The position numbers and the translations under genes were made by a program. A DNA stretch of 64,000 nucleotides from a virus: IMG/VR virus record IMGVR_UViG_3300009159_000067, positions 1-64,000 of that record, one strand, 5' to 3'. Numbering within the stretch: position 1 is the first letter of the stretch; each line of letters begins with the position of its first letter. The notes beneath the pieces were generated by a model that was not told the origin of the DNA, searched no databases, and saw only the letters and a list, made by a program, of their open reading frames with translations. Shown here piece by piece: positions 1 to 64,000 of this stretch.

Positions 1-2
1 CC

Positions 3-266
3 ATGGCAATAACAATAGATGATCTAACATTCAGTATAGATGAATTGGACCCCAAGCGTAAGAGAGTAGTTGTCTTATTAGAAGACATAGAGCTCGGGGT
101 ATTATATTTTGAGAAAGCAAAGGTGGGGTTTACCAATAAACCCGTGGGGTTAAATTCTTGGGCATGTGTGGATGCGAAGGTGGAAGAACTATATGTATAT
201 GGTGGGGATAACATTACCCCCAAAGATATTGTTGCCAGATGTCAGGCACTTATTTCAGCAAACTAA
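3..266 (+). CDS. hypothetical protein, 87 aa, near window edge
   Basis: I do not recognise this protein. It is acidic, with a beta-rich middle and a helical C-terminus ending ARCQALISAN. The ATG at position 3 is the first available, so a longer form starting before the window cannot be excluded. Its 3' end overlaps the convergent small membrane gene by 17 bases. Confidence 0.55.
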   Translation: MAITIDDLTFSIDELDPKRKRVVVLLEDIELGVLYFEKAKVGFTNKPVGLNSWACVDAKVEELYVYGGDNITPKDIVARCQALISAN

Positions 267-423
267 ATAAGAATAGTATAAGTATAATTGCGGCAATGAT
301 CTTTGCTGATAACTTAAAAACATCCCAAGAGATTTTAAAGATCCCCAACAAAGATGAGAAGAAGAACTTAATCAAATAACTCATCACCAAGATTCCGAGT
401 ATAAAGAATAATAGGTATATCAT
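250..423 (-). CDS. small two-helix membrane protein, 57 aa
   Basis: The start codon overlaps the stop of the upstream metallopeptidase gene (ATGA), which suggests translational coupling. Two hydrophobic stretches are visible (about residues 2-17 and 41-55), joined by a short KFFFSSLLGIFKISWDVFK segment. The family is unknown. The membrane prediction and the coupling argue for a real gene despite its small size. Confidence 0.5.
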   Translation of the reverse strand: MIYLLFFILGILVMSYLIKFFFSSLLGIFKISWDVFKLSAKIIAAIILILFLFSLLK

Positions 424-827
424 ATTTTATTTTTAATGGTTTTCCAACAGGGGGAATATAACTTTTCATTTCTTCTTGCTTCAAGTTCATATGGGTGTTT
501 ATTATACCCCACCTTTTTGTAAAGGATCTGATATTGTTTCATATCCTGAAGGTAGTGAGTATATTCATGTATGATTGTTCTGATTGTCATTCCAACGGTT
601 TCACATACATTATGATATACAATAATGTTATTCTTATCAATATCAAATGATCCATAATTTTTGGACCTACCACGCTTGATGACCGAGACGCGGGGAACAC
701 GAATTGACGGATTGGTCCCCATTGTTTGCATGCAATAGTCCATCGTCTCCATCGCAATTTGACGGATTGCGGATCGGGTGAGAGTTGAGGTTGGGGTCTT
801 TAAATATATCGTGGTAGGTCCTTTCAT
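420..827 (-). CDS. HExxH zinc metallopeptidase-like protein
   Basis: The sequence has HEYTH (residues 87-91 from this start) followed about 25 residues later by PYELEAR, giving the His-Glu-His plus downstream Glu pattern of gluzincin or SprT-like peptidases. The frame is open to 947, but I prefer the ATG at 827. It sits four bases after a TACCTTTG -7 element, which has a TTTG 20 bases upstream, and the extra 40 residues do not look protein-like. Substrate is unknown. It is coupled to the membrane gene at 250-423, so the two may act together. Confidence 0.65.
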   Translation of the reverse strand: MKGPTTIYLKTPTSTLTRSAIRQIAMETMDYCMQTMGTNPSIRVPRVSVIKRGRSKNYGSFDIDKNNIIVYHNVCETVGMTIRTIIHEYTHYLQDMKQYQILYKKVGYNKHPYELEARRNEKLYSPCWKTIKNKI

Positions 828-831
828 ATTA

Positions 832-863
832 CAAAGGTACGAATAATTCCCCAATCCACCAAA
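832..863 (-). promoter_or_regulatory. Bacteroidota-type promoter for the metallopeptidase
   Basis: On the minus strand TTTG (863-860) is followed after 20 bases by TACCTTTG (839-832). The gene's ATG is four bases further, so the transcript would be nearly leaderless. Confidence 0.6.
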
Positions 864-1002
864 CAAATCTTTCCCCATGGTTTGGGGCAACCTACCTTTG
901 ATTAAGCTCCAAGAGGTGTTCACTCCAGCCCGTCCTACTAATATCATTCAGACAATATAAAGGTATGAAGTATTTATAATATAACCAAAAAAAGTTATCC
1001 CC

Positions 1003-1428
1003 ATGGCAGAAGTTAAAGATCCATTAACAAGAGAAGAACTATATAATAACTACGAATTCAGAGTGGTTAAAAAGATCCTTAAAGATACATACCCTTGGAT
1101 CAAAGATGTTATTGTGGAAGACCCCAACAAAATAAATCAATATAACCTTCTATTCGTTGATATAATGATTGATCCATATGAGCTAGCCCAACAGACAGAT
1201 GGGACCGTTGCAAGTTATCTTAATTCATTCTTTGATTACTTCTCTTCCCCCTACCTCTCAACATTCTTTGTATCAGATCAACCAACATATAGCAAGATAC
1301 AAGATGAAATAGATCAGACCCTTTCATCAATACATTCATCCCGAGCATTACCCGACAACCTCAAACTCCCCAAGAGTAGAAAACTAATTGCGGGGTCATT
1401 CAAGTATATCAAACCAAAGAACCAATAG
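1003..1428 (+). CDS. hypothetical protein, 141 aa (YP-motif family)
   Basis: No recognised domain. The segment VVKKILKDTYPWIKDVIVE matches a pattern seen elsewhere in this window (4361, 4528, 8872): a helix, then YP, then alternating hydrophobic residues. These may be diverged copies of one small phage protein. A GTATTTAT motif lies about 30 bases upstream of the ATG. Codons rich in C and G runs (ccc, ggg) distinguish it from genes further right. Confidence 0.6.
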   Translation: MAEVKDPLTREELYNNYEFRVVKKILKDTYPWIKDVIVEDPNKINQYNLLFVDIMIDPYELAQQTDGTVASYLNSFFDYFSSPYLSTFFVSDQPTYSKIQDEIDQTLSSIHSSRALPDNLKLPKSRKLIAGSFKYIKPKNQ

Positions 1429-1643
1429 GTCCCCCTGACATACTGACAATACCAAACTTATTTATCCACATCTCACATATAGGGGGGTGGGGATAACTTG
1501 TATATAACTCCCCCCACCTAAACCCCCCTCTGGCACGGGGGTACACCCCCCCTCCCCCCCGTATCCCCCCTTACTATAGGACAAAATGTCGGTTTGGGGG
1601 GGATAATACCTTATATTGCGCAAAAAAAAATTTTGGGGAAAAA
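1429..1643. other. intergenic DNA with long G and C runs
   Basis: This stretch contains repeated runs of 5-7 C or G on the plus strand, for example around 1481-1497, 1511-1530 and 1543-1570, then a G7 run near 1597. The surrounding genome is about 70% AT. No gene is seen. It could hold a G-quadruplex or i-motif, a replication or packaging signal, or a regulatory region for the tagged gene at 1671. Confidence 0.6.
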
Positions 1644-1670
1644 ATGACCTTTTCCGAGTATTTATGGAAT

Positions 1671-2006
1671 ATGAAAAAGTTGACTGAACAAGATGTGAAT
1701 CGATTGGTTAAAAAAATTCTGAATGAAGATTTAGACATGGAAGTTCTCAGAAAATCGGTGGAAGATTATAAACAAAAGAACAGTCAATCAATTTCCAAAA
1801 AAACAGGGGAACCATTAAGAACAACCGAAGTTCCTTTTCCAAATTATTATAATATCAAGGATACTGACTTACCACTCAATGTGAGGTCTTTTTTTAATGA
1901 CTTCAAAAAAAAGTTAGGGGTTTTTAATATCAAGCCATCTAAAATAAGTAAAGAAAAAATCCTTGATGTGATTGATCAAATTTTAACATTAAACGGATTT
2001 AAGTAA
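1671..2006 (+). CDS. tagged protein, helical, 111 aa
   Basis: The N-terminus MKKLTEQDVNRLVKKILNED belongs to the LTE-type tag shared by many proteins in this window and ends in the I-L-N-E site. An in-frame ATG exists at 1644, but the TATTTAT motif at 1660 points to the start at 1671. The remainder is charged and helical (…KILDVIDQIL) with no recognised fold. A terminator follows directly. Confidence 0.65.
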   Translation: MKKLTEQDVNRLVKKILNEDLDMEVLRKSVEDYKQKNSQSISKKTGEPLRTTEVPFPNYYNIKDTDLPLNVRSFFNDFKKKLGVFNIKPSKISKEKILDVIDQILTLNGFK

Positions 2007-2009
2007 TAT

Positions 2010-2038
2010 TAACCCCACCCAACAGTGGGGTTTTTTTA
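2010..2038 (+). terminator. intrinsic terminator
   Basis: AACCCCAC and GTGGGGTT form a hairpin followed by a T7 run, just after the stop at 2006. Confidence 0.85.
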
Positions 2039-2046
2039 TGTGGGTA

Positions 2047-2068
2047 AATTAGAAATATATTTCTAATT
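2047..2068. repeat. 22-bp perfect palindrome, operator-like (copy 1)
   Basis: A perfect palindrome centred on AGAAATATATTTCT, flanked by AATT on both sides. It lies between a terminator and the gene at 2256 and recurs about 80 bp downstream. Spacing and symmetry fit a dimeric repressor site. Confidence 0.55.
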
Positions 2069-2127
2069 GAAAAAATTAACATATATTTTACGAAGGAAAA
2101 AAAAGTCGTTATTTTTCTCAACTCTAA

Positions 2128-2149
2128 AATTAGAAATATATTTCCAAAA
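2128..2149. repeat. operator-like palindrome (copy 2, imperfect)
   Basis: The first 17 bases (AATTAGAAATATATTTC) are identical to the copy at 2047. The right arm diverges (CAAAA instead of TAATT). It lies about 105 bp before the ATG at 2256. Confidence 0.5.
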
Positions 2150-2255
2150 CACGACCCCCTATTTTATTTTGATCCCTCAACGAGAAAAAAAATTTTTGGA
2201 AAAAAATTGACAAAATGGATACTATAATTTAGTTTTGACTTATAAACTTAAAAAC

Positions 2256-2588
2256 ATGAAAACTTACAAAAACTTATTTATTGAAAAGGGATTTACATTC
2301 AACGAGAAACAATATTATTCAAATAGTCATATAATGAATTATTATAGTTTGGTTCAGGATATTTTGGATGGGGTTCATGGTGCATTACCCAAACCAAGTA
2401 TTTTAACCAAGATGTTCATGTCTACTGTATATACGGAATATGAAAAAATGCCAACGAGTGTTAAAGAAAGAAACTTATATAAGAAACTTGGGGACATATA
2501 TGTTTTAACCAATAAGGATATTGATGGGATCAACTCTTCGGTTAAAAGGATATCTAAGTATATGGGTAAAAATACAAATCTTGTTTAA
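2256..2588 (+). CDS. hypothetical protein, 110 aa
   Basis: Starts MKTYKNLFIEKGFTFNEKQY. The MKTYxxFIE beginning resembles the T4 internal-protein capsid-targeting sequence (MKTYQEFIAEA in T4 IPs), though this is a short match. The rest is basic and helical with no recognised domain. The start is chosen at the first ATG; an upstream TTG is less likely. It is the gene downstream of the paired palindromes. Confidence 0.6.
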   Translation: MKTYKNLFIEKGFTFNEKQYYSNSHIMNYYSLVQDILDGVHGALPKPSILTKMFMSTVYTEYEKMPTSVKERNLYKKLGDIYVLTNKDIDGINSSVKRISKYMGKNTNLV

Positions 2589-2596
2589 TTTGGGGA

Positions 2597-2655
2597 TATT
2601 CGGAAACCGACCCGAACTCACTTCGTTCGTAGTCAATCCCCCTACCCCCTTTTTT
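2597..2655. repeat. GC-rich intergenic element related to 5150-5235
   Basis: Contains CGGAAACCGAC and CACTTCGTTCG followed by C5 runs. A similar arrangement (CGGAAACGAC, CCGACTTCGTCGG, ACCCCCTC) occurs at 5150-5235. Neither copy codes for anything visible. Confidence 0.4.
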
Positions 2656-2679
2656 TAAAGAGTAGTGTATTTATATTAT

Positions 2680-3564
2680 ATGAAAAAAATCATTACCTTT
2701 GGAGAATCTGAATTAATTAATATGGTAAAAACTATTGTTGAGCAAGTTAATCAGGATTTGGATCTATACGATGATAATGATTTTATTGATGTCTTTATTT
2801 CTTTATTTAGAAATTGGCTCGGTAATAAATTGGGTGAAGATGCCAAGAAATATCCTTTTTCTTATTTGTTAAAGAAATTTGGGCAAGAGTTTTTGGAACA
2901 AACTTTTGGTGATGAATATGAGAAATATTTTGGTAACGACAGAAATGTTACGATTGGTAGTAGGCATACTATAGCAAGGATTGGAAAATACTTGGTTCAA
3001 ATGGGGGCTCATACTCTTCCATCATTAAGACAAGAGAAAAAGTTTACTGAAAGAATTGGAAAACGCATTATTGATAATCTTATTGAAATGTTAAAACTTC
3101 CTAGTTATGCAAAATTGATATTAGTTGAAGATACACCAAATGATATTGATGCAATTTTATATATCGATTATCCAACTTTTCTAAAATCTGAAGAACCTTC
3201 AATAAGTAGTTATTCTAATCCTATTTTAATTAAATTAAAATCTTTGCTTGCGAATACCTTGGGTGTTGAGTTTGGTAATCCTGTCCATGGAAAAATTAAA
3301 TTAAATTTTGATACAAAACTTAAAAATGAAGATGAATGGGTTAAAAAAGTTTTAAACAAAGAAATTAAAAAACACATTAAGCAAATGCCTGATGGTGATT
3401 ATGTCCATTCAATAAGATTTGAACCAAAAACCGATAAAGCTATTATAAAAATAGTATATAAAGAGAGTTCTTATAGACGCATGCTTCAACATGAATTTAG
3501 AAAAAAAGTTGATGAATATCTCAAAAGTTTGGGATATACCAAAATAGTTGTTGAAAATATTTAA
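2680..3564 (+). CDS. large tagged protein, 294 aa
   Basis: The N-terminus MKKIITFGESELINMVKTIV ends in T-I-V-E-Q, the (I/L/V)-x-E-Q site typical of this tag family. The start is fixed by GTATTTATATTAT directly before ATG; an upstream in-frame ATG at 2665 overlaps that motif. After the tag comes a helical domain (about 20-150) and a mixed domain (150-294) with several Lys-rich strands. Function unknown; by its tag it is a candidate virion-internal protein. Confidence 0.75.
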   Translation: MKKIITFGESELINMVKTIVEQVNQDLDLYDDNDFIDVFISLFRNWLGNKLGEDAKKYPFSYLLKKFGQEFLEQTFGDEYEKYFGNDRNVTIGSRHTIARIGKYLVQMGAHTLPSLRQEKKFTERIGKRIIDNLIEMLKLPSYAKLILVEDTPNDIDAILYIDYPTFLKSEEPSISSYSNPILIKLKSLLANTLGVEFGNPVHGKIKLNFDTKLKNEDEWVKKVLNKEIKKHIKQMPDGDYVHSIRFEPKTDKAIIKIVYKESSYRRMLQHEFRKKVDEYLKSLGYTKIVVENI

Positions 3565-3569
3565 TTCAT

Positions 3570-3600
3570 TAACCCCTCCCCTTTGTGAGGGTTTTTTTTA
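3570..3600 (+). terminator. intrinsic terminator
   Basis: CCCTC and GAGGG form a short hairpin followed by a T8 run after the stop at 3564. Confidence 0.8.
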
Positions 3601-3606
3601 TAAATT

Positions 3607-3636
3607 TTTGTTTGTTTAAAATATTTCGTATATTTG
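3607..3636 (+). promoter_or_regulatory. Bacteroidota-type promoter of a small RNA
   Basis: TTTG at 3607-3610 and TATATTTG at 3629-3636 are 18 bases apart. No ORF follows; a terminator lies about 50 bases downstream, so it probably drives a short RNA. Confidence 0.6.
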
Positions 3637-3642
3637 CATTGT

Positions 3643-3722
3643 GATTGAAGACAACCTATTTAGATACAATTGATCACAAAATTACGGGGAGGGTCAACGA
3701 TTTAGATACCCTTCCTGTTTTT
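3643..3722 (+). ncRNA. small RNA candidate, about 80 nt
   Basis: Bounded by a strong host-type promoter (3607-3636) and a terminator hairpin made of GGAGGGT (3688-3694) and ACCCTTCC (3708-3715), followed by TGTTTTTAT. The element ATTTAGATAC occurs in the 5' part and again in the terminator loop. It contains no convincing reading frame. Its 3' end meets the convergent gene at 3721. Confidence 0.55.
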
Positions 3723-4131
3723 ATTTACTCAAAACTAATTGGTCTTGGGCAACTAATAACCCAAAACTATCAGAAGATGGAAAAATTGTAAGAATAAGTA
3801 ATGACCAATAATTGTCGTCATTTATTGTTGCAAGAATTGCGAAATCAATTTTTGATTCTTTATCTTTAATAACAAACTTATCTCCATCAACAATATAACC
3901 ATTTATAATTGCTTCTGCAATATCTCTTTTATATTTTTCAATTACATCAATAATTTTTTGATTGGAAATAATTCTATCACTTAGTCCTCCCCTACCTAGA
4001 TTTGACCTATCTCTTGTATGTTTTGATGTGGAGATGTCAAATCCAAATGTTACTTGGAATGTATCAGAAATTTGTGCAATTTTTCTTTCAAGTAATAAAT
4101 GTTCTTTAATTAAATTTCTAATATTTTTCAT
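3721..4131 (-). CDS. tagged protein with H-x-x-(D/E)R domain, 136 aa
   Basis: The N-terminus MKNIRNLIKEHLLLERK is a variant tag ending L-L-L-E. The main domain has STSKHTRDRSNLGRGG, then helices, then a beta-rich part with FVIKDKESKIDFAILATI. The HxxxR layout is reminiscent of small toxin-like or phage-conserved proteins, but I cannot name the family. An ATATTTAT motif precedes the ATG on the minus strand. Confidence 0.65.
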   Translation of the reverse strand: MKNIRNLIKEHLLLERKIAQISDTFQVTFGFDISTSKHTRDRSNLGRGGLSDRIISNQKIIDVIEKYKRDIAEAIINGYIVDGDKFVIKDKESKIDFAILATINDDNYWSLLILTIFPSSDSFGLLVAQDQLVLSK

Positions 4132-4171
4132 ACAAAAATAAATATTTATGTTTGTAGTATTTTTGTATCTT

Positions 4172-4340
4172 TATAATAATTATAATACAATGAGGAACAC
4201 AATGCGTCATATTGTCTTTAGTAAACAAGAAGAAATTTGTTGTTATAAGACATGCGTTGTGGTCTTGTGATAGTTTAGTATAATTCCTGAAGAGTTATAT
4301 ATACAAACCTCGGACTACAGAAATGTGTGTGGGGTTTTTT
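4172..4340 (+). ncRNA. possible small RNA, about 170 nt
   Basis: A TATTTTTG element lies at 4158-4165. A terminator-like hairpin (AAACCTC at 4305, GGGGTTT at 4331, then T6) ends the stretch. Only a 26-codon frame with two Cys pairs is visible inside (ATG at 4190), so it may be a small RNA or a tiny gene. No good TTTG is seen at the -33 position. Confidence 0.35.
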
Positions 4341-4360
4341 AATTATATGTATTTATCTAT

Positions 4361-4516
4361 ATGGACAAGTTGGAACATAGTATTAGGGTTTTGGACAAGG
4401 TGTTGAATAGTGAATTATTCTTGGGGAAATATCCAATGGTTAAAAGAGTTGAGGTTGAAAAAAATGGCAGGTCTTCTATAAACATTATTTTAATCTATGA
4501 TGAGACAAAATATTAA
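4361..4516 (+). CDS. small protein, 51 aa (YP-motif family)
   Basis: Begins right after GTATTTATCTAT. The protein reads MDKLEHSIRVLDKVLNSELF, then GKYPMVKRVEVEKNGRSSIN. It looks like a short version of its neighbour at 4528: a helix, then KYPM, then a beta pair. Function unknown. Confidence 0.6.
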   Translation: MDKLEHSIRVLDKVLNSELFLGKYPMVKRVEVEKNGRSSINIILIYDETKY

Positions 4517-4527
4517 AAAGTGATAAT

Positions 4528-4854
4528 ATGGTAAAACCGGAAACTATAATGGAAAATGCATTTGAGAAACTTCTTAAGAAAATGCTATCAGAAAAATATC
4601 CAATGTATTTTTTGGATATTCATGTTGTCCATTATGGTGGATTTAATGCAATAATGCATTCTCCAAAAAAATCTTATGAGGTATTTCTTATTATTCTTGA
4701 TAAAGATTCAATAAAGGTGCGTCCTCAAATGGAAGAAGTTAAAAAATATATCATTGATCTTTCAAAATATATGGATATAAGAATTCATGGGATTTATGTT
4801 GAAGCTGTTAATGAAGAAGAATGGGAAGAAATGAAGTTGGGTAGTAAAAAATAA
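4528..4854 (+). CDS. hypothetical protein, 108 aa (YP-motif family)
   Basis: Contains FEKLLKKMLSEKYPMYFLDI and a C-terminal alpha/beta part ending in an acidic Glu-rich helix. It follows its shorter relative at 4361 by 11 bases and precedes the tagged gene at 4861, so these three are probably cotranscribed. No known domain. Confidence 0.65.
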   Translation: MVKPETIMENAFEKLLKKMLSEKYPMYFLDIHVVHYGGFNAIMHSPKKSYEVFLIILDKDSIKVRPQMEEVKKYIIDLSKYMDIRIHGIYVEAVNEEEWEEMKLGSKK

Positions 4855-4860
4855 ATATAT

Positions 4861-5139
4861 ATGAAGGTTATAATAACAGAAGATCAATATCATCAGATTA
4901 GAGTTCGTAGAAGACTTGATCAGCTTTGGGACCTGATTAAGATGACCTATCCTTATATGTATCCTTGTGATTATGAAAGGGATGGTTATCTTTCTGGTAT
5001 TGCTCATGAGGTTGGTGATGTTATAAGTGATACAGAATATATGGATGATAATACCACCCCCATGGCAAAAGAAATGGTTTCATCCTATTTTGCCAATCGT
5101 TTGCTAAGGCATTGGATGGAGAATTGTGGTGATAAGTAA
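4861..5139 (+). CDS. tagged protein, 92 aa
   Basis: Starts MKVIITEDQYHQIRVRRRLD, the short ITExQ-type tag. The rest is helical and acidic, with YPYMYPCDYERDGYLSG in the middle. It starts six bases after the upstream stop. No homologous family recognised. Confidence 0.7.
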   Translation: MKVIITEDQYHQIRVRRRLDQLWDLIKMTYPYMYPCDYERDGYLSGIAHEVGDVISDTEYMDDNTTPMAKEMVSSYFANRLLRHWMENCGDK

Positions 5140-5149
5140 ATGTGTGGTG

Positions 5150-5235
5150 CCGGAAACGACTTTGTCGTTATTTTCCCCGAATTTTTGACCGACGGTCCCC
5201 GACCGACTTCGTCGGATCGAATGACCCCCTCATGA
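5150..5235. repeat. GC-rich intergenic hairpin element
   Basis: Holds short hairpins (ACGACTTTGTCGT, CCGACTTCGTCGG) and a C5 run, resembling 2597-2655. Nearby, GGGTCGTGAT (5254-5263) is roughly the inverse of CACGACCC at 2150. There is no coding potential. It lies upstream of the tagged gene at 5286. Confidence 0.4.
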
Positions 5236-5285
5236 CGAACCATCTTAAACAATAGGGTCGTGATATTTATTATAAAATAAATTAA

Positions 5286-5771
5286 ATGAGAAAAATAGTA
5301 AGGTTATCTGAATCTGATTTGATAAAATTGATCAGTCGTATTCTTAAAGAAGAATCAGATAAAGAAATGGATGAAGCGTCCAGTCCTGCACAACAAGCAG
5401 CAATCGCCATCAATATGAAGAAAAAGGGTATTAAACCAAAAAATGAATCTTTGTATGAAGATGAGTATGGTTCGGTTGAAGAAACTGAATTTGATGAGGA
5501 TTCATTAAACGAAGCTGAATATCAAGGTAGAAAAGTCCAATTGGGAAAGATTATGCAGGGAGATGTTAAAAAATTCAAAGTTTATGTTAAAAATGATAAA
5601 GGTAAAGTTGTGAAAGTTAATTTCGGTTTTGGTGGAAAATCTGCCCACGGAAAAAGAATGGTCATCAAAAAAAATAATCCTGAGCGTAGAAAAAACTTTA
5701 GAGCTAGAATGAATTGTGATAATCCTGGACCAAGATGGAAACCAAGATATTGGGCTTGCAGAACTTGGTAA
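5286..5771 (+). CDS. tagged protein with FRARxxCD-YWxC domain, 161 aa
   Basis: The tag (MRKIVRLSESDLIKLISRIL, then K-E-E) is followed by an acidic linker and a basic C-terminal domain: GRKVQLGKIM…KFKVYVKND…KNFRARMNCDNPGPRWKPRYWACRTW. The same domain ends the protein at 27082. The paired Cys and invariant FRAR-x-x-CD and YW-x-C suggest a compact metal-binding or disulfide fold; such C-termini occur in other environmental phage proteins, function unknown. GATATTTAT lies upstream. Confidence 0.75.
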   Translation: MRKIVRLSESDLIKLISRILKEESDKEMDEASSPAQQAAIAINMKKKGIKPKNESLYEDEYGSVEETEFDEDSLNEAEYQGRKVQLGKIMQGDVKKFKVYVKNDKGKVVKVNFGFGGKSAHGKRMVIKKNNPERRKNFRARMNCDNPGPRWKPRYWACRTW

Positions 5772-5792
5772 ACATTTTAATAAAATTAATTA

Positions 5793-5819
5793 ACCCCTCC
5801 CATAACGGAGGGTTTTTTA
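5793..5819 (+). terminator. intrinsic terminator
   Basis: CCCTCC and GGAGGG with a six-base loop, then T6, after the stop at 5771. Confidence 0.85.
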
Positions 5820-5896
5820 TTTTATTTTATTTTATATATAGAAAAAAATCTTTTATTTTCTTGAAACTTGATTATATTTTTTGTATAAAAAAAATT

Positions 5897-6100
5897 ATGA
5901 AAAAAATCAAGTCTTTAAACTATCTCTTAATAATTTTCTCATGTGTTATATTGTTTTCATCATGTGCGGCAATAAACCATATGGTTAGTAAGATATTCCC
6001 AAGCAAAGCATCCGTATGTCCAACTAACGATCCTAAATTCTTTTTTAGACAAAATGGAGTAAGACCTACAAAACAATATAGAAGAAATCACAGAAATTAA
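5897..6100 (+). CDS. small lipoprotein, 67 aa
   Basis: A type II signal peptide is clear: MKKIKSLN, a hydrophobic core and a lipobox LFSSC. The mature part is short and basic. The frame is open from 5735, but the ATG at 5897 gives the signal peptide. It would be anchored in a host envelope membrane. Function unknown; small phage lipoproteins can act in superinfection exclusion. Confidence 0.7.
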   Translation: MKKIKSLNYLLIIFSCVILFSSCAAINHMVSKIFPSKASVCPTNDPKFFFRQNGVRPTKQYRRNHRN

Positions 6101-6107
6101 ATAAAAT

Positions 6108-6139
6108 TTTGGAGAATTTGTTTGGATTGTATATCTTTG
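6108..6139 (+). promoter_or_regulatory. Bacteroidota-type promoter for the lipoprotein at 6144
   Basis: TTTG (6108-6111), 20 bases, TATCTTTG (6132-6139), then ATG five bases later. Confidence 0.65.
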
Positions 6140-6143
6140 TGGT

Positions 6144-6269
6144 ATGAAAAAATATATATTGTTATTTGTTGTTGCATCTTTATTGTTAAGTTCATGCAAA
6201 ACTTCAGGTTATGGTTGTCACGGTAGAGAAAGTTGGAATCGTATGGTTAGAAGAATTAATAGTCAGTAA
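6144..6269 (+). CDS. tiny lipoprotein, 41 aa
   Basis: MKKYILLFVVASLLLSSCKT is a full type II signal peptide with Cys at residue 18. The mature 24 residues (SGYGCHGRESWNRMVRRINS) are basic. It has its own promoter with an almost leaderless start. Together with 5897 and 6282 it forms a set of small envelope proteins. Confidence 0.7.
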   Translation: MKKYILLFVVASLLLSSCKTSGYGCHGRESWNRMVRRINSQ

Positions 6270-6281
6270 AAAATAATTAAT

Positions 6282-6467
6282 ATGTTTAATCATCTTGTTC
6301 GTTTTATTGTTGGCTTGTTTATTTTAACTGGCGTTTATTTCTTTTCTCTTTGGCTATTTGTCGAATGGTATGATAAAATATTCTGGATTGTATTTTTGAT
6401 TATATCATATGTTGTTGGATATTCCATTGATTCTTTCTCTAAAAAAAATAATAGAAAAAAATATTAA
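6282..6467 (+). CDS. two-helix membrane protein, 61 aa
   Basis: Two transmembrane segments (about 5-26 and 32-50) and a basic tail SFSKKNNRKKY. It follows the two lipoproteins. No family recognised; holin-like or immunity roles are possible but unsupported. Confidence 0.6.
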   Translation: MFNHLVRFIVGLFILTGVYFFSLWLFVEWYDKIFWIVFLIISYVVGYSIDSFSKKNNRKKY

Positions 6468-6492
6468 GTTCTTGTATTAGTATTTATCTATT

Positions 6493-6888
6493 ATGAAATA
6501 CATTATTACCGAGGATCAGAATGATAGACTTAAAAATTACATCATAGATTATTTTGATAAATATCTTACTCCATATGGTGGATGGAAGCCTCACAAAGAA
6601 TATTTGGAAGAGCTTAAAGATACCAGTGGTGAAATTTTTTTCTTTTTTGAAGAACTTCGTGATGAGGGAGATATTGAAGATTATCCTCATATAAGGTATT
6701 ATAGCTGCAGTAATTTTCTTGTTTCCCGATATGACTGTCCCCTTATTGTAATTTCTGATAAAGTATTTTGTGATCTTAATGCTCTTCCCGTTGATTTATG
6801 GAAACCAATTTTTATTGAATGGTTTCAGGGTCACACCAAACTTCCACTTAAAAAAATTAATACTTTGAATGATCTCGAATCTGATTAA
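6493..6888 (+). CDS. tagged protein, PIF-EWF family, 131 aa
   Basis: The tag MKYIITEDQNDRLKNYIIDY is preceded by AGTATTTAT. The C-terminal part has DLWKPIFIEWFQGHTKLPL, closely matched by the protein at 10894 (DLWKPIFKEWFEKNFNLPV) and more loosely at 13571 (FQPFIKDWFEYNFDLSV). The three are paralogues. Function unknown. Confidence 0.75.
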   Translation: MKYIITEDQNDRLKNYIIDYFDKYLTPYGGWKPHKEYLEELKDTSGEIFFFFEELRDEGDIEDYPHIRYYSCSNFLVSRYDCPLIVISDKVFCDLNALPVDLWKPIFIEWFQGHTKLPLKKINTLNDLESD

Positions 6889-6930
6889 ACAAATAGGTTG
6901 GATGATATATTTATTATAAAATAATTTATA

Positions 6931-7449
6931 ATGAAAAAAGTCATACGATTAACTGAATCTGATTTGGTTAAATTAATTAAAAGAGTCATAAATGAACAAG
7001 ACCCTGGCTTGGAAATAAACCCTCCGGCTCCTCCAGCTAATTCTCAACCTAAACCAACAACCAAAACAACGGCAAAGGTAAAACCTAATAATCAAGCAGC
7101 TACTCAAATAAAACAAAAACCAAAACCAAAACAATTTCAGTTACCAAAACAAACAAATGAAGATCAATATGATTTTTGGAATTATGATAATGAATATATA
7201 AACACAGGTAAAAAAACACATTCAGGGATTGTAATTCAAAAAAATGGTTTAAATAAAACAGCCAGTAACACTAATCAGGAATTCATTAAAATATCGGCAA
7301 AAACTTTGCGTGGTGAAAACATTGTAATGGTTTACAAATGTGGTAATTCATTTATGGAAGTGAAAAGTGGTGGTGTAAATGAAGGTAAAAAAATTACAAA
7401 TGAAGATCTTATAAGTGATTTGAAACAAAGTATTTGTCCGCAAGGATAA
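6931..7449 (+). CDS. tagged protein with Pro/Lys linker, 172 aa
   Basis: It has a very typical tag (MKKVIRLTESDLVKLIKRVI) ending V-I-N-E-Q. Residues 25-75 are a low-complexity linker of Pro, Lys, Thr and Gln, followed by a small globular domain (about 85-172) with two Cys. Tag, flexible linker and small domain would suit a protein released after tag cleavage. ATATTTAT is upstream and a terminator is downstream. Confidence 0.75.
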   Translation: MKKVIRLTESDLVKLIKRVINEQDPGLEINPPAPPANSQPKPTTKTTAKVKPNNQAATQIKQKPKPKQFQLPKQTNEDQYDFWNYDNEYINTGKKTHSGIVIQKNGLNKTASNTNQEFIKISAKTLRGENIVMVYKCGNSFMEVKSGGVNEGKKITNEDLISDLKQSICPQG

Positions 7450-7467
7450 AATCAATGTATATTTTTT

Positions 7468-7498
7468 AAACCCTCCCCTAATTAAGGAGGGTTTTTTA
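7468..7498 (+). terminator. intrinsic terminator
   Basis: CCCTCCCC and AAGGAGGG hairpin, then T6. Confidence 0.85.
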
Positions 7499-7539
7499 TT
7501 TAGGTTATCTAAACAAATGAATCAAACTATTTATTTGTT

Positions 7540-7896
7540 ATGAAATATATAATAACTGAAAGTCAATCAAATTTTTTATTGCATGACATTTTGGATGAAA
7601 TGTTTGAAGGATATACAATTAAATTTGTTGAAACAGGAGAAATGTTAATTTATGTTGGAGATAAATTGATGATGGTAAAAGAACCAGGTAGAGCAGTATT
7701 ATCAAAAGATATTCTTGACAAAGCTCAAAATACTTTGTTTTATGATAGTATGAAAGATTTTAAGGATTCGGTTAGAGCTTGGGTAGTAAAAAATTTTCAC
7801 ATTAAACCCGGTAATGAAACATTATATGGAATTAGTTTTAAGGATTTTGATGGTGATGTGAAAATTGTTAAGCGTAGAAAAAATAAAATGAAATAA
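7540..7896 (+). CDS. tagged protein, 118 aa
   Basis: MKYIITESQSNFLLHDILDE is the ITExQ-type tag, preceded by CTATTTAT. The body is mixed alpha/beta with a basic tail (KIVKRRKNKMK). No recognised domain. Confidence 0.7.
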   Translation: MKYIITESQSNFLLHDILDEMFEGYTIKFVETGEMLIYVGDKLMMVKEPGRAVLSKDILDKAQNTLFYDSMKDFKDSVRAWVVKNFHIKPGNETLYGISFKDFDGDVKIVKRRKNKMK

Positions 7897-7911
7897 TATG
7901 AAATATAATAT

Positions 7912-8856
7912 ATGCCCAATGTAATTAAATCCGCAACAACGGTATCTATTGGATCATTAGATAAATATAATTTTTTAGTTGGAGTAGATAGTTCTGTAGG
8001 TTATTCACCAACATCAATTACCGATTTTTGGAATGGTATTGTTCCTCCTTCTGGCGGATATACGGTATATGCCCAAAAATCATCTGAAGGACCAAGTATT
8101 AGAGTAGCGGCTAATGATAATGAATTAATAACGATTGCAAAACAATACGGAGGAACAAATATTAATACTGTTTATGATGCATTAAATTATTTTAATGGAC
8201 AATCAATTTATATGGTTACAAATATAGACTATCCAAATATTGTAACAAGCGGATTAACTTTATTAATGGACGCCGGTTTTATTCCTTCTTATCCAAGAAC
8301 AGGAACAACATGGAGTGATTTGAGTGGGAATAATTATGTCGGAACTTTAAATAATGGACCTACTTTTAGTGGTGCAAACGAGGGAAGTATTGGTTTTAAC
8401 GGTTCTAATACTTATGTGTCTACCACATACACCCAACCTGCACAAAGTAGCTCAACATCGTTTTCATGGAATTTATGGGTGTACCCTGTTAGAAATAGTA
8501 ATTTAGATATTTTTATGGGAAATCGTAATACAACACTTAATTTTATTAAATTAACAAGCAATAATTTTGAATATTATCCAATGGCTTTTGGAGGTACAAT
8601 GACATTAAACACATGGCAAAATATATCTGTAGTAAAGAATGGATCAAGTTTCGCTTATTATAAAAATGGATCTCAAACATTAACATCCGGATCTACAGCA
8701 TCATTAGTTGCAAATCCTTTTTTCATAGGAGGAGATAATACAGCCGCCGAATACGCTCAAGGAAGAGTGGCTATAGCATCAATATACAATCGTGCGTTAT
8801 CCGCAACTGAAGTATCCCAAAATTATAACGCATTAAGAAGTAGATTTGGTTTATAA
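7912..8856 (+). CDS. LamG-domain virion fibre or decoration protein, 314 aa
   Basis: Residues about 108-314 form a concanavalin/LamG-like fold. Typical landmarks are LLMDAGFIPSYPRTGTTWSD, SGNNYVGTLNNGPTFSG, IGFNGSNTYV, FSWNLWVYP, WQNISVVKNG and the end IYNRALSATEVSQNYNALRS. Such domains are common on phage head fibres and tail-tip proteins that bind glycans. The first 105 residues are a separate, unrecognised module. It is the most clearly structural gene in the window. Confidence 0.8.
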   Translation: MPNVIKSATTVSIGSLDKYNFLVGVDSSVGYSPTSITDFWNGIVPPSGGYTVYAQKSSEGPSIRVAANDNELITIAKQYGGTNINTVYDALNYFNGQSIYMVTNIDYPNIVTSGLTLLMDAGFIPSYPRTGTTWSDLSGNNYVGTLNNGPTFSGANEGSIGFNGSNTYVSTTYTQPAQSSSTSFSWNLWVYPVRNSNLDIFMGNRNTTLNFIKLTSNNFEYYPMAFGGTMTLNTWQNISVVKNGSSFAYYKNGSQTLTSGSTASLVANPFFIGGDNTAAEYAQGRVAIASIYNRALSATEVSQNYNALRSRFGL

Positions 8857-8871
8857 AACATATATACAAAA

Positions 8872-9135
8872 ATGAAAAATCTAACTGAAGAACAAAAATT
8901 ACGGATGATAAACAAATTGTTAAATACATTTGTTAAGCCAAGATTTCCTGAAATAGATAAAATAATTGTAACAGAAGAAATTCCAGAATATTTTGGAGGT
9001 TGGTATAAAATTGAAGTTATTGTTGATGGAATAGAATATGATCAAGAACTTTTAATTGATAATGAAATTGAACATATTTTACAATATACAGGATTTGGAA
9101 AATTAAAATATAATTTAAATTTTACAACATTATAA
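8872..9135 (+). CDS. hypothetical protein, 87 aa (YP-motif-like family)
   Basis: MKNLTEEQKLRMINKLLNTF is followed by VKPRFPEIDKIIVTEEIP, resembling the helix plus proline plus strand layout of 1003 and 4528. The first residues also resemble the protein at 15219 (MQNLSMEQKAKMYNQLL). Function unknown. Confidence 0.6.
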   Translation: MKNLTEEQKLRMINKLLNTFVKPRFPEIDKIIVTEEIPEYFGGWYKIEVIVDGIEYDQELLIDNEIEHILQYTGFGKLKYNLNFTTL

Positions 9136-9181
9136 TTTTGATTCCACTTTTATTTTTAATATTTTTATTAAAAATAATAAT

Positions 9182-9367
9182 ATGAAAATTTTTAGGTTCA
9201 AAGGAGAGAGACAATACATCGAATATTTTACTGTTGATATTGAAGCAGAAACATTGGAAGAAGCTCAAGAAATTATAGATGAAGGTGAATACGAAGAATC
9301 AGATCATAATCACGATTTTGTTTATGGTACTGATGAAATTGAGTTTGATCAGATAGTTGGTGAATAA
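9182..9367 (+). CDS. small acidic protein, 61 aa
   Basis: MKIFRFKGERQYIEYFTVDI is followed by an acidic helix (ETLEEAQEIIDEGEYEES). It looks like a beta-beta-alpha mini-domain. Function unknown. Confidence 0.55.
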   Translation: MKIFRFKGERQYIEYFTVDIEAETLEEAQEIIDEGEYEESDHNHDFVYGTDEIEFDQIVGE

Positions 9368-9383
9368 CACATATTTATAATCT

Positions 9384-9797
9384 ATGAAGTATATTCTCAC
9401 TGAATCACAATATTATAGATTAACCGAAAATAAATTAACTAATGTTGATTTTTTTCAGGATTTAATTAATAAAAAATTGAAATACATAAGAGATCATTGT
9501 GATGAAATGGATTCAGAAGAATATGGTGGTGATATTGGTTTTGAATCTTGTGACGAGGTCTTGTCTATTGAACAAATTAAAGTTAAAGATATAGAAATTA
9601 CTCAATCTAAACATTACGACGGATCAAACATTAAAACTTTGATAATATTAAATCTTGTAATAGATTATAATTCTACGAAGTATCAATCATTTGATAACAT
9701 TATGTGGGATATGAAACAAATTTTGAAATCAAGAACTAAATTGCCCATAGACATACATTTTGAAGCTATTAATCTTAAAAAAAACTTTGAATTTTAA
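9384..9797 (+). CDS. tagged protein, 137 aa
   Basis: The tag MKYILTESQYYRLTENKL is preceded by ATATTTATAATCT. The rest is acidic alpha/beta and contains two Cys. A terminator follows. Confidence 0.7.
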   Translation: MKYILTESQYYRLTENKLTNVDFFQDLINKKLKYIRDHCDEMDSEEYGGDIGFESCDEVLSIEQIKVKDIEITQSKHYDGSNIKTLIILNLVIDYNSTKYQSFDNIMWDMKQILKSRTKLPIDIHFEAINLKKNFEF

Positions 9798-9821
9798 TAA
9801 AATAACACAGGTGCTGTTTTC

Positions 9822-9849
9822 TCCCCTCCCCTTAAAGGAGGGGTTTTTT
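9822..9849 (+). terminator. intrinsic terminator
   Basis: CCCCTCC and GGAGGGG hairpin, then T6. Confidence 0.85.
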
Positions 9850-9872
9850 ATTTATAGATGTATTTATTGGAT

Positions 9873-10787
9873 ATGACCAATTACGAAACAAAAGTAAAAT
9901 TAATACATAAGTTTATGGAAACCTACCCAATGGAAGATATGTGCGGTTATTGGATAGGTGAAGGTAATGATGACGATCATGAAGCTAATTTTATTTCAAT
10001 ATATCTTGTTTTTGATTCTGAAAAATGGGGACCAAGATTAAATAAGGCGGTAGAGGTCAATAGAAAAAGAAATAGTTTAAAATCAACTTTAGAAAATATG
10101 TTTGGATCTCATGTTTATGTTGGCGGTGGCGTTCAAAAATGTGAAGATGATGTAGTAATAAATGAAAGTATTCCACTAAAATTCAGAAGAAGATTATCAT
10201 TTGAAAGAATTAAAAAAGATATGAATTCATCTGTTCTTTCAGGAATAGAACCTTGTCAATTCTCAAATGTTGGAGAATTTATTTCTGAATCTTGTGACAT
10301 GCTTAAAGATCTTTATCTTGATGATTTTTTTCATCAAAAACTTGATATCACTCCAAAGGATCAAGATGATCTTTATTATACTTTAGTTGATATGTTTGGT
10401 GAATACTTAAGTAAAATATATTATAATAAATGTGGTGATAGCAGGAAGTCTAAAATTAGGTATGAACATAGAAAAAAAATAAAATATGTTATAAGAGAAA
10501 ATCATTATAAATTATTGAGAAGAATAACTGAAATTGAAAAAGAAGTTGACAAAGTATTAAAGCAGATATCAAATCAAAATTCAATTTCCGAACTAAAAGC
10601 ATTACCATTAGAAAATTTAATATTGATTGTTTCTTCATATGTTGCTATTGAAATTGCTGACAAAGCAAATATTCAGGGAGAGGGTGATGACTATATTACT
10701 TTAAGAAATCAAGTAAAACAATATGTTAAAAATAATTTTTATGATGAAATAAAAAGTTATTTAGATAAAATTAAACAAAATAATTAA
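9873..10787 (+). CDS. two-module protein with an internal tag-like segment, 304 aa
   Basis: The start at 9873 is preferred over 9858 because GTATTTATT lies six bases before it. The N-terminal module (1-190) begins with a helix and ETYPMEDMCGYW, like the YP-motif family. At about residue 203, KIKYVIRENHYKLLRRITEI closely resembles an N-terminal tag but is internal, followed by a helical domain. It looks like a fusion of an untagged gene to a tagged one. Confidence 0.65.
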   Translation: MTNYETKVKLIHKFMETYPMEDMCGYWIGEGNDDDHEANFISIYLVFDSEKWGPRLNKAVEVNRKRNSLKSTLENMFGSHVYVGGGVQKCEDDVVINESIPLKFRRRLSFERIKKDMNSSVLSGIEPCQFSNVGEFISESCDMLKDLYLDDFFHQKLDITPKDQDDLYYTLVDMFGEYLSKIYYNKCGDSRKSKIRYEHRKKIKYVIRENHYKLLRRITEIEKEVDKVLKQISNQNSISELKALPLENLILIVSSYVAIEIADKANIQGEGDDYITLRNQVKQYVKNNFYDEIKSYLDKIKQNN

Positions 10788-10793
10788 ATTATT

Positions 10794-10901
10794 ATGGCAC
10801 AAGCAAAAAAGAAACCAAGACCAATGAAAAGTAGAAAGAATGGTCTAAAATGGGCAGAACTTATCAAAAAGAATTTGGAAGTAATTAAAAAATATGAATA
10901 A
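10794..10901 (+). CDS. tiny basic protein, 35 aa
   Basis: MAQAKKKPRPMKSRKNGLKW then a short helix; more than a third of residues are Lys or Arg. The stop overlaps the next gene by eight bases. It could bind nucleic acid. Confidence 0.5.
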   Translation: MAQAKKKPRPMKSRKNGLKWAELIKKNLEVIKKYE

Positions 10902-11238
10902 GAAATATACGATTGGAGAGGGAAAACTAAAAGAAGTGATTATGAATCATTTTGATAGTTATTTTGATGTTAAAAATTTAGATTCATATACTCAAGATGA
11001 TGAACCTAATCTTGTGAGTATACGCAATATCAAAAATGATTATGATAATGTAATGGTGTGGTATGATAAAGAATATTTTATTAATCCTCATTCTACATTT
11101 GGCAAACGAGCTCCCGTGGTGTCTATTGAAAATGAGTATTTAGATCCTCTTGATTCAATGTTTGGAGATCTATGGAAACCTATATTTAAAGAATGGTTTG
11201 AAAAAAACTTTAATCTTCCTGTTAATTTTGTTGGATAA
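10894..11238 (+). CDS. PIF-EWF family protein, 114 aa
   Basis: A paralogue of 6493 and 13571 through the C-terminal GDLWKPIFKEWFEKNFNLPV. Its N-terminus (MNKKYTIGEGKLKEVI) is a weaker version of the tag. Function unknown. Confidence 0.65.
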   Translation: MNKKYTIGEGKLKEVIMNHFDSYFDVKNLDSYTQDDEPNLVSIRNIKNDYDNVMVWYDKEYFINPHSTFGKRAPVVSIENEYLDPLDSMFGDLWKPIFKEWFEKNFNLPVNFVG

Positions 11239-11282
11239 TTAAATATTCTTTCATTTATTGATATTTATAAAAAAACATTGAT

Positions 11283-11864
11283 ATGCGCAAAGAAATTTTA
11301 AGTGAAATAAATCAAATGAAATATTTGTTTGGTTATAAAGCAGGAAAAGTTATTTCTGAACAAGCGGTACCAACAACAGGTACAACACCAACTCAAAATA
11401 GGTCTTACAAATTAGATATAATAAAAAATGATGAAGATTTTAAAAATTTTTTATCTGCAGCAGAAAATACTAGTGCTTGGAAAATTGCTGGATTAGGAAA
11501 TAAATTTGATGAAATCCAAAATGACGTAAAACAAAAAACAGACCAAACCGAAGACCCTAATATTTTATCTCAACAAGGGAAAAGGTTATCATCATCACAT
11601 GGAATTATTAGAAGTATTATAACACCTTTACTAAAATATGCGGCAATGAATGGTAAAAATGGACAAAATATTAATCAATTACCTGACACATCATTACTTA
11701 AAATGATTGGCATTTATATGACACCAGAAGAAAAAGAAAAAATAAAAGATGCTCCTATTGAAAATTATATAGAATCATTTTTTGGTGATGTATCTTCGTT
11801 AAAAGCAGGTGTTGCAAAATTGATAGATAATAAAATAAAAGAATTAGGAGAACAACCTCAATAA
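11283..11864 (+). CDS. tagged protein, 193 aa
   Basis: The tag is of the longer type: MRKEILSEINQMKYLFGYK then G-K-V-I-S-E-Q. After a Thr/Pro linker (QAVPTTGTTPTQN) comes a helical domain. GATATTTATA lies upstream. The V-I-S-E-Q site followed by a flexible linker fits proteolytic removal of the tag. Confidence 0.75.
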   Translation: MRKEILSEINQMKYLFGYKAGKVISEQAVPTTGTTPTQNRSYKLDIIKNDEDFKNFLSAAENTSAWKIAGLGNKFDEIQNDVKQKTDQTEDPNILSQQGKRLSSSHGIIRSIITPLLKYAAMNGKNGQNINQLPDTSLLKMIGIYMTPEEKEKIKDAPIENYIESFFGDVSSLKAGVAKLIDNKIKELGEQPQ

Positions 11865-11865
11865 T

Positions 11866-11898
11866 AAATAAAAAAGGAGAACTAATCGTTCTCTTTTT
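11866..11898. terminator. bidirectional terminator between convergent genes
   Basis: AAAAGGAGAACTAATCGTTCTCTTTTTTT gives a hairpin with A-rich and T-rich flanks; it overlaps the 3' end of the minus gene. Confidence 0.6.
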
Positions 11899-12313
11899 TT
11901 ATTTGTGATTCTTTTGAATCCCAACCTTTAACTTTTTTATCTTCAACCCACCTACAAATTACCCTACTAATTTCAAGATTGGAATCATCTAAAAGAATCA
12001 CATAATTGAACATTTTTTTTTGGTATAAAACATTAAAATTATATTTTTCTATTTTTTTTTCAAATTTAATTATTGGAAGAGTATCAATTGAGTTATTTAT
12101 TTTTCGTATTAACATTTTTTTATTAGTATCAACCGTTAGTTGTAAATTGGTTAACCCATGAGTTAAATATGATACCTGATCTTTAATAATTGCTTCGTTG
12201 GTTGTCATTATTGGATGCTCAAAATTTTGAATTTCAGTTACATAAAAAATCATCTTTTGTGAACGAGAATACATTGTTGATAAAACCAACATAATTGTAA
12301 AAATATATTTCAT
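11882..12313 (-). CDS. secreted or periplasmic protein, 143 aa
   Basis: A signal peptide is visible (MKYIFTIMLVLSTMYSRSQ). The mature part is beta-rich and Lys-rich with no recognised domain. It has a good host-type promoter, so it is probably expressed early or constitutively rather than with the tagged genes. Confidence 0.6.
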   Translation of the reverse strand: MKYIFTIMLVLSTMYSRSQKMIFYVTEIQNFEHPIMTTNEAIIKDQVSYLTHGLTNLQLTVDTNKKMLIRKINNSIDTLPIIKFEKKIEKYNFNVLYQKKMFNYVILLDDSNLEISRVICRWVEDKKVKGWDSKESQIKKEND

Positions 12314-12328
12314 ATTAATTTGTTTTTA

Positions 12329-12359
12329 CAAAAATACAAAAAAGAATAGTACAAACAAA
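12329..12359 (-). promoter_or_regulatory. Bacteroidota-type promoter
   Basis: Minus strand TTTG (12359-12356), 19 bases, TATTTTTG (12336-12329), followed by TAAAAAC. Confidence 0.6.
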
Positions 12360-12412
12360 TATTTTTCCTTGTTTATTTAGTTATTTTGTTTTATTTTTTA
12401 AAAAAACAATTT

Positions 12413-12841
12413 ATGGCTAAAGTAAAAATTTCTACAGACAGAGGGGATATGATCGCAGAACTATACGATGAGACCCCAATTGCAACTAAAAACTTTTTGG
12501 ATCTTATTGAGAAAAAATTCTATGATGGATTAACTTTTCATAGGGTTATTCCTAATTTTGTAATTCAGGTCGGATGTCCTAAAGGAAATGGAACTGGAGG
12601 ACCTGGTTATACAATTCCATGTGAAGTGACTGCTCCTAAACAATTCCACGATAGAGGTGTTCTTTCTATGGCTCATGCAGGAAGAAACACAGGAGGATCA
12701 CAATTTTTCATTTGTCATAATAGACAAGGAACTCAACATTTGGACGGAAATCATACTTGCTTTGGTAAGGTAGTTGAAGGTGTTGATATTGTTGATCAAA
12801 TTAAACCAATGGATAAAATTAATTCAATTTCGGTTTTATAA
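12413..12841 (+). CDS. cyclophilin-type peptidyl-prolyl isomerase, 142 aa
   Basis: The whole protein is a cyclophilin domain: FHRVIPNFVIQ (42-52, with the catalytic Arg and the Gln), GGSQFFICH (94-102) and LDGNHTCFGKVVEGVD (110-125). It catalyses cis-trans isomerisation of prolyl bonds. At 142 aa it is a compact cytoplasmic form with no signal peptide. The ATG at 12413 is the start; the open frame upstream is not conserved-looking. It belongs with the phage's ClpP, ClpC and Hsp20 as folding or quality-control genes. Confidence 0.9.
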   Translation: MAKVKISTDRGDMIAELYDETPIATKNFLDLIEKKFYDGLTFHRVIPNFVIQVGCPKGNGTGGPGYTIPCEVTAPKQFHDRGVLSMAHAGRNTGGSQFFICHNRQGTQHLDGNHTCFGKVVEGVDIVDQIKPMDKINSISVL

Positions 12842-12843
12842 TT

Positions 12844-12877
12844 AAAAAACCCTTTCTTATGAAGAGAGGGTTTTTAT
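12844..12877 (+). terminator. intrinsic terminator
   Basis: AACCCT and AGGGTT arms around a partly paired loop, then T5. Confidence 0.7.
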
Positions 12878-12899
12878 TTTGGTTTGAATATTTATTTAT

Positions 12900-13568
12900 A
12901 TGAAAAAACAAAAGGTAGTTGTATTAACAGAGCAAGATTTGGGATCTATTGTAAAAAAAATTTTAGATGTTCTTGGTGTATCATCTGATCAAATATTTGG
13001 TGATGATAAAAAAGAAGGAGGATTAAAACAAGGAAAAGATCCTTCATTTACCGAATTAGATTTGAATTCAGGTGAAGGATATAATGCTTATAAAGAAATT
13101 GCAGATAAATTTATAGATACCAGATCTTCAAATTTATTAAATATAAATGGAGATATGTTAGCCAGTGCGGCAAAAAGTGCTTATAGTCAATATGGTAATT
13201 ATGTCCCACCTGAATTAGCTTTGGGTCAATTAGCGGCTGAAGGAGGATTTTCAAAAAACCCTAATGCAAGACCAATTAAAACAAAAAATCCATTTAATGT
13301 CGGTAATGTTGATTCAGGAAAAAATGTTTATGAATCATCAGTTCAAAACGGAATTCAACGGTATTACGATTTAATTGCAAAAAATTATTTAACCGGTGGT
13401 AAAACCGCATCTGATTTAATAAAAAATTTTGTGAATAAGAATGGTAATAGATATGCAACTGGAACAGAATATGAAAATCTTGTTGGAAAAATAGCAAACT
13501 CTGTGAAGTCAATATCTGAACCAATATATGCATCTTTAGTTAAAAAAGCGTCTTCAGATATTTCGTAA
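12900..13568 (+). CDS. tagged glucosaminidase-like peptidoglycan hydrolase, 222 aa
   Basis: The tag ([20 protein letters not shown]) and a charged linker precede a lysozyme-like domain (about 85-215): [20 protein letters not shown] with a candidate catalytic Glu114, [27 protein letters not shown] and [16 protein letters not shown]. This pattern fits GH73/FlgJ-like enzymes that cut glycan strands. The virion tag suggests it is packaged and opens peptidoglycan locally during DNA entry, distinct from the endolysin at 24367. GAATATTTATTT precedes the ATG. Confidence 0.75.
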
Positions 13569-13570
13569 TT

Positions 13571-14053
13571 ATGGATTTAAAAAAAATTGAAAATTTTAAA
13601 AAAATAATTTATTTTAAATTAAATTTAGACCTTTTTGATAAAGTAATAAAACCTTACGCTGGAGAATTTTGGGTAATTGATCCTAAAGACAATAAATGGT
13701 TTTTACGATTTACCAATCAAGGTGAATTACGATACAATCAAACTTTTTTCAATAATTTCTTTTCACTATTTTCTTTAGAATTTAAAGAATTTCAACCATT
13801 TATAAAAGATTGGTTTGAATATAACTTTGATCTTTCTGTTAATGAAGTTCAAAGAGTAAATTCTATTCATGATTACTTTGTTATCAACATAATAAACAAT
13901 GAAAAACCTTGGTCTATAAAAGACAGGAATGGATTTGCATATTATTTTGTTAAAAAATATTTGGACTTACAAAAAAATATTAAAGAATCCGATGTTATTA
14001 TTGAACATTACATAAGAGACTATAATACAACACCAACTCCAATTTCAATATAA
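13571..14053 (+). CDS. PIF-EWF family protein, 160 aa
   Basis: Related to 6493 and 10894 through FQPFIKDWFEYNFDLSVNEV. It starts two bases after the stop of the hydrolase gene, so the two are probably cotranscribed. Aromatic and Lys-rich; function unknown. Its 3' end overlaps the convergent gene by 34 bases. Confidence 0.65.
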   Translation: MDLKKIENFKKIIYFKLNLDLFDKVIKPYAGEFWVIDPKDNKWFLRFTNQGELRYNQTFFNNFFSLFSLEFKEFQPFIKDWFEYNFDLSVNEVQRVNSIHDYFVINIINNEKPWSIKDRNGFAYYFVKKYLDLQKNIKESDVIIEHYIRDYNTTPTPISI

Positions 14054-14871
14054 TCTCTAACAAAATTATAGTCCGCCTTTAATGAAAGATGTTTAATATC
14101 TTTAATAACACCCACTTTCACTGAAAAATATCTATCTGTAAAGTTTTGAAACGAGTAATTTCCGTTATTAGATAGAATTTTTAATTCATCGTAATATTGG
14201 TATTTGTTTATTTCTTTTCCAAATCCAATTAACGCATGAACATTAATTGTTTCCATATTTCTTCCAAGTCCGGCATGAAATGACCAATCGTCAGATAGAT
14301 TTGATAATTTTTTGTCATCCCAAGGTAAAACTTGATCCATTGTTAGATCTGAATAATAAGTTGAATGATCTTTTTGTGTAGATTTGGAAAATTCTGTAAT
14401 AAAGTAGTTTTTATTTCCTATTGTAAGCCATCCACCGACCATTTTTTTGTTATTATATGACACACCAAATCTAACATTTGTTTTTTGACCTCTAATTGTG
14501 TCTTTTGTTCCATTTTCATAGATATAAATCCTTGCTGGTTGTCTATAACCAAATCTATCGTAATAAAACCAATTGTCATAATAACTATACCCGCCTAAAG
14601 GAGCTCCCCACCTGTTCCATCTATTACCCCAACCAAAATTGTAGTAAGGATCCGAATAATATGGGTATTGTGGATGATAATTAGGTCTTGGTCTTGGGTT
14701 ATGATCGTAATTTTGGGTTGAATTTTCTCTAACTGTATTTTTTTGAAACGATTCGCTAGATCTTTGAGTTGAAAATGAACTATTATTTCTTATTGACAAC
14801 TTCTGACCTCTTTCTGATTGAGAAACTCCAAAAATTGGAATTAACATCATAAAAAATATAATTTTTTTCAT
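14020..14871 (-). CDS. secreted outer-membrane-like beta-barrel protein, 283 aa
   Basis: A signal peptide (MKKIIFFMMLIPIFGVSQS) leads a Ser/Asn/Pro/Tyr-rich region (25-105). The C-terminal part has alternating strands and ends with a hydrophobic-aromatic pattern (…DYIEIGVGVVL) like Bacteroidota outer-membrane proteins. It looks host-derived. Could alter the cell surface; no specific function seen. Confidence 0.6.
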   Translation of the reverse strand: MKKIIFFMMLIPIFGVSQSERGQKLSIRNNSSFSTQRSSESFQKNTVRENSTQNYDHNPRPRPNYHPQYPYYSDPYYNFGWGNRWNRWGAPLGGYSYYDNWFYYDRFGYRQPARIYIYENGTKDTIRGQKTNVRFGVSYNNKKMVGGWLTIGNKNYFITEFSKSTQKDHSTYYSDLTMDQVLPWDDKKLSNLSDDWSFHAGLGRNMETINVHALIGFGKEINKYQYYDELKILSNNGNYSFQNFTDRYFSVKVGVIKDIKHLSLKADYNFVRDYIEIGVGVVL

Positions 14872-14899
14872 ATGTGATTTGTTTTATATTTATAAATAT
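14872..14899. promoter_or_regulatory. shared palindromic late-type motif, divergent promoter
   Basis: The 28-bp gap between two divergent genes contains TATTTATAAATA, so each strand reads TATTTATA toward its gene. The same arrangement recurs at 16043 and 32385. Confidence 0.55.
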
Positions 14900-15178
14900 A
14901 TGAAAAGAACAATTAAAATAACTATAAAGGAGTCAGAATTGGTAAAACTGATTGAAACCGCGATGGATACTGACATTTATAATCAAACTATGGACACACC
15001 TGCTAGCACACCAAATGAAGATGAAAGTGATTCAATTGAAACTGTTATAGAAAGATTGAAAGAATTGTTAAGTATGTTAAAAACAGGAAAAAAGTTAAGG
15101 ACTGATGCAAGAACTCAAATTTTTAACAATTTGGATCAAATAAATCAAACTTATAATAAAATTAAATACGATAAGTAA
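14900..15178 (+). CDS. tagged protein, 92 aa
   Basis: MKRTIKITIKESELVKLIET is the tag; the remainder is acidic with a helix (ETVIERLKELLSMLKTGKKL). The ATG at 14900 directly follows TATTTATAAATAT; the in-frame ATG at 14879 lies upstream of the motif and is rejected. Confidence 0.7.
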   Translation: MKRTIKITIKESELVKLIETAMDTDIYNQTMDTPASTPNEDESDSIETVIERLKELLSMLKTGKKLRTDARTQIFNNLDQINQTYNKIKYDK

Positions 15179-15218
15179 TTTACATAAACGGGATAACCCT
15201 TACAATTAAAAAAAACGC

Positions 15219-15410
15219 ATGCAAAATCTATCAATGGAACAAAAAGCAAAAATGTATAATCAACTATTATTCAAATATCAAAGACTTCAAGAACAAGTTA
15301 GACAAATTAAAGCGGAAGACATCAATCTTTCAGAACAAAATCAAAGAAAAATTGATCTTTTGGAAAAAGAAATGAAAGTTGTGTATAGTCAGACACAAAG
15401 ATTATACTAA
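15219..15410 (+). CDS. small coiled-coil protein, 63 aa
   Basis: Almost entirely heptad-like helix (QNLSMEQKAKMYNQLLFKYQ, then QEQVRQIKAED…). Similar opening to 8872. Function unknown. Its stop overlaps the convergent nuclease gene. Confidence 0.55.
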   Translation: MQNLSMEQKAKMYNQLLFKYQRLQEQVRQIKAEDINLSEQNQRKIDLLEKEMKVVYSQTQRLY

Positions 15411-16042
15411 AAAAATTTAAATCCTGTGAGTTTGGTTATTTTTGTTAATGGAACCTCGTTGTTATCTATACCATCGGGTTTGGAATCGTCATTTTTAAAT
15501 AGATACGCGACAAATTTATTGGGTTGTTTAAAGTAAACCACTTTCCAACAATATTCAGGAACAGAAACGGTTCCTATTTTTTTAATTTCTCCAATGTTTC
15601 CGGCCCATACATGGATTGAATCAATATTTTGGGCAAATTCCCTTGTTAAAGTTTCCAATGATTTCCAATCACCAGCATTTAATGAATGTTTTTGTGCTGA
15701 CATATTTGAAAAATAAAAGCATTCATCTTGAATTTCTTGAGTTTGGCATAAATTGTCTGCCGCTGGCATCATATGACCTCTATCATACCCACTGTGAACA
15801 TAATCATTTAATAAATCAGTTTCTTTGGGTAATTTTGGATCTGGCTTGAAATTATCCTTCCTTTTTAATGGTTTATCGCAATTAACCATTTTTTTTGTTA
15901 TCCACCATTCAACTAAAACTGGATATTTTTTTGTTTTATTAAAAACTGAAATATAATTGGTATGTTTAAGTCTGACTGTATCTTGAGAAAGCGCAAAACT
16001 TGCAAAAAATACAAGTTTTGATAATAGAATAATTTTTTTCAT
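15407..16042 (-). CDS. secreted DNA/RNA non-specific endonuclease, 211 aa
   Basis: A signal peptide (MKKIILLSKLVFFASFALSQ) precedes a NUC1/EndA-type domain with YDRGHMMPAAD (the DRGH catalytic His motif) and NMSAQKHSLNAGDWKSLE (metal-binding Asn). This beta-beta-alpha metal nuclease degrades DNA and RNA without sequence preference. Because it is exported, it would act in the periplasm or outside the cell, for example on DNA of competing phages. It shares a palindromic promoter region with the tagged gene at 16063. Confidence 0.85.
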   Translation of the reverse strand: MKKIILLSKLVFFASFALSQDTVRLKHTNYISVFNKTKKYPVLVEWWITKKMVNCDKPLKRKDNFKPDPKLPKETDLLNDYVHSGYDRGHMMPAADNLCQTQEIQDECFYFSNMSAQKHSLNAGDWKSLETLTREFAQNIDSIHVWAGNIGEIKKIGTVSVPEYCWKVVYFKQPNKFVAYLFKNDDSKPDGIDNNEVPLTKITKLTGFKFF

Positions 16043-16062
16043 CTTTATAAATATTTATTAAT
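16043..16062. promoter_or_regulatory. shared palindromic late-type motif, divergent promoter
   Basis: The 20-bp gap carries ATAAATATTTAT between the nuclease gene (minus) and the tagged gene (plus). Confidence 0.55.
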
Positions 16063-16563
16063 ATGGCAATTAAATTTCAAATAACAGAAGAAGAAAAAAA
16101 AGAGATAAGAAAAAATTATTTTTTCGAACAATCAGAGAAAAAGGGCGGTGATAGAAAGTTCTGTCATAGCGGTAATGTAAAATCATTAGAAGAGATCGTA
16201 GGCGAGGAAGATGGTCAAGATTATATCGAAGGAGTTAAATTAAGAAATGGTGGCATTAACGGTCTTGCTGATCGTCTTGAACTATTAAAGACTTTAAGAC
16301 TACATCCTAAAGTTTCTGATGGTGGAGAACATCTTGCTTTCGAGATAATGAACAATCTTAAAACTTTCAAACCATACAATTATTTTGATGAGGCTAAAAA
16401 AGAATGTGGAAGTGCAATGGATAAAATAATTGAACTTTATAAAGAGAACGATCACGGAGAAGAATTGGTTAAAGACATTGAAAAAGTTTATGGATTGTCT
16501 CATGTTTCACCAAGAGCAAAGGAATTTTTGAAACACGGAATGAATATGATAAAAGGTCAATAA
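16063..16563 (+). CDS. tagged helical protein, 166 aa
   Basis: The tag MAIKFQITEEEKKEIRKNYF ends F-F-E-Q, the EEExxxI type also seen at 37098 and 18596. The body is helical and charged, with two Cys and several His. No family recognised. A terminator follows. Confidence 0.7.
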   Translation: MAIKFQITEEEKKEIRKNYFFEQSEKKGGDRKFCHSGNVKSLEEIVGEEDGQDYIEGVKLRNGGINGLADRLELLKTLRLHPKVSDGGEHLAFEIMNNLKTFKPYNYFDEAKKECGSAMDKIIELYKENDHGEELVKDIEKVYGLSHVSPRAKEFLKHGMNMIKGQ

Positions 16564-16592
16564 CTTGAAATTCAAATTAAATAAATTATAAT

Positions 16593-16619
16593 TTAAGTCC
16601 CAACATTGGGACTTTTTTT
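16593..16619 (+). terminator. intrinsic terminator abutting the next ATG
   Basis: AAGTCCCAA and TTGGGACTT hairpin followed by T7; the next gene's ATG starts immediately after. Confidence 0.8.
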
Positions 16620-17003
16620 ATGTCCACACAATCACATATCGACAAGGTTAATTTGCAACCAATGATAATCCCATATCCGACACATGTCGGAGCACCCAAA
16701 ATTGAACCCCAGGATTTGACGGCCTTTAAAAGACAAGGATTAACTAAAATGGATCGGGTGATGAAGAAACGATTCGATGAGATCGTTAAAGAGGCAGAAA
16801 CCCTCCAAAAATCGATGATGCTAAATCAGGAGATATATGAGTCGAGATATAAATTTGAACCCATTATTGGGGACATATATCACTTATACGAAGATTCTGA
16901 TGGTGGTAATACATTATCTATCATTGGACCCACTGAATGGAAAAAAAAATATCTTTATTCTGTTATTTTTAATTCTGATATGACTTGGTCAAAATTAGAT
17001 TAA
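16620..17003 (+). CDS. DUF2452 family protein, 127 aa
   Basis: Recognised from YPTHVGAPKIEPQDLTAFK, a central helix (FDEIVKEAETLQKSMMLNQEI) and FEPIIGDIYHLYEDSDGGN…LSIIGPTEW. DUF2452 proteins are conserved, often in Bacteroidota, with unknown role. The gene starts directly against a terminator. It uses more C and G runs than its neighbours, suggesting separate acquisition. Confidence 0.75.
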   Translation: MSTQSHIDKVNLQPMIIPYPTHVGAPKIEPQDLTAFKRQGLTKMDRVMKKRFDEIVKEAETLQKSMMLNQEIYESRYKFEPIIGDIYHLYEDSDGGNTLSIIGPTEWKKKYLYSVIFNSDMTWSKLD

Positions 17004-17058
17004 AATTTCCTAGAACTAGTACTAGTATTTTATATTTTTCTTAATTTTTTATAAATCT

Positions 17059-17085
17059 TATTATTATTCTATAAGAATAATAATT
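17059..17085. repeat. AT-rich inverted repeat
   Basis: ATTATTATTCT and AGAATAATAAT are separated by three bases. Just upstream, ACTAGTACTAGT (about 17022-17033) is another small palindrome. Possible regulatory sites in a 149-bp gap. Confidence 0.35.
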
Positions 17086-17152
17086 ATTGCCCTTCCGACA
17101 AAAAGTCAGTTTTTTGTAAAAAAAGTAATATTTATTTCTAAACTAACTTTAC

Positions 17153-17461
17153 ATGCAGCAAGAATCGTTTTGGACAGTCGCAATCACAATCGTCACAGTT
17201 TTAGGATCCGCAAGTGCTTGGAGATTTTACGAAAAGAGAGCAATGAGAAAAGAAAGAGATGAAGAATTTATTCGTCACGATTGTAGAGATAGGATTGCAA
17301 AATTAGAAGCTTTACTTGAAGCAAGTAGTGATGAGAAAGATGAAATGAGAGCAACAATTTTGAAACTAACGGAACAAGTCTCAGCACTTGCCGTTAAAGT
17401 TGATTTTCTTCAGAAAGAAAACAGTGAACTCCTAAAGGCGTTGAATAAAAATAGTTTATAA
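17153..17461 (+). CDS. membrane-anchored coiled-coil protein, 102 aa
   Basis: One N-terminal transmembrane segment (about 7-24) followed by a long charged coiled coil (30-100). This layout is typical of phage inner-membrane spanins or holin-associated proteins, but no partner lies adjacent. AATATTTATTT is about 20 bases upstream. Confidence 0.6.
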   Translation: MQQESFWTVAITIVTVLGSASAWRFYEKRAMRKERDEEFIRHDCRDRIAKLEALLEASSDEKDEMRATILKLTEQVSALAVKVDFLQKENSELLKALNKNSL

Positions 17462-17463
17462 AA

Positions 17464-17748
17464 CTATACATCCCAACCTACTATAACCTTAACATAGTGT
17501 TCCGGATAAAAATACACCAAAGCATCTTGAATTAAAACATCAGCAAGTTTGCGATCCAAGACTTCTTCGTTAATTGTTTCAGATAAAACAATTTTAACTT
17601 CTGCTAAAATACATTTTTGAGAATTGATATATTCTAAACTACGGACTTTGATTTTTGCACCCTTACCATAATATTCTTCCACAGATTTTTTTTGATAATC
17701 GTTGATGTAGTATTCGATAAGGTCAAACAATTTCCGTTTCTTATCCAT
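17464..17748 (-). CDS. hypothetical protein, 94 aa
   Basis: MDKKRKLFDLIEYYINDYQK, then an alpha/beta body with KIKVRSLEYINSQKCILAEV. Loosely like the helix-then-strand small proteins elsewhere in the window. Function unknown. Confidence 0.55.
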   Translation of the reverse strand: MDKKRKLFDLIEYYINDYQKKSVEEYYGKGAKIKVRSLEYINSQKCILAEVKIVLSETINEEVLDRKLADVLIQDALVYFYPEHYVKVIVGWDV

Positions 17749-17785
17749 AATAAGAAAAATAAAAGATTATTAGAGAAATTATATA

Positions 17786-17920
17786 CTAATTGCGACCTTG
17801 TCCTCTATAGTTTTTTTCGCTTCTATCGTGTTTGTTAAAACTTTTTTTAGCTTTACCTGTTGTTTTTTTACCAAAGCCAACTTTTCTTGATTCACCGAGA
17901 GATTTTCCACCTTTTGCCAT
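17786..17920 (-). CDS. tiny Gly/Lys-rich basic protein, 44 aa
   Basis: Starts MAKGGKSLGESRKVGFGKKT and continues Lys/Arg-rich to the stop at 17786. It is probably disordered and nucleic-acid binding. The frame is clean and starts with a strong ATG, but its size limits confidence. Confidence 0.5.
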   Translation of the reverse strand: MAKGGKSLGESRKVGFGKKTTGKAKKSFNKHDRSEKNYRGQGRN

Positions 17921-17969
17921 ATTATAATTTTATGAATAAATAGTTCATAACGCTAATATTTATATTGAT

Positions 17970-18599
17970 ATGAATTATCTTATAACAGAAAATCAATTGG
18001 CTCTTTTAATCAAAGAATCTGAAGAATCCAAAATTGAAAATAAAATAAAGTCTTTAGGATCCTTCGCAAAAGAAGTTTGGGATAAGTCTGGTCTTTTGAG
18101 AAAATTGAATTTGAAGTTTTGGTCCACTTGGGGAACTGCAATGGGAGGATTCATAAAACCTTTAAGTGATTTTGTTGAAACACAAAATTTAAGTTTAACA
18201 CCACAACAAATAGCTGTAATATTGGTTGGAGTCACAACAAGTTATTTTTTCCAAAATGAGGAAGAGTTCAAAAAAATCTATCAGGTCATTAAAGAAGAAG
18301 GATTGGAAGAAATCTATGATAAAGTTTCTTTAAAGGCCAAAGATCTTAAAAGAGGATTTTTGAATTTTATGAAAAGCTTAAATGTTAGTTTTTCTACAAT
18401 CACTGAAATGATGCATTATTCTTTTCTGATTCCAATCATTTCAGACCTACAAACATTATCTACAGGAGCGACTGATCTATCTTCAACAGCACTTATGATT
18501 GCCAAAAGAATATTAGCATCTGAAACCGTTTTAATTTCAGGATCGTTTTTAGTCAAAGTAATTGATAGAATACTTAAAAAATTTTCAACAGAAAAATGA
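17970..18599 (+). CDS. tagged multi-pass membrane protein, 209 aa
   Basis: The tag MNYLITENQLALLIKESEES is followed by WSTWGTAMGGFIKPLSDFVE, a hydrophobic helix (QIAVILVGVTTSYFF), an amphipathic middle, and hydrophobic C-terminal segments. It is clearly paralogous to the minus-strand protein at 31761 (TWGASIGGLMMPLDNYV, QILLIVLGVASFLFF). A packaged protein with membrane segments could insert into the host membrane at DNA entry. AATATTTATATTGAT precedes the ATG. Confidence 0.75.
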   Translation: MNYLITENQLALLIKESEESKIENKIKSLGSFAKEVWDKSGLLRKLNLKFWSTWGTAMGGFIKPLSDFVETQNLSLTPQQIAVILVGVTTSYFFQNEEEFKKIYQVIKEEGLEEIYDKVSLKAKDLKRGFLNFMKSLNVSFSTITEMMHYSFLIPIISDLQTLSTGATDLSSTALMIAKRILASETVLISGSFLVKVIDRILKKFSTEK

Positions 18600-18886
18600 T
18601 CTTATCTGAAAACGATAAAAAAGAAATATTAGCAAAATATACAGGTGAAACCTCAAATGAGGTTTTGACTCACCTGAAAAGAAACTTCCCCACTTATGAT
18701 TTTCAACTTAAATGGATGGAAAAACCTTTAAGACAAATACTTGTTGATGACAAGCTAGTTATTTTAGAAAAAAACAAGAAATATTTGGTTGGAAAAATAT
18801 TTTCCACCATAGAAAATCAATTCCCCCATATCGAAAAGTCAGTTTTGAGAAGAACAATAAAGAAATATTTGGATGGTATAAAATAA
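18596..18886 (+). CDS. tagged protein, 96 aa
   Basis: MILSENDKKEILAKYTGETS is a short SExxxxxIL-type tag. The start overlaps the upstream stop by four bases (ATGA), so it is coupled to the membrane protein. The rest is basic and helical. Confidence 0.65.
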   Translation: MILSENDKKEILAKYTGETSNEVLTHLKRNFPTYDFQLKWMEKPLRQILVDDKLVILEKNKKYLVGKIFSTIENQFPHIEKSVLRRTIKKYLDGIK

Positions 18887-18890
18887 TAAA

Positions 18891-18922
18891 TTTGATTGTT
18901 TAAAAAAGTTTATCTAACTTTG
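18891..18922 (+). promoter_or_regulatory. Bacteroidota-type promoter
   Basis: TTTG (18891-18894), 20 bases, TAACTTTG (18915-18922). Only a 15-codon frame follows, so it may drive a short RNA or read into the tRNA. Confidence 0.6.
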
Positions 18923-18989
18923 TATAGAGTTTGAAACTTATAGGAGATGAAAGATACTCGGTATTCAAATTTAAATTGTTCTTTCAAAA

Positions 18990-19021
18990 TTTGATTTTCT
19001 AAAAATGATTTCTTACTTTTG
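18990..19021 (+). promoter_or_regulatory. Bacteroidota-type promoter of the tRNA at 19033
   Basis: TTTG (18990-18993), 20 bases, TACTTTTG (19014-19021); the tRNA starts 12 bases downstream. Confidence 0.7.
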
Positions 19022-19032
19022 TAAGACAAATT

Positions 19033-19128
19033 GGTTGAGGTAGCTCAGTTGTGTGGCATTACCACACATAGGTAGAGCATCCGTCTGAACGCGGTGTGCC
19101 AGTGGTTCGATTCCACTCCCAACCACCA
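19033..19128 (+). tRNA. unusual tRNA, probably Phe(GAA), with D-loop insertion
   Basis: The acceptor pairs GGTTGAG with CCCAACC (one A-C mismatch) and has an encoded CCA. The T-arm is AGTGG-TTCGATT-CCACT and the D-stem GCTC/GAGC. The D-loop has about 20 extra bases containing a hairpin (TGTGG-CATTA-CCACA). The anticodon stem TCCGT/GCGGT leaves a six-base loop CTGAAC with GAA after a U. The loop is one base short of normal. Either a functional variant or a decaying tRNA. Confidence 0.65.
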
Positions 19129-19166
19129 AATTATCCAAATTTATTTGGAAATTTTGATCAGCAAGG

Positions 19167-19198
19167 TTTGACAGTTTGAAATAAACTTGTTATCTTTG
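19167..19198 (+). promoter_or_regulatory. Bacteroidota-type promoter of a non-coding transcript
   Basis: TTTG (19167-19170), 20 bases, TATCTTTG (19191-19198), then TAAAAG. Confidence 0.65.
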
Positions 19199-19204
19199 TA
19201 AAAG

Positions 19205-19520
19205 AAAATCGGACAGAGAGTTTTTATGAAGTGGTGGTTCCCCATACTCACCCAGTAAACCTTCCAACCTCTCTTAAATAAAAAAAATGGTTTCAAATAA
19301 AACACGGGCAGTTTATTAGAATGGTCAACTTTTCCTAACTGTAATCAGGATAAACAAACCAAAGTTTTTTGTCGCGTTTTTTTTCTTTGATAAAAAAACA
19401 AAGTATGTCCAACTTTAGGGTCTTGTTGTTCACCCAGCTAAAAAAACACTAACTTGTCTTGACGGAGACATCACCTCGGCGGGGGTTTGGGGAGAACGGT
19501 AGTTCTCCCCTTTTTTTTAC
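19205..19520 (+). ncRNA. long non-coding RNA candidate, about 310 nt
   Basis: The stretch from the promoter at 19167-19198 to a very strong terminator (GGGGAGAAC and GTTCTCCCC, then T8, ending near 19518) has no open reading frame of note. It is less AT-rich in places (CTCGGCGGGGGTTTGGGG) and has several potential stems. I found no RNase P, 6S or SRP landmarks. It is the longest gene-free stretch in the window. Confidence 0.6.
19490..19518 (+). terminator. strong intrinsic terminator
   Basis: GGGGAGAAC / GTTCTCCCC with a short loop and T8. Confidence 0.85.
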
Positions 19521-19564
19521 ATTTAATAATTTGAAGATATTTATACATAGTAAATTACCAAGCT

Positions 19565-19822
19565 ATGAAAAAATTTTTTAACGATCTATTCAATGATCAA
19601 AATTCAATTAATGAAAAAGCAGTTATTGGTTTTTTAGCTTTCTGTATGATGTGCGTGTTTGCAGTAGCAGATATAGTTACAGGAACTATGAACAAACCGT
19701 TAGTAATAAATGAGTTTATATATGACTCATTTAAAATACTAACAATTGCTTGTTTTGGAATTGCTTCAGTTGATAAGTTTATCACTCTGACTAAAGGAAA
19801 AAAAGAAGACACTGAAGAGTAA
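19565..19822 (+). CDS. holin-like two-helix membrane protein, 85 aa
   Basis: Two transmembrane helices (about 18-38 and 51-72) with charged ends: NEKAVIGFLAFCMMCVFAVA, then NEFIYDSFKILTIACFGIAS and a KKEDTEE tail. Size and topology fit class II holins, and similar sequences are common in phages. GATATTTATAC lies about 20 bases upstream. It is distant from the endolysin, so the assignment is tentative. Confidence 0.6.
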   Translation: MKKFFNDLFNDQNSINEKAVIGFLAFCMMCVFAVADIVTGTMNKPLVINEFIYDSFKILTIACFGIASVDKFITLTKGKKEDTEE

Positions 19823-19828
19823 AAAACT

Positions 19829-19858
19829 GAATCCCCACCTATGAGTGGGGATTTTTGT
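19829..19858 (+). terminator. intrinsic terminator
   Basis: ATCCCCAC and GTGGGGAT hairpin, then TTTTTG. Confidence 0.8.
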
Positions 19859-19881
19859 TTATTATTGGTATTTATATTGAT

Positions 19882-20817
19882 ATGAATATCATCCTAAAAG
19901 AGCAACAAGTTTTAATTTTGGAAAATAACTACGAATCGTGGGGATGTAATTTATTTCCTGACAATTCTGAAAAAAAAGAATGGTGTAAAAACGCTCAAAA
20001 TAAAATAATATACAATTTTTCAAAAGTTCAAGAACAAATAGACAAAATTGGTGATCATTTGAAAAATGATGAAGAAATTTCTTATAGAGAAAAAGTTAAA
20101 TATTATATGTCAGGAGACACATTTTTTGACGATAATGTTAATAATTTGAATTTGGCGGAAGAACTCATTTCGCCTACATGTGAAAAAGGAAAAAAATCTA
20201 TTGATAATTTTAAAGCCGATTTATCTAAAAAGTTTTTATTCGTTGACAAAATCAATAATAAATTTAAATATAGTAAGCTAACCAGATTGAATTCTAATTA
20301 TAGTGCTTTAGCATATCTCTTAACAGAATTTAGAGATAGAAAAAAATTAGTTGGAAATACATTTAAAGAAATATTTGAATCTTATTTTGAAACCCCTACT
20401 GATACATTAAAAGAAAGTCCATTTTTTAATCTGATAATACATTATTTCTCAAATAAAAAAGAAGCTATTGAAATAATGGAAAATGTATTAAAAACAATAA
20501 AAGGAACTGATGATATGGGTCGTGCGTCAGAAGAACAAGGTTTTGAATTCTTGTCTAGTCATTTTGGGTCAGAAAATATTAAAGTTTTTAGTGGTGATTT
20601 TTCTTGGCCTGATTTTTTAGGGATAGATATGTTAATTAATGAAAAAGATTTAGGATGGGGGTGGGTACCTGTTCAAGTTAAAACTAGTATTGGAAGTTGT
20701 AGACCTAATCGTAAATTTTGTAAAAATATTTGTATTGGAAAAGATAAATCTAAAAATTATAATTGGGACTATAGAATTTATGATGGGGAAAAAGAACTTC
20801 ATCCTTCTGAAATTTAA
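19882..20817 (+). CDS. tagged PD-(D/E)XK nuclease-like protein, 311 aa
   Basis: MNIILKEQQVLILENNYESW is a tag-type N-terminus (start fixed by GTATTTATATTGAT). The C-terminal third has EEQGFEFLSSHFG, FSWPDFLGIDMLIN and WVPVQVKTS, matching the E…D…(E/Q)-x-K order of PD-(D/E)XK nucleases. Several late Cys (CRPNRKFCKNIC) may bind metal. A virion-carried nuclease could attack host DNA or act on defence elements. Catalytic activity is inferred only. Confidence 0.65.
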   Translation: MNIILKEQQVLILENNYESWGCNLFPDNSEKKEWCKNAQNKIIYNFSKVQEQIDKIGDHLKNDEEISYREKVKYYMSGDTFFDDNVNNLNLAEELISPTCEKGKKSIDNFKADLSKKFLFVDKINNKFKYSKLTRLNSNYSALAYLLTEFRDRKKLVGNTFKEIFESYFETPTDTLKESPFFNLIIHYFSNKKEAIEIMENVLKTIKGTDDMGRASEEQGFEFLSSHFGSENIKVFSGDFSWPDFLGIDMLINEKDLGWGWVPVQVKTSIGSCRPNRKFCKNICIGKDKSKNYNWDYRIYDGEKELHPSEI

Positions 20818-20838
20818 TTTTTTAATTACTTTTGCATC

Positions 20839-21069
20839 ATGGCAGTATCAGTAAATCAAAAAGAAGTCGTAAAACCGACCAAATGGGAAGTCGTATATGA
20901 AGACGACGAATGTATTTCTATTTGGAAATATAATACAAATAAAACAACTTCGGGTCCTGTTGAAGTTGAATACAAATGGAAAAGATCATTTAATCCTTGG
21001 GACAAAAAGGCAAAGAAAACACTTGGAGATCTTGTTAAGGAAGAGAAGAAAAAATTAAAGGGATCTTAA
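20839..21069 (+). CDS. small basic protein, 76 aa
   Basis: WEVVYEDDECISIWKYNTNK and a Lys-rich C-terminus (KKTLGDLVKEEKKKLKGS). A TACTTTTG element five bases before the ATG suggests host-type, leaderless expression. No family recognised. Confidence 0.6.
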   Translation: MAVSVNQKEVVKPTKWEVVYEDDECISIWKYNTNKTTSGPVEVEYKWKRSFNPWDKKAKKTLGDLVKEEKKKLKGS

Positions 21070-21678
21070 TTTATTTTCTATAATTGATTTTAACTTAAGA
21101 AGAGTTTTTTTATCTAAAGTGTCTAAAACCGGTGTTTTATTTTCTAAAATCATTTTGGTAAAAATAGATTCATTCATTTTAGAATCTATTGGTTGTACAT
21201 CCTCAATTGTCCAATCACTCATTTCATGATTATCATATTCAGTGTTGATATTTCTTCCTTCAAACATATTCCAATTTCCGTCTCGTTCATCTTGATATAA
21301 TGAATCTTTAACCCAATTTTTATCGTAGCATGTTACTTTATCTTCAAGATATTCGGTATAAGTGCAACTACCCCAAACATAATAATCAACTTTATATTCT
21401 TTAGGTATTGGTATTATGAGTTTATCATAAAGAGATTTGTCTTTTGTTTGATATATTTCTGATAATACGGGAAAATTTATTTTCATAAATTTGGCTAAAA
21501 ATTGAAAATCTTCAGATGAAACTACTTCTCCAAAATATTTCATAATATTTTCCAATTTTACAAAATTTTTCTCAGCCTCATCGTAAGGTTCTTCAAATTC
21601 AAAATCCGCATCAATAAGTGCTTTTGACATTAATACTAATTTAGACTTTGGAAATTTTGAAAAAGTACTTTGTATCAT
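21055..21678 (-). CDS. hypothetical protein, 207 aa
   Basis: Start at MIQSTFSKFPKSKLVLMSKA, directly after TTATATTTATACCAT; an in-frame ATG at 21714 falls within the upstream terminator. Acidic and aromatic, with a C-terminal helix LDKKTLLKLKSIIENKL. Function unknown. Overlaps the convergent gene at 20839 by 15 bases. Confidence 0.6.
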   Translation of the reverse strand: MIQSTFSKFPKSKLVLMSKALIDADFEFEEPYDEAEKNFVKLENIMKYFGEVVSSEDFQFLAKFMKINFPVLSEIYQTKDKSLYDKLIIPIPKEYKVDYYVWGSCTYTEYLEDKVTCYDKNWVKDSLYQDERDGNWNMFEGRNINTEYDNHEMSDWTIEDVQPIDSKMNESIFTKMILENKTPVLDTLDKKTLLKLKSIIENKLRSL

Positions 21679-21689
21679 ATGGTATAAAT

Positions 21690-21722
21690 ATAAAAAAAGT
21701 GAGATTTCTCTCACTTTTAAAA
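21690..21722 (-). terminator. terminator-promoter junction on the minus strand
   Basis: AAAAGTGAGAG and CTCTCACTTTT-like arms followed on the minus strand by T7 and then TATATTTATA, so the upstream gene ends where the next begins. Confidence 0.6.
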
Positions 21723-22028
21723 ATTCAATTTTGAAACGAAGTTTTTTAATAAATGTAATATGTTATCCCTGCCGACAGGATTTGCAGAATGGACATTGTA
21801 TTCAGGAATTGGTAATCCATTATCCCAACAATATTCACATAACCATTTAGCACAATCATATCCGGTTTTTTCATCGGTTTCACCTAAATCGTGATCAAAT
21901 GAAATGAGATCAGGAGTACCATTTGTTTCAATCCATTTAACAAAATCACTATAACTTCTAACAATTTCCCATCCTTCAGTTGTTGGGTTTCTTATATCAT
22001 CAAGGTATAATTTTTTAGACATAATCAA
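21717..22028 (-). CDS. cREC cyclic-phosphate-processing receiver-domain protein, 103 aa
   Basis: The single domain matches the cREC family: LYLDDIRNPTTEGWEIVRSY, PDLISFDHDLGE, TGYDCAKWLCEY and VHSANPVGRDNI. cREC is a receiver-like domain linked in comparative studies to RNA or nucleotide cyclic-phosphate processing. The start may be 22028 or the ATG at 22022. It overlaps the phosphoesterase gene upstream, so the two probably cooperate. Confidence 0.8.
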   Translation of the reverse strand: MIMSKKLYLDDIRNPTTEGWEIVRSYSDFVKWIETNGTPDLISFDHDLGETDEKTGYDCAKWLCEYCWDNGLPIPEYNVHSANPVGRDNILHLLKNFVSKLNF

Positions 22029-22695
22029 TTTTTTTAGTTTCTAAATCAAAATCAATAACTATGGGTTTATTCTCATACTCATATCTTTCATTCAAAACGG
22101 ACGCATTCAAAAACTCAACACCATTAAAATTCTTTTGACCATAGGCCCAATGAATATGTCCACAAACATGAATTTTTGGTTGAACTTCCATTATTCTGTG
22201 AAATAGATCTTGACAACCTACTTGTTGACCTGTGATGGTGTGATCTAACATACCAAACGCAGGACCGTGAGTAATGAGAATATCAGTATTTCCAGGGATC
22301 TTGGCCCATTTTTCGGCAAGTTTTTCTCCTCTTGGAAGATTGAATGCCCAATCATAGAATTCAGGTTGCCAAGGACTTCCATAAAATTTTATTCCATCTA
22401 TTACAACCTCACTATCATAAAGGTAATGAACACCTTTTTCTTTGTATTCGGGTGCGATATCTGTGTGTAATTCAAAACCAAAATCGTGATTACCTGCAAT
22501 GAATATTTTGTGCGTGAAATCTGTATTAGAGAACCAATCCAAAAATTCTTTTATTTCATGAGATTTACCAACATTAGATATGTCACCAGCATGGATCAAA
22601 TAATCACCACTACCAAGTATATTATCAAATCCCTTACTTGTAAGGTGTTTGTGTCTACCGTGAGTGTCGCTGATGAATACCATTTTCTTGTTCAT
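22015..22695 (-). CDS. calcineurin-like metallophosphoesterase, 226 aa
   Basis: Motifs in order: MVFISDTHGRH, GDYLIHAGDISN, IFIAGNHDFG, ILITHGPAFG and HVCGHIHWAYG, the full dimetal phosphoesterase set. The closest pattern is the MPPED/YfcE-like group acting on phosphodiesters. The true start is MNKKMVFISD, whose ATG overlaps the upstream small membrane gene's stop. Substrate unknown; pairing with cREC suggests RNA or nucleotide end processing. Confidence 0.88.
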   Translation of the reverse strand: MNKKMVFISDTHGRHKHLTSKGFDNILGSGDYLIHAGDISNVGKSHEIKEFLDWFSNTDFTHKIFIAGNHDFGFELHTDIAPEYKEKGVHYLYDSEVVIDGIKFYGSPWQPEFYDWAFNLPRGEKLAEKWAKIPGNTDILITHGPAFGMLDHTITGQQVGCQDLFHRIMEVQPKIHVCGHIHWAYGQKNFNGVEFLNASVLNERYEYENKPIVIDFDLETKKIDYV

Positions 22696-22850
22696 AAAAT
22701 ATCTTTTTTCTCTTCTTCTGTTAAATCCCAATCTAACCAATCTTGACCGTTATAATGAGGATGTTTTTCTTTCATATAAGTTATTCCACCGGCCCATAAC
22801 CAAGCGAGTGATCCTGCAATTGCTAAGATAAATAAAATAATTCCAATCAT
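22692..22850 (-). CDS. small single-pass membrane protein, 52 aa
   Basis: MIGIILFILAIAGSLAWLWA is one transmembrane helix, followed by HPHYNGQDWLDWDLTEEEKK. The HPxYxGxDWLD motif is familiar from other phage small proteins of unknown role. The stop overlaps the phosphoesterase start. Confidence 0.65.
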   Translation of the reverse strand: MIGIILFILAIAGSLAWLWAGGITYMKEKHPHYNGQDWLDWDLTEEEKKDIL

Positions 22851-22874
22851 AAAATATAGTTTTAAATAAATAGA

Positions 22875-23471
22875 TTAATCCCACCATCCTTTAATACCTG
22901 ATCCATCAAACCATTCATACCACAGGTCTTTTTTCTTAATATCCTCCTCACTTTGGGAATCATACAAGGATTTGTACTCTTTATGATTTTGTCCCTTCAG
23001 AATCGTAAATAATTCCTCAAATTCGGATGTTTCAATTTCAGAAGCACGATCAAATACTTTTCGATTATGTTCTCTTTCTTCTGAAGAATCGTCTCTTTCA
23101 TCCCAACCAATATTTTTTATCTCACCTAATTCTTTTTCTGCATCTGAAAGATAGTTATCCGTTTTAATCCGATCAAGTAAATAAATTACTCTTTTGATCT
23201 TTTCAACTTTTTTCAATCTTGAAGAATCTATTTCAATACCATAAAATTCAATGGTATTTGCGGTTTTTTCTAACGAACGACGAAACATTTGAAGATTATA
23301 TGTGTAATCCCAAGATCTAAATGCCCAAAGTTCTTTTCTAAAAAACCAAATGTTTTCCAAAAAATATGGTAAGTCCCTACGAAAAAAATTATAGGTTTTA
23401 TACCACCAAGTTTGGTGTCTTGATAATCTTTTTAATGATTTCCAAAAACTATCGGAAAATGTTATATTCAT
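22875..23471 (-). CDS. conserved phage-type protein with GWWD end, 198 aa
   Basis: Trp- and Arg-rich N-terminal half (SRHQTWWYKTYNFFRRDLPY, RKELWAFRSWDYTYNL) and a C-terminus WFDGSGIKGWWD. I have seen similar C-termini on uncharacterised phage proteins; no function is known. Strongly helical and charged. Confidence 0.7.
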   Translation of the reverse strand: MNITFSDSFWKSLKRLSRHQTWWYKTYNFFRRDLPYFLENIWFFRKELWAFRSWDYTYNLQMFRRSLEKTANTIEFYGIEIDSSRLKKVEKIKRVIYLLDRIKTDNYLSDAEKELGEIKNIGWDERDDSSEEREHNRKVFDRASEIETSEFEELFTILKGQNHKEYKSLYDSQSEEDIKKKDLWYEWFDGSGIKGWWD

Positions 23472-23472
23472 T

Positions 23473-23568
23473 TTAATCTTTTTTTTCAGTTTTAAATAAT
23501 ATTGTTATTGTAATAACTAATAATAAACCTAATCCAAATAATACTAGTCCTAATAACTCTAATTTCAT
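23473..23568 (-). CDS. tiny membrane protein, 31 aa
   Basis: MKLELLGLVLFGLGLLLVIT then ITILFKTEKKD. One transmembrane helix and a basic tail. The ATG lies four bases after a TATATTTG element with TTTG 19 bases upstream, giving a nearly leaderless transcript. Confidence 0.55.
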   Translation of the reverse strand: MKLELLGLVLFGLGLLLVITITILFKTEKKD

Positions 23569-23572
23569 TTTA

Positions 23573-23603
23573 CAAATATAGGAAAAAAATAAGACCCGAC
23601 AAA
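23573..23603 (-). promoter_or_regulatory. Bacteroidota-type promoter
   Basis: Minus strand TTTG (23603-23600), 19 bases, TATATTTG (23580-23573). It overlaps a terminator hairpin. Confidence 0.55.
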
Positions 23604-23623
23604 ATTTTGACGGGTCTTTTGGA
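23588..23623. terminator. bidirectional terminator
   Basis: AAGACCCG and CGGGTCTT arms with A-rich left and T-rich right flanks. Confidence 0.7.
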
Positions 23624-23705
23624 AAGGGATATATGAGAACACTCATTTGAGTGATGTGATAATAAATATAGTAAAAAATTAAAAAAATCCAATTTTTTGA
23701 TACTA

Positions 23706-24116
23706 TTAGAAGGAATTTTTTACTTTTTCCAATAATTTTTCATCGAATTTAATACCGTGCCTTTTTTTGAAATTTTTTAATAATTGTTTAATTGATCCAA
23801 TTCTATCTTTTTGTTTTAATAGAATATACGCACCAAGATCAGCTTCCAATTCTTCTTCATCACTTCTTGGACCATCGTGGCCCAAAATGATATGTGAAAT
23901 TTCATGTGCTTCTATGAACTTTAAAACATCCGAATTAAAATTATCAATAAATTGTTCTCCATCAACAACAATCAGTTTTTTACCTGGTATCATAAACCCA
24001 TAACCATATTCATCAAAGAATGGTTTTAAGAATTCATATTGAGGATTATCAGAAAGAACAATTGCGATTGTAATTTCAGGTAAAAATTCACTTGTGAATG
24101 TAAGAGGTTGCTCCAA
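23706..24116 (-). CDS. ImmA/IrrE-like zinc peptidase, 136 aa
   Basis: KFIEAHEISHIILGH (HExxH at 71-75) followed by EEELEADLGAYILLKQ, the downstream Glu/Asp pattern of the M78/COG2856 type. Such peptidases often cleave a repressor or antirepressor partner. No DNA-binding domain is attached. Overlaps the gene upstream by 29 bases. Confidence 0.7.
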   Translation of the reverse strand: MEQPLTFTSEFLPEITIAIVLSDNPQYEFLKPFFDEYGYGFMIPGKKLIVVDGEQFIDNFNSDVLKFIEAHEISHIILGHDGPRSDEEELEADLGAYILLKQKDRIGSIKQLLKNFKKRHGIKFDEKLLEKVKNSF

Positions 24117-24339
24117 TTTTAAAAATTTTGTTTTTGAATTTAGCCCAATAGTTTGATTTTAGAGAGTTTAAAAAAATTATTTCATCTGCTTTGAGTTTTT
24201 TTAACATATATTTCTTTTCCCAAACAGAAAAACAATTTTGAACAACACCCATTTGACTTTCAGATTCCGCAGAATCTAAAATTCGGATGACCCACTCAAA
24301 TTCATAGAATGCTATATTTTTATTCACTTCTAATGTCAT
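24088..24339 (-). CDS. hypothetical protein, 83 aa
   Basis: Helical, with WVIRILDSAESESQMGVVQN and a Lys-rich C-terminus. A TACCTTTG element lies about 13 bases before the ATG (24360-24353). Its overlap with the peptidase gene suggests a functional pair, possibly substrate and protease, but this is speculation. Confidence 0.5.
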   Translation of the reverse strand: MTLEVNKNIAFYEFEWVIRILDSAESESQMGVVQNCFSVWEKKYMLKKLKADEIIFLNSLKSNYWAKFKNKIFKIGATSYIHK

Positions 24340-24366
24340 AACTTATTTTTTTCAAAGGTAATTAAA

Positions 24367-25182
24367 TTATTTCAATAATTCATAATATTCTTTGAAATGT
24401 TTAATTCTGTCAGGTAATCCTATTGTTCCTCCGTTTACACATTTTGTAACAGAAGTTACAGTTGCGTCAGATGCATCAACACATTTACTCAAACAATTTT
24501 TACTGAAAAACCAAGCAGCAGATAACAAAGCGTATTTTGTTGAAACAAGGTCTGGATTTGATGCAATGTCTTCATTGATTGCCTTACCAAATGCGGTATA
24601 GTTATCCTTTCCGGTAAGTTGGATGAATCCGCGGCCTCTAAATTTCCAGCCTTCACCTGTTGATTCCGGACCATTACCCATGCGTCCACCATAAACTCTG
24701 TTTGCAATTTTTTCAGGATTTCTAGCATAACCTTCAGCAAGAACATCTTTAAAATATTTTGTGAATATTTTTTTAAGACCATCTGAAGAATAATTTAAGT
24801 TTTCATTTACAACTTTAAATCCTCCTGATTCGTGACCACATTGGGCCAAGAAATGAGCCAATTTAATTGGCGTATTTATTCCAAATTTTGCTGCAGTATC
24901 AGGTATTTGTGCAATAACTGAATCAGGAATATGACCCTTTAGTTTATCTAAATTTAATCCTCCGACTTGAGGGGCGACTTGGGGGGCGACTTGAGGGGTA
25001 ATGCCCATAAGTTTATTCCATGTTCCCTCTCCGACAATTCCGTCAGGAGTCAACCCATTTTTTAATTGGAAAGCTTTTACTGCATCCTCTGTTTTAGCGC
25101 CAAATGATCCATCAGCGCCTAATCCTAATTTTTCTTGTAATTTTTTAACATCATCACCTTTAGATCCGTTTTTTAATAGCAT
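24367..25182 (-). CDS. endolysin: PG-binding domain plus GH19 lysozyme, 271 aa
   Basis: Residues 3-60 are a PG_binding_1 domain (GSKGDDVKKLQEKLGL, GSFGAKTEDAVKAFQ, TPDGIVGEGTWNKLMG). A short repeated linker (PQVAPQVAPQV) leads to a GH19 domain with FLAQCGHESGGF (catalytic Glu118), FRGRGFIQLTGKDNY and AAWFF. It hydrolyses peptidoglycan glycan strands at lysis. There is no signal peptide, so it needs a holin. AAATATTTATCATAA lies upstream. Confidence 0.93.
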   Translation of the reverse strand: MLLKNGSKGDDVKKLQEKLGLGADGSFGAKTEDAVKAFQLKNGLTPDGIVGEGTWNKLMGITPQVAPQVAPQVGGLNLDKLKGHIPDSVIAQIPDTAAKFGINTPIKLAHFLAQCGHESGGFKVVNENLNYSSDGLKKIFTKYFKDVLAEGYARNPEKIANRVYGGRMGNGPESTGEGWKFRGRGFIQLTGKDNYTAFGKAINEDIASNPDLVSTKYALLSAAWFFSKNCLSKCVDASDATVTSVTKCVNGGTIGLPDRIKHFKEYYELLK

Positions 25183-25249
25183 AAAAAAATATTTAACAGT
25201 TTATTATTATGATAAATATTTTATAATTGGAGATTGATCATATCAATCC

Positions 25250-25603
25250 TTATAATTTTACACCAATACCTATAAATTTAGAATCAATTCCAGCAATTGT
25301 TAGTAAATTACAACCAATACTAATCCGTTTATAATCAGCTCTTATAACAAAACCTGCCTGCCCAAAGTTATGATTGTGTTTTTCGGTGTCAAACCAAATT
25401 ATAGGAGCCAATGCAGTTCCTATTGTAAACTTTTTAGTTAGATTTACTTTTAAAAATGCGGGTGAAACCGCTCCAAATCCAATTTTATTATGGAAATTAT
25501 TGAACACCATAATAGATCCTTCAATCAGTTTAGGTTTTGGAGTTTGTGCATTGGTAATTAAACCAATCAATACAATTGATAATGTAATTAATATTTTTTT
25601 CAT
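25250..25603 (-). CDS. secreted beta-rich protein in lysis region, 117 aa
   Basis: Signal peptide MKKILITLSIVLIGLITNAQ, then alternating strands (GFGAVSPAFLKVNLTKKFTI…FIGIGVKL) resembling a small outer-membrane barrel or its fragment. Lies between the endolysin and membrane genes; role unknown. Confidence 0.6.
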   Translation of the reverse strand: MKKILITLSIVLIGLITNAQTPKPKLIEGSIMVFNNFHNKIGFGAVSPAFLKVNLTKKFTIGTALAPIIWFDTEKHNHNFGQAGFVIRADYKRISIGCNLLTIAGIDSKFIGIGVKL

Positions 25604-25605
25604 AG

Positions 25606-26004
25606 TTATCTTTTATATCTGTCTTCCAATACCTGTAAACGAGCTTTGATATCTGCTCTTTCCTGCATTGCGCCAACTTTAACATCTGTAATTAAATTGT
25701 TTAATTCCATTTTCATGTCTGCTCTAGCTTGCATTGCGTTTGCTCTTAATTGTTCGAGTTCAATTGTAGTTCCTTGAACTGGTATCGCTTTATTCTCAGC
25801 GTTAACTACTATTGCCACTTTATTTTCTAATACAGTTACATGATCACTTAATTCATTTACTTGAGTAAGTAGCCATCCAATTGCCGATACGCATACTGGA
25901 AATAAAATGAATACTAATTTTTCTACCAGATCTGATTTACCTTTGTCTACCGCTAATGTTTTTTCTAACTCGGCAGTTCTCTCTTGTTGTGATTGTTGTG
26001 CCAT
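25606..26004 (-). CDS. membrane protein with coiled coil, lysis candidate, 132 aa
   Basis: Start MAQQSQQERTAELEKTLAVD. One transmembrane helix (LVFILFPVCVSAIGWLL, about 33-50), then a long coiled coil with a repeated (M)QARADMK / MQERADIK unit. A holin-accessory or inner-membrane spanin role is plausible. Confidence 0.6.
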   Translation of the reverse strand: MAQQSQQERTAELEKTLAVDKGKSDLVEKLVFILFPVCVSAIGWLLTQVNELSDHVTVLENKVAIVVNAENKAIPVQGTTIELEQLRANAMQARADMKMELNNLITDVKVGAMQERADIKARLQVLEDRYKR

Positions 26005-26008
26005 AATT

Positions 26009-26440
26009 TTAATTATTTTTAATTGTATCAATTTTTATTTGGTCAGACATTGAAGTATCTATATTTTGAGATATGGAACTGTCGGATTTAACCGAAGTAG
26101 TAGTTTTTTTTCTACCCCAAAAATTCTTTTCAACTTCAATAAAAACTGTATCTACTTTGTAAATAACTTTTTCGTTAATTACATTTTGTAGGGTCATGAG
26201 TTGAGTTCTTTCTGTTTTAAATCTTTCAACTTCATTTGTAAGAATTTTAAATTCTCTAATTACTTTTATTACTTGTTCTTTTGTTTTTAAATCACTCTTT
26301 TTTTGCACCGAATCTGAAATAGATAAATTTTGTTGACTCTTTGTTAAAAGACTATCAAACTCTACAGGAGCAACAACAGATTTCTCTGAATTAGTACACG
26401 AAAAAAGAAATAACCCAAAAATGAATAATGATTTTTTCAT
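26009..26440 (-). CDS. lipoprotein, candidate outer-membrane spanin, 143 aa
   Basis: MKKSLFIFGLFLFSCTNSEK has a lipobox with Cys at residue 15. The mature part is helical (VIKVIREFKILTNEVERFKT…). A lipoprotein beside coiled-coil inner-membrane proteins and an endolysin matches the two-component spanin layout, although it is longer than most Rz1 proteins. Confidence 0.6.
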   Translation of the reverse strand: MKKSLFIFGLFLFSCTNSEKSVVAPVEFDSLLTKSQQNLSISDSVQKKSDLKTKEQVIKVIREFKILTNEVERFKTERTQLMTLQNVINEKVIYKVDTVFIEVEKNFWGRKKTTTSVKSDSSISQNIDTSMSDQIKIDTIKNN

Positions 26441-26442
26441 TG

Positions 26443-26754
26443 TTAGTTAATTTTACCTAATTCCTGTAATACAGTTATTTTTGAAACTGCTGCAGAAAGA
26501 GAACTATCAGATCTTCTTAACTGATTTGTTAACGCATCAACTTTAGTTTCTAAAATTTCAATTTTTTTACCTTGAGCATTAATTTGACTATTGTAGTTTA
26601 CTTTACCATCAACATATAGGTAGCCAATTGCAATGATCACAATAAATAATAATCCCTTAACAGGTTCTTTAGCAAATTCTTTAAATGAAATTGGAGGTTT
26701 AATTGTTCCTGCAATAGATTCCACAGTTGAATCTACTTTTTTTCTTGTTGCCAT
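26443..26754 (-). CDS. candidate inner-membrane spanin, 103 aa
   Basis: A short basic N-terminus, one transmembrane helix (VKGLLFIVIIAIGYLYV, about 32-48), then a coiled coil (QGKKIEILETKVDALTNQLR). This is the i-spanin topology and the lipoprotein gene starts two bases after its stop. Confidence 0.6.
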   Translation of the reverse strand: MATRKKVDSTVESIAGTIKPPISFKEFAKEPVKGLLFIVIIAIGYLYVDGKVNYNSQINAQGKKIEILETKVDALTNQLRRSDSSLSAAVSKITVLQELGKIN

Positions 26755-26775
26755 TTTTTCTTTATTTATATTTTA

Positions 26776-26790
26776 TTCCACAATGTGGAA
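26776..26790. promoter_or_regulatory. 15-bp palindrome upstream of the lysis genes
   Basis: TTCCACAATGTGGAA is a perfect dyad around a central A, about 22 bases before the spanin-like ATG. It could be an operator. Confidence 0.4.
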
Positions 26791-26883
26791 AGTATCTTGG
26801 TATAAATAAATATTATATTATAAAGGAAATGAATATTAATCTTCAATTTTTTTAATGGTAATTTCAGTTGGTTGGCCGGAAAC

Positions 26884-27042
26884 TCAAATATCTAAAACCA
26901 TCAATACGAGATATGGTTCTATTTCAGAAATAGGATGAGGAACATTTGTAAAAAAATTTAAAATTACCCAAGAAAAAACCCTTACTCCTATTAAAAGTCT
27001 TACTATTATTAAAAATGCAGCAAAAATTATTTTAAAAGTCAT
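26884..27042 (-). CDS. small membrane protein, 52 aa
   Basis: MTFKIIFAAFLIIVRLLIGV followed by a second hydrophobic part and PHPISEIEPYLVLMVLDI. It lies upstream of the lysis genes on the same strand; a holin role is possible but unproven. Confidence 0.4.
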   Translation of the reverse strand: MTFKIIFAAFLIIVRLLIGVRVFSWVILNFFTNVPHPISEIEPYLVLMVLDI

Positions 27043-27081
27043 AATGTAAAATTAAAACTATTTATCTAAAAAACAATAAGT

Positions 27082-27708
27082 GTGAATAATTTAAGAGAAA
27101 TAATAAGAGAATCTTTAGAAAGTTATAAAACTTCCACATTGATTCTTAAAGAAGAATGCCAAATTTCAGAAAATTTACAATATCATATTGATAATAAAAT
27201 ATCTTTAACTGATAATGTTTTCAGAGTTTATTCTGAAAATTATTTTGATCTTGTAAATGAAGTTAGAAATCTTTGGAAAGAAGGTAAAATTGATCTAAAT
27301 GAAGAGGATACATTAATGGTTGAATCTAGTTTGGGTGAAAAAGTAAAAGTTAATGGTGAAATAGTTTATTTAGATGCTCCTTATATTTTAGAATATGAAA
27401 CAGAAGAAGATATTTTAGAGGAAGCAAAACATCACGGAAAAAATGTTAAATTAAATAAACCATTCAGAACATCAGGAGGACCAAAAAAGTTTGCCGTTTA
27501 TGTTAAAAGTAAAAGTGGTGGTATTAAAAAAGTTACTTTTGGTGATCCTAAATTAAAAGTTAAAAACGCAAATAAAAAAGCCGCAAAATCTTTCAGAGCA
27601 AGACATAGATGTGATCAGAAAAAAGATAGGACTACTGCAGGATACTGGAGTTGCAATGTCGGACGATATGCTAAACAACTTGGATTATCATCTTCAAATT
27701 CTTGGTAA
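27082..27708 (+). CDS. tagged protein with FRARxxCD-YWxC domain, 208 aa
   Basis: GTG start after CTATTTATCTA. The N-terminus NNLREIIRESLESYKTSTLI ends L-I-L-K-E-E. Residues about 120-208 match the C-terminal domain of 5286: HHGKNVKLNKPF, KKFAVYVKSKSGGIKKVTFG, SFRARHRCDQKKD, AGYWSCNVGR. The two are paralogous in their last 80 residues only, so the domain has been recombined with different N-terminal parts. Confidence 0.7.
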   Translation: MNNLREIIRESLESYKTSTLILKEECQISENLQYHIDNKISLTDNVFRVYSENYFDLVNEVRNLWKEGKIDLNEEDTLMVESSLGEKVKVNGEIVYLDAPYILEYETEEDILEEAKHHGKNVKLNKPFRTSGGPKKFAVYVKSKSGGIKKVTFGDPKLKVKNANKKAAKSFRARHRCDQKKDRTTAGYWSCNVGRYAKQLGLSSSNSW

Positions 27709-27974
27709 TGGATTTTCCTTTTGAACAATATATTAAAGAAGGAAAAATGGTTAGGGTATTTACCCCTGATGTTCCTGCCGATGAATTAAAATGGCATCAA
27801 GATCTCAAAGATAGAAAAGTTACGGTAGTTGAAGATGGAGGATGGTCATTTCAAATGGAAAATAGTCTGCCAATCAAATTGTCAGATGCTAAACAAATTT
27901 CAATTCCAAAATTTGCTTGGCATAGAGTTATTAAAGGTAAAGGAGATTTAATTGTAGAAATTGAAGAATTCTAA
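27708..27974 (+). CDS. cupin-like small protein, 88 aa
   Basis: Starts at the ATG overlapping the upstream stop (TAATG). MDFPFEQYIKEGKMVRVFTP…ISIPKFAWHRVIKGKGDLIV resembles a single cupin strand set with a His. Function unknown. Translationally coupled to 27082. Confidence 0.55.
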   Translation: MDFPFEQYIKEGKMVRVFTPDVPADELKWHQDLKDRKVTVVEDGGWSFQMENSLPIKLSDAKQISIPKFAWHRVIKGKGDLIVEIEEF

Positions 27975-28741
27975 TATAATTTTTTTAAATCAAATTTTTT
28001 AACAAAAGCAGGAAACGCTTCTTCATATGATTTTTCTGATTCATCAGTAACTTTGTTAGTGAATTGCCAGTTCCAATAAAATGTATCATTTGGTTTGAAA
28101 CCATAAAAAGTATGAACTCTTTTTTGAGTATCTACAACATCCATACCTTTCCAGTTTTGTCCTGTGCAGATAAAACCACTTTGAATATTTTCAACAATGT
28201 TTGATTCACCTAAAGTTTCGTGTCTATTTTCAATCCAAGTCAATCTTTCAATCAATTTTTGATAGAACATATTAGCCTGACCCCATCTTACTGAAGTAAA
28301 AAATATAACAGCATTTGATTCAAATAATTCTTTAGATATTTTCCAAAGTTCATCACCTTTTTCATTTACACTAGCCCAACATCTATGATATCCTGTTGGG
28401 TTTTTATCTTTATCTTTTAACTTGGCTTTCATTAAACCACAGGAGTTACCATCTTTTCTTGATACATTTCCTTCACATGGAACAATATTAAGTTCAGGAA
28501 CATCTATTAAAACTGATTTATCATTTAGATATTCATTGATAATCATAGCAAGAATTGTTGATTTGGGTATGTCCATATCATTTGGATCCCAATTGTATCT
28601 GTTTGAACAAGTCAATAATAATACCTTATCTAATTTTTGAAGTTCAGATATTGTTTTTTCAAGTTTTTTTAAATTACCTGTAGAATTGTTCTTTTCGGTA
28701 ACATTATACTTATCAAATAATTCTTGTAGTCTATTGTCCAT
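27971..28741 (-). CDS. NAD(P)H-dependent FMN reductase / flavodoxin-like protein, 256 aa
   Basis: LLTCSNRYNWDPNDMDIPKS and FFTSVRWGQANMFYQKLIER match the flavin-binding and substrate regions of flavodoxin-fold NAD(P)H:FMN oxidoreductases. The frame extends to 28783, but MDNRLQELFDKY directly follows GTATTTATATTCA, so I start it at 28741. A metabolic or redox role during infection is likely. Confidence 0.7.
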   Translation of the reverse strand: MDNRLQELFDKYNVTEKNNSTGNLKKLEKTISELQKLDKVLLLTCSNRYNWDPNDMDIPKSTILAMIINEYLNDKSVLIDVPELNIVPCEGNVSRKDGNSCGLMKAKLKDKDKNPTGYHRCWASVNEKGDELWKISKELFESNAVIFFTSVRWGQANMFYQKLIERLTWIENRHETLGESNIVENIQSGFICTGQNWKGMDVVDTQKRVHTFYGFKPNDTFYWNWQFTNKVTDESEKSYEEAFPAFVKKFDLKKLY

Positions 28742-28765
28742 TGAATATAAATACTTCGTATATGG

Positions 28766-28796
28766 TAATAAAAAACCCATCATTTAGATGGGTTTA
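28766..28796 (-). terminator. intrinsic terminator (minus strand)
   Basis: AAACCCATC and GATGGGTTT hairpin followed by T-rich sequence on the minus strand, ending the KWC gene just before the next promoter. Confidence 0.75.
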
Positions 28797-28799
28797 TAA

Positions 28800-29732
28800 T
28801 TATGCTCTCATATTTGGCAGTCTTTGTATGATATTTTCTAAAGTTTCTAAATCTTCAACATTCATAATTTCAGATTCTAATGGCATTGGATACATTTCTT
28901 TAAGTTCATAGGGATCAATACATTCTTTATGAACTTGTTGTTGAATCTCATCTGAACATAGATTTTTATTGCTGTGTTCTGAATTTAAAATTCTTTTAAT
29001 GATGGGAAATAAATAATCGTCAATATCAAGAGTTAAAAAATCAACTCTTGAATCTTCCGCATTCCAAAAACTAATATCATTTTTATCTGAAATACTTTTG
29101 AAAGCCGCAAATTTATATCCGGTTTTTTTATTTATAAAATAAACTAAAATTCCCTGTCTCCAGTATCTTTCAAAATAATTTTTTTCTTTTTGATAGGTTG
29201 TACACCATCTTGTATTTGACCCGTATTTAATAGACGCAGAAAAAGTCAAAGGTCTCACAATTACCCACTTATCATCTTCAAACTCTTTAATTACTTGTTT
29301 CTCCATTCCTTTATCCAACTCTTTCATTGTTGCAATGGTTATGGCATTCCTTAAGTCATCAATTTCATTATATGATGTTACATCTTTATTTTCAATTTGA
29401 TTAATATCAATGTAATATATAAAATCTTTTATGGTTGTAAAAATACCATCATCCCAAAAATCTGAAAGAGTAGTTAATACAAACATTTGCTCTTCATTTA
29501 AACCATTGGTTGATATTCCCCTTCCAATTAAAAGAGAATTTAACTGTAAAACCCCTTTTGCTTGATCTTCTTTATCAACAAATTGTGAATCAAAATCAAA
29601 TTTTTTATTAAAAAGTTTGCAAAAAAGAGCTAAATATTTATAACTTTTTGAAGTATCCAATCTAACCATAAGATCAAATAATGACATGTTTAATTGTGGA
29701 TATTCTTTTTTTAACTCGTCAAGTCGGGACAT
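28800..29732 (-). CDS. KWC-motif protein, 310 aa (copy 1)
   Basis: Contains FEDDKWVIVRPLTFSASIKY then GSNTRWCTTY (motif about 170-178) and YFERYWRQGILVYFINKKTG. The same block occurs at 56049 and 58427. The N-terminal half (LKKEYPQLNMSLFDLMVRLD) differs from the other two and lacks their L-x-E-G tag. The domain is common in uncultured phages and I do not know its activity. Confidence 0.7.
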   Translation of the reverse strand: MSRLDELKKEYPQLNMSLFDLMVRLDTSKSYKYLALFCKLFNKKFDFDSQFVDKEDQAKGVLQLNSLLIGRGISTNGLNEEQMFVLTTLSDFWDDGIFTTIKDFIYYIDINQIENKDVTSYNEIDDLRNAITIATMKELDKGMEKQVIKEFEDDKWVIVRPLTFSASIKYGSNTRWCTTYQKEKNYFERYWRQGILVYFINKKTGYKFAAFKSISDKNDISFWNAEDSRVDFLTLDIDDYLFPIIKRILNSEHSNKNLCSDEIQQQVHKECIDPYELKEMYPMPLESEIMNVEDLETLENIIQRLPNMRA

Positions 29733-29779
29733 AATAATATTTTTTTAAAATATAGAGGATTTAAAAATGATAGTCAAAG

Positions 29780-29940
29780 CTGTTGGGGAAGGATTCGAAC
29801 CTTCACACGGAGATTCAGTAATTGACAAAAGTGCTTGCAAGCAGGTGGTCTACCCCAATATCAATTACCTATTTCTTTGTCCGTGCCGTCGGGACTGGAC
29901 GGTGTGTCTGCCATACTCGAGAGTTTTTCACCACCCAACA
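29780..29940 (-). tRNA. oversized class II-like tRNA gene, 161 nt
   Basis: The acceptor TGTTGGG/CCCAACA pairs perfectly and the T-arm is GAAGG-TTCGAAT-CCTTC. The D-arm (GTG/CAC) has about 11 extra bases including ACTCTCGAGT. An anticodon-like arm CCGTC-CAGTCCC-GACGG follows, but lacks U33. The variable region is huge: CACGGA/TCCGTG enclosing GTAATTGA/TCAATTAC. The anticodon cannot be assigned safely (GTC by position). Leu/Ser-like D-arm. Confidence 0.55.
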
Positions 29941-30023
29941 ATTTTTGATTTCAAATAAAAATAATCTATTTGACTTATTAAAACAATATTTTTGTTAAGT
30001 TAAATTAGAAGTATTTATTAACA

Positions 30024-31016
30024 ATGAAAGAATTAGATTTTCCAATAGAGCGACTTAACTCCTTTTTTGATAAATATATTTTTGAGGTTTATGGACTTGA
30101 TGAAAATGGTATAGACACTTCAAATATCCCTTTAAATATTAAAATTCAAATTACTGGTATAAAAGAATATATTAGTTTGGGAAAAGAAACGCCTTTTATT
30201 GAATATACTTTATATGTTTTACCTCACAAAGAATATTCAAATGTGTATTATCAAGTATTGAGAAAGCATTTTGGTAGAGAAACAGATATAAATACAAGAA
30301 GTGATCAATATCAAGATATAAGGTGGGTAATGAATGAAAAGTTATCTCGAATGTTAAAATATTTTTCAATTGATATGCCAGCAATTTGTAAAAAAGTTAT
30401 CAATGAAATTGAGCCATTTAAATTAAATGAAAATTTAATTGTTGAATCACTTATAAAAGAAGATAAGTATGATTCGATAGTTAGACAAGTTGTTAGGGAT
30501 ATTTTTATGTTATTTAAAAATAAAGAACAAGGAAGATTTTACTTGCCACCAGATGTTCACAACGATCAAGAACTTTATTTTTTTGGTGATTCAATATCAT
30601 TTAATGTTGAACTTGAACTTATACCTGATGACAGCGTTGATGGATATGATATTGAATCAAATTTTTATAGGGATGAAGATGTTATGGATATTGCAATAGT
30701 ATATAACCCACAATATGGTAAGTCTGTTTTATATAGTTTAATTGGGGATTTAAATGACAATGTGAGACACGAATTACAACATTCGATACAACATTCACAA
30801 GAGTATAAGTTTCCAAAAAAAGAACCAAAAAGTCCATTAAAATACTATACACAACCTCATGAAATAGAAGCCCAAAAAAAAGGATTTAAAAGAGTTGCCA
30901 AACTCCAAAGAAAACCTTTAGAACAGGTTGTTAGAAATTGGTTCAGTAGTCATAGATCAAGACACGGACTAAATGATAAAGAAATAGAAATGGTTGTTAA
31001 CCAAATTTTAAAATGA
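30024..31016 (+). CDS. HExxH zinc metallopeptidase-like protein, 330 aa
   Basis: DNVRHELQHSIQHSQEYKFP has HExxH at 249-253, followed by QPHEIEAQKKGF supplying a downstream Glu, the same layout as the peptidase at 420. An internal LIVESLIKEDKYD (about 138-150) looks like a tag cleavage site between an N-terminal module (1-135) and the catalytic module. AGTATTTATTAAC precedes the ATG. Confidence 0.7.
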   Translation: MKELDFPIERLNSFFDKYIFEVYGLDENGIDTSNIPLNIKIQITGIKEYISLGKETPFIEYTLYVLPHKEYSNVYYQVLRKHFGRETDINTRSDQYQDIRWVMNEKLSRMLKYFSIDMPAICKKVINEIEPFKLNENLIVESLIKEDKYDSIVRQVVRDIFMLFKNKEQGRFYLPPDVHNDQELYFFGDSISFNVELELIPDDSVDGYDIESNFYRDEDVMDIAIVYNPQYGKSVLYSLIGDLNDNVRHELQHSIQHSQEYKFPKKEPKSPLKYYTQPHEIEAQKKGFKRVAKLQRKPLEQVVRNWFSSHRSRHGLNDKEIEMVVNQILK

Positions 31017-31771
31017 GTGTAAGTGATATAATAGTTAAAACATTAAAAAATTCATCATTTAAAGAAGATGGGTTTATTTATAATTTTTATGACGCTAATT
31101 ATGAGATTAAAGGTAAAATAAAACCATACCATAATGCCACAGGATATTATAATTTTTTTGTGAATGTAATTTTACCCCAAAAAAACCAATCTTACTCAAT
31201 AGTTAAATTTGAGTATGATGTTAACGATTATATTGGACGGTTTTCAAAATATTTTGGACAATCAATATCTTATAAATTACATTTTTTAGTGGATAATAAA
31301 GATCCCGAACTTGTTTATATAAACCCCGAATCACTTTCTGAAATAGTTGATGCAGCAGAACAAAGTATAAAAAAAGGAAAACTTGAATTTGTAAATGATA
31401 GTGAATTAACATTTAATATTGATATTTTACAACCAAAAAAGAGAGGGTTTACAGAATTTAGTGACTATTCAATTAGTTTCTTTTTTCCATTGAATATTAG
31501 TAATGTTTATTATGATGGAGAAAAAATCGATATTTCAAAATTTGATAAAGAAAAAATTGAAAATTTCACAGGTTACCTTAATGATTTACTTATAGAAGAT
31601 GATGGATCAAGAGGAAGAATGGAAAACATAATCTACGATATTTTAGAACCGCAACTCAAATTAAGAAATTGCGACCAATTTGTTCAAGCTAATACATATG
31701 TGGTCCAATTATACGGAAAAGATGTAAAACCAAGTTGGGGTAATTTTAAGATTGAGGACTTTATCTCTTAA
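31013..31771 (+). CDS. hypothetical protein, 252 aa
   Basis: Starts with a four-base overlap (ATGA) with the peptidase, so it is likely a functional partner. Beta-rich, with SDIIVKTLKNSSFKEDGFIY at the start. No domain recognised. Confidence 0.6.
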   Translation: MSVSDIIVKTLKNSSFKEDGFIYNFYDANYEIKGKIKPYHNATGYYNFFVNVILPQKNQSYSIVKFEYDVNDYIGRFSKYFGQSISYKLHFLVDNKDPELVYINPESLSEIVDAAEQSIKKGKLEFVNDSELTFNIDILQPKKRGFTEFSDYSISFFFPLNISNVYYDGEKIDISKFDKEKIENFTGYLNDLLIEDDGSRGRMENIIYDILEPQLKLRNCDQFVQANTYVVQLYGKDVKPSWGNFKIEDFIS

Positions 31772-32384
31772 ATTTTTTCAATAGTTTTTTAATAATCGCA
31801 TATAATGAAGTTGATGCAACTGATATTACTCCTGATAATATTAATCTTTCTGTAATTAATTTAGCGGCCTCATTTAAATTTTTACTATTGTTTGCGATTG
31901 AATGAATATCATCAATGATTGGAACTAAAAAAGCATAAGATGCGGCATCCATAAAAGAACTAACTGCAATGTTTGAACTTGATAAAAAATTTAAAAAGGC
32001 TTCTTTTAATTCAATTCCTTTTGATAAGACTTGATCAAAGACATCCTCAATGCCGTCTTTTTTAATTTTATCGTATATCTTGTTAAAAAGCCTTTTATTT
32101 TCAAAAAATAAAAAAGATGCAACTCCTAAAACAATAAGCAAAATTTGAAATTCTGTTATTTTAAAGTTTCCTTTTCTAACATAATTGTCCAATGGCATCA
32201 TTAATCCACCAATTGATGCTCCCCAAGTTAAAAGCATATTCAAATTGATTTTATATTTTTTACCCACTTTATTTACAATGTCGCGAGTAAAAGAATATAA
32301 TTCTTTCATATAGTCTGTCATCTTGGACTCATCCTGTTCCTGAAGAATTATTTTCAGTTGTGTTTCATTAATTAAAAAATCCAT
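31761..32384 (-). CDS. tagged multi-pass membrane protein, 207 aa
   Basis: Paralogue of 17970. The tag MDFLINETQLKIILQEQDES ends I-L-Q-E-Q. It shares WGASIGG, a hydrophobic helix (ILLIVLGVASFLFF), FDQVLSKGIELKEAFLNFL and AFLVPIIDDIHSI with its relative. Two or three further hydrophobic segments lie in the C-terminal half. Confidence 0.75.
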   Translation of the reverse strand: MDFLINETQLKIILQEQDESKMTDYMKELYSFTRDIVNKVGKKYKINLNMLLTWGASIGGLMMPLDNYVRKGNFKITEFQILLIVLGVASFLFFENKRLFNKIYDKIKKDGIEDVFDQVLSKGIELKEAFLNFLSSSNIAVSSFMDAASYAFLVPIIDDIHSIANNSKNLNEAAKLITERLILSGVISVASTSLYAIIKKLLKKFKR

Positions 32385-32419
32385 ATAAACAATAAATATA
32401 TCGGATATATTTATTGTTT
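32385..32419. promoter_or_regulatory. shared late-type motif, divergent promoter
   Basis: ATATTTATTGTTTAT occurs on both strands as a long inverted repeat (AAACAATAAATATATC…GATATATTTATTGTTTA), one arm facing each gene. Confidence 0.6.
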
Positions 32420-33034
32420 ATGAAAGGACAGCTAAAACAAAAATTAGAGGTAGGAGATCGTGTAATGTTATATCATATGGAAGGTGAAGGATCTGTTACA
32501 CCAGGAACATTAGGGACTGTAAGTCGTATAACAAGAGATCCGTTTGAGAAAAATTCGGATGAAGAAATTGTTATGGTTAAGTGGGATAATGGAAGTACAT
32601 TATCTTTGATTACCGCAACTGATGTCTGGAAAAAGATATCTGAATCTCACATATCTGAAGAACGTATAAAAACAAATGATTCCAGATTAGATTTTGCCGT
32701 TGAAAATGAAGAGTTATTTAGATTATTTGATTGGAAATATTTGAGAGAATATCTTGGAAAAGTAAGAGATTCTGGTATTATTAATATGTTTGGATCAGCT
32801 CCTTTTTTATATTCAGGTGAACAATGGATTGATAGATACTATGGTGAAAATCCACCAGATCAAGAATCTTTTGATGAAGTTCTTGAAATGGCAGATGAGG
32901 CCAAAGATAAGATGATACAAGGGACATTAAAATATATGGAATCCAAAAATATGGAAATTGAACTTTCTCGTGTTAATAATTACATAGGAAGATTGGCCAC
33001 AAAAATGGTTGGACTTTATATTACTTTTTATTAA
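32420..33034 (+). CDS. conserved protein with SH3/KOW-like N-terminus, 204 aa
   Basis: MKGQLKQKLEVGDRVMLYHM, then GTLGTVSRITRDPF and IVMVKWDNGSTLSLITATDV form a small beta-barrel of KOW/SH3 type. The second half is helical (SFDEVLEMADEAKDKMIQGT). Similar proteins recur in environmental phages; function unknown. Confidence 0.7.
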   Translation: MKGQLKQKLEVGDRVMLYHMEGEGSVTPGTLGTVSRITRDPFEKNSDEEIVMVKWDNGSTLSLITATDVWKKISESHISEERIKTNDSRLDFAVENEELFRLFDWKYLREYLGKVRDSGIINMFGSAPFLYSGEQWIDRYYGENPPDQESFDEVLEMADEAKDKMIQGTLKYMESKNMEIELSRVNNYIGRLATKMVGLYITFY

Positions 33035-33039
33035 TTGGT

Positions 33040-33228
33040 TTAATTATTATTGTTGTATGTTCTTTTTATTGGTTCTTTTTTAAAAAAGTATCCTGATATG
33101 TCTACATAACGCATCAATTCTTTATCTCCTTCAATTGTAGTTGTTCCCTTTGATGCTTTTAGCATTACAATTTTGTATCCAAATTTGTTAGCAAACCATT
33201 TGATTAATTTTACGTGCGTCCTATTCAT
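33040..33228 (-). CDS. hypothetical protein, 62 aa
   Basis: Basic, with NRTHVKLIKWFANKFGYKIV. It lies after thymidylate synthase and may be the last gene of that operon. Function unknown. Confidence 0.5.
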   Translation of the reverse strand: MNRTHVKLIKWFANKFGYKIVMLKASKGTTTIEGDKELMRYVDISGYFFKKEPIKRTYNNNN

Positions 33229-33283
33229 AATTTTATTATTTTAATTTATATAATACTAATTTTTATATTTTTCTTTGTCCATT

Positions 33284-34330
33284 TTAATTACTTAAAGGTG
33301 CTTTAATTGATGGATGTGATTGGTAGTTTATTAGTTCAAAACAATCTGGTCTATAATTTAATATCTTCTCATCAAAGCTTTTTTCACCTAAATGTTCTTT
33401 AACTTTTTCATGAATATACCAATCCCTTTCAGTTATTTTTACAGTGGGTAATTCATACGAATGTCTTGAACATTGTTCTGCAGCTTGTTCTAAATGATTA
33501 TTATACAAATGAACATCACCTAAATTGCCAATTAAATCTTCAGGAACCATATTTACTTCTTTTGCAATAATTTCTAATAACAAACCATATGATGCGATGT
33601 TAAATGGCAATCCCAAGAATGTATCTACCGATCTTTGATTCCACATTAATGAGATTGCTCTATCTGGTGCGTAATCTAATGGGTCTATATTTTTTGTATA
33701 TCCTTTTTTTTCATATATTTTTATCTTCTCTTCCGAGCTTAACTCTCTTGTGTAAACTTGAAATCCATAGTGACAAGGTGGTAATACCATTTGATTTAAT
33801 TCACCTACATTCCAAGCATTAACCATTAATCTTCTACTATCAAAATTTGTTTTAAGTTGGTTGATTAGGTTTTTGATTTGGTCTATACCACCTTTATTTA
33901 GTTCATTTGGAACATTCAACCAATTTCTCCATTGTGCACCATAAATTGGACCCAATTCACCCCACTTTTTAGCAAACTCATCATCTGTTTTAATCATATT
34001 TATGAATTGTTCTTTATTCCAAATTAGGTCTGGGTCACTTTCACTATTATCCATAAAATTTTTGAAAGCGTCACCATCCCAAATGTGACAATCATAATCT
34101 AATAAGAATTTTATATTAGTGTCTCCGCGTAGGAACCATAACAATTCTGTTACAATAGATTTCCAAGCCATTTTCTTTGTTGTAAGTAAAGGAAATCCCT
34201 CACTCATTTTGTGTCTGATCTGCCTACCAAATATTGACTTGGTTCCAGTTCCTGTCCTATCTGATTTATCAACTCCAAAATGTATTATATCGAGTAATAA
34301 TTCTTTATATTGTTTGTCTATGTTGTTCAT
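33284..34330 (-). CDS. thyA: thymidylate synthase, 348 aa
   Basis: Converts dUMP to dTMP with methylene-tetrahydrofolate. Visible landmarks are DRTGTGT (25-30), FPLLTTKK, GPIYGAQWR, FDSRRLMVNAWN and the active-site LPPCHYGFQVY (Cys186), then LMWNQRSVDTFLGLPFNIAS and DVHLYNNH. It is longer than the typical 264-residue enzyme because of inserts around 95-125 and 198-215, as in many longer ThyA forms. Last large gene of a minus-strand operon; overlaps the gene before it by ATGA. Confidence 0.96.
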   Translation of the reverse strand: MNNIDKQYKELLLDIIHFGVDKSDRTGTGTKSIFGRQIRHKMSEGFPLLTTKKMAWKSIVTELLWFLRGDTNIKFLLDYDCHIWDGDAFKNFMDNSESDPDLIWNKEQFINMIKTDDEFAKKWGELGPIYGAQWRNWLNVPNELNKGGIDQIKNLINQLKTNFDSRRLMVNAWNVGELNQMVLPPCHYGFQVYTRELSSEEKIKIYEKKGYTKNIDPLDYAPDRAISLMWNQRSVDTFLGLPFNIASYGLLLEIIAKEVNMVPEDLIGNLGDVHLYNNHLEQAAEQCSRHSYELPTVKITERDWYIHEKVKEHLGEKSFDEKILNYRPDCFELINYQSHPSIKAPLSN

Positions 34331-34611
34331 TCTGTTTCATTTGAAATTATATCACCATATTCTTCAGCTGCTTTAGGATTTCTTTTTAAGAAGATTTCAA
34401 ACGCAATCTGATATCTATTTAACTCTATTTCATCTTCATATGATTTATTATGAATTGAGTCTGCGACATGTTGAATGCTATCGCATTTTGTTATAAGCTG
34501 TTGTTCGTAAATTTTTTGATTTTTACTACTCATTACTATTTCCAAAATTAGAAATAATGTAAGTATTACAACAGTTATTTTTAACGATTTTGTACTCATT
34601 GATTCTGACAT
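34327..34611 (-). CDS. membrane-anchored small protein, 94 aa
   Basis: One transmembrane helix (LKITVVILTLFLILEIVM, about 10-27) and a charged helical tail. Overlaps thyA by four bases. Function unknown. Confidence 0.6.
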   Translation of the reverse strand: MSESMSTKSLKITVVILTLFLILEIVMSSKNQKIYEQQLITKCDSIQHVADSIHNKSYEDEIELNRYQIAFEIFLKRNPKAAEEYGDIISNETE

Positions 34612-34623
34612 TTTATTATTATT

Positions 34624-34830
34624 TTATGATTTATGTTGATTATGCCATTCATCTATTATGTATTTTATGTTATCCGATAAATGATCCATTTTAGATAACC
34701 ATTCCAACACATCTTCTGATCCTAACATATATGCTTGATGCATACAGGACATTATGGATCTTTTATCTAAAAATGAACTATGAGGAATTGTGTTTTCAAA
34801 AATTTCTTCGTATTTATCTTCGTTTTTCAT
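34624..34830 (-). CDS. hypothetical protein, 68 aa
   Basis: Acidic helical protein with MSCMHQAYMLGSEDVLEWLS. A member of the thyA operon. Similar short helical proteins are frequent in large phages; function unknown. Confidence 0.6.
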   Translation of the reverse strand: MKNEDKYEEIFENTIPHSSFLDKRSIMSCMHQAYMLGSEDVLEWLSKMDHLSDNIKYIIDEWHNQHKS

Positions 34831-34844
34831 GACATAATTTGATA

Positions 34845-35141
34845 TTATTTATTTATGTTATTGTAATAATCAATCCCAAAACTTGGTGATTTTTTTAATG
34901 TTCCATTTTTCCATCCATCCTCATATGCCTTTATTATCTTTTCCATCTCAACTGATTTTGCGTGTTCAATCTCTTCTGAACATGCATTAATGATAGCATT
35001 CTTGAATCTTTTAGGTAAATTTTCAATTAACCATTCTACTGCAGTAACCATTTTGTTGGTGTCACCAATATGGTACAATCCATCTTTAGCATCTGCTTCC
35101 ATGATTTCTGTAAGGAGTTTCTTTTGTTCTTCTTTGTTCAT
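34845..35141 (-). CDS. hypothetical protein, 98 aa
   Basis: MNKEEQKKLLTEIMEADAKD, WLIENLPKRFKNAIINACSE and YEDGWKNGTLKKSPSFGIDY. Helical and acidic. A member of the thyA operon. Confidence 0.6.
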   Translation of the reverse strand: MNKEEQKKLLTEIMEADAKDGLYHIGDTNKMVTAVEWLIENLPKRFKNAIINACSEEIEHAKSVEMEKIIKAYEDGWKNGTLKKSPSFGIDYYNNINK

Positions 35142-35143
35142 AG

Positions 35144-35395
35144 TTATAACTTTTCTATCTCTTGTTTTACTTCTTCCCAGTATGGAATGTGATTGTCCCT
35201 GATGTATTCAGTATGATGTTTATTTAATCCTAATCCTAACACAGTTTTAGATATCTCATCTACAGCTACTAATGCACACTTCTTTGCTTCTTCAAACTTG
35301 AATGGTATAGAATGTTCACCAGTGAATTGTCCATTATTAGATATAATAAGATACATTGTATCCACTATGATTGTGGCTTTTTCTTTTGGTGTCAT
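35144..35395 (-). CDS. hypothetical protein, 83 aa
   Basis: Preferred start MTPKEKATIIVDTMYLIISN; the upstream frame to 35476 overlaps another small gene. KFEEAKKCALVAVDEISKTV is a clear helix. It resembles its neighbour at 34845 in style and may be an ancient duplicate. Confidence 0.55.
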   Translation of the reverse strand: MTPKEKATIIVDTMYLIISNNGQFTGEHSIPFKFEEAKKCALVAVDEISKTVLGLGLNKHHTEYIRDNHIPYWEEVKQEIEKL

Positions 35396-35403
35396 AGGTT
35401 TTA

Positions 35404-35520
35404 TTATTTTATAAAAATTATCATAACAGTTAAAAGTATCCCAAATGCTATAATTCCTAAAACTAAACCTTTCCAAAAACTTTTAGGATTTCCCCAATCT
35501 TGAAAATTTAATATTTCCAT
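35404..35520 (-). CDS. tiny membrane protein, 38 aa
   Basis: MEILNFQDWGNPKSFWKGLV then a single hydrophobic helix to the C-terminus. It sits neatly between neighbouring operon genes. Confidence 0.5.
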   Translation of the reverse strand: MEILNFQDWGNPKSFWKGLVLGIIAFGILLTVMIIFIK

Positions 35521-35526
35521 AATATA

Positions 35527-35739
35527 TTATTTATTTATAAACATGTTTGTATTAGCAATAGGAACTCGTAAAACAGGAATTGATTTTTCGAATTCATCTT
35601 TTTGCATAATCTCATAAAAATTATCGACAATTTTAACTGTCGGAATATTTCCTATTGATACAAGAATTTCGCTTTGTTCCGCATGATCTTTGTAGAGTTT
35701 TACGGTTTTTGTTGTTGTGTTGAATACTAATGTTTGCAT
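35527..35739 (-). CDS. hypothetical protein, 70 aa
   Basis: Beta-rich: MQTLVFNTTTKTVKLYKDHA, then VSIGNIPTVKIVDNFYEIMQ and VLRVPIANTNMFI. Looks like a small conserved phage protein; function unknown. Confidence 0.6.
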   Translation of the reverse strand: MQTLVFNTTTKTVKLYKDHAEQSEILVSIGNIPTVKIVDNFYEIMQKDEFEKSIPVLRVPIANTNMFINK

Positions 35740-35750
35740 ATTTGTTTTTT

Positions 35751-35987
35751 TTAAATTTCTGAATATTTTATTGTTGCGTCTCCTTGAACATGATCAAAAC
35801 TTTCCCACCTTGTGAATCCTAAATTTTTAGGAAGTATGTGATGTTCCCTATGTCCACAAACACTACATTCTCTAACAGGAACTCTCACAAATTCACGACC
35901 CGAAGGGTGATTGATAACTTTATGTTTTTCTCTTTTATATTTCCAAGTATGAATATCAAAGATACAAAAAATTTTTCTAATTTTCAT
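35751..35987 (-). CDS. zinc-ribbon-like protein, 78 aa
   Basis: HTWKYKREKHKVINHPSGRE then RECSVCGHREHHILP, a CxxC with nearby His residues, suggesting a small metal-binding fold. A basic N-terminus may bind nucleic acid. Operon member. Confidence 0.6.
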   Translation of the reverse strand: MKIRKIFCIFDIHTWKYKREKHKVINHPSGREFVRVPVRECSVCGHREHHILPKNLGFTRWESFDHVQGDATIKYSEI

Positions 35988-35991
35988 AATT

Positions 35992-36660
35992 TTATTTTGA
36001 ATTTAATAATCTTTCAACATGATGGTCTTCAGGCATTTCAGATAATTTATCCCTGTGTCTTAACAAAGGAACAACTTCTCTATAAACATTATAAGGTCTA
36101 AATTCAGGGTGACCATCCACACCCACATCCATTCTTTGACCTCTACCAAATCTCATGTGAGTAGGTAAGTGACAGTGGCCATGTAAGTGCATTATACCCT
36201 TATTTAGACCATCCCAAGAACTTATGGGATAGTGCATCAAACGAAACTTAAATTGTCCCATTTCAAGAGTATTGTAATGAGAAACGGACTTAAATAACCC
36301 TTGAGATCCTTTACGATTGTTTTCTATGTGATGATCGTGATTACCCAAAACCAAATGTATATTTTTACATATTATTCTATCCCAAAACTCTCGTATTTTT
36401 TCAAAACCACCAAAAGACCAGTCTCCAAGATGTATCAATATATCATCTTGTCCAACAACTTCGTTTATGTTATTAACTATAGACGCATTCATTTTTTCTA
36501 TTGTTATAAAATCACGAGTTTGTGATATAGGAACCAGTCCATCTTCAGTTCTCCATTCGGTCGTTCCTCTACATATATTTTTATGGGAATAATGGGTGTC
36601 GGAAGTTATCCACACATTTTGCAATGGCACATTTTTGCTATCTACTTCTATCTTTATCAT
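35992..36660 (-). CDS. calcineurin-like metallophosphoesterase, 222 aa
   Basis: VWITSDTHYSHKNICR, DDILIHLGDWSFGG, IHLVLGNHDHHIEN, FRLMHYPISSWDG and HLHGHCHLP give the dimetal motifs. It is the phage/YfcE-like type and a second, distinct phosphoesterase besides 22015. A TAGATTTG element lies about 4 bases before the ATG. Confidence 0.88.
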   Translation of the reverse strand: MIKIEVDSKNVPLQNVWITSDTHYSHKNICRGTTEWRTEDGLVPISQTRDFITIEKMNASIVNNINEVVGQDDILIHLGDWSFGGFEKIREFWDRIICKNIHLVLGNHDHHIENNRKGSQGLFKSVSHYNTLEMGQFKFRLMHYPISSWDGLNKGIMHLHGHCHLPTHMRFGRGQRMDVGVDGHPEFRPYNVYREVVPLLRHRDKLSEMPEDHHVERLLNSK

Positions 36661-36677
36661 TGTGCAAATCTAATAAA

Positions 36678-36932
36678 TTATTCTGAAATTAAAAAAACTG
36701 GATTTTGTTCTCCGGCATAAAGACCAATAATATTATAACCATAAAATTCATCAGCTTCCTCAATAGACATCCCGTCTCTTTCACATAAAATGGAAAGAAT
36801 TCTGTCTCTGGAATATAAAATACGAGGACCGTTACCAAATTCTTCGACAATTCCAATAATGGCATCATCAAGTCCATCAAGTATTATTGCACCTTCCGCA
36901 AATTCGTTTATATCGTCATTATCTATAGTCAT
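36678..36932 (-). CDS. conserved phage-type acidic protein, 84 aa
   Basis: MTIDNDDINEFAEGAIILDG, LDDAIIGIVEEFGNGPRILY, then ERDGMSIEEADEFYGYNIIG. The pattern is widespread among large phages and unassigned. The upstream in-frame ATG (36947) lies in a hairpin-T-run leader. First gene of the thyA operon. Confidence 0.7.
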   Translation of the reverse strand: MTIDNDDINEFAEGAIILDGLDDAIIGIVEEFGNGPRILYSRDRILSILCERDGMSIEEADEFYGYNIIGLYAGEQNPVFLISE

Positions 36933-36944
36933 AAAATAAAAAAA

Positions 36945-37020
36945 CAAGCGAGTTCAAAATTTGGCGATAAGTAAATTACCAAGATACTATCAAAAGAATT
37001 ATTGAACTTCACTTGTTCTA
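36945..37020 (-). promoter_or_regulatory. leader hairpin, possible attenuator of the thyA operon
   Basis: On the minus strand ACAAGTGAAGTTCAA pairs with TTGAACTCGCTTGT, followed by T7 immediately before the operon's first ATG. This resembles a terminator inside a leader. The large loop (about 45 nt) could allow alternative folding. Confidence 0.4.
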
Positions 37021-37097
37021 TACAATGATAATTTGTTTTTAAACCTATGTCAAATAAAAAATTGAAAAAACAAAAGTATTTATATAAAAAATAAATT

Positions 37098-38471
37098 ATG
37101 AGAGGATACTTCGCAGTTAATACAATATCAGAAGAAGAAAGATCTAATATATTGTCACAACACAAAACATTATATAATGGATATCAGACAATGAACCCTG
37201 AAATCCCAAATACTCAACCACTTTATGTTCAAGATTTTGCAAAAGACAAAGTCGGAGCAGTAATGGGAAATAAAGGTAATATCAAAGGATACACCAATAT
37301 GGGAATAAACGAGCAAGTTGAAGAGCAATCTTTTCCTTATGATAAACCAATCGTTTCTGAAGGTGAATGTTCTGAATGCGGTGGCACAATGATGGAAGGT
37401 GAATGTTCTGAATGCGGATGGAAAGGTAATATGGATGAACATGCAGAAGATGGAGATCCACAATATACAAGATTGGAAGAAGGTGAATGTTCCGAATGTG
37501 GAGGAATGATGGAAGAAGGCGTTTGTAATGAATGTGGATACGGATCAATGGAAGAAGAGACAGGTCATCTTGATGACATTTATCATGAAGAAGATTTAGA
37601 TCCAAATGCTGAATTTGATTATGTTAAAGGTGCAAGCAACAAAACAAATGCATTCCATGTAAAAGAACAAATGATGAAAACTCCAATTGGAAAAATATCG
37701 GCAATTGGCGGAATGAAAGAGAAATCTGAATTAGAAGAATTATCAACTCACGAATTAGAGAAGGGTAAAAAATATAAATATAATTTACCAAGTTTTGATG
37801 ATGAAGTTGAATTTGACGACGAATTTGAAGATAAATCAGGCGGTGAAAAAATGTATATGTTTAAAGGAAGAAAAGATTCAATGTCTCATTTGATGCCTGG
37901 TAAACATATTGAAACTTATATTGATAACATAGAAGAACAAGGTGGAAATGCTGATGATATGGATGTCGATGATGTTCAACCAGCATATAATTTTGATTCT
38001 GACGGACCAATGGACGGAGGAGATGTTTATCCAGTTAATGAATACGATGATCAAGAAAGTTTTGATGAGTTAATCAATATGGATTCAGCAATTGAAGATG
38101 AAAGAGATAATCTTGAACAAGAAGGTTATGAACAAATGGAATCAGCATTTGCTGATGAAATGGATGAAGTTGATATTTCAGGATCTCAAGGAGTTTATGG
38201 TGATATGGACCCAGCATATGATTTTGATAGTGAAGGACCTGGTAAAGGCGGACCTTATCAAGAATATCACGGAGAAACAGTATCTGGTGATGATGATGAA
38301 TTAGAAGTTAATTTTGATGAATTTGATCCAAGAGATAAATCTTGGGAAGAAATCACACAACACACAGGAGATGATGAATTCGGATATGTTGATGAAGACA
38401 TTAGAGAATCACTCATTATTCAGAAAAATAGGATAATGGAAATGATGAATCGAATGAAAGTTATAAAATAA
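37098..38471 (+). CDS. large acidic tagged protein with zinc-ribbon repeats, 457 aa
   Basis: The tag MRGYFAVNTISEEERSNILS is followed by four Cys knuckles between about 93 and 148: ECSECGGTMMEGECSECGWK and ECSECGGMMEEGVCNECGYG. The rest is extremely acidic (Asp/Glu-rich) and repetitive, with YNFDSDGP / YDFDSEGP repeats. Acidity suggests a DNA-mimic, scaffold or core protein. AGTATTTATAT lies about 20 bases upstream. Confidence 0.7.
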   Translation: MRGYFAVNTISEEERSNILSQHKTLYNGYQTMNPEIPNTQPLYVQDFAKDKVGAVMGNKGNIKGYTNMGINEQVEEQSFPYDKPIVSEGECSECGGTMMEGECSECGWKGNMDEHAEDGDPQYTRLEEGECSECGGMMEEGVCNECGYGSMEEETGHLDDIYHEEDLDPNAEFDYVKGASNKTNAFHVKEQMMKTPIGKISAIGGMKEKSELEELSTHELEKGKKYKYNLPSFDDEVEFDDEFEDKSGGEKMYMFKGRKDSMSHLMPGKHIETYIDNIEEQGGNADDMDVDDVQPAYNFDSDGPMDGGDVYPVNEYDDQESFDELINMDSAIEDERDNLEQEGYEQMESAFADEMDEVDISGSQGVYGDMDPAYDFDSEGPGKGGPYQEYHGETVSGDDDELEVNFDEFDPRDKSWEEITQHTGDDEFGYVDEDIRESLIIQKNRIMEMMNRMKVIK

Positions 38472-38475
38472 ATTG

Positions 38476-38502
38476 AATCCCCTCCAAGTCGAGGGGATTT
38501 TT
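38476..38502 (+). terminator. intrinsic terminator
   Basis: ATCCCCTC and GAGGGGAT hairpin followed by TTTTTA. Confidence 0.85.
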
Positions 38503-38563
38503 ATTTTTGGTAATATATGGATTTTCACATATTTTATGATATTTCTTATATAAATTATGTGTT

Positions 38564-38863
38564 ATGGAAATTAAAGAAGTTATATCTTATTTTGTAAATT
38601 CTGATTCAAATATATTGGAAGTATCTTTTAGGACAATTGACGATAACGAAGATGTTTTAAGAACTGATAATATTGATTATACATTGGTTGAAGAATATGG
38701 GTTTGAACTTGAAACCATATCTTTTAACTTCTTTGATGATGAATTGTCGGAAGATTCAGAAGAGGAAACAAAAATTGAATTGGATGAAGATGAATTAATA
38801 TCGTTTTTGAATGAATACTATACGGTAAATCCAAGATCAATACCAAAATCAGAGTTTTATTAA
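38564..38863 (+). CDS. acidic protein, 99 aa
   Basis: MEIKEVISYFVNSDSNILEV, then a beta-rich half and an acidic C-terminus (DDELSEDSEEETKIELDEDE). Similar acidic proteins are common in large phages. Function unknown. Confidence 0.6.
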   Translation: MEIKEVISYFVNSDSNILEVSFRTIDDNEDVLRTDNIDYTLVEEYGFELETISFNFFDDELSEDSEEETKIELDEDELISFLNEYYTVNPRSIPKSEFY

Positions 38864-39381
38864 GGACCAACCCTACTAAAAACCATTGTTAAGGTTTGAT
38901 TTTCACCATTGGCCCGAGTTCCCAAAAGCTTTAACTGAAGTGATTCAATTCCATCTTGCTCAATCAAGAAATTCATTGTTCTTGATGTTATATCTTTTGT
39001 AAGGTAAGTGAAATTTAATATTCCGTTATTATATGAGTTATTGCAATACACTCTATAGAATATTTCATTTGGTCTATCTCCGTATTGCCAGATATCCCTT
39101 CCATCTGGTGTCTCTAACAAATTCATTCGTACTTCCGAATAAGTTAGATGAATGTAAAAACGATTTACTACCATAGAATCAAACGGATTGGGTAAATTTT
39201 TATTCTTATATACAGATCCTGGTCTATAAAGAGAATCTCTATAATCATTTTGATTCTCACTCGTCACATCCAATAAACTCAACACATATTTTCCACTTAA
39301 AGTTAAATTTGTCCCTGTGCTGTATTTTTCACAAGAAACAAAAAAACAAATAATTAAAGATAATACAAGTATTCTTTTCAT
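38860..39381 (-). CDS. lipoprotein, lipocalin-like size, 173 aa
   Basis: MKRILVLSLIICFFVSCEKY is a type II signal with Cys at residue 17. The mature part is beta-rich (NLTLSGKYVLSLLDV…FNFTYLTKDITSRTMNFLI-like). Typical Bacteroidota lipoprotein style. Function unknown; convergent overlap with 38564. Confidence 0.65.
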   Translation of the reverse strand: MKRILVLSLIICFFVSCEKYSTGTNLTLSGKYVLSLLDVTSENQNDYRDSLYRPGSVYKNKNLPNPFDSMVVNRFYIHLTYSEVRMNLLETPDGRDIWQYGDRPNEIFYRVYCNNSYNNGILNFTYLTKDITSRTMNFLIEQDGIESLQLKLLGTRANGENQTLTMVFSRVGP

Positions 39382-39429
39382 AATTGTGAAGATATTCTAT
39401 TTTTATCAAAAACAAAAATATTTATTCAT

Positions 39430-39744
39430 ATGATTTTAGATATAGATTATTTAATAGAATTTTTTAGAAAACATACAACTTCATTTGAAAAAAAAGAAAT
39501 TGAAGAACAAGGTGATCCTACATCTGCACCAAGTGGAGGCGGATCAGCAGGAGGATCAACAGCACCTGCAGGAAAGAGTCCCAAAAAATGGGAAACAGGT
39601 CTTACCAGAGGTAAAGCAAATCAAATTGGAAATACAAAATGGGAAAGCGGAAGAACCTTGGGAAAAACCTATATGAACGACCCAAAGTATAAATGGACAT
39701 CAGGAAGAACTATGGGTAAAACTGGGGGATCTGACTTTGCTTAA
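39430..39744 (+). CDS. tagged protein with three K(W)xxGxTxGK repeats, 104 aa
   Basis: The N-terminus ends K-E-I-E-E-Q at about residue 26, then a Gly/Ser/Ala-rich linker and three repeats: KWETGLTRGKANQ, KWESGRTLGKTYM, KWTSGRTMGKTGG. The repeats are basic and may bind nucleic acid in the virion. AATATTTATTCAT precedes the ATG. Confidence 0.7.
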   Translation: MILDIDYLIEFFRKHTTSFEKKEIEEQGDPTSAPSGGGSAGGSTAPAGKSPKKWETGLTRGKANQIGNTKWESGRTLGKTYMNDPKYKWTSGRTMGKTGGSDFA

Positions 39745-39752
39745 ATATTAAG

Positions 39753-40040
39753 TTAAAATAAGCCAAAAAACTTCTTTTTCTTTTTAATTTTGAATGTTCT
39801 TATTAATCCCTCAGAAATCAAATTTGTATTAACAAAATTTTTTGCAGAAATATTATTAACTTTTATAACATTTTGAAGATGAGTAAAATTTTTATATTCT
39901 AAAAAAATTTGTTCTGATTCATATGATTGATTATCTAAAGTATAATAAATTTCTTTTCCCAAAATAATTTCAGAATCTATAATTTTCTTTACCTCCATAG
40001 ATCCTGAAATTACAACTGAACTTCCTGTATTATATTTCAT
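39753..40040 (-). CDS. hypothetical protein, 95 aa
   Basis: Beta-rich (MKYNTGSSVVISGSMEVKKI) with a basic tail KKKKKFFGLF. No family recognised. Confidence 0.5.
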   Translation of the reverse strand: MKYNTGSSVVISGSMEVKKIIDSEIILGKEIYYTLDNQSYESEQIFLEYKNFTHLQNVIKVNNISAKNFVNTNLISEGLIRTFKIKKKKKFFGLF

Positions 40041-40118
40041 TTTGAATTATTTTTGTACAAAGGTATTTATTTTTTATTATATAACAAACTATTTATAAAA
40101 AACTCTTTAATTGAAAAA

Positions 40119-41795
40119 GTGAAAAATTTTAATGAAACTTATAGTAAAATTAGATTTCTTATTGAATATGATCCAAAAAAAACTTTGCTTGAACAAACAG
40201 GCCCCGGAATAACAAGTTTTACAAACTCGGAAGATATTACCCCAAAGGAAGAAAAAAAATCTGAATTTTATAAAGAAGGATGTAGTGCACCTGAAAAAGC
40301 TATAAAACCTCCTCAAACTATGGCGGGAGAGGAAGGAATGATTCCTGGTTTTTGTTATTATCCTGTTGCTACATGGGGGGATGAAAAAAAAGTCGGTAGC
40401 ATAAGTGGAATTTATTTGCCAAACGACGCAAAAATTAGTTTTTGGGATGGTATTAAAACATATAATGATGGTCTTGAGGCTACCTTTAAAAGTAATAGTT
40501 GGAAAAAACTATCAGCAACTTTTGATGGAGTTATCGAAAATCTTACAGATACATTTCCTTTAGGAACGGTATATAGCTTTAAATGGGGAGGATCAACATA
40601 TCTTCCAAATGTTAGTTACAGTCCATATAAAGTTACAAATGGAAAATTCGATAGATTTTATTTTACAGGATTTTTCAATCAAGATAATGTACCCTATGAA
40701 CCACCAACAATAGGCGATGATAGAAAACAATATCAAAAGTTTATTGATGAGTGGGGTAGTGTTTTACAATGGACCACAGTTATTGTTACAGCAATAGGAG
40801 GATTATTTTGTGAAGGTTGTACCTTACCTTTAGCATCTGAATTGGCGTTGGAATTTGGTATAGGAACTGCTGTTGGTATTAGAGAAATACAAAAAGGTAA
40901 TGATGTTTCTGGCGTTTTTTCTATCATTACTGGATTATTACCTGCTTTAAAAAGTTTTCCGGCTTTCAGAGGTATTGACCCTAAATGGGCAAATACTTTA
41001 TCAGAAAAATTTGCAAAATCTGGACTAAATTCTGGTTCAAAATTTTCTCAATATGTTAGTTTTTATAATAAACTAAACAAACCAGAAAGAGAAATTATGG
41101 CTAAGATGTTTAGAAGTGGAGATTATTACACAAAAAAAGAAATTCTTGAAGTTTTATCAAATGAAGTAAAAGAAAGATTACCAAATTTATTAGAAAAAGG
41201 ATTTTTAGAAATGTGGAGAAAAAAACCAAAATTATTCAAATCGATACCGGTTTTTGAAAGATTGTGGGTGAGGGAATTGTCAACAAATGCGGCGGTAGGA
41301 ACTGCAGGATATCTTATTAATTACAATTACCCCCAATTAAATTCCGCACAAAAAGAAGGATTAACTGAAGAAATGATAGATAAATTAGATAATATATATT
41401 ATGTAATACCTGAAAACACACAAAAATTATTGTCCCTTAATCTTTTATCAAATCCAGAATTCGCACAGCAAATAATAAATGATCCTGAATTTAAAAAAAG
41501 CATTGAGTTTGGTAAGAATTATGTTGGAGAAAAAGGAGATAATGTTTCTAAAGGATTGATAAGTTATTTCCAAAATAAAATTACGGATTCGGTTAAAAAC
41601 AATGGAGGAAAACCTATAGTTTTTGAAGAAAGTTGGTTTGAAAGTGATAAAATGGATGAAAAACAATTAATCGAATTAAAAAATCAAGGATATGTAGAAA
41701 AAGATTCTGTTCCTTTTGGGACAAAATATTCTGACATAAAATGGATTAATGATATTTATTGGATAAAACCAACACAAAAGGAAAACAAAAATTAA
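40119..41795 (+). CDS. large tagged protein with membrane segment, 558 aa
   Basis: I choose GTG at 40119, giving MKNFNETYSKIRFLIEYDPK then T-L-L-E-Q, a normal tag 24 bases after CTATTTATA; the frame is open to 40053. A Gly-rich hydrophobic segment (about 205-250: VIVTAIGGLFCEGCTLPLAS) could cross a membrane, and long helical domains follow. First of four consecutive tagged genes, candidates for an ejected protein complex. Confidence 0.7.
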   Translation: MKNFNETYSKIRFLIEYDPKKTLLEQTGPGITSFTNSEDITPKEEKKSEFYKEGCSAPEKAIKPPQTMAGEEGMIPGFCYYPVATWGDEKKVGSISGIYLPNDAKISFWDGIKTYNDGLEATFKSNSWKKLSATFDGVIENLTDTFPLGTVYSFKWGGSTYLPNVSYSPYKVTNGKFDRFYFTGFFNQDNVPYEPPTIGDDRKQYQKFIDEWGSVLQWTTVIVTAIGGLFCEGCTLPLASELALEFGIGTAVGIREIQKGNDVSGVFSIITGLLPALKSFPAFRGIDPKWANTLSEKFAKSGLNSGSKFSQYVSFYNKLNKPEREIMAKMFRSGDYYTKKEILEVLSNEVKERLPNLLEKGFLEMWRKKPKLFKSIPVFERLWVRELSTNAAVGTAGYLINYNYPQLNSAQKEGLTEEMIDKLDNIYYVIPENTQKLLSLNLLSNPEFAQQIINDPEFKKSIEFGKNYVGEKGDNVSKGLISYFQNKITDSVKNNGGKPIVFEESWFESDKMDEKQLIELKNQGYVEKDSVPFGTKYSDIKWINDIYWIKPTQKENKN

Positions 41796-41800
41796 TAAAA

Positions 41801-43633
41801 ATGGAAAAAAAATTAATATTAGAGGTTGAAAGAATACTTGAAATAATGGGAGTTGATCCTTCTAACAACCTTATTGTTGAGCAAAACATATTCCAAAAAG
41901 TTTTAAGTTGGGCGGAAAAAGAGTTAGTAGCTAATAGGAGAAATATACCGGGTGTTTTGGATCAAGTAGCAATTAAAGGTAGAAAAGTGTCAAAAGTTAT
42001 GTATGAAAAAATTCTTAAAGCGTTAAGGGGTCAAATTAAATTTTCAGATTTATCAGGAAGGGAATCATACGGTTTAGGTCAATTACTTGGAGAATTTGCA
42101 GATCAATCATCAAGTTTATATAAACAAGAAATAAGAAAAACCTTAAAAGAGTTAGAATTAACAGAAAAAGAATTAGTAGAAAAAATAAAAAATGAAATTG
42201 ATCAAAATGGTGGAGATGTTAGAAAGGCACTGAGGAAAATGTTTCAAGATCCCGAAGACCCAACCGGAAATAGTGGAGAATTTTTAGCCGGATTGATGGA
42301 AATTAAAGTAGCTAAAAGAATCGATGATTTAAATTCTGGTAAATTTAGTGATGAAATATTTATTCCTGAAAATAAATGGAAAATATTAGGAAAAAATTTG
42401 GAACCTACTTTTGTTAAGGCGTTTAGAGAAATCTTTATTAAATATTATAAAAAATCACAAGATGATTTAGAAAAGGAAATTGTTAGAAGATTAGATTTAA
42501 TTGAAGAAAAATTAACAAGAATTTCTCCCGATGGAAAAGTCAGACCAAAAAATATAAAAACTGATATGAGAGAATTGTTTAATATTATTGCCGCATGGAA
42601 AAAAAGTGCTGACGATGATATAGAAGAATTATTAAATTTACACATTTGGAATAATACAAAAATTCCTGAAAAAGTTAAAAACACATTAAAAAAGGCAGGG
42701 TATGTCAAAGAATTTATGAGTCATATTGATGAAGAAATTAATCGATCTGCTGGAAGTATATTTATGAATGCATTAACTGCACATGGTAAAGCAATACCTC
42801 TTTTGTCTGGAATAATCAAATCTGTTGAAAAGGACGGATATAAATATTTAAGTGGTTTGGCCAAAGATGTTGGTGAAAATTTTTTAAGGATATTTAATTA
42901 TATTGCAATAAAAACACCTCAATTTCCATCTGAAATATTATCAAACGCAATAAGATCAGGAAGAAATGCAACATTAGTTGAAAAGGTACTTGGTTTTATT
43001 TTTATTCATAATGTTGCACTCCCTTGGGCGATTGCCAGTTTAGAGGCTATATATACAAATACAGAAATAAATAAATTTAATGATCAAATTGCTGTAATAG
43101 AAGAATTATGTGCCGCAGGACAACTAGAAAATTGTCCTTCTGCAGAAGAAATAGCAAAATTAAAAAACTATACTAAAGAACAATTTAATCAAAATTGGAA
43201 AGAACATGCTCCTTTATATAAATTGTTTTATGGAACCAATAAGGAACATAAGTTTTCGGATTTATTGTTTTTTACTTATTTAGACGAGGTTTATGAGTTT
43301 GGAGATAAACTTTATACATCAGAAGCTTTTGAGAAAGGTGATTACTTGGAAAACGAAATAAATAAATTAAAAGGATATCAATTAGAAGTTGATACTTGGT
43401 TAAAATCTCATGGAATTGATCCACAAGATAAAAACAAATTAGAAGAATTGAAAAATGTGGCAAATAAACAGTATAAGAATAATGAACAAAATTTTAAGCA
43501 ATATTTAATTGATCAAGGTGGGTATAGTGAAGAAAAAGTTAATTCCGCTCAAAATTTGAAAGTTGGAGAAGATTATAATTTTGACGGAACAACATATCAA
43601 TTTGAGCAAGGGACTTTTACTTTAAAAAAATAA
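41801..43633 (+). CDS. large tagged helical protein, 610 aa
   Basis: Start MEKKLILEVERILEIMGVDP; the tag ends L-I-V-E-Q near residue 30. The rest is almost all helix, with a moderately hydrophobic stretch (NVALPWAIASLEAIY, about 405) and an acidic coiled C-terminus. Five bases separate it from the upstream stop. Size and composition resemble internal ejection proteins of other phages, but there is no clear homology. Confidence 0.7.
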   Translation: MEKKLILEVERILEIMGVDPSNNLIVEQNIFQKVLSWAEKELVANRRNIPGVLDQVAIKGRKVSKVMYEKILKALRGQIKFSDLSGRESYGLGQLLGEFADQSSSLYKQEIRKTLKELELTEKELVEKIKNEIDQNGGDVRKALRKMFQDPEDPTGNSGEFLAGLMEIKVAKRIDDLNSGKFSDEIFIPENKWKILGKNLEPTFVKAFREIFIKYYKKSQDDLEKEIVRRLDLIEEKLTRISPDGKVRPKNIKTDMRELFNIIAAWKKSADDDIEELLNLHIWNNTKIPEKVKNTLKKAGYVKEFMSHIDEEINRSAGSIFMNALTAHGKAIPLLSGIIKSVEKDGYKYLSGLAKDVGENFLRIFNYIAIKTPQFPSEILSNAIRSGRNATLVEKVLGFIFIHNVALPWAIASLEAIYTNTEINKFNDQIAVIEELCAAGQLENCPSAEEIAKLKNYTKEQFNQNWKEHAPLYKLFYGTNKEHKFSDLLFFTYLDEVYEFGDKLYTSEAFEKGDYLENEINKLKGYQLEVDTWLKSHGIDPQDKNKLEELKNVANKQYKNNEQNFKQYLIDQGGYSEEKVNSAQNLKVGEDYNFDGTTYQFEQGTFTLKK

Positions 43634-43643
43634 AAAAGGTATT

Positions 43644-44594
43644 ATGAAAAAAATTAATTTTAGAAAATATTTGTTAGAACAAAGTGAATGGAAAGAACTC
43701 ACACCTGAAGAAAAAGAAAATGTGAAAGCTTATGCCGATGCCAGAGTTATTAGATATTTTAAAGAATTAAGTCCTGCCTACGAAGTAAGAAAAAATGGAA
43801 AATGGAAAGATGATAACGGGATAACTAGAGATAAATGGGAAAAAAAATTAAAAGGGTCAACTCCGCCTCCCACGCCTCCACCACCTGCCCCTGCAAGTGA
43901 AGAGTATTCATGTATAAACAATTATAATAAAGCTAAAAATTTTGATCCATTAACTGCGTTATTTGATCCATTAACTGCGTTAAGTGATCCTAATTTTGCA
44001 AAAGAAGAAGCAGAAGATTATAATAATAGAAAAAGTATTTATTTTTATATTCCAGGTAAAAAAATATTTCATCTTTATGATGATGAAAATAAAGAAGTAA
44101 TAAAAAAAGGGACTTGGGAATGTTCAGGTAATGATTCATATACGGTAAAATGGGAAGATGGAAATATAAATTCATATGGAAATGCAGGTAGTTCTGGATC
44201 TTCAGGAACTGCAGGTAGTTCTGGAACATCAGCAAGTTTATATAAACAAGTTAATTTTACTGGTGAAGACATACTTAATAACAACGCCGAAATTAAAAAA
44301 TTTATGAGAGGTGGAATTGTTAGAAAAATTCAAGATTATTTAAAAAAACTTGGATTTGGAAATGTTTCAAAAAGCGGAAGATCTGACGGTGATTATGGAG
44401 AATTAACAAAAAAGGCAGTTGAAGATTATCAAGCAAGCACAAACGGACAATTGGTAGATGATGGAATTGTGGGTGATAAAACTTGGACAAAAATGGTTGA
44501 AGATATTCTTAAAAAAGAAAAAAAGGTACCACAAGAAATTGATGTCTCTGATGAGATATCAGTTGATGATGAAGTAAATAATATTGATTATTAA
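43644..44594 (+). CDS. tagged peptidoglycan-binding protein, 316 aa
   Basis: MKKINFRKYLLEQSEWKELT has the shortest tag (L-L-E-Q at 10-13). Residues 75-85 are a poly-Pro linker, 97-113 a tandem FDPLTAL repeat, and 135-165 a KKGTWECSGND module shared with 44605. The C-terminal 70 residues are a PG_binding_1 domain (RKIQDYLKKLGFGN, DGDYGELTKKAVEDYQ, VDDGIVGDKTWTKM). Probably acts on the cell wall at entry. Confidence 0.75.
   Translation: MKKINFRKYLLEQSEWKELTPEEKENVKAYADARVIRYFKELSPAYEVRKNGKWKDDNGITRDKWEKKLKGSTPPPTPPPPAPASEEYSCINNYNKAKNFDPLTALFDPLTALSDPNFAKEEAEDYNNRKSIYFYIPGKKIFHLYDDENKEVIKKGTWECSGNDSYTVKWEDGNINSYGNAGSSGSSGTAGSSGTSASLYKQVNFTGEDILNNNAEIKKFMRGGIVRKIQDYLKKLGFGNVSKSGRSDGDYGELTKKAVEDYQASTNGQLVDDGIVGDKTWTKMVEDILKKEKKVPQEIDVSDEISVDDEVNNIDY
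43941..43982 (+). repeat. perfect tandem 21-bp duplication
   Basis: TTTGATCCATTAACTGCGTT plus A occurs twice head to tail, adding seven residues (FDPLTAL) in frame. A recent slippage or recombination event. Confidence 0.85.
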
Positions 44595-44604
44595 AAATAG
44601 AATT

Positions 44605-45702
44605 ATGAAGAAAATAACAATTATAGAATCAAAAGAAATAGAAAGAATTTTAAAATTGCACGATAAAGAAAAAAATGCAAAAAATAAAATTATTTTAGAA
44701 CAAGCTCAATACAAAAGTAAGGCGGAACTTACTAAATTCTTTACAGATGCAAAAAACGCAGGTTGTTTAACTGATCCAAATTTGGATTTTGCCAATTTCA
44801 AAAGAATTGAAGGAGAACCTGGATCATATATTAAAGCAATTTCAAAAACAACAGGAAATGTTAAAAGAGTTTATGATGATTATACTTGGAAAGTAGTAAA
44901 TCCTGAAGGAAAAGTTATAAAATCTGGAACTTGGAAATGTGATGCAAAACCACAAACTACGATCGGTTCGGTTGCAAATTCTGAAACTGATGTTGCAGAT
45001 GTTGCAGCAAAATTATCAGAATATAAGAGATCAGGGTATCAAGAGTATAAAGATGTTGTACAAAAAACAAAAGCTGATGATCCTAAATTTTATCAAGTAA
45101 TTGCATTTAAAGGTGTGGAAAATGACAAATTATATAGACCATTGTATAGTACGAATACTGTTGGAAAACTTGAAACTTGGCCAGTGGATTCTGAACAAAG
45201 AAAAGTTTTAGATGCCTTAAAGGGACAAGGTTATGTAATTGACCCAAGTCAAGCTGATCGTATGAGAGGTGTTTTGAAACCATATAATCCACCAGTAGAT
45301 GCAAGTTTATTTCCAAACGGATTAACAGTTTATACAGATGTTAGACAAGGATCACAATCAAATGTTTCAGATTCACAACAAACATTACAATCAAGCATTG
45401 TCGGAGCTGAAAATTGTGAAAAAAATGTTCAATTATATTGGGATTCTTATAAAAACAACATTCCGTCAAGCGGATCAGATTTTGATAATTTAAAAAATGT
45501 TGTTCAGGCATGTGCAAACCAAAATATGTATAGATGGAAAAATATTGGAGGAGTTCTTGGTATTGGTGGAGGTGCAAGACATCTTGACAACATTCTTGAA
45601 GTAATGACCAACAAACGTAATGAATATGAAAAAACGAGACTTCCTGGTAATGGTACTCCTTGGGCATTAAATGCACCAAGAAGACAAGGAAGAGGAAGAT
45701 AA
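44605..45702 (+). CDS. tagged protein with KxGTWxC module, 365 aa
   Basis: The tag MKKITIIESKEIERILKLHD ends I-I-L-E-Q. Residues about 65-112 (SYIKAISKTTGNVKRVYDDY, KSGTWKCD) match the module in 43644. A Gln/Ser-rich middle and a Gly-rich region (GGVLGIGGGARHLD) follow, ending RRQGRGR. Fourth tagged gene in the operon, which ends at a strong terminator. Confidence 0.7.
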   Translation: MKKITIIESKEIERILKLHDKEKNAKNKIILEQAQYKSKAELTKFFTDAKNAGCLTDPNLDFANFKRIEGEPGSYIKAISKTTGNVKRVYDDYTWKVVNPEGKVIKSGTWKCDAKPQTTIGSVANSETDVADVAAKLSEYKRSGYQEYKDVVQKTKADDPKFYQVIAFKGVENDKLYRPLYSTNTVGKLETWPVDSEQRKVLDALKGQGYVIDPSQADRMRGVLKPYNPPVDASLFPNGLTVYTDVRQGSQSNVSDSQQTLQSSIVGAENCEKNVQLYWDSYKNNIPSSGSDFDNLKNVVQACANQNMYRWKNIGGVLGIGGGARHLDNILEVMTNKRNEYEKTRLPGNGTPWALNAPRRQGRGR

Positions 45703-45775
45703 AAACCAAATGGTTCGATTACTCTAAATAAGAGTATAAATTTTAAAACAAAAAAGGGGGTGTTCTAAAATTAAA

Positions 45776-45806
45776 AAAGAAGGGTTATTTACCCTTCTTT
45801 TTTTTA
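45776..45806 (+). terminator. intrinsic terminator of the tagged operon
   Basis: AGAAGGGT and ACCCTTCT hairpin followed by T8. Confidence 0.9.
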
Positions 45807-45870
45807 TAAAAAAACTAAACCACCCGAATAATAACTATGAAGTTTTAAATATATTCATATATTTATTGTT

Positions 45871-46587
45871 ATGGAAAAAACTTTTATTTATGGATTAGTA
45901 AGTAAAACAAATCCGAATGTTATTAGATATATTGGTAAAGCGGATGATCCTGAGAATAGAAAAAAAAGACATATACATAACACAAAGTATAATTCAAAAA
46001 TCAATAAAAAATTGACTCACAAAGATTATTGGATTATAAATGAAAATTATGAAATTGATTATGTTATTTTAGATGTATGTAATAAAAATGAATGGCAAGA
46101 AAAAGAAAAATATTATTTATCCAAATTTGATGATTTAACAAATACTTCTGAAGGAGGGATGGGAGGATCTGGTATTATATATTCAATGACTTATGATGAA
46201 ACTAAAAAATGGGTCAAATTAAATTTAAATACTGCTTCGAAAAGTAATTGGTATCAAAATATAAAAAATCTTCCTGATTTTATACCGTCAAATCCTAGAG
46301 AAGTTTATTTAAAAAAAGGGTGGATTAGTTGGGGTGATTTTTTGGGGACAAATAAGGTTTGGGATAATTTAGTCACTTATTTTCCATACGAAGAATCAAA
46401 AAAAATAATAAAAAAATTATTCATTAGTTCGGGTGCTGAATACAAAAAATTGGCCAAAGAAAAAAAAATACCAAATGGTGTTCCTAACAGACCTGAAAGA
46501 TACTACAAAAAAAGAGGATGGATTAGTTGGGGTGATTTCTTAGGGACAGGAAGAATAGCAAATCAATATAAAAAAAGGTCAGATTAA
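45871..46587 (+). CDS. GIY-YIG endonuclease-like protein with SWGDFLG repeats, 238 aa
   Basis: IYGLVSKTNPNVIRYIGKAD and NRKKRHIHNTKY give the GIY-YIG layout (a variant of the usual GIY…YIG…R). The C-terminal half has two copies of KGWISWGDFLGT / RGWISWGDFLGT, a DNA-associated repeat known from phage and integrase-like proteins. It looks like a free-standing homing endonuclease. It lies directly before clpP, convergent to it. Confidence 0.75.
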   Translation: MEKTFIYGLVSKTNPNVIRYIGKADDPENRKKRHIHNTKYNSKINKKLTHKDYWIINENYEIDYVILDVCNKNEWQEKEKYYLSKFDDLTNTSEGGMGGSGIIYSMTYDETKKWVKLNLNTASKSNWYQNIKNLPDFIPSNPREVYLKKGWISWGDFLGTNKVWDNLVTYFPYEESKKIIKKLFISSGAEYKKLAKEKKIPNGVPNRPERYYKKRGWISWGDFLGTGRIANQYKKRSD

Positions 46588-46604
46588 TTCTGACCTTTTT
46601 TTAT
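46576..46604. terminator. bidirectional terminator
   Basis: AAAGGTCAGA and TCTGACCTTT arms flanked by A and T runs between convergent genes. Confidence 0.8.
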
Positions 46605-47276
46605 TTATTTCCTCTTTATGATAATTTCATCAATCAGTCCGTAATCTAAAGTTTCTTGAGATGAAAACCAAAGATCTCTATTGGCGTCAATTTTTATTTG
46701 ATCCGATGATTTTCCACAATATTCGCCAAGGAGATTAAATATTGTATCATTGATTTTTGTCCATTCCTCAAAGTTTACTTTCGCATCTGCATAAGTCCCT
46801 TGAAATCCTGACGATGATTGGTGTATCATTGTTCTCGAAAATTTTAAAGAACTTCGTTTTTCTTTTGTACCTGATCCTAAAAGAACTGCACCCATTGACG
46901 CACACATACCAACATTTATTGTTCTAACATCGCATTTAATATAATTGATAACATCAATCATACTCAATCCAGATTTAATACTTCCACCACCAGTATCTAA
47001 ATGTATTGTAATATCTGTTTTATCTGTATTATCTAAAAACATCAATTGAGCTTGAACTACGGTAGACATTCCATCATCTACCGGCCCTGCAGCCCATAAA
47101 ATTCTATCTCTGAGTAATCTTGAGAAAATATCCATTTGGGTTACCCTCATTTCTCTTTCTTCCAAAATATATGGAGTCATAGACGATTCAATTTGCTTAC
47201 CATAATAATCTAAATTAGAAGATGGTTTGCCCAAATGTTTAACAAAATAATTCTGAAAATCTTGTCCTACTGTCAT
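46605..47276 (-). CDS. clpP: ClpP-like protease, 223 aa
   Basis: Serine protease of the Clp degradation system. The catalytic triad is visible: Ser127 in MCASMGAVLLGSG, His152 in TMIHQSSSG and Asp201 in NRDLWFSSQE; TGGGSIKSG forms the oxyanion region. Length fits a full subunit with extra N-terminal residues. A strong host-type promoter precedes it. It probably works with the ClpC-like unfoldase at 61177, which keeps a ClpP-docking tripeptide. Confidence 0.95.
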   Translation of the reverse strand: MTVGQDFQNYFVKHLGKPSSNLDYYGKQIESSMTPYILEEREMRVTQMDIFSRLLRDRILWAAGPVDDGMSTVVQAQLMFLDNTDKTDITIHLDTGGGSIKSGLSMIDVINYIKCDVRTINVGMCASMGAVLLGSGTKEKRSSLKFSRTMIHQSSSGFQGTYADAKVNFEEWTKINDTIFNLLGEYCGKSSDQIKIDANRDLWFSSQETLDYGLIDEIIIKRK

Positions 47277-47291
47277 AATATATGTTTTTTA

Positions 47292-47323
47292 CAAAAGTAA
47301 TAAATCAATTTTTAATAAACAAA
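47292..47323 (-). promoter_or_regulatory. Bacteroidota-type promoter of clpP
   Basis: Minus strand TTTG (47323-47320), 20 bases, TACTTTTG (47299-47292), then TAAAAA. Confidence 0.65.
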
Positions 47324-47797
47324 AGAATTTTGAAAATCATTCCAAATATTTTGGATTGTTATGTTTTCATTGATCAATGTCGGAGCAAATGGAGTATGTC
47401 TCATTTTCATTTTTGCTTCTTCAGGAGTTCGATCTCTTTTTTTCAAATTACATTTAAAACAAGAAGTAACCAAATTCATCCAATTATTTTTTCCACCTTT
47501 TGATTTTGGAATAACATGATCTAATGTTAGATCCTTTTTTGATCCGCAATATATACATTCATGTCCATCTCGTTTGTAGATCCTATTACGGTTTGCACGA
47601 AGGGTTCTTGTATGATATTTGATATAGTTTAATAACCTTATGATTACAGGTCTTACATAGGTCTTAAAACCACATACAATAGGGTTCTCATCAGACTTAA
47701 CAATCTCGGCTTTACCTTTATCAACTAATATGAATCCCCGCCGATATGTAGTTACATTTAGGGGTGTATAATCAAAATTTAGAACTAATACTCCCAT
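47312..47797 (-). CDS. HNH endonuclease, 161 aa
   Basis: NRIYKRDGHECIYCGSKKDL, LDHVIPKSKGGKNNWMNLVT and CFKCNLKKRDRTPEEAKMKM give a complete HNH with two CxxC zinc pairs. The N-terminal part (VLNFDYTPLNVTTYRRGFIL) is the conserved extension of the McrA-like HNH family. A TATTTTTG element lies before the ATG. It may be host-attacking, packaging-related or a homing enzyme. Confidence 0.9.
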   Translation of the reverse strand: MGVLVLNFDYTPLNVTTYRRGFILVDKGKAEIVKSDENPIVCGFKTYVRPVIIRLLNYIKYHTRTLRANRNRIYKRDGHECIYCGSKKDLTLDHVIPKSKGGKNNWMNLVTSCFKCNLKKRDRTPEEAKMKMRHTPFAPTLINENITIQNIWNDFQNSFVY

Positions 47798-47837
47798 TTA
47801 AACAATTTTTACAAAAATAGGTTATTTTTTCATATAA

Positions 47838-47868
47838 AAAAAGGGTCAAATTTTTGACCCTTTTTAAT
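47838..47868. terminator. intrinsic terminator
   Basis: AAAGGGTCAAA and TTTGACCCTTT arms with A and T flanks. Confidence 0.8.
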
Positions 47869-47879
47869 ATACTAACAAT

Positions 47880-47981
47880 TTAGTAATAGTTTATGGTTCG
47901 AGATTTTCCAAGTCTCATTACATCCGAATTCTCATATTTTTTCGTAATTCCCAAAAGACACACTATTTTGTCTATATTCAT
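47880..47981 (-). CDS. tiny basic protein, 33 aa
   Basis: MNIDKIVCLLGITKKYENSD then VMRLGKSRTINYY. GATATTTATTATT directly precedes the ATG, which supports expression. It has no recognised function. Confidence 0.45.
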   Translation of the reverse strand: MNIDKIVCLLGITKKYENSDVMRLGKSRTINYY

Positions 47982-48053
47982 AATAATAAATATCACAAAA
48001 AAAATTGGAAAATCCAATTAAAAATTATTATATTATTACGACAAATATAGTAT

Positions 48054-48533
48054 ATGAAATTAATTTTGTTAAATGTCTTACTTGGTTTAAGTTTTTTATC
48101 TTATTCACAACACACTCAACCAAAACGAGGTGAAAAATGGATAAGAGCAGGATTATTTGTGTCGTCAATTGCATTTGATGCTGTTAGTGATGGACTGTGT
48201 GATAATAAACAAAAAATGTTATCAAAGTCATTTAAAGTTGCGTCAATAGGAACTTTGTTAGTTGTTCCTTTATTTACAACTATAAATAAAAGAAAAAATT
48301 TTGAATATGTACTTGAATTTGCATTAATGAGATACGCTTTATTTGATGATGTTTATTCGGTAACTCGTGGATATATGCCATTTACCTCATATTCAGGTAC
48401 GACAAGCGTTCAAGACAAATTAATACGAAGAGTCCCAACAAGCCTTATAGTGATGAGTAAATTTGTTTCTCTTGGAGTTGCATTTCACATAAATGATCAT
48501 ATTCATCACGATAGAAAGGTTCGTAAAAAATAA
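48054..48533 (+). CDS. secreted or membrane protein, 159 aa
   Basis: Signal peptide MKLILLNVLLGLSFLSYSQ, then two hydrophobic stretches (SIGTLLVVPLFTTI and LIVMSKFVSLGVAF). Ends with a His-rich tail (INDHIHHDRKVRKK). Host-like. Function unknown. Confidence 0.6.
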   Translation: MKLILLNVLLGLSFLSYSQHTQPKRGEKWIRAGLFVSSIAFDAVSDGLCDNKQKMLSKSFKVASIGTLLVVPLFTTINKRKNFEYVLEFALMRYALFDDVYSVTRGYMPFTSYSGTTSVQDKLIRRVPTSLIVMSKFVSLGVAFHINDHIHHDRKVRKK

Positions 48534-48583
48534 ACATTTTTATTTTTTATTTTTTTTTCTTATTTTTGTTAAAATTAAAAATT

Positions 48584-48814
48584 ATGATTTGGTTTATTTA
48601 CATTGTTAGTATCGCTTATTGTATATGGAGGATGGCGAAAGGTTATAAAAGAACTTTTGGTTCAGGAAATCCAATTGGTCCGACTCCTGGTCTTGAAACT
48701 CTATTTATTATTCCTTTTGCACCAATTTTGGCGGCAGTTGATTTAAGTTTAACTTGGATCAGGTTGTATATGAAAGCAGAAGAAACAAGAATAGATAGAG
48801 ATAAAATTTTTTAA
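48584..48814 (+). CDS. membrane protein, 76 aa
   Basis: Start MIWFIYIVSIAYCIWRMAKG after a TATTTTTG-like element. Two hydrophobic segments (2-18 and 39-60) flank GSGNPIGPTPGLETL. No family recognised. Confidence 0.6.
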   Translation: MIWFIYIVSIAYCIWRMAKGYKRTFGSGNPIGPTPGLETLFIIPFAPILAAVDLSLTWIRLYMKAEETRIDRDKIF

Positions 48815-48815
48815 T

Positions 48816-49169
48816 ATGTCACACCCAAATTTGCATGCAAAATCTTCCGCAAAGAAATTTGGTGGAAAACCAGAAGACTATATTCATCTACACGAATGGT
48901 TAGATGAAACCAAAAGTTGGTTTGGAGATTCACTTCACAGGATGTTTAGGCATCATAGTGAAGGGATCTTTGAAATGGAAAAAAGGTTTGGAACAGAATT
49001 TAAAAACTCTGATGGGAAAATAGTTTATACAAGATATGTTGGTGAGCAACATGTTAAAGAAGATTGTAATAATTATATTCCTTGTGCCAAAGAATGGATA
49101 AACAATATATCGGAAAATAATAGACCGATGTGGATGTTGAGAACGGTTAAATTAGAGTTCGAAGACTGA
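48816..49169 (+). CDS. DUF6915-like protein, 117 aa
   Basis: SHPNLHAKSSAKKFGGKPED, then HRMFRHHSEGIFEMEKRFG and YVGEQHVKEDCNNYIPCAKE match the conserved HAKSSArKfGG…HHaEGiF…RYiGEQHvkED pattern of this uncharacterised family. Many conserved His and Glu suggest metal binding. Starts two bases after the upstream stop. Confidence 0.75.
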   Translation: MSHPNLHAKSSAKKFGGKPEDYIHLHEWLDETKSWFGDSLHRMFRHHSEGIFEMEKRFGTEFKNSDGKIVYTRYVGEQHVKEDCNNYIPCAKEWINNISENNRPMWMLRTVKLEFED

Positions 49170-49180
49170 TATTTATATTT

Positions 49181-49882
49181 ATGAAAACATTATTAGATCC
49201 AGAAGAAAAAAAATATTTAAGAGTTATATCAAACTACCTTAACTCATTGGGAATGAGAGAGGGAACAGTTGATTTTGATGTTGATTATGGTGATTTGTTT
49301 AGACCAGAAGAGATAAATTGGAAACAAATAACACATTTTTCAAACAATTATAGAGCAGAAATACCCGACAAATTGATTCCAATTTTTCAAAAAATTTTTC
49401 ATCTTATATCAAACAGATTTGACACTCCAACAGTAGAAAGTATAAATTGGGAAAATATTTCTCTTGAAATCGATACGGAAGAAAAAGTTGTGAGAATTAA
49501 CCATAATTGGAGTTATACAACAGAAGGAGAAACACGAGTAACCGAATGGGATTATACTGAAGATGAAGATGTAGCTAAAATGTTCAAAGATCTTGAAGAA
49601 GGAGATCCAAGTTTGGATAAAATTTTAACATTAAAATATGACGGTGGTGGAGATAGTGGATATATTGAAGATTTTTTTGATAATGGAGATTCGATTCCTG
49701 CCGGTATTGAAGATTGGTGTTATGAAAAATTAGAAAGTTTACATGGAGGATGGGAAATCAATGAAGGATCTTTTGGATCTTTTGAATTTGATTTTAATGA
49801 TAAAAAAATTACCCTTTATCATACAGAAAATTATAATGAAGATGAAGGTAATACAATATACGAAGAAAGTTTTGCAAAATAG
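49181..49882 (+). CDS. acidic hypothetical protein, 233 aa
   Basis: Helical N-terminus (PEEKKYLRVISNYLNSLG), then beta-rich with WENISLEIDTEEKVVRINHN, DGGGDSGYIEDFFDNG and a repeated acidic strand pair. The GGGDSGYxxD segment is a distinctive phage motif of unknown function. GATATTTATATTT precedes the ATG. Confidence 0.6.
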   Translation: MKTLLDPEEKKYLRVISNYLNSLGMREGTVDFDVDYGDLFRPEEINWKQITHFSNNYRAEIPDKLIPIFQKIFHLISNRFDTPTVESINWENISLEIDTEEKVVRINHNWSYTTEGETRVTEWDYTEDEDVAKMFKDLEEGDPSLDKILTLKYDGGGDSGYIEDFFDNGDSIPAGIEDWCYEKLESLHGGWEINEGSFGSFEFDFNDKKITLYHTENYNEDEGNTIYEESFAK

Positions 49883-49897
49883 ATAATACTTAACTAT

Positions 49898-49939
49898 GAA
49901 AAAAACCTGAACATCGTAAATTGAGTTCAGGTTTTTTTG
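49898..49939 (+). terminator. intrinsic terminator
   Basis: AAAACCTGAAC and GTTCAGGTTTT arms with T7; its right arm also supplies the -33 TTTG of the tRNA promoter. Confidence 0.8.
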
Positions 49940-49967
49940 TTTATATAAAATACTATTCGTAAATTTG
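49936..49967 (+). promoter_or_regulatory. Bacteroidota-type promoter of the tRNA cluster
   Basis: TTTG (49936-49939), 20 bases, TAAATTTG (49960-49967), ten bases before tRNA-Glu. Confidence 0.7.
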
Positions 49968-49976
49968 TAAAACAAT

Positions 49977-50048
49977 GGCCCCGTCGTCTAATGGTTAGGA
50001 CGCTACCCTTTCACGGTGGAAATTTCGGTTCGACTCCGTGCGGGGCTA
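49977..50048 (+). tRNA. tRNA-Glu (TTC)
   Basis: Acceptor GGCCCCG/CGGGGCT, anticodon arm CTACC-CTTTCAC-GGTGG with TTC, T-loop TTCGACT. No encoded CCA. Confidence 0.9.
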
Positions 50049-50053
50049 CAAAT

Positions 50054-50144
50054 GGAGAGATGGCAGAGTTGGTCTATCGCGCTTGACTTGAAATCAAGAG
50101 ATCTTGAAAGGGATCCGTGGGTTCGAATCCTACTCTCTCCGCCA
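50054..50144 (+). tRNA. tRNA-Ser (TGA)
   Basis: Class II: acceptor GGAGAGA/TCTCTCC, anticodon loop CTTGAAA (TGA), long variable arm GATC…GATC, T-loop TTCGAAT. Encoded CCA. Confidence 0.92.
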
Positions 50145-50147
50145 AAT

Positions 50148-50219
50148 GGTGACTGTGGTGTAATGGTTAGCACGAATGATTGTGGTTCATTTAGTCAGGG
50201 TTCGAGTCCCGCTGTCACA
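50148..50219 (+). tRNA. tRNA-His (GTG)
   Basis: Anticodon arm AATGA-TTGTGGT-TCATT with GTG; T-loop TTCGAGT. Acceptor GTGACTG/CTGTCAC has one T-T mismatch; an extra 5' G is present. Confidence 0.85.
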
Positions 50220-50237
50220 CAAATAAAATTTAATGTT

Positions 50238-50354
50238 ATGGTAGTATTATTGATTGTATTAGTTAGTTTTTTGATAGCAATACCTTTGGCCAAAGAAATG
50301 GCAGAAGTTTATGGAGACGATGACCCATTTACTAATTGGAGAAAAAAAGATTAA
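50238..50354 (+). CDS. tiny membrane protein, 38 aa
   Basis: MVVLLIVLVSFLIAIPLAKE then MAEVYGDDDPFTNWRKKD. One transmembrane helix. The open frame extends back through the tRNAs, which is not meaningful. Confidence 0.55.
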   Translation: MVVLLIVLVSFLIAIPLAKEMAEVYGDDDPFTNWRKKD

Positions 50355-50355
50355 T

Positions 50356-50580
50356 ATGAAAGTAAAAGTTATAAAAGATAGTACAGACATTTTTCCTCAT
50401 TTGTATGAAGGATCGGTAATACAGAATGTTGAAACCAAAGGTGATAATTATTATGGTGTATTTTCATCATTTATGGGTTCATATTATGTTGAAATTCCAA
50501 AAAAAAGATGTAAAAAATTAAAAGATGAAACTAAAAAAAGTAAGAACATTTTCGGAAGCTGGCAAAGACCCAAGAGTTGA
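50356..50580 (+). CDS. hypothetical protein, 74 aa
   Basis: MKVKVIKDSTDIFPHLYEGS, then YYGVFSSFMGSYYVEIPKKR: an SH3-like small beta barrel with a basic tail. Starts one base after the upstream stop; its 3' end overlaps the next gene. Confidence 0.55.
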   Translation: MKVKVIKDSTDIFPHLYEGSVIQNVETKGDNYYGVFSSFMGSYYVEIPKKRCKKLKDETKKSKNIFGSWQRPKS

Positions 50581-50743
50581 TTCCATTTTCAGTGAAATTG
50601 ATAATTTTGAAGATAATAAACCTGACTATTGGATAAATTTAAAAGAGGGTTATATTTGCAAATCTATGGATTGTGGTATAATTCATGAAAGGACTGTTAA
50701 AAGATGTTTATGGTTATTAAATAATGATGTAATAAAAAAATAA
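50525..50743 (+). CDS. hypothetical protein, 72 aa
   Basis: MKLKKVRTFSEAGKDPRVDS, then EDNKPDYWINLKEGYICKSM and a Cys pair. Overlaps its neighbour by 56 bases in another frame. Such small basic proteins with WxxLKxGY are common in phages. Confidence 0.55.
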   Translation: MKLKKVRTFSEAGKDPRVDSIFSEIDNFEDNKPDYWINLKEGYICKSMDCGIIHERTVKRCLWLLNNDVIKK

Positions 50744-50746
50744 AAT

Positions 50747-50980
50747 ATGAAAGCAATATTAGAATTTAACCTTCCTGACGATCAACAAGAATTTAATTTG
50801 GCAAATAGCGGTCTTAAATTTTGGAGTGTTCTTTGGGAATTAGACCAAGAATTGAGAGCAAAAACCAAATATGCTTCCGATGATCTTCCTCAAGACAAAT
50901 ATGATGCATATCAAGAAGTTAGAGATAAACTTTATGAACTAATGTCAGAAAGTAATCTTAGCTTTGATATGGTAAGATAA
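50747..50980 (+). CDS. conserved phage protein, 77 aa
   Basis: MKAILEFNLPDDQQEFNLAN, VLWELDQELRAKTKYASDDL and YQEVRDKLYELMSESNL match a very widespread small phage protein of unknown role. High confidence as a gene, none for function. Confidence 0.85.
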   Translation: MKAILEFNLPDDQQEFNLANSGLKFWSVLWELDQELRAKTKYASDDLPQDKYDAYQEVRDKLYELMSESNLSFDMVR

Positions 50981-50988
50981 GGAATATT

Positions 50989-51062
50989 GGTCAGATACCC
51001 AAGTGGTTTAAGGGGCTTGTTTGCAAAACAAGTATTCGTCGGTTCAAATCCGACTCTGACCT
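50989..51062 (+). tRNA. tRNA-Cys (GCA)
   Basis: Acceptor GGTCAGA/TCTGACC, anticodon arm CTTGT-TTGCAAA-ACAAG, T-loop TTCAAAT. Confidence 0.92.
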
Positions 51063-51068
51063 CAAAAT

Positions 51069-51140
51069 TGGAGTATAATTCAGTGGTAGAATGTCATTCT
51101 GATACGATGAAAGTCGGTGGTTCGAGTCCACCTACTCCAA
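51069..51140 (+). tRNA. tRNA-Ile (GAT)
   Basis: Acceptor TGGAGTA/TACTCCA, anticodon arm TCATT-CTGATAC-GATGA with GAT, T-loop TTCGAGT. The acceptor and D-arm resemble tRNA-Gln, so identity could have been switched by anticodon change. Confidence 0.75.
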
Positions 51141-51155
51141 CTAAAATAAAAAAAT

Positions 51156-51470
51156 ATGAAAAAACTATTATTCATTATGTTTTTGGTCCCAATTTTTTCT
51201 TTGGGTCAAGAAAAAATCAAATTTACTGCGGCAGGCATAACTTGTTCGATGTGTTCAAGCGCAATTCATAAATCACTCCAAACTGATAAATCAATCATTA
51301 AAATTGATCCAAATTTAAACACTCAAGAATGGTATGTTGAATATAAATCAGGAGAGTTCAATGTAGAAAACCTCACCAAAAAAGTTGAGGATGCTGGATT
51401 CAGCATAGAAAAAATTTACTTGAATGATAAACTTATTTTTGACAGAAAAAATAAGAAAAAAAAGAAATGA
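51156..51470 (+). CDS. secreted heavy-metal-associated (HMA) domain protein, 104 aa
   Basis: Signal peptide MKKLLFIMFLVPIFSLGQ, then an HMA fold with the metal site AAGITCSMCSSAIHKSL (GxTCxxC) and VENLTKKVEDAGFSIEKIYL. Such domains carry copper or mercury ions. It sits among tRNAs. A host-derived metal-handling protein; its use to the phage is unclear. Confidence 0.8.
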   Translation: MKKLLFIMFLVPIFSLGQEKIKFTAAGITCSMCSSAIHKSLQTDKSIIKIDPNLNTQEWYVEYKSGEFNVENLTKKVEDAGFSIEKIYLNDKLIFDRKNKKKKK

Positions 51471-51562
51471 AAAATTTTTTAAAAAAAATTGTAACTTTCC
51501 TTAAATTAGTTGAAGAAAAACGACTTGAATATATGGAAAAGTCCGGTTGGGGAAAATTATAA
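51467..51562 (+). CDS. tiny basic protein, 31 aa
   Basis: MKNFLKKIVTFLKLVEEKRL then EYMEKSGWGKL. Overlaps the HMA stop by ATGA. An amphipathic helix is likely. Confidence 0.5.
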   Translation: MKNFLKKIVTFLKLVEEKRLEYMEKSGWGKL

Positions 51563-51565
51563 CAC

Positions 51566-51638
51566 GCGTGCGTAGCTCAATTGGTAGAGTACTGGTCTCC
51601 AAAACCAGGAGTTGTAGGTTCGAGTCCTACCGTGCGTG
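51566..51638 (+). tRNA. tRNA-Trp (CCA)
   Basis: Anticodon arm CTGGT-CTCCAAA-ACCAG with CCA, discriminator G, T-arm GTAGG-TTCGAGT-CCTAC. Acceptor GCGTGCG/CGTGCGT with wobble pairs. Confidence 0.9.
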
Positions 51639-51643
51639 CAATT

Positions 51644-51761
51644 AGTCAGGTGGCGGAATTGGTTAGACGCAGTGTAAAGTGTTACCGATGTAGATAGGTA
51701 ACTGGTCACGCAGCGAGATAGCGTACACTTTCTATTACAGGTTCGAATCCTGTCCTGACTA
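51644..51761 (+). tRNA. expanded tRNA-like gene, anticodon unassigned, 118 nt
   Basis: Acceptor AGTCAGG/CCTGACT is perfect, the T-arm is ACAGG-TTCGAAT-CCTGT, and the D-arm (GCG…AATTGGTTAGA…CGC) is of Leu type. Between D-stem and T-stem are 66 bases (51671-51736) instead of a normal arm. They can fold as AAAGTGT/ACACTTT enclosing two hairpins (TACC/GGTA and CGC/GCG). No clean anticodon is seen. It may contain an insertion or be a non-standard tRNA. Confidence 0.55.
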
Positions 51762-51886
51762 CATAATGAGAAATATTGTATAAATAAAAGTTTATTAATA
51801 CAAAAAAATTGATTAACTTTAATTTATTAGTATTTATCATAAAAGTTTTTGTTTAATACAAAAACATAAAAATTAAAAAACCAAAT

Positions 51887-52846
51887 ATGTCAAAATTTTC
51901 AGAAAAAGTTTCAAGTTTAAACCATAAAGTTGTTTATGGTGTTTTAGTTGTATTATTGTTATTATCCTTTGGATACATTTATTATTCTAATAATAAAAGT
52001 ACTAAAATAATCCACGAAAAAGAGATACAGTATCTCCAAATAGATTCTTCTAAAGATGTATTGCAGTTGCAATATGATGAATCTATTTTAAAGTTAAATT
52101 ATCTAACTAGTCAAAATTCTGGGTTGGATAGTATTGTTAAAAGAAAAACAAAAGAATTAAACATTTTGAAAGATCGTATTAAAAAAATAATACATAAACA
52201 AAATTTAACAAATTCAGAATTTCGTAAAGCTCGTAGATTAATTCAGGTACTTAATGAAATGATAGAAGATTTATCTAAAGAAAATGATAAATTAAAACTT
52301 GAAAATCATAAATTATCAGAAGAAAAAGAAGTTCTTATTGTTAAAAACAATGAACTTGAAAAAGTTCTATTAAAAACTGAAGAAGAAAAGAAAGTAGCAG
52401 AAAATAAAGTTGATATTGGAAGTACTCTTTCTGTTTCAGATATGAAAGTTATTGGAATTAATGTTAAACACAATAAAAAAGAAAAGATTACAGATAAATT
52501 TCAAAAAATAGATAAATTAAATTTATCATTTAATGTTAATGAGAATAAAATATCTAATAGCGGTACAAAAGAAATTTTCATTATCGTAATCAATCCTTTA
52601 AATAATGTTATTTTAGATAAATCTTCATCAGGATCATTTGTTACCAGAGAAGAAGGTGAAAAAGAATATACAATAAAAACAGCTATTGATTATAGACAAG
52701 GAGCAATACAAAAATTTTCATTTGATATTAATTTGAATGAAAAATATGTTGACGGTGTTTATAAAGTAAAAATCTATGAAAATGGATTTAAGATCGGAGA
52801 AAGTAATATATCTCTAAAAGATAGAAAAATATTAGGTATTTTATAA
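51887..52846 (+). CDS. membrane-anchored coiled-coil protein, 319 aa
   Basis: One transmembrane helix (VVYGVLVVLLLLSFGYIYY, about 14-32), then a long coiled coil (40-165) and a beta-rich C-terminal domain. The style matches host-like Bacteroidota envelope proteins. Function unknown. A GTATTTAT lies about 50 bases upstream. Confidence 0.65.
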   Translation: MSKFSEKVSSLNHKVVYGVLVVLLLLSFGYIYYSNNKSTKIIHEKEIQYLQIDSSKDVLQLQYDESILKLNYLTSQNSGLDSIVKRKTKELNILKDRIKKIIHKQNLTNSEFRKARRLIQVLNEMIEDLSKENDKLKLENHKLSEEKEVLIVKNNELEKVLLKTEEEKKVAENKVDIGSTLSVSDMKVIGINVKHNKKEKITDKFQKIDKLNLSFNVNENKISNSGTKEIFIIVINPLNNVILDKSSSGSFVTREEGEKEYTIKTAIDYRQGAIQKFSFDINLNEKYVDGVYKVKIYENGFKIGESNISLKDRKILGIL

Positions 52847-52863
52847 GTTATAATAAATAATAT

Positions 52864-52898
52864 TAAAATGGTCATCAAATTTGGTGACCATTTTTTTT
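52864..52898 (+). terminator. intrinsic terminator
   Basis: AAATGGTCA(TC) and TGACCATTT arms followed by T8. Confidence 0.85.
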
Positions 52899-52904
52899 AA
52901 ATAA

Positions 52905-52933
52905 AAAAGTCAGACATTTCTGTCTGACTCCAA
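52905..52933 (-). terminator. terminator of the holin-like gene (minus strand)
   Basis: AGTCAGACA and TGTCTGACT arms, with T-rich sequence beyond on the minus strand. Confidence 0.65.
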
Positions 52934-52951
52934 AACCTAATTACAAAAAAG

Positions 52952-53116
52952 TTACTTCTTTTTTGAAAAGATAGACCAGGTTGCACCAACAAATGTAATC
53001 GCACCGCCCAATAGTTCTTGAACCATAACATCATCAGCATATCCTTTAATTACAAGAATACCTCCAATGAATGTAAATGCGTGTCTAACGATACCTAAAA
53101 GTTGTTCTTTTGTCAT
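52952..53116 (-). CDS. small holin-like membrane protein, 54 aa
   Basis: MTKEQLLGIVRHAFTFIGGI, LVIKGYADDVMVQELLGGAI and TFVGATWSIFSKKK. Two short transmembrane helices around GYADD and a C-terminal WSxxxKKK closely fit the Pam3-gp28-like putative holin pattern. GATATTTATAG is upstream on the minus strand. The best single holin candidate in the window, though 28 kb from the endolysin. Confidence 0.7.
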   Translation of the reverse strand: MTKEQLLGIVRHAFTFIGGILVIKGYADDVMVQELLGGAITFVGATWSIFSKKK

Positions 53117-53179
53117 TTTTTTTTATTTAATGGTTTATGATAACTATAAATATCTTTTAACTAATCTAATTAATGTTTT

Positions 53180-53220
53180 TTATAAGGATTCCTCTAAATT
53201 AAATTAGGGGGATTTTTTTT
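53180..53220 (+). terminator. intrinsic terminator
   Basis: ATTCCTCTAA and TTAGGGGGAT arms, then T8, just before the tRNA-Arg promoter. Confidence 0.7.
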
Positions 53221-53249
53221 TGATCATAAAATTATTTTTTTTATATTTG
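53219..53249 (+). promoter_or_regulatory. Bacteroidota-type promoter of tRNA-Arg
   Basis: TTTG (53219-53222), 19 bases, TATATTTG (53242-53249), 12 bases before the tRNA. Confidence 0.7.
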
Positions 53250-53261
53250 TATGTAAAATAT

Positions 53262-53336
53262 GGTCCCGTAGCTCAATAGGATTAGAGCAACACTCTTCTA
53301 AAGTGTAGGTTTTGTGTTCGAACCACAACGGGATCA
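53262..53336 (+). tRNA. tRNA-Arg (TCT)
   Basis: Acceptor GGTCCCG/CGGGATC, anticodon arm ACACT-CTTCTAA-AGTGT with TCT, T-loop TTCGAAC. Confidence 0.92.
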
Positions 53337-53424
53337 CAAAAAATTTTTTATAAAAATTGACTAATGCCATAATTAGTCTTATATTTATAGTACATAACAC
53401 ACATTAAAATTAAAAAACACAATT

Positions 53425-53634
53425 ATGAAAAAAGTCCTTGCATTGTTATCTATCGTGGCTCTCGCATCTTGCGGAGGAGCATCTACTTCTACTGAAGCTA
53501 AAGATTCTACTATTGTTGATTCTGTTGTAGTTGCAGATTCAGCTGTTGTTGCAGATTCAGCCGCAGTTATTGTTCTTGACACAGTACAACCTGTAAATGG
53601 TGATGCTAAAGAAGGTATCAAACCAGTGAAATAA
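53425..53634 (+). CDS. small Ala/Val/Asp-rich lipoprotein, 69 aa
   Basis: MKKVLALLSIVALASCGGAS has Cys at residue 16. The mature part is low complexity with repeated VVADSAVVADSAAV and is probably disordered. TTATATTTATAG lies upstream. Role unknown; the composition suits a surface or spanin-like tether. Confidence 0.65.
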   Translation: MKKVLALLSIVALASCGGASTSTEAKDSTIVDSVVVADSAVVADSAAVIVLDTVQPVNGDAKEGIKPVK

Positions 53635-53655
53635 TTAAAAGTTATCACACTAATA

Positions 53656-53692
53656 CACCCCTAGCTTATTGATAAGTTGGGGGTTTTTATTT
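53656..53692. terminator. terminator between convergent genes
   Basis: ACCCCTAGCTTAT and ATAAGTTGGGGGT arms with T5. Confidence 0.75.
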
Positions 53693-54376
53693 TAGTAGTG
53701 TTTTAATTCTATCTACATCTTTAATAATTCTTTTTTTGTTTCTATTTTTTTTGTCAGATTCCGAAATTCCAAATATTGATGACAATTTATTAATAAATTT
53801 ATCGATATTTGATCCTGAAGGAGTTTCATTAGAGTCTGTTGATTCTGTATCTGATGATTCTGTATCTGATGATTCAGCATCATAGTCTGATCCAATTGAT
53901 GAAGTATTGTCTGTAGTATTTGAGACATGCACATGATCATCGTGACCTGGAAATCCGAATGTTAATACCGCTTTAGGGTGTGAAGATCCTTCAGCATTTT
54001 TATTATATCCCATACTTATTAAAGCGTTAACAAATTTATTAACTATTTCTTTATTTGCAGGACTAACCGCTTTTCCGTCTATAAAATCTATATCAACGGC
54101 ATTATTGGCCCAATGTCTACTTATATTTCCACTTTTAGCAAATTTACCATGTCCTGTTTTTGCATAATCAATTGTCACATTAACTCCCGCAGCTTTAGCA
54201 GCAGTTTCAATATCGTCTAATAGTGGTTTATTAATTTTGTCTTGTTTTGCTTTGTTTGAAAATTTCATTGTTGAATAACTTGTTTCTGAAGGAGAAACCA
54301 ATAATTCAGAAATGATTTTTTTATTTTCAGATAATTCTGAATACAAAGAAAAAATATTTTTTAGTTTATTATCCAT
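53687..54376 (-). CDS. M15-like peptidase with tag-like N-terminus, 229 aa
   Basis: SRHWANNAVDIDF (His88, Asp95) and FPGHDDHVHVS (His148/150) match the zinc ligands and catalytic region of M15/VanY-type D,D- or L,D-peptidases. Residues 14-26 (ELSENKKIISELL) resemble the tags in this window. A Ser/Asp/Glu/Thr linker (SDTESSDTESTDSNE) leads to a C-terminal helix with FINKLSSIFGISESDKKN. Probably a virion or lytic peptidoglycan peptidase. GTATTTATTAG precedes the ATG. Confidence 0.75.
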   Translation of the reverse strand: MDNKLKNIFSLYSELSENKKIISELLVSPSETSYSTMKFSNKAKQDKINKPLLDDIETAAKAAGVNVTIDYAKTGHGKFAKSGNISRHWANNAVDIDFIDGKAVSPANKEIVNKFVNALISMGYNKNAEGSSHPKAVLTFGFPGHDDHVHVSNTTDNTSSIGSDYDAESSDTESSDTESTDSNETPSGSNIDKFINKLSSIFGISESDKKNRNKKRIIKDVDRIKTLLK

Positions 54377-54401
54377 ATAACTAATAAATACATTAATTAA
54401 T

Positions 54402-54426
54402 AAAAAAACCGAGTTTCCTCGGTTTA
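54402..54426 (-). terminator. intrinsic terminator (minus strand)
   Basis: AAACCGAG and CTCGGTTT arms, then T6 on the minus strand; the right arm is inside the end of the upstream gene. Confidence 0.75.
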
Positions 54427-54747
54427 TCTATTAGAATTATAATTCAAAATTTTTTTTTCTAACGGTTTGGGTATTTCTATTTTAATTTCATCTTTGGTTG
54501 ATTCTGAAATTATTTTTTTCTTTTCTTGGTTGACAATAACGCCAAATTTAATCCATTTATACCATATTCTTTCGTGTATATAATATTGGATTGGTTTATA
54601 TAATAATTCCGCAATACCAAAAGCTGCTCCTATTTTGAAGTTTCCTGAAATCCACCACATGGCTAAAAAACCAACTCCTGTACTAACTATTCGATAACTA
54701 ATTGTTTTTGCAATGTGTCTTTTGTAAGATATTTTTGTTTGATTCAT
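54424..54747 (-). CDS. DUF2061 membrane protein, 107 aa
   Basis: YKRHIAKTISYRIVSTGVGF, a hydrophobic helix, GAAFGIAELLYKPIQYYIHE and RIWYKW match DUF2061 (KRHLaKtisWRi…HERLWyri). These are small inner-membrane proteins of unknown function. The C-terminus adds a cytoplasmic Lys/Ser/Glu tail absent from typical members. Confidence 0.8.
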   Translation of the reverse strand: MNQTKISYKRHIAKTISYRIVSTGVGFLAMWWISGNFKIGAAFGIAELLYKPIQYYIHERIWYKWIKFGVIVNQEKKKIISESTKDEIKIEIPKPLEKKILNYNSNR

Positions 54748-54755
54748 ATAATTTT

Positions 54756-54843
54756 ATAAGATGGTCGGCAGTTGGTGGGTAAAATACCTAGGAGCTAGCA
54801 TCCGTTTACTGCTGCAGACAGTTACACCAACTTGACCACCACG
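54756..54843 (-). ncRNA. structured RNA element with cloverleaf-like fold
   Basis: On the minus strand GGTGGTC/GACCATC form an outer 7-bp stem and GTTGGTG/CACCAAC an inner 7-bp stem. Inside are ACTG-TCTGCAG-CAGT, GGA-TGCTAGC-TCC and GGTA-TTT-TACC, resembling D-, anticodon- and T-like arms. The TTCGA T-loop consensus is absent. The plus strand folds almost equally well, so the strand is uncertain. Confidence 0.5.
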
Positions 54844-54845
54844 CG

Positions 54846-54914
54846 TTAAAAATAGATAATATCAGTAGGAGATTCGTCATCACCAGAATGAATAAGATCT
54901 TTAGGATCAGTCAT
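54846..54914 (-). CDS. possible micro-protein, 22 aa
   Basis: MTDPKDLIHSGDDESPTDII then YF. The acidic, clean frame is plausible as a peptide, but there is no supporting motif beyond an ATG. Confidence 0.3.
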   Translation of the reverse strand: MTDPKDLIHSGDDESPTDIIYF

Positions 54915-54946
54915 AAGATACATTATTTTACGCAGTTTATTTATTA

Positions 54947-55138
54947 TTAATTATCAATAAAATTTTTTTTATTCATTTCATTTATTGATATTCTTCCCAT
55001 CCTCCAATCTAACCAAGTGTCCATATTTTTTAAATTTTCTAATGTTTTTTCGTGAACTAAAATAAATCCTTCAGGAGCAACGCCATCATATTTTCTAATA
55101 TGGCTCTCTTGCGTTATGATTTTTTTTATATCAATCAT
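54947..55138 (-). CDS. hypothetical protein, 63 aa
   Basis: MIDIKKIITQESHIRKYDGV, EGFILVHEKTLENLKNMDTW. Overlaps the upstream tiny membrane gene by eight bases. No domain recognised. Confidence 0.55.
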   Translation of the reverse strand: MIDIKKIITQESHIRKYDGVAPEGFILVHEKTLENLKNMDTWLDWRMGRISINEMNKKNFIDN

Positions 55139-55250
55139 TTTTATTGAATTTTTCGGATAACCAAAATGAAATTTTAAGAATTATGACTATGATTATAGCC
55201 AGTGTTGAAAGTCCAAATAATAAATTAATGATTTGATTCCAAATACTCAT
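55131..55250 (-). CDS. tiny membrane protein, 39 aa
   Basis: MSIWNQIINLLFGLSTLAII then IVIILKISFWLSEKFNKND. One transmembrane helix. Its start lies inside the out-of-frame tail of the HAD gene. Confidence 0.5.
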   Translation of the reverse strand: MSIWNQIINLLFGLSTLAIIIVIILKISFWLSEKFNKND

Positions 55251-55751
55251 TATTTAATATTTTGATTATTTTATCTTTTATTCCAAGTTGTTTTAATCCT
55301 TCACTACTTTTAGTTAAAACAAACTTATCATTACCTGAATCTAAATAATGACCAACATCAAGATCGTCAATTACGACATAATTTGCAAATTGAAAATGTT
55401 TTAAAAACAGATCAATTTCATGAGATCTATTTTTTGTTAAATTTCCAAAGCTAATCGGACTGTTTTTGTAACCATCCTTGGAGACTTTATAACTCCGTTA
55501 TTTTGAAAGATATTATGTAATCTAATTAGGTCCCAGTGAAATCTCCAATCTGAACTTAAAACAATTTCTGCATCTGTTTTGTTTAAGATTTCATTTAATA
55601 TTTTTACACATTTTTTATCAAATGGATATGGAATATTATCTTCGTAAGCCCACTTATTTTTTTCTTGAAACTTTTTACGATTCATCATAAATTGTTTATC
55701 AGTTGCAAGAACTCCATCAATGTCTAAAAAAATTATTTTTGTCTTTTTCAT
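55225..55751 (-). pseudogene. HAD-family phosphatase split by a frameshift
   Basis: The 5' part (55751-55437, 104 aa) is HAD-like: KTKIIFLDIDGVLATDKQFM, FDKKCVKILNEILNKTDAEI and VLSSDWRFHWDL, as in nucleotide or RNA-repair HAD domains. It stops just before the expected C-terminal half. That half follows in another frame (to 55225): NRSHEIDLFLKHFQFANYVV then IDDLDVGHYLDSG, with the acidic HAD motif. The shift lies near 55440-55490. Possibilities are a real mutation, a programmed shift or a sequence error. Confidence 0.75.
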
Positions 55752-55758
55752 ACAAACA

Positions 55759-55789
55759 CAAATATAAGTATTTATTATTGGATTACAAA
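55759..55789 (-). promoter_or_regulatory. Bacteroidota-type promoter of the HAD gene
   Basis: Minus strand TTTG (55789-55786), 19 bases, TATATTTG (55766-55759); ATG eight bases later. Confidence 0.65.
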
Positions 55790-55827
55790 TCTTTTAGATA
55801 TAAATTATAAATTTTAAAGAATGGAAG

Positions 55828-56052
55828 ATGGAGAAAAACAGATCGACATGGAGGTCAATTTTTCAAGACAACCTCTCACAAGTATTTTTAATGGTAGCTC
55901 TCTTCTTAAATCCATTTGGATTCGATGTAATTCAATATTCTCTAATATTATGGACAGGAAGTTTATGGAAAGCGAACTTCGTTTTGTATTGTTTTGCGGG
56001 AGTGTTCTTTGGATTGTATATCTACTTTCGCAGATTGTCTAAAAAAAATTAA
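55828..56052 (+). CDS. two-helix membrane protein, 74 aa
   Basis: MEKNRSTWRSIFQDNLSQVF, then hydrophobic FLMVALFLNPFGFDVIQYSL and FVLYCFAGVFFGLYIYFRRL. A frame offset by one (from 55821) also encodes 73 residues but is less protein-like. Overlaps the convergent KWC gene by four bases. Confidence 0.6.
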   Translation: MEKNRSTWRSIFQDNLSQVFLMVALFLNPFGFDVIQYSLILWTGSLWKANFVLYCFAGVFFGLYIYFRRLSKKN

Positions 56053-57560
56053 AGAGCTTTTAATTCACCTTTTTTAAAGGCATCAAAATTTGGTCCTTGA
56101 ACCAAAAGATATTTTCCTCCTGATTTTCTATAATTTAATATTCCTGCATTCTTTGCAGATGCAAAAAAACCGGCAAAATGACCCCTTAAATCACCTGAAG
56201 TTCTCCAACTGTGATTAGTGCCTTTAATTCTATATATAGGGTTATTATTATCATCATTTTTTCTTTCAAGTTTACCTATATCAACAAGAAAATCTAATTT
56301 GGTTCCAACAGTGTTATCATTATCTAACCAATCAACCAATTTTTTAATCAAACCTTTGTTTTTTCCAAATGTATATCCATAACTTATTCTATTTGGGTTC
56401 CAAACTTTAGTGGTTCCTGCAACTTTTTGAACAAGTTTTGGGTTGTTTTTAATGTGAAATAAAATTTTATTTACAATATTTCTTCTAACTCCAAAAGAGG
56501 TATAAGATGGATCTTCTTCAGTAAATCTATATATTTCATTTATATTCCAATCTTCTAAACCAAGATCCATAAAATAATCTACAGGAATATATTCTTCATT
56601 TCCTTGAAAACTTATTTCTACTTGAAATGATTTAAATGATTGAACTTCATTTTTTACTAGTTTATAATTTAAATAAATTATATATTCATCAATCAAATGG
56701 TCTGATATATATATTTTGACTTTCCCTTGAGAATGTCCAAACCCAAGATCTGTAATATTTTCAAAACCACTTACAATTACTTTTAAAGTTTGACCGGACT
56801 TTAAATAATTTCTTTCTTCGCTTTCATTTGTTCCAAAATTATTGAAGGTTTCAGTTAAAAACTTATCTACGTTAGATAAACTATTTTTTTTATTGTCTTC
56901 TATAATAGAATTTATAACTTCAGGAAATGCATATTTAAGGATTTTAATTTCTTTTTCTGTTAAAGATTTATCTTGAGAATCCCAATAAGTTATATCTCCT
57001 CTATTACTAAAATGAACCGCTACTTTGGAAAATTCTCGATCTGTTGAATTTTTTTTATCAATAATAAAATATAGCGCTTGATTTCCTTTAGTATATCTTT
57101 CGAAATGACCAGATCCTTTTTGTGTTACGCACCATTTTGTGTTGGAACCGTATTTACAAGAAGCTTCTTCAGTTTCTGGTTTTATAACTAAAAACTTATC
57201 ATCTTCGTAAATTTTGTTGGCTTGTTTTTCTAATTCTTTTTCTTTCTCTTTTTCTATGAAAGGTTTTAATGCGGTATCTAATTCAGTAAAACTATTGTAT
57301 TGATTAATGTCTTTCTTTTTTAATTGAGATTGGTATTTGTCAAAATCTTTTACTAAACCAACAGCAACATCAACCATCATATCAATATCTGAATGGATAT
57401 CTAAAGCCTTTAAAATAAAGTCAGTGTATTTGTGATTGAAATCTTGTAAATCAGAAATCCCTAAAACATCGTCTAACACTTCATCATCAAACTTGTCTGA
57501 ATACTTTTTCTTTAAATCTTCTTTTCTACCCTCCTTCAATAAAATGGACATAAATTTCAT
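56049..57560 (-). CDS. tagged KWC-motif protein, 503 aa (copy 2)
   Basis: MKFMSILLKEGRKEDLKKKY is an L-x-E-G type tag. Then YEDDKFLVIKPETEEASCKY and GSNTKWCVTQ (137-145), HFERYTKGNQALYFIIDKKN. The N-terminal 35 residues (…YSDKFDDEVLDDVLGI) align with 58427, so these are full paralogues in the first 180 residues. The C-terminal 300 are unrelated to it and beta-rich. TTATATTTATAACAT precedes the ATG. Confidence 0.75.
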   Translation of the reverse strand: MKFMSILLKEGRKEDLKKKYSDKFDDEVLDDVLGISDLQDFNHKYTDFILKALDIHSDIDMMVDVAVGLVKDFDKYQSQLKKKDINQYNSFTELDTALKPFIEKEKEKELEKQANKIYEDDKFLVIKPETEEASCKYGSNTKWCVTQKGSGHFERYTKGNQALYFIIDKKNSTDREFSKVAVHFSNRGDITYWDSQDKSLTEKEIKILKYAFPEVINSIIEDNKKNSLSNVDKFLTETFNNFGTNESEERNYLKSGQTLKVIVSGFENITDLGFGHSQGKVKIYISDHLIDEYIIYLNYKLVKNEVQSFKSFQVEISFQGNEEYIPVDYFMDLGLEDWNINEIYRFTEEDPSYTSFGVRRNIVNKILFHIKNNPKLVQKVAGTTKVWNPNRISYGYTFGKNKGLIKKLVDWLDNDNTVGTKLDFLVDIGKLERKNDDNNNPIYRIKGTNHSWRTSGDLRGHFAGFFASAKNAGILNYRKSGGKYLLVQGPNFDAFKKGELKAL

Positions 57561-57577
57561 ATGTTATAAATATAACA

Positions 57578-57925
57578 TCACTTCATAAGTAATTGAACCA
57601 ATAAAATTAAAAGTGCAAGAAAGATAGAGATAACGGTTTTTAGGGTAAATTCTTCTTTGAAGAGAATTACTGATAATAATGTGAATACAAAAACACCAAT
57701 TGCAAATCCAATCAATCGACTTGGCCATATTTCTCCTCCAAATCCTTGAACAAGAAAACTTACAGATTTAATAAATAACCAACTTGTTGGTATGCTAGTT
57801 AATAAAATAACCCACATGTATTTTCCATGCCAATTATATTTTATTCCACCTTGTAATTGCATAAAAGAACATAATTGACCAAGAAAGCCAAACAAAACAC
57901 CGTAAAAAATTTTAATAAGATCCAT
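57578..57925 (-). CDS. four-helix SMR/DMT-like membrane protein, 115 aa
   Basis: Start MDLIKIFYGVLFGFLGQLCS; four hydrophobic helices, with WPSRLIGFAIGVFVFTLLSV and TLKTVISIFLALLILLVQLL resembling small multidrug-resistance/DMT transporters. The open frame runs into the tmRNA 3' end and should not be extended. A TATATTTG element lies seven bases before the ATG. Confidence 0.7.
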   Translation of the reverse strand: MDLIKIFYGVLFGFLGQLCSFMQLQGGIKYNWHGKYMWVILLTSIPTSWLFIKSVSFLVQGFGGEIWPSRLIGFAIGVFVFTLLSVILFKEEFTLKTVISIFLALLILLVQLLMK

Positions 57926-57966
57926 TTGTCTCAAATATAGTAAAAATTTGAGACAAAAAAAGATAA

Positions 57967-58390
57967 TGGTGGAGGTGGCGGGAATCGAACCCGCGTCTTT
58001 CCTGTTCAACAATAAGTCACTACAAGTTTATTTTATTGGTTCTCAACAAACAAATAGAAAGTTCTTATTTTTCCATCAGAACTCACAACTGTGGTCGGTT
58101 CCTGTTAAATTGGATTGAACCGAAAACATCTCCCGACAAATTCTCTGAACTAAATCACGTGGTATTTGTCAAACCTCATGGACTTCTGTTCCAAGGTATA
58201 TGTCCTTACCGACCCGTAGTTGTTCTGTACGATTAAGCACCAACAACAGCTTCTTCTCTTGTTAAACCAAGAGCAGCAAGCTTAGCAAATGTATTGCCTG
58301 TTATTTTTACCACCGATGTTTAAAGTCGTAGATGACATCCGACTACTTGCGACCTATTCCTGATACCTGAAATCGAAACCTGTCACCCCC
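57967..58390 (-). ncRNA. ssrA: tmRNA with extended, atypical tag
   Basis: The 5' end GGGGGTGACAGGTTTCGA and 3' end CGGGTTCGATTCCCG, CACCTCCACCA form the tRNA-like half (acceptor GGGGGTG/CACCTCC, encoded CCA). The transcript is 424 nt and rescues stalled ribosomes. The reading frame runs from GGC at 58298 to TAA at 58235-58233: G-N-T-F-A-K-L-A-A, then 12 more residues ending E-E-A-V-V-G-A. A hairpin CTCTTG-GTTTAA-CAAGAG lies within the tag region. Bacteroidota tags typically start with Gly and end -ALAA, so this tag is long and ends unusually. Confidence 0.92.
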
Positions 58391-58426
58391 ATATGTTAAA
58401 GAACTTTATCAAAGGTAAGTATAAAT

Positions 58427-60274
58427 ATGGATATTTCAAACAAAATCTCTATTTATATAAAAACTGATATTTTGGCGTTAATACTTGAAGGAAAAAAAGA
58501 AGAAGTTGCAGAAAAGCTCAAACAAAAATTTGAGTATGACAATAGATTTATTGATTCTGTATTGGGTCTTGATCCTACAGGATACAAGTATATTGATTAT
58601 TTGGAAAAACAACTTGAAAAATGGATCCCTGAATTATCCGGTGACAAGGGGGGATTAAATTATTTACAAGGACAAACTCTTTATAATGTATTTGAAGATA
58701 TCATTCCTTGGTTTCACAATAGTTCAGGTCGTATTACTCCTGAATTTTTAAAACAAGCAAGAGATAGATACATTATTGCGATGGATAGGGATGTTGAAAA
58801 TTTTGATAAAATATTAAAATCGCCAAAAGATATTACAAATTATCATCCATTTTTTATTCAAACATTAAAAAATGTTGTAGAAGAAAATAAAAGTAATAAA
58901 GAAAAAGAAAAAAACGCCAAATCACAAGTTGAAAAATTATATGAGGATGACAAATATTTGATTTTAAAGCCAAAAACTTATGAAGCTTCGTGTTATTATG
59001 GTGCAGGAACTAAATGGTGTACCGCATCAAAAGATAATAAAGAACATTTTAGAAAATATTCAAGAGAAGGTGAATTGTATTATTTTATAGATAAAACTAA
59101 CAGTAATAAAATAGCTTTACACAAAGATGGGTCAGATAAAGAAATATTTGATATGTATGACCATAAAATAACTTCAGCTGTTTTATTAGACGACTTTCCA
59201 TTAGATATTACTGAAGAATTATTAGGAGGTGGATTGTTAAAAGTTCTTTTAGATTATGCAAAAGGAAATGCGCTTAGAAGTGATGTTTTATCTGCTGGAG
59301 AAATGATAAGAAATGTAATTCCTGATAAACCATTAGGTAAAAGTCAGGTGATTATTGATTTTGAATCAGATGAGGATTTTTTCTCTTTGATTGGTGTTGA
59401 TGAAGACGATTCTAATTTTGCTGGTTGGGTGACTTCAACAGGTAATAGTTGGGATTTTACGGATTCGTATCAAATTATGGAAGACTTTAAAGAGGGATAT
59501 AATGTTTATGGTGATATAGATGAAGAAAATATGGAAAAATTAAAACTTATTTCGACTTTGATAATGGGTGGAAAAAAATTTGATTTAACTGACGATAATT
59601 TTAAACAAGAATTATCAAAAAAACTTGTAGATCTATTTCCAAAGGAAATGGATCGCATAATAGGTGATTGGGAAACGGAATATAACTACATGATGAATCA
59701 ATCTGCTGATAAAAAAATTACAAAAGATGTAGAAGAATATTTGAATCGTTTTGGGTTTAGTGTTAGGTCCCAATTCCAATCTATTTCTACAACAGTAGGG
59801 AATTTAATAATGTGGTATGTTAGATTGAGTAAAGAAAAATTAGATTTGTATAGTTTAATGAAAAATATATTTGAAACTAATAAAAATACTATTGGGGGAT
59901 GGGTTGAAGATCAATATTCGTTTGAAGATTACGAATTTTTTGATAATACTTCTTTTAATAATGAAGTAACAAGACAATTTGATAATATTATTGAGAAAGT
60001 AGAAGACAATTCAGATAAAGCGGGACTTAGCATCAAAGATTTTATTGATATGGTAGAAAGAATCCAAAATAAATTCCCAACAACAAAAAATTGGACAAAG
60101 TTACCAAAAAATAAAAACTTTTCTTATAAAATTGAAGGGTTTGATCTTGATACAATGAAAATAATAGTTTTAGTGAATCATCCTGAAAAAGGAATAAAAA
60201 AGATAATGTTATCTGAACAAAACTTTTATAATCTATTATATCAGCCTGAATTATTTGAATTTGGAGAAATATAA
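58427..60274 (+). CDS. tagged KWC-motif protein, 615 aa (copy 3)
   Basis: The tag-like DILALILEGKKEEVAEKLKQ is followed by YEDDKYLILKPKTYEASCYY, GAGTKWCTAS (191-198) and HFRKYSREGELYYFIDKTNS. Aligned with 56049 over the first 180 residues. The C-terminal 400 residues are helical and end in a small beta domain (NKNFSYKIEGFDLDTMKIIV). It starts 37 bases beyond the tmRNA 5' end, divergently. Confidence 0.75.
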   Translation: MDISNKISIYIKTDILALILEGKKEEVAEKLKQKFEYDNRFIDSVLGLDPTGYKYIDYLEKQLEKWIPELSGDKGGLNYLQGQTLYNVFEDIIPWFHNSSGRITPEFLKQARDRYIIAMDRDVENFDKILKSPKDITNYHPFFIQTLKNVVEENKSNKEKEKNAKSQVEKLYEDDKYLILKPKTYEASCYYGAGTKWCTASKDNKEHFRKYSREGELYYFIDKTNSNKIALHKDGSDKEIFDMYDHKITSAVLLDDFPLDITEELLGGGLLKVLLDYAKGNALRSDVLSAGEMIRNVIPDKPLGKSQVIIDFESDEDFFSLIGVDEDDSNFAGWVTSTGNSWDFTDSYQIMEDFKEGYNVYGDIDEENMEKLKLISTLIMGGKKFDLTDDNFKQELSKKLVDLFPKEMDRIIGDWETEYNYMMNQSADKKITKDVEEYLNRFGFSVRSQFQSISTTVGNLIMWYVRLSKEKLDLYSLMKNIFETNKNTIGGWVEDQYSFEDYEFFDNTSFNNEVTRQFDNIIEKVEDNSDKAGLSIKDFIDMVERIQNKFPTTKNWTKLPKNKNFSYKIEGFDLDTMKIIVLVNHPEKGIKKIMLSEQNFYNLLYQPELFEFGEI

Positions 60275-60291
60275 ATTTTTGTTTATATTTG
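60260..60291 (+). promoter_or_regulatory. Bacteroidota-type promoter of the M20 peptidase
   Basis: TTTG (60260-60263), 20 bases, TATATTTG (60284-60291); ATG four bases later. Confidence 0.65.
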
Positions 60292-60295
60292 TCCT

Positions 60296-61132
60296 ATGAC
60301 TCAAAATATAGACTTTCTTAAAGAAGTATTAAGTATACCTAGCAAGACATATAGAGAAGAACTTATGGTTCAATATCTTGTTAAATGGCTCACGGAAAAT
60401 AATATCGAACATTTTGTAGATGAACATAAAAATGTTTATGCTACTAAACAAGAATCTTCCGTAATTCCTGAAGATTTTTATTTTCCTTGTGTAGTATCCC
60501 ATACCGATACGGTACACGACATATGTAATATTAATATTGATGAAGAACAATTATATAACGCTCAAGGAGAATTAAAATTATCATTAAAGGCTTATGATAA
60601 TAGTGGAGATCCAACAGGAATTGGTGGAGACGATAAATGTGGAGTTTTTGCTTGTTTAACTTTACTCAAAGAACTTCCTTATTTGAAAGCGGCATTCTTT
60701 GTATCTGAAGAAACAGGATGTCACGGATCCAAAAAAGCTAAAGAAGAATTTTTTAAAAATGTTGGATATGCTATTCAGTTTGATGCACCTGAAAATTGGA
60801 TGATCACAGAAAAATGTTTTGGACAAGTTCTATTTGATAGGGATTCTGATTTCTTTCAAGCTTGTGATAAAGTTCTTACAGAAGGTATGATCAAAGAAGA
60901 TATGCAATATATGGTTCATCCATATACCGATGTATATGCGTTAAGAGGAAAATTTGATTTTTCTTGTATAAACTTCTCAATAGGATATTATGATTATCAT
61001 ACTCGGAATGAATATGTTGTTGTTGAGGATGTATTTAACGGAATTGAAATGGGTAGAAGAATGATTTCAGAATTAGGGCATAAATTACATTATAAAAAAT
61101 CCGTTGGTTATGAATGGAAAAGACCAATTTAA
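60296..61132 (+). CDS. M20-type metallopeptidase, 278 aa
   Basis: Zinc ligands are visible in order: VVSHTDTVHD (His69, Asp71), GIGGDDKCGV (Asp112), VSEETGCHGS (Glu138/139), QFDAPENW and YDYHTRNEYV. These match the M20 family of amino- or dipeptidases. It lacks a signal peptide, so it acts in the cytoplasm, probably trimming peptides made by ClpCP. Smaller than usual M20 enzymes (about 350-400 aa), with the dimerisation domain reduced. Confidence 0.85.
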   Translation: MTQNIDFLKEVLSIPSKTYREELMVQYLVKWLTENNIEHFVDEHKNVYATKQESSVIPEDFYFPCVVSHTDTVHDICNINIDEEQLYNAQGELKLSLKAYDNSGDPTGIGGDDKCGVFACLTLLKELPYLKAAFFVSEETGCHGSKKAKEEFFKNVGYAIQFDAPENWMITEKCFGQVLFDRDSDFFQACDKVLTEGMIKEDMQYMVHPYTDVYALRGKFDFSCINFSIGYYDYHTRNEYVVVEDVFNGIEMGRRMISELGHKLHYKKSVGYEWKRPI

Positions 61133-61142
61133 TAAAAAACAA

Positions 61143-61178
61143 TAAAAAAGGGAAGATTAAATCTTCCCTTTTTTATTT
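61143..61178. terminator. bidirectional terminator
   Basis: AAAAGGGAAGATT and AATCTTCCCTTTT arms between convergent M20 and clpC genes. Confidence 0.85.
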
Positions 61179-63192
61179 ATCTACCCTTTTTAACCACTTT
61201 AATTTCATCACCATCAACTTTTATGTTGTAGGTTTTACCTTCAACCATCTTGCCAGTTAACACTTCTTCAGATAGAAGATCTTCAATCTTATCTTGAATT
61301 GCTCTTTTCAATGGACGAGCTCCATACAATTCATCAAACCCAACTTTTGCCAAATAATCTACCAATGTTTCATCATAGGTAATTTTGTATTTCATTTCAC
61401 CAAGACGAGATACCAACTTTTTCAGTTCTATATCAGTAATTTTCTTGATGTCTTCAGAACTCAACGAATTAAATACAATTGTATCATCAATACGATTTAA
61501 GAATTCGGGTGAGAAGAAATTTTTCATTTCTTTCATCAGGATTTGTTTCTTAGCTTCTTCATTTCCATAAGTGTTACTTGAGAAACCAATACCTGTTCCG
61601 AAGTCTTGTATCTTTTTAACCCCTAAATTAGAGGTTAAGATGATCAATGTGTTCTTAAAATTGATCTTGCGACCCAAACTATCAGTAACATGCCCATCAT
61701 CCAAGATTTGAAGAAGAATAGTGAAAACATCTTTATGAGCTTTTTCAACTTCATCAAATAGAATTACAGAATATGGTTTGTTTTTAACTTTCTCGGTTAA
61801 CATTCCACCTTCTTCATATCCAACATAACCTGGAGGTGCACCTACTAATTTGGATATTGTATGTTTTTCTTGATATTCACTCATATCCACGCGGATAAGT
61901 GAATCTTCACTACCAAACATTTCTTTTGCTATTTGTTTTGCCAAATAGGTCTTACCGACACCTGTTGATCCAAGGAACACAAATGATCCTATTGGACGAT
62001 TTGGATCTTTAATACCTAATCTATTTCTACGAACTGCTTTTGCAATTTTGATAACTGCTTCATTCTGACCAATAACCTTATCCATAAGAGATTTATCAAG
62101 ATCCAAAAGAGCTTTGGAATCATCAACACTCATTTTACTTACAGGAATTTTAGTCATATTTGAGACAACATCATAAACATCCTCAATAGATATTTTTTGT
62201 TTGTCTTTGGTCATTTGTTCTTCAAACTTTGCCTTTTCTTGTTCAAGTTTGTTTAAAAGTTTCTTTTCTTTATCTCTTAACTCTGCTGCCTGCTCATAGT
62301 TTTGTTTTTTTACAACATCAATCTTGAGTTGTTTGAGTTCAGCCGCTTTTCTTTTTAATTCTTCAATTGTTGGTGGTACTTTTAATTCTGTTTGCATCCT
62401 TGCACCTACTTCATCAAGAATATCAAATGCCTTATCGGGGAATTCACGATCTGTGATGTATCTATCGGCAAGTTTAACACAAGCATCAATAACTTCATCA
62501 GAATAAGACACCTTATGAAAACTTTCATATTTGTCCCTCACATTTTTCAATATTTGAATTGTTTCATATACTGATGAAGGTTCAACTATTACTTTTTGAA
62601 ATCTTCTTTCCAAAGCGCCATCTTTTTCAATATTTTTTCTGAATTCATCAAGTGTTGTTGCTCCGATACATTGAAGTTCTCCACGAGAAAGTGCAGGTTT
62701 AAATATGTTTGAACCATCCATAGAACCTGCAGAATTACCGGATCCAACTAAAGTATGGATTTCATCAATAAAGATAATAATATCAGGATTTGCTTGAAGT
62801 TCTTCAATTATTACTTTCATTCTTTCCTCAAATTGTCCACGATATTTTGTACCAGCAACAACTGAAGTTAGATCAAGATTTACAATTCTTTTATCAATCA
62901 AATTTCTTGGACATTCTCCACTTACAATTTTCATTGCTAAACCCTCAATGATTGCAGTTTTACCACAACCCGGTTCACCGATGATAATTGGATTATTCTT
63001 TTTTCTGCGAGATAAAATCTGTGCGATTCTTAAAATCTCACGATCTCTACCAATAACAGGGTCAAGTTTACCTTGTTCTGCTAACTTATTTAAGTCTCTG
63101 CCAAAATTATCCAATACGGGTGTGGTACTGTCTGAATTTTGCTTTTGTTTTTTGTTGGTTGTTTTTTCGTCGTCGTCCATTAGTTCATTCAT
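61177..63192 (-). CDS. clpC: ClpC-like AAA+ unfoldase without N-domain, 671 aa
   Basis: Two AAA+ modules. Walker A motifs are GEPGCGKT (72-79) and GSTGVGKT (about 425); Walker B are FIDEIHTL and LFDEVEKAH. A UVR-like middle (KKQNYEQAAELRDKEK) as in ClpC links them, and the ClpB coiled coil is absent. FGTGIGF near residue 570 occupies the ClpP-docking loop position. The usual N-terminal adaptor domain is missing: only about 25 disordered residues precede the first module. Probably partners ClpP (46605). Confidence 0.93.
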   Translation of the reverse strand: MNELMDDDEKTTNKKQKQNSDSTTPVLDNFGRDLNKLAEQGKLDPVIGRDREILRIAQILSRRKKNNPIIIGEPGCGKTAIIEGLAMKIVSGECPRNLIDKRIVNLDLTSVVAGTKYRGQFEERMKVIIEELQANPDIIIFIDEIHTLVGSGNSAGSMDGSNIFKPALSRGELQCIGATTLDEFRKNIEKDGALERRFQKVIVEPSSVYETIQILKNVRDKYESFHKVSYSDEVIDACVKLADRYITDREFPDKAFDILDEVGARMQTELKVPPTIEELKRKAAELKQLKIDVVKKQNYEQAAELRDKEKKLLNKLEQEKAKFEEQMTKDKQKISIEDVYDVVSNMTKIPVSKMSVDDSKALLDLDKSLMDKVIGQNEAVIKIAKAVRRNRLGIKDPNRPIGSFVFLGSTGVGKTYLAKQIAKEMFGSEDSLIRVDMSEYQEKHTISKLVGAPPGYVGYEEGGMLTEKVKNKPYSVILFDEVEKAHKDVFTILLQILDDGHVTDSLGRKINFKNTLIILTSNLGVKKIQDFGTGIGFSSNTYGNEEAKKQILMKEMKNFFSPEFLNRIDDTIVFNSLSSEDIKKITDIELKKLVSRLGEMKYKITYDETLVDYLAKVGFDELYGARPLKRAIQDKIEDLLSEEVLTGKMVEGKTYNIKVDGDEIKVVKKGR

Positions 63193-63207
63193 GTGTTATA
63201 ATTTTTA

Positions 63208-63239
63208 CAAAGATTCATCAAAATTTGGACATTGCCAAA
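63208..63239 (-). promoter_or_regulatory. Bacteroidota-type promoter of clpC
   Basis: Minus strand TTTG (63239-63236), 20 bases, AATCTTTG (63215-63208), then TAAAAA. One mismatch from TAnnTTTG. Confidence 0.5.
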
Positions 63240-63392
63240 TAGTTTGACAAATTGTCGTAGTTTATTTTTATTGTATGTCATTATGACATTATTTTAATTT
63301 TGAAAAGATCAAATTGACAGATAGCTCCTGTCGGCATCAGAGTTGATTGTACAAATATAAATAATAAACATTAAATAAAAAAATTAAAAACT

Positions 63393-63782
63393 ATGATTTA
63401 CAAAAATTCAAATTTTGACAAAATGTTTGATTCTATTTTTAATCAATCACCATTAATGTCTGTAAAAACTTACTCTAATCTTAAAGAAGAAAGTGATTAT
63501 GAAATAAACTACACCAAAGATGGTGCGTATCTAAATTTAGATGTTCCAGGATTTAACAAATCAAATTTGAAAGTAGAAATGGAAAACGGATATATCTTTA
63601 TTGAGGGTAAAAGAGAATACAAACTAAATGGTGAGGAAGTTTCAAGGAACATCTCCAAAAAATTTCAAATTGGTGATGGTTATAAGTCAGAATCTGTTGA
63701 AGCAACCATTGAGGATGGAGTTCTTACAGTATTTGTTCCCAACTATAAGAAACAGGAAAAAAAGAGAATTAGTTTACTTTAA
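63393..63782 (+). CDS. Hsp20 / alpha-crystallin small heat-shock protein, 129 aa
   Basis: YEINYTKDGAYLNLDVPGFN, LKVEMENGYIFIEGKREY and VEATIEDGVLTVFVPNY are the alpha-crystallin core. ATP-independent holdase chaperone. The length is typical and the last residues KRISLL may give the I-x-I-like tail. Divergent from clpC with a 200-bp gap and followed by a terminator. Confidence 0.93.
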   Translation: MIYKNSNFDKMFDSIFNQSPLMSVKTYSNLKEESDYEINYTKDGAYLNLDVPGFNKSNLKVEMENGYIFIEGKREYKLNGEEVSRNISKKFQIGDGYKSESVEATIEDGVLTVFVPNYKKQEKKRISLL

Positions 63783-63786
63783 AATA

Positions 63787-63813
63787 AAAACCCTCCAATC
63801 GGAGGGTTTTTAT
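63787..63813 (+). terminator. intrinsic terminator
   Basis: ACCCTCC and GGAGGGT hairpin, then T4 and AT-rich sequence; also ends the minus partial gene. Confidence 0.75.
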
Positions 63814-64000
63814 ATATCCAAACATTTTAAATTACCGTCTTTACCATACCCAAAATTATATTTGTGGGCATCAACTAATGTTTCGTGACCAACTACATTT
63901 TCTATTGCTTTTTGACATTCTTTAAATAATTTAAACCACTTAATAAATAAATTATATCCTTCAACATTATGGTTTTTTAATTCAGTTGCAATATGTGTAA
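63810..64000 (-). CDS. partial hypothetical protein, C-terminal end
   Basis: The minus frame is open from the window edge to TAA at 63812-63810, giving …YNLFIKWFKLFKECQKAIEN then GHETLVDAHKYNFGYGKDGN. Helical; no family recognised. The start lies beyond the window. Confidence 0.5.
   Translation of the reverse strand, partial: THIATELKNHNVEGYNLFIKWFKLFKECQKAIENVVGHETLVDAHKYNFGYGKDGNLKCLDI

What the first reader, a model, noticed from the sequence alone, without database searches (positions are those of the whole stretch)
57967..58390. Phage tmRNA whose tag appears to extend past an internal L-A-A
The tRNA-like ends are unmistakable. The frame from GGC reads G-N-T-F-A-K-L-A-A, close in length and form to the Gly-starting, -LAA-ending tags of Bacteroidota, but then continues 12 residues to E-E-A-V-V-G-A before TAA. 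If correct, the classical C-terminal degron is buried and rescued proteins would escape host ClpXP or be directed to another protease. A different resume codon (GCA at +1) would give an 11-residue hydrophobic tag with its stop in the hairpin loop.
Basis: partly seen in the sequence, partly recalled or inferred. Interest (0 to 1): 0.85.

Follow-up and report, generated by a model that had tools for sequence, protein, structure and literature searches.

The report
Phage tmRNA with re-coded degradation tag
This virus of bacteria carries its own ribosome-rescue RNA (tmRNA) that would add an unusual 21-residue tag, conserved across related aquatic phages and not found in sequenced bacteria, and it also carries its own Clp unfolding machine and Clp protease, so it probably brings a private tag-and-destroy system into the infected cell.

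Summary
The tmRNA is real (ARAGORN; Rfam RF00023, 95.6 bits, full length), and its tag is the 21-codon frame GNTFAKLAALGLTREEAVVGA. The same frame, 20-22 codons long, is kept in 66 distinct tmRNAs from related IMG/VR phages. All 66 have the alanine-identity G3·U70 pair, and all have the frame-setting A at -4. Frame 0 is never interrupted (dN/dS about 0.46); the other frames are stopped in 41/50 and 49/50. The +1 alternative is rejected. The internal L-A-A is not a conserved, buried degron: only 4 of 43 distinct tags have it. No tag ends in -LAA; ends are VVAA, VVGA, VVEA, VVKA, VVTI, VAVA. The tag motif was found in 0 of 84,980 bacterial/archaeal genomes and in 60 viral contigs. Every phage ClpC locus holding enough downstream DNA (68 of 68) has this tmRNA on the same strand, 2.1-5.6 kb downstream. 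The phages, this window included, often also encode ClpP. ClpC lacks the N-domain but has the IGF ClpP-docking loop; ClpP keeps its catalytic triad. Only 1 of 36 records has SmpB. Best reading: a phage-borne, re-specified trans-translation/ClpCP module that borrows host SmpB. Recognition of the tag by ClpCP is inferred, not shown.

The parts
57967..58390 (-). tmRNA gene (ssrA), one-piece, CCA encoded
   Evidence: ARAGORN; RF00023 95.6 bits, model 1-374; 66 unique relatives with covarying acceptor stem and invariant G3-U70
58233..58298 (-). tag reading frame GGC...GCT TAA, GNTFAKLAALGLTREEAVVGA*
   Evidence: frame conserved in relatives, 20-22 codons; dN/dS about 0.46 against 0.74 and 1.19 in the other frames
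58302..58302 (-). A at -4 of the resume codon, equivalent of E. coli A86 that sets the frame
   Evidence: A at -4 in every upstream heptamer listed; role of A86 from PMC2481249
   Evidence: six pairs hold fully in 9 of 20 relatives and only partly in the rest; absent from the RNAalifold consensus
61177..63192 (-). ClpC-type two-AAA unfoldase without N-domain, 671 aa, with IGF loop
   Evidence: phrog_4871 E=1.5e-244; Pfam AAA, AAA_lid_9, AAA_2, ClpB_D2-small; S. aureus ClpC 147-802 E=5e-229; motifs
46605..47276 (-). ClpP peptidase, 223 aa, catalytic triad intact
   Evidence: PF00574 E=4e-54; ClpP structures E=3e-46; S97/H122/D171 kept
60296..61132 (+). M20-like peptidase between ClpC and tmRNA; conserved neighbour, part of the module uncertain
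   Evidence: phrog_4191 peptidase E=1.9e-33; Peptidase_M20 below its cut-off; homologues at about 80% identity in many ClpC loci

Best explanation
A functional phage tmRNA whose tag has been re-specified. Step 1 (shown by sequence and covariation): the RNA has the parts needed to be charged with alanine and to enter stalled ribosomes. Step 2 (inferred): it works with host SmpB, since none was found in this record. Step 3 (shown by comparative evidence): translation resumes at GGC and would add a 21-residue tag, after the tRNA-borne Ala, of a family found only in these phages. Step 4 (inferred, most likely): the tag is not meant mainly for host ClpXP; it is a degron for the phage's own ClpC-ClpP protease, whose unfoldase gene sits in fixed association with the tmRNA. 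During infection stalled ribosomes would be freed and the unfinished products sent to a phage-controlled protease.
For: tmRNA anatomy: RF00023 full length, 35 of 47 pairs with compensatory changes, G3-U70 in 66/66 and A at -4. Tag: same frame everywhere, purifying selection, other frames broken. Phage-specific tag: 0 hits in 84,980 cellular genomes, 60 in IMG/VR. Linkage: 68 of 68 ClpC loci with enough downstream DNA have the tmRNA on the same strand 2.1-5.6 kb downstream, loci fetched by ClpC alone; conversely 44 of 48 tmRNA-bearing records hold the ClpC. ClpP in 24 of 36 and 13 of 32 records, many of them fragments. ClpC has an IGF or VGF loop in 88 of 92 and intact Walker and pore motifs; ClpP triad intact. 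Tags end VVEA, VVKA or VVTI in several phages, unlike the terminal Ala-Ala that E. coli ClpXP relies on (PMC7652416). Precedent for a tag switched to another protease: mycoplasma ssrA and Lon (PMC8138137).
Against: No expression or degradation data. Recognition of the tag by phage ClpC is not tested. Twelve of 43 tags end VVAA, which host ClpXP might still accept. Huge phages LR756502 and LR745206 have ClpC and ClpP with no tmRNA found, so the protease does not need it. Tag and ClpC co-diverge (partial correlation 0.29) but no more than the rest of the tmRNA does (0.31). ClpP is missing from several records above 100 kb.
Confidence: 0.6

Rival explanations
1. Rescue without destruction: the tag is a neutral or stabilising tail, so the phage frees ribosomes while sparing its products from host ClpXP; phage ClpC-ClpP next door serves another purpose, such as removing host proteins.
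For: Several tags end in residues that should weaken ClpXP binding (VVEA, VVKA, VVTI, PMC7652416). Phage ClpC and ClpP occur in other phages with no tmRNA found.
Against: A neutral tail should drift, yet K6, G11, L12, E15, V19 and A21 are almost fixed and the frame is under purifying selection. The strict linkage to ClpC would be left unexplained.
Confidence: 0.2
2. Ordinary supplementary tmRNA: it boosts the host's own trans-translation, and host ClpXP, Lon or another host protease degrades the tagged products; the tag merely differs in sequence.
For: Phage tmRNAs are common enough to be ordinary (402 of 18,146 phages, PMC9004378). Twelve of 43 tags end VVAA.
Against: The tag motif is absent from 84,980 cellular genomes, 16 of 43 tags lack a small residue-Ala end of the VAA or VGA type, and the linkage to a phage ClpC is without exception in loci long enough to test.
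Confidence: 0.17
3. One reading: translation resumes at GCA in the +1 frame, giving the 11-residue hydrophobic tag AIHLLSLLLLV with its stop in the hairpin loop.
For: In the window the UAA does lie in the loop of a small hairpin, the usual place of tmRNA tag stops in the Rfam model.
Against: The A at -4 marks GGC. The +1 stop position is not conserved and the +1 frame is less constrained (0.74 against 0.46). The hairpin is only partly conserved.
Confidence: 0.02
4. Decaying or host-derived tmRNA fragment without function.
For: None found beyond the lack of expression data.
Against: Full-length structure with compensatory changes across 66 unique sequences, invariant G3-U70, conserved frame.
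Confidence: 0.01

Closest known systems
Bacterial one-piece tmRNA (ssrA, Rfam RF00023)
   Same: tRNA-like domain with G3-U70, A at -4 of the resume codon, internal tag frame with stop, Gly resume codon as in Bacteroidota tags (recalled)
   Different: 20-22-residue tag of a family not found in cells; no -LAA end; stop not in a conserved hairpin loop
Mycoplasma / Mesoplasma florum ssrA tag with Lon (Gur and Sauer 2008, via PMC8138137)
   Same: longer, diverged tag; natural switch of the tag to a different protease
   Different: there the partner is cellular Lon in cells lacking ClpXP; here a phage N-domain-less ClpC with phage ClpP, and the partnership is inferred
tmRNAs of cultured phages (mycobacteriophages, Bacillus phage G, Melnitz; PMC4131195, PMC9004378)
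   Same: phage-borne tmRNA; some tags differ from the host's, e.g. AADVAADYAAVGA in Mycobacterium phage GenevaB15
   Different: no linkage with phage ClpC and ClpP described in the passages read
Huge phages with tmRNA and SmpB (Al-Shayeb et al. 2020, PMC7162821)
   Same: large phages with tmRNA and sometimes SmpB; one relative here (309 kb) has tmRNA, SmpB, ClpC and ClpP
   Different: the passages found there mention no conserved re-coded tag and no Clp linkage
Bacterial ClpC-ClpP protease
   Same: two AAA modules, Walker and pore motifs, IGF loop, ClpP triad
   Different: phage ClpC lacks the N-terminal domain that binds adaptors in the bacterial enzyme

Membership tests
tmRNA (RF00023) | full-length match to the covariance model above the curated cut-off | tested here: met
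   95.6 bits against 47, positions 1-374
tmRNA (RF00023) | alanine-identity G3-U70 in the acceptor stem | tested here: met
   66 of 66 unique relatives, window included
tmRNA (RF00023) | conserved A four nucleotides before the resume codon | tested here: met
   A at -4 in every upstream heptamer listed; A86 role from PMC2481249
tmRNA (RF00023) | tag reading frame under protein-level selection | tested here: met
   dN/dS about 0.46, no interruption in 50 distinct tag DNAs
tmRNA (RF00023) | tag ending -LAA or similar ClpXP degron | tested here: not met
   no tag of 43 ends LAA; 14 end VAA. Not a defining feature of tmRNA as an RNA
tmRNA (RF00023) | charging with alanine, SmpB binding, tagging in cells | not testable with these tools
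   needs experiment
ClpC unfoldase | two AAA modules with Walker A/B, pore loops, D2-small domain | tested here: met
ClpC unfoldase | IGF/VGF/IGL loop for ClpP docking | tested here: met
   IGF 85, VGF 3 of 92 sequences; window has IGF
ClpC unfoldase | N-terminal Clp_N domain | tested here: not met
   match starts at residue 147 of S. aureus ClpC; no Clp_N in Pfam scan. Hence ClpC-like, not a complete ClpC
ClpP peptidase | Ser-His-Asp triad and end-to-end ClpP match | tested here: met
Orthogonal tag-protease pair (as in mycoplasma ssrA/Lon) | specific degradation of the tag by the partner protease | not testable with these tools
   only linkage and motif evidence

The most novel reading that the evidence does not exclude
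A large clade of aquatic phages carries a self-contained, orthogonal trans-translation and proteolysis module: a tmRNA whose tag is a degron private to a phage N-domain-less ClpC working with a phage ClpP, so that products of stalled ribosomes pass from host to viral quality control.
Probability: 0.5. Interest if true: 0.82.

Novelty: new variant of a known kind. Interest (0 to 1): 0.7.

Why it matters
Why phages carry tmRNA is an open question; proposals include ribosome rescue, sensing the host and tagging host proteins. Here a tag family absent from sequenced cells is tied, without exception in the loci long enough to test, to a phage unfoldase gene, and often to a phage ClpP. That makes the question directly testable. 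It would add a second natural case, after mycoplasmas, of a tmRNA tag re-specified for another protease, and would supply a natural orthogonal degron-protease pair.

Tried and rejected
The +1 frame. A buried ancestral LAA degron as the key feature. A tag copied from a sequenced host: no match in genome contigs by pseudoknot-region pattern or by tag pattern. ClpP as a prohead protease: it matches true ClpP end to end, and the neighbours looked at resemble homing endonucleases and not capsid genes, but this was not tested further. Tag-specific co-evolution with ClpC: the correlation is present but equal for the rest of the tmRNA. A paper search for Bacteroidota tag strings found nothing, so the Bacteroidota resemblance rests on memory. 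A tblastn of the 21-residue tag in phage records found nothing, with little power for so short a query. Three genome-search runs failed on size limits and were rerun smaller. ARAGORN reports short false tags (AEEATVVA) for some relatives because it picks an inner codon; these lie in the same frame. Rfam missed the tmRNA in the 326-kb record G002 that a profile of this family finds (L032).

Full report
ARAGORN and Rfam both place a full-length tmRNA at 57967-58390 on the minus strand. The window is part of a 66.9-kb IMG/VR virus fragment at 29% G+C, with almost no Shine-Dalgarno sites (3 of 56 starts) and A-rich leaders, which suggests but does not prove a Bacteroidota host.

Frame. Relatives were gathered in independent ways: through the nearby ClpC gene, through a DNA pattern in the tmRNA 3' of the tag, and through the tag itself. 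The set gives 66 unique full-length tmRNAs. Acceptor stems change in compensated fashion while pair 3 stays G-U in all 66. The nucleotide four before the resume codon is A in every heptamer listed; in E. coli the equivalent A86 fixes the frame (PMC2481249). The frame starting at GGC (rarely GAC, GGA) is uninterrupted for 20-22 codons in all relatives read. Among 50 distinct 21-codon tag DNAs, dN/dS is about 0.46 in frame 0, and 0.74 and 1.19 in the other frames, which are stopped in 41/50 and 49/50; third positions are the most variable (16 of 10,000 permutations reach the observed excess). These pairwise figures ignore phylogeny and RNA constraints. The +1 reading is therefore rejected; its in-loop stop is a by-product of the codons GGT-TTA-ACA in a hairpin that is only partly conserved.

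Tag. There are 43 distinct tags assigned by script in the full-length set. In the 40 of exactly 21 residues K6 and G11 are invariant, and L12, E15, V19 and A21 nearly so. Residues 7-9 read LAA in only 4 of 43. Ends are VVAA (12), VVGA (8), VVEA, VVTA, VVKA, PVVA and VAVA (3 each), VVTI (2) and a few others. E. coli ClpXP depends most on the terminal Ala-Ala (PMC7652416), so many of these should be poor ClpX substrates; that is inference. The tag motif occurs in none of 84,980 cellular species genomes and in 60 viral contigs.

Module. The gene at 61177-63192 is a ClpC lacking the N-domain, with intact nucleotide-binding and pore motifs and an IGF loop, the ClpP-docking element. ClpP lies at 46605-47276 with its catalytic triad. 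Of 80 loci fetched by ClpC alone, 68 have the tmRNA on the same strand 2.1-5.6 kb downstream (median 2.7 kb); the other 12 hold too little downstream DNA, and none with at least 6 kb lacks it. In some more distant tmRNA-bearing records the gap reaches about 14.5 kb. The ClpC was found in 44 of 48 records chosen for the tmRNA. ClpP is in 24 of 36 and 13 of 32 records, many of them fragments. SmpB is in 1 of 36, so host SmpB is presumably used. An M20-like peptidase between ClpC and tmRNA is also conserved.

Mechanism. Shown: tmRNA anatomy, frame, tag conservation, linkage, motif integrity. Inferred: charging, use of host SmpB, recognition of the tag by phage ClpC-ClpP. The loss of the ClpC N-domain, where adaptors dock in bacterial ClpC (established knowledge), would fit direct recognition of a dedicated tag. 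Against: no functional data; ClpC and ClpP exist in other huge phages with no tmRNA found; tag-ClpC co-divergence is no stronger than that of the tmRNA body.

Comparison. The RNA is a tmRNA by every feature tested. The closest precedent for the proposed way of working is the mycoplasma tag switch to Lon (PMC8138137). Phage tmRNAs as such are known (PMC4131195, PMC9004378, PMC7162821), and so are phage tags that differ from the host's (PMC9569102). I did not find this tag family or its Clp linkage described in the papers searched, but that library is limited.

Noticed in passing
window 56049-57560 (-) and 58427-60274 (+): Two proteins flanking the tmRNA share a motif YG[AS].TKWC and match phrog_17056 (unknown function); both have homologues in most related loci.
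   Followed up: partly
window 60296-61132 (+): M20-like peptidase between ClpC and tmRNA, about 80% identical in many relatives; perhaps finishes peptides released by ClpP.
   Followed up: partly
L043 contig (G003:23555-23968): A 309-kb relative encodes SmpB as well as tmRNA, ClpC and ClpP, a complete set.
   Followed up: no
window tmRNA 3' half; L016, L078: The pseudoknot region 3' of the tag exists in clearly different versions; the window shares a longer one with L016 and L078, which suggests exchange of tmRNA segments between phages.
   Followed up: no
66 unique tmRNAs: The 3' CCA is encoded in 52 of 66 and must be added in the rest.
   Followed up: no
L152 contig (G028:43544-47313): ClpC is split in two pieces with about 1.8 kb between them, perhaps by an intron or an inserted gene.
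   Followed up: no
L197 (LR756508.1, 414804-414915): A 112-nt match to both ends of the tmRNA model in a 484-kb phage that also has a full-length tmRNA; possibly a tRNA-like domain alone.
   Followed up: no
window 45871-46587 (+) and 47312-47797 (-): A GIY-YIG-like and an HNH-like protein on either side of ClpP, judged from sequence only.
   Followed up: no
window 57578-58012 (-): ORF running out of the tmRNA 3' end; its likely true start is the ATG at about 57925, a small membrane protein.
   Followed up: no
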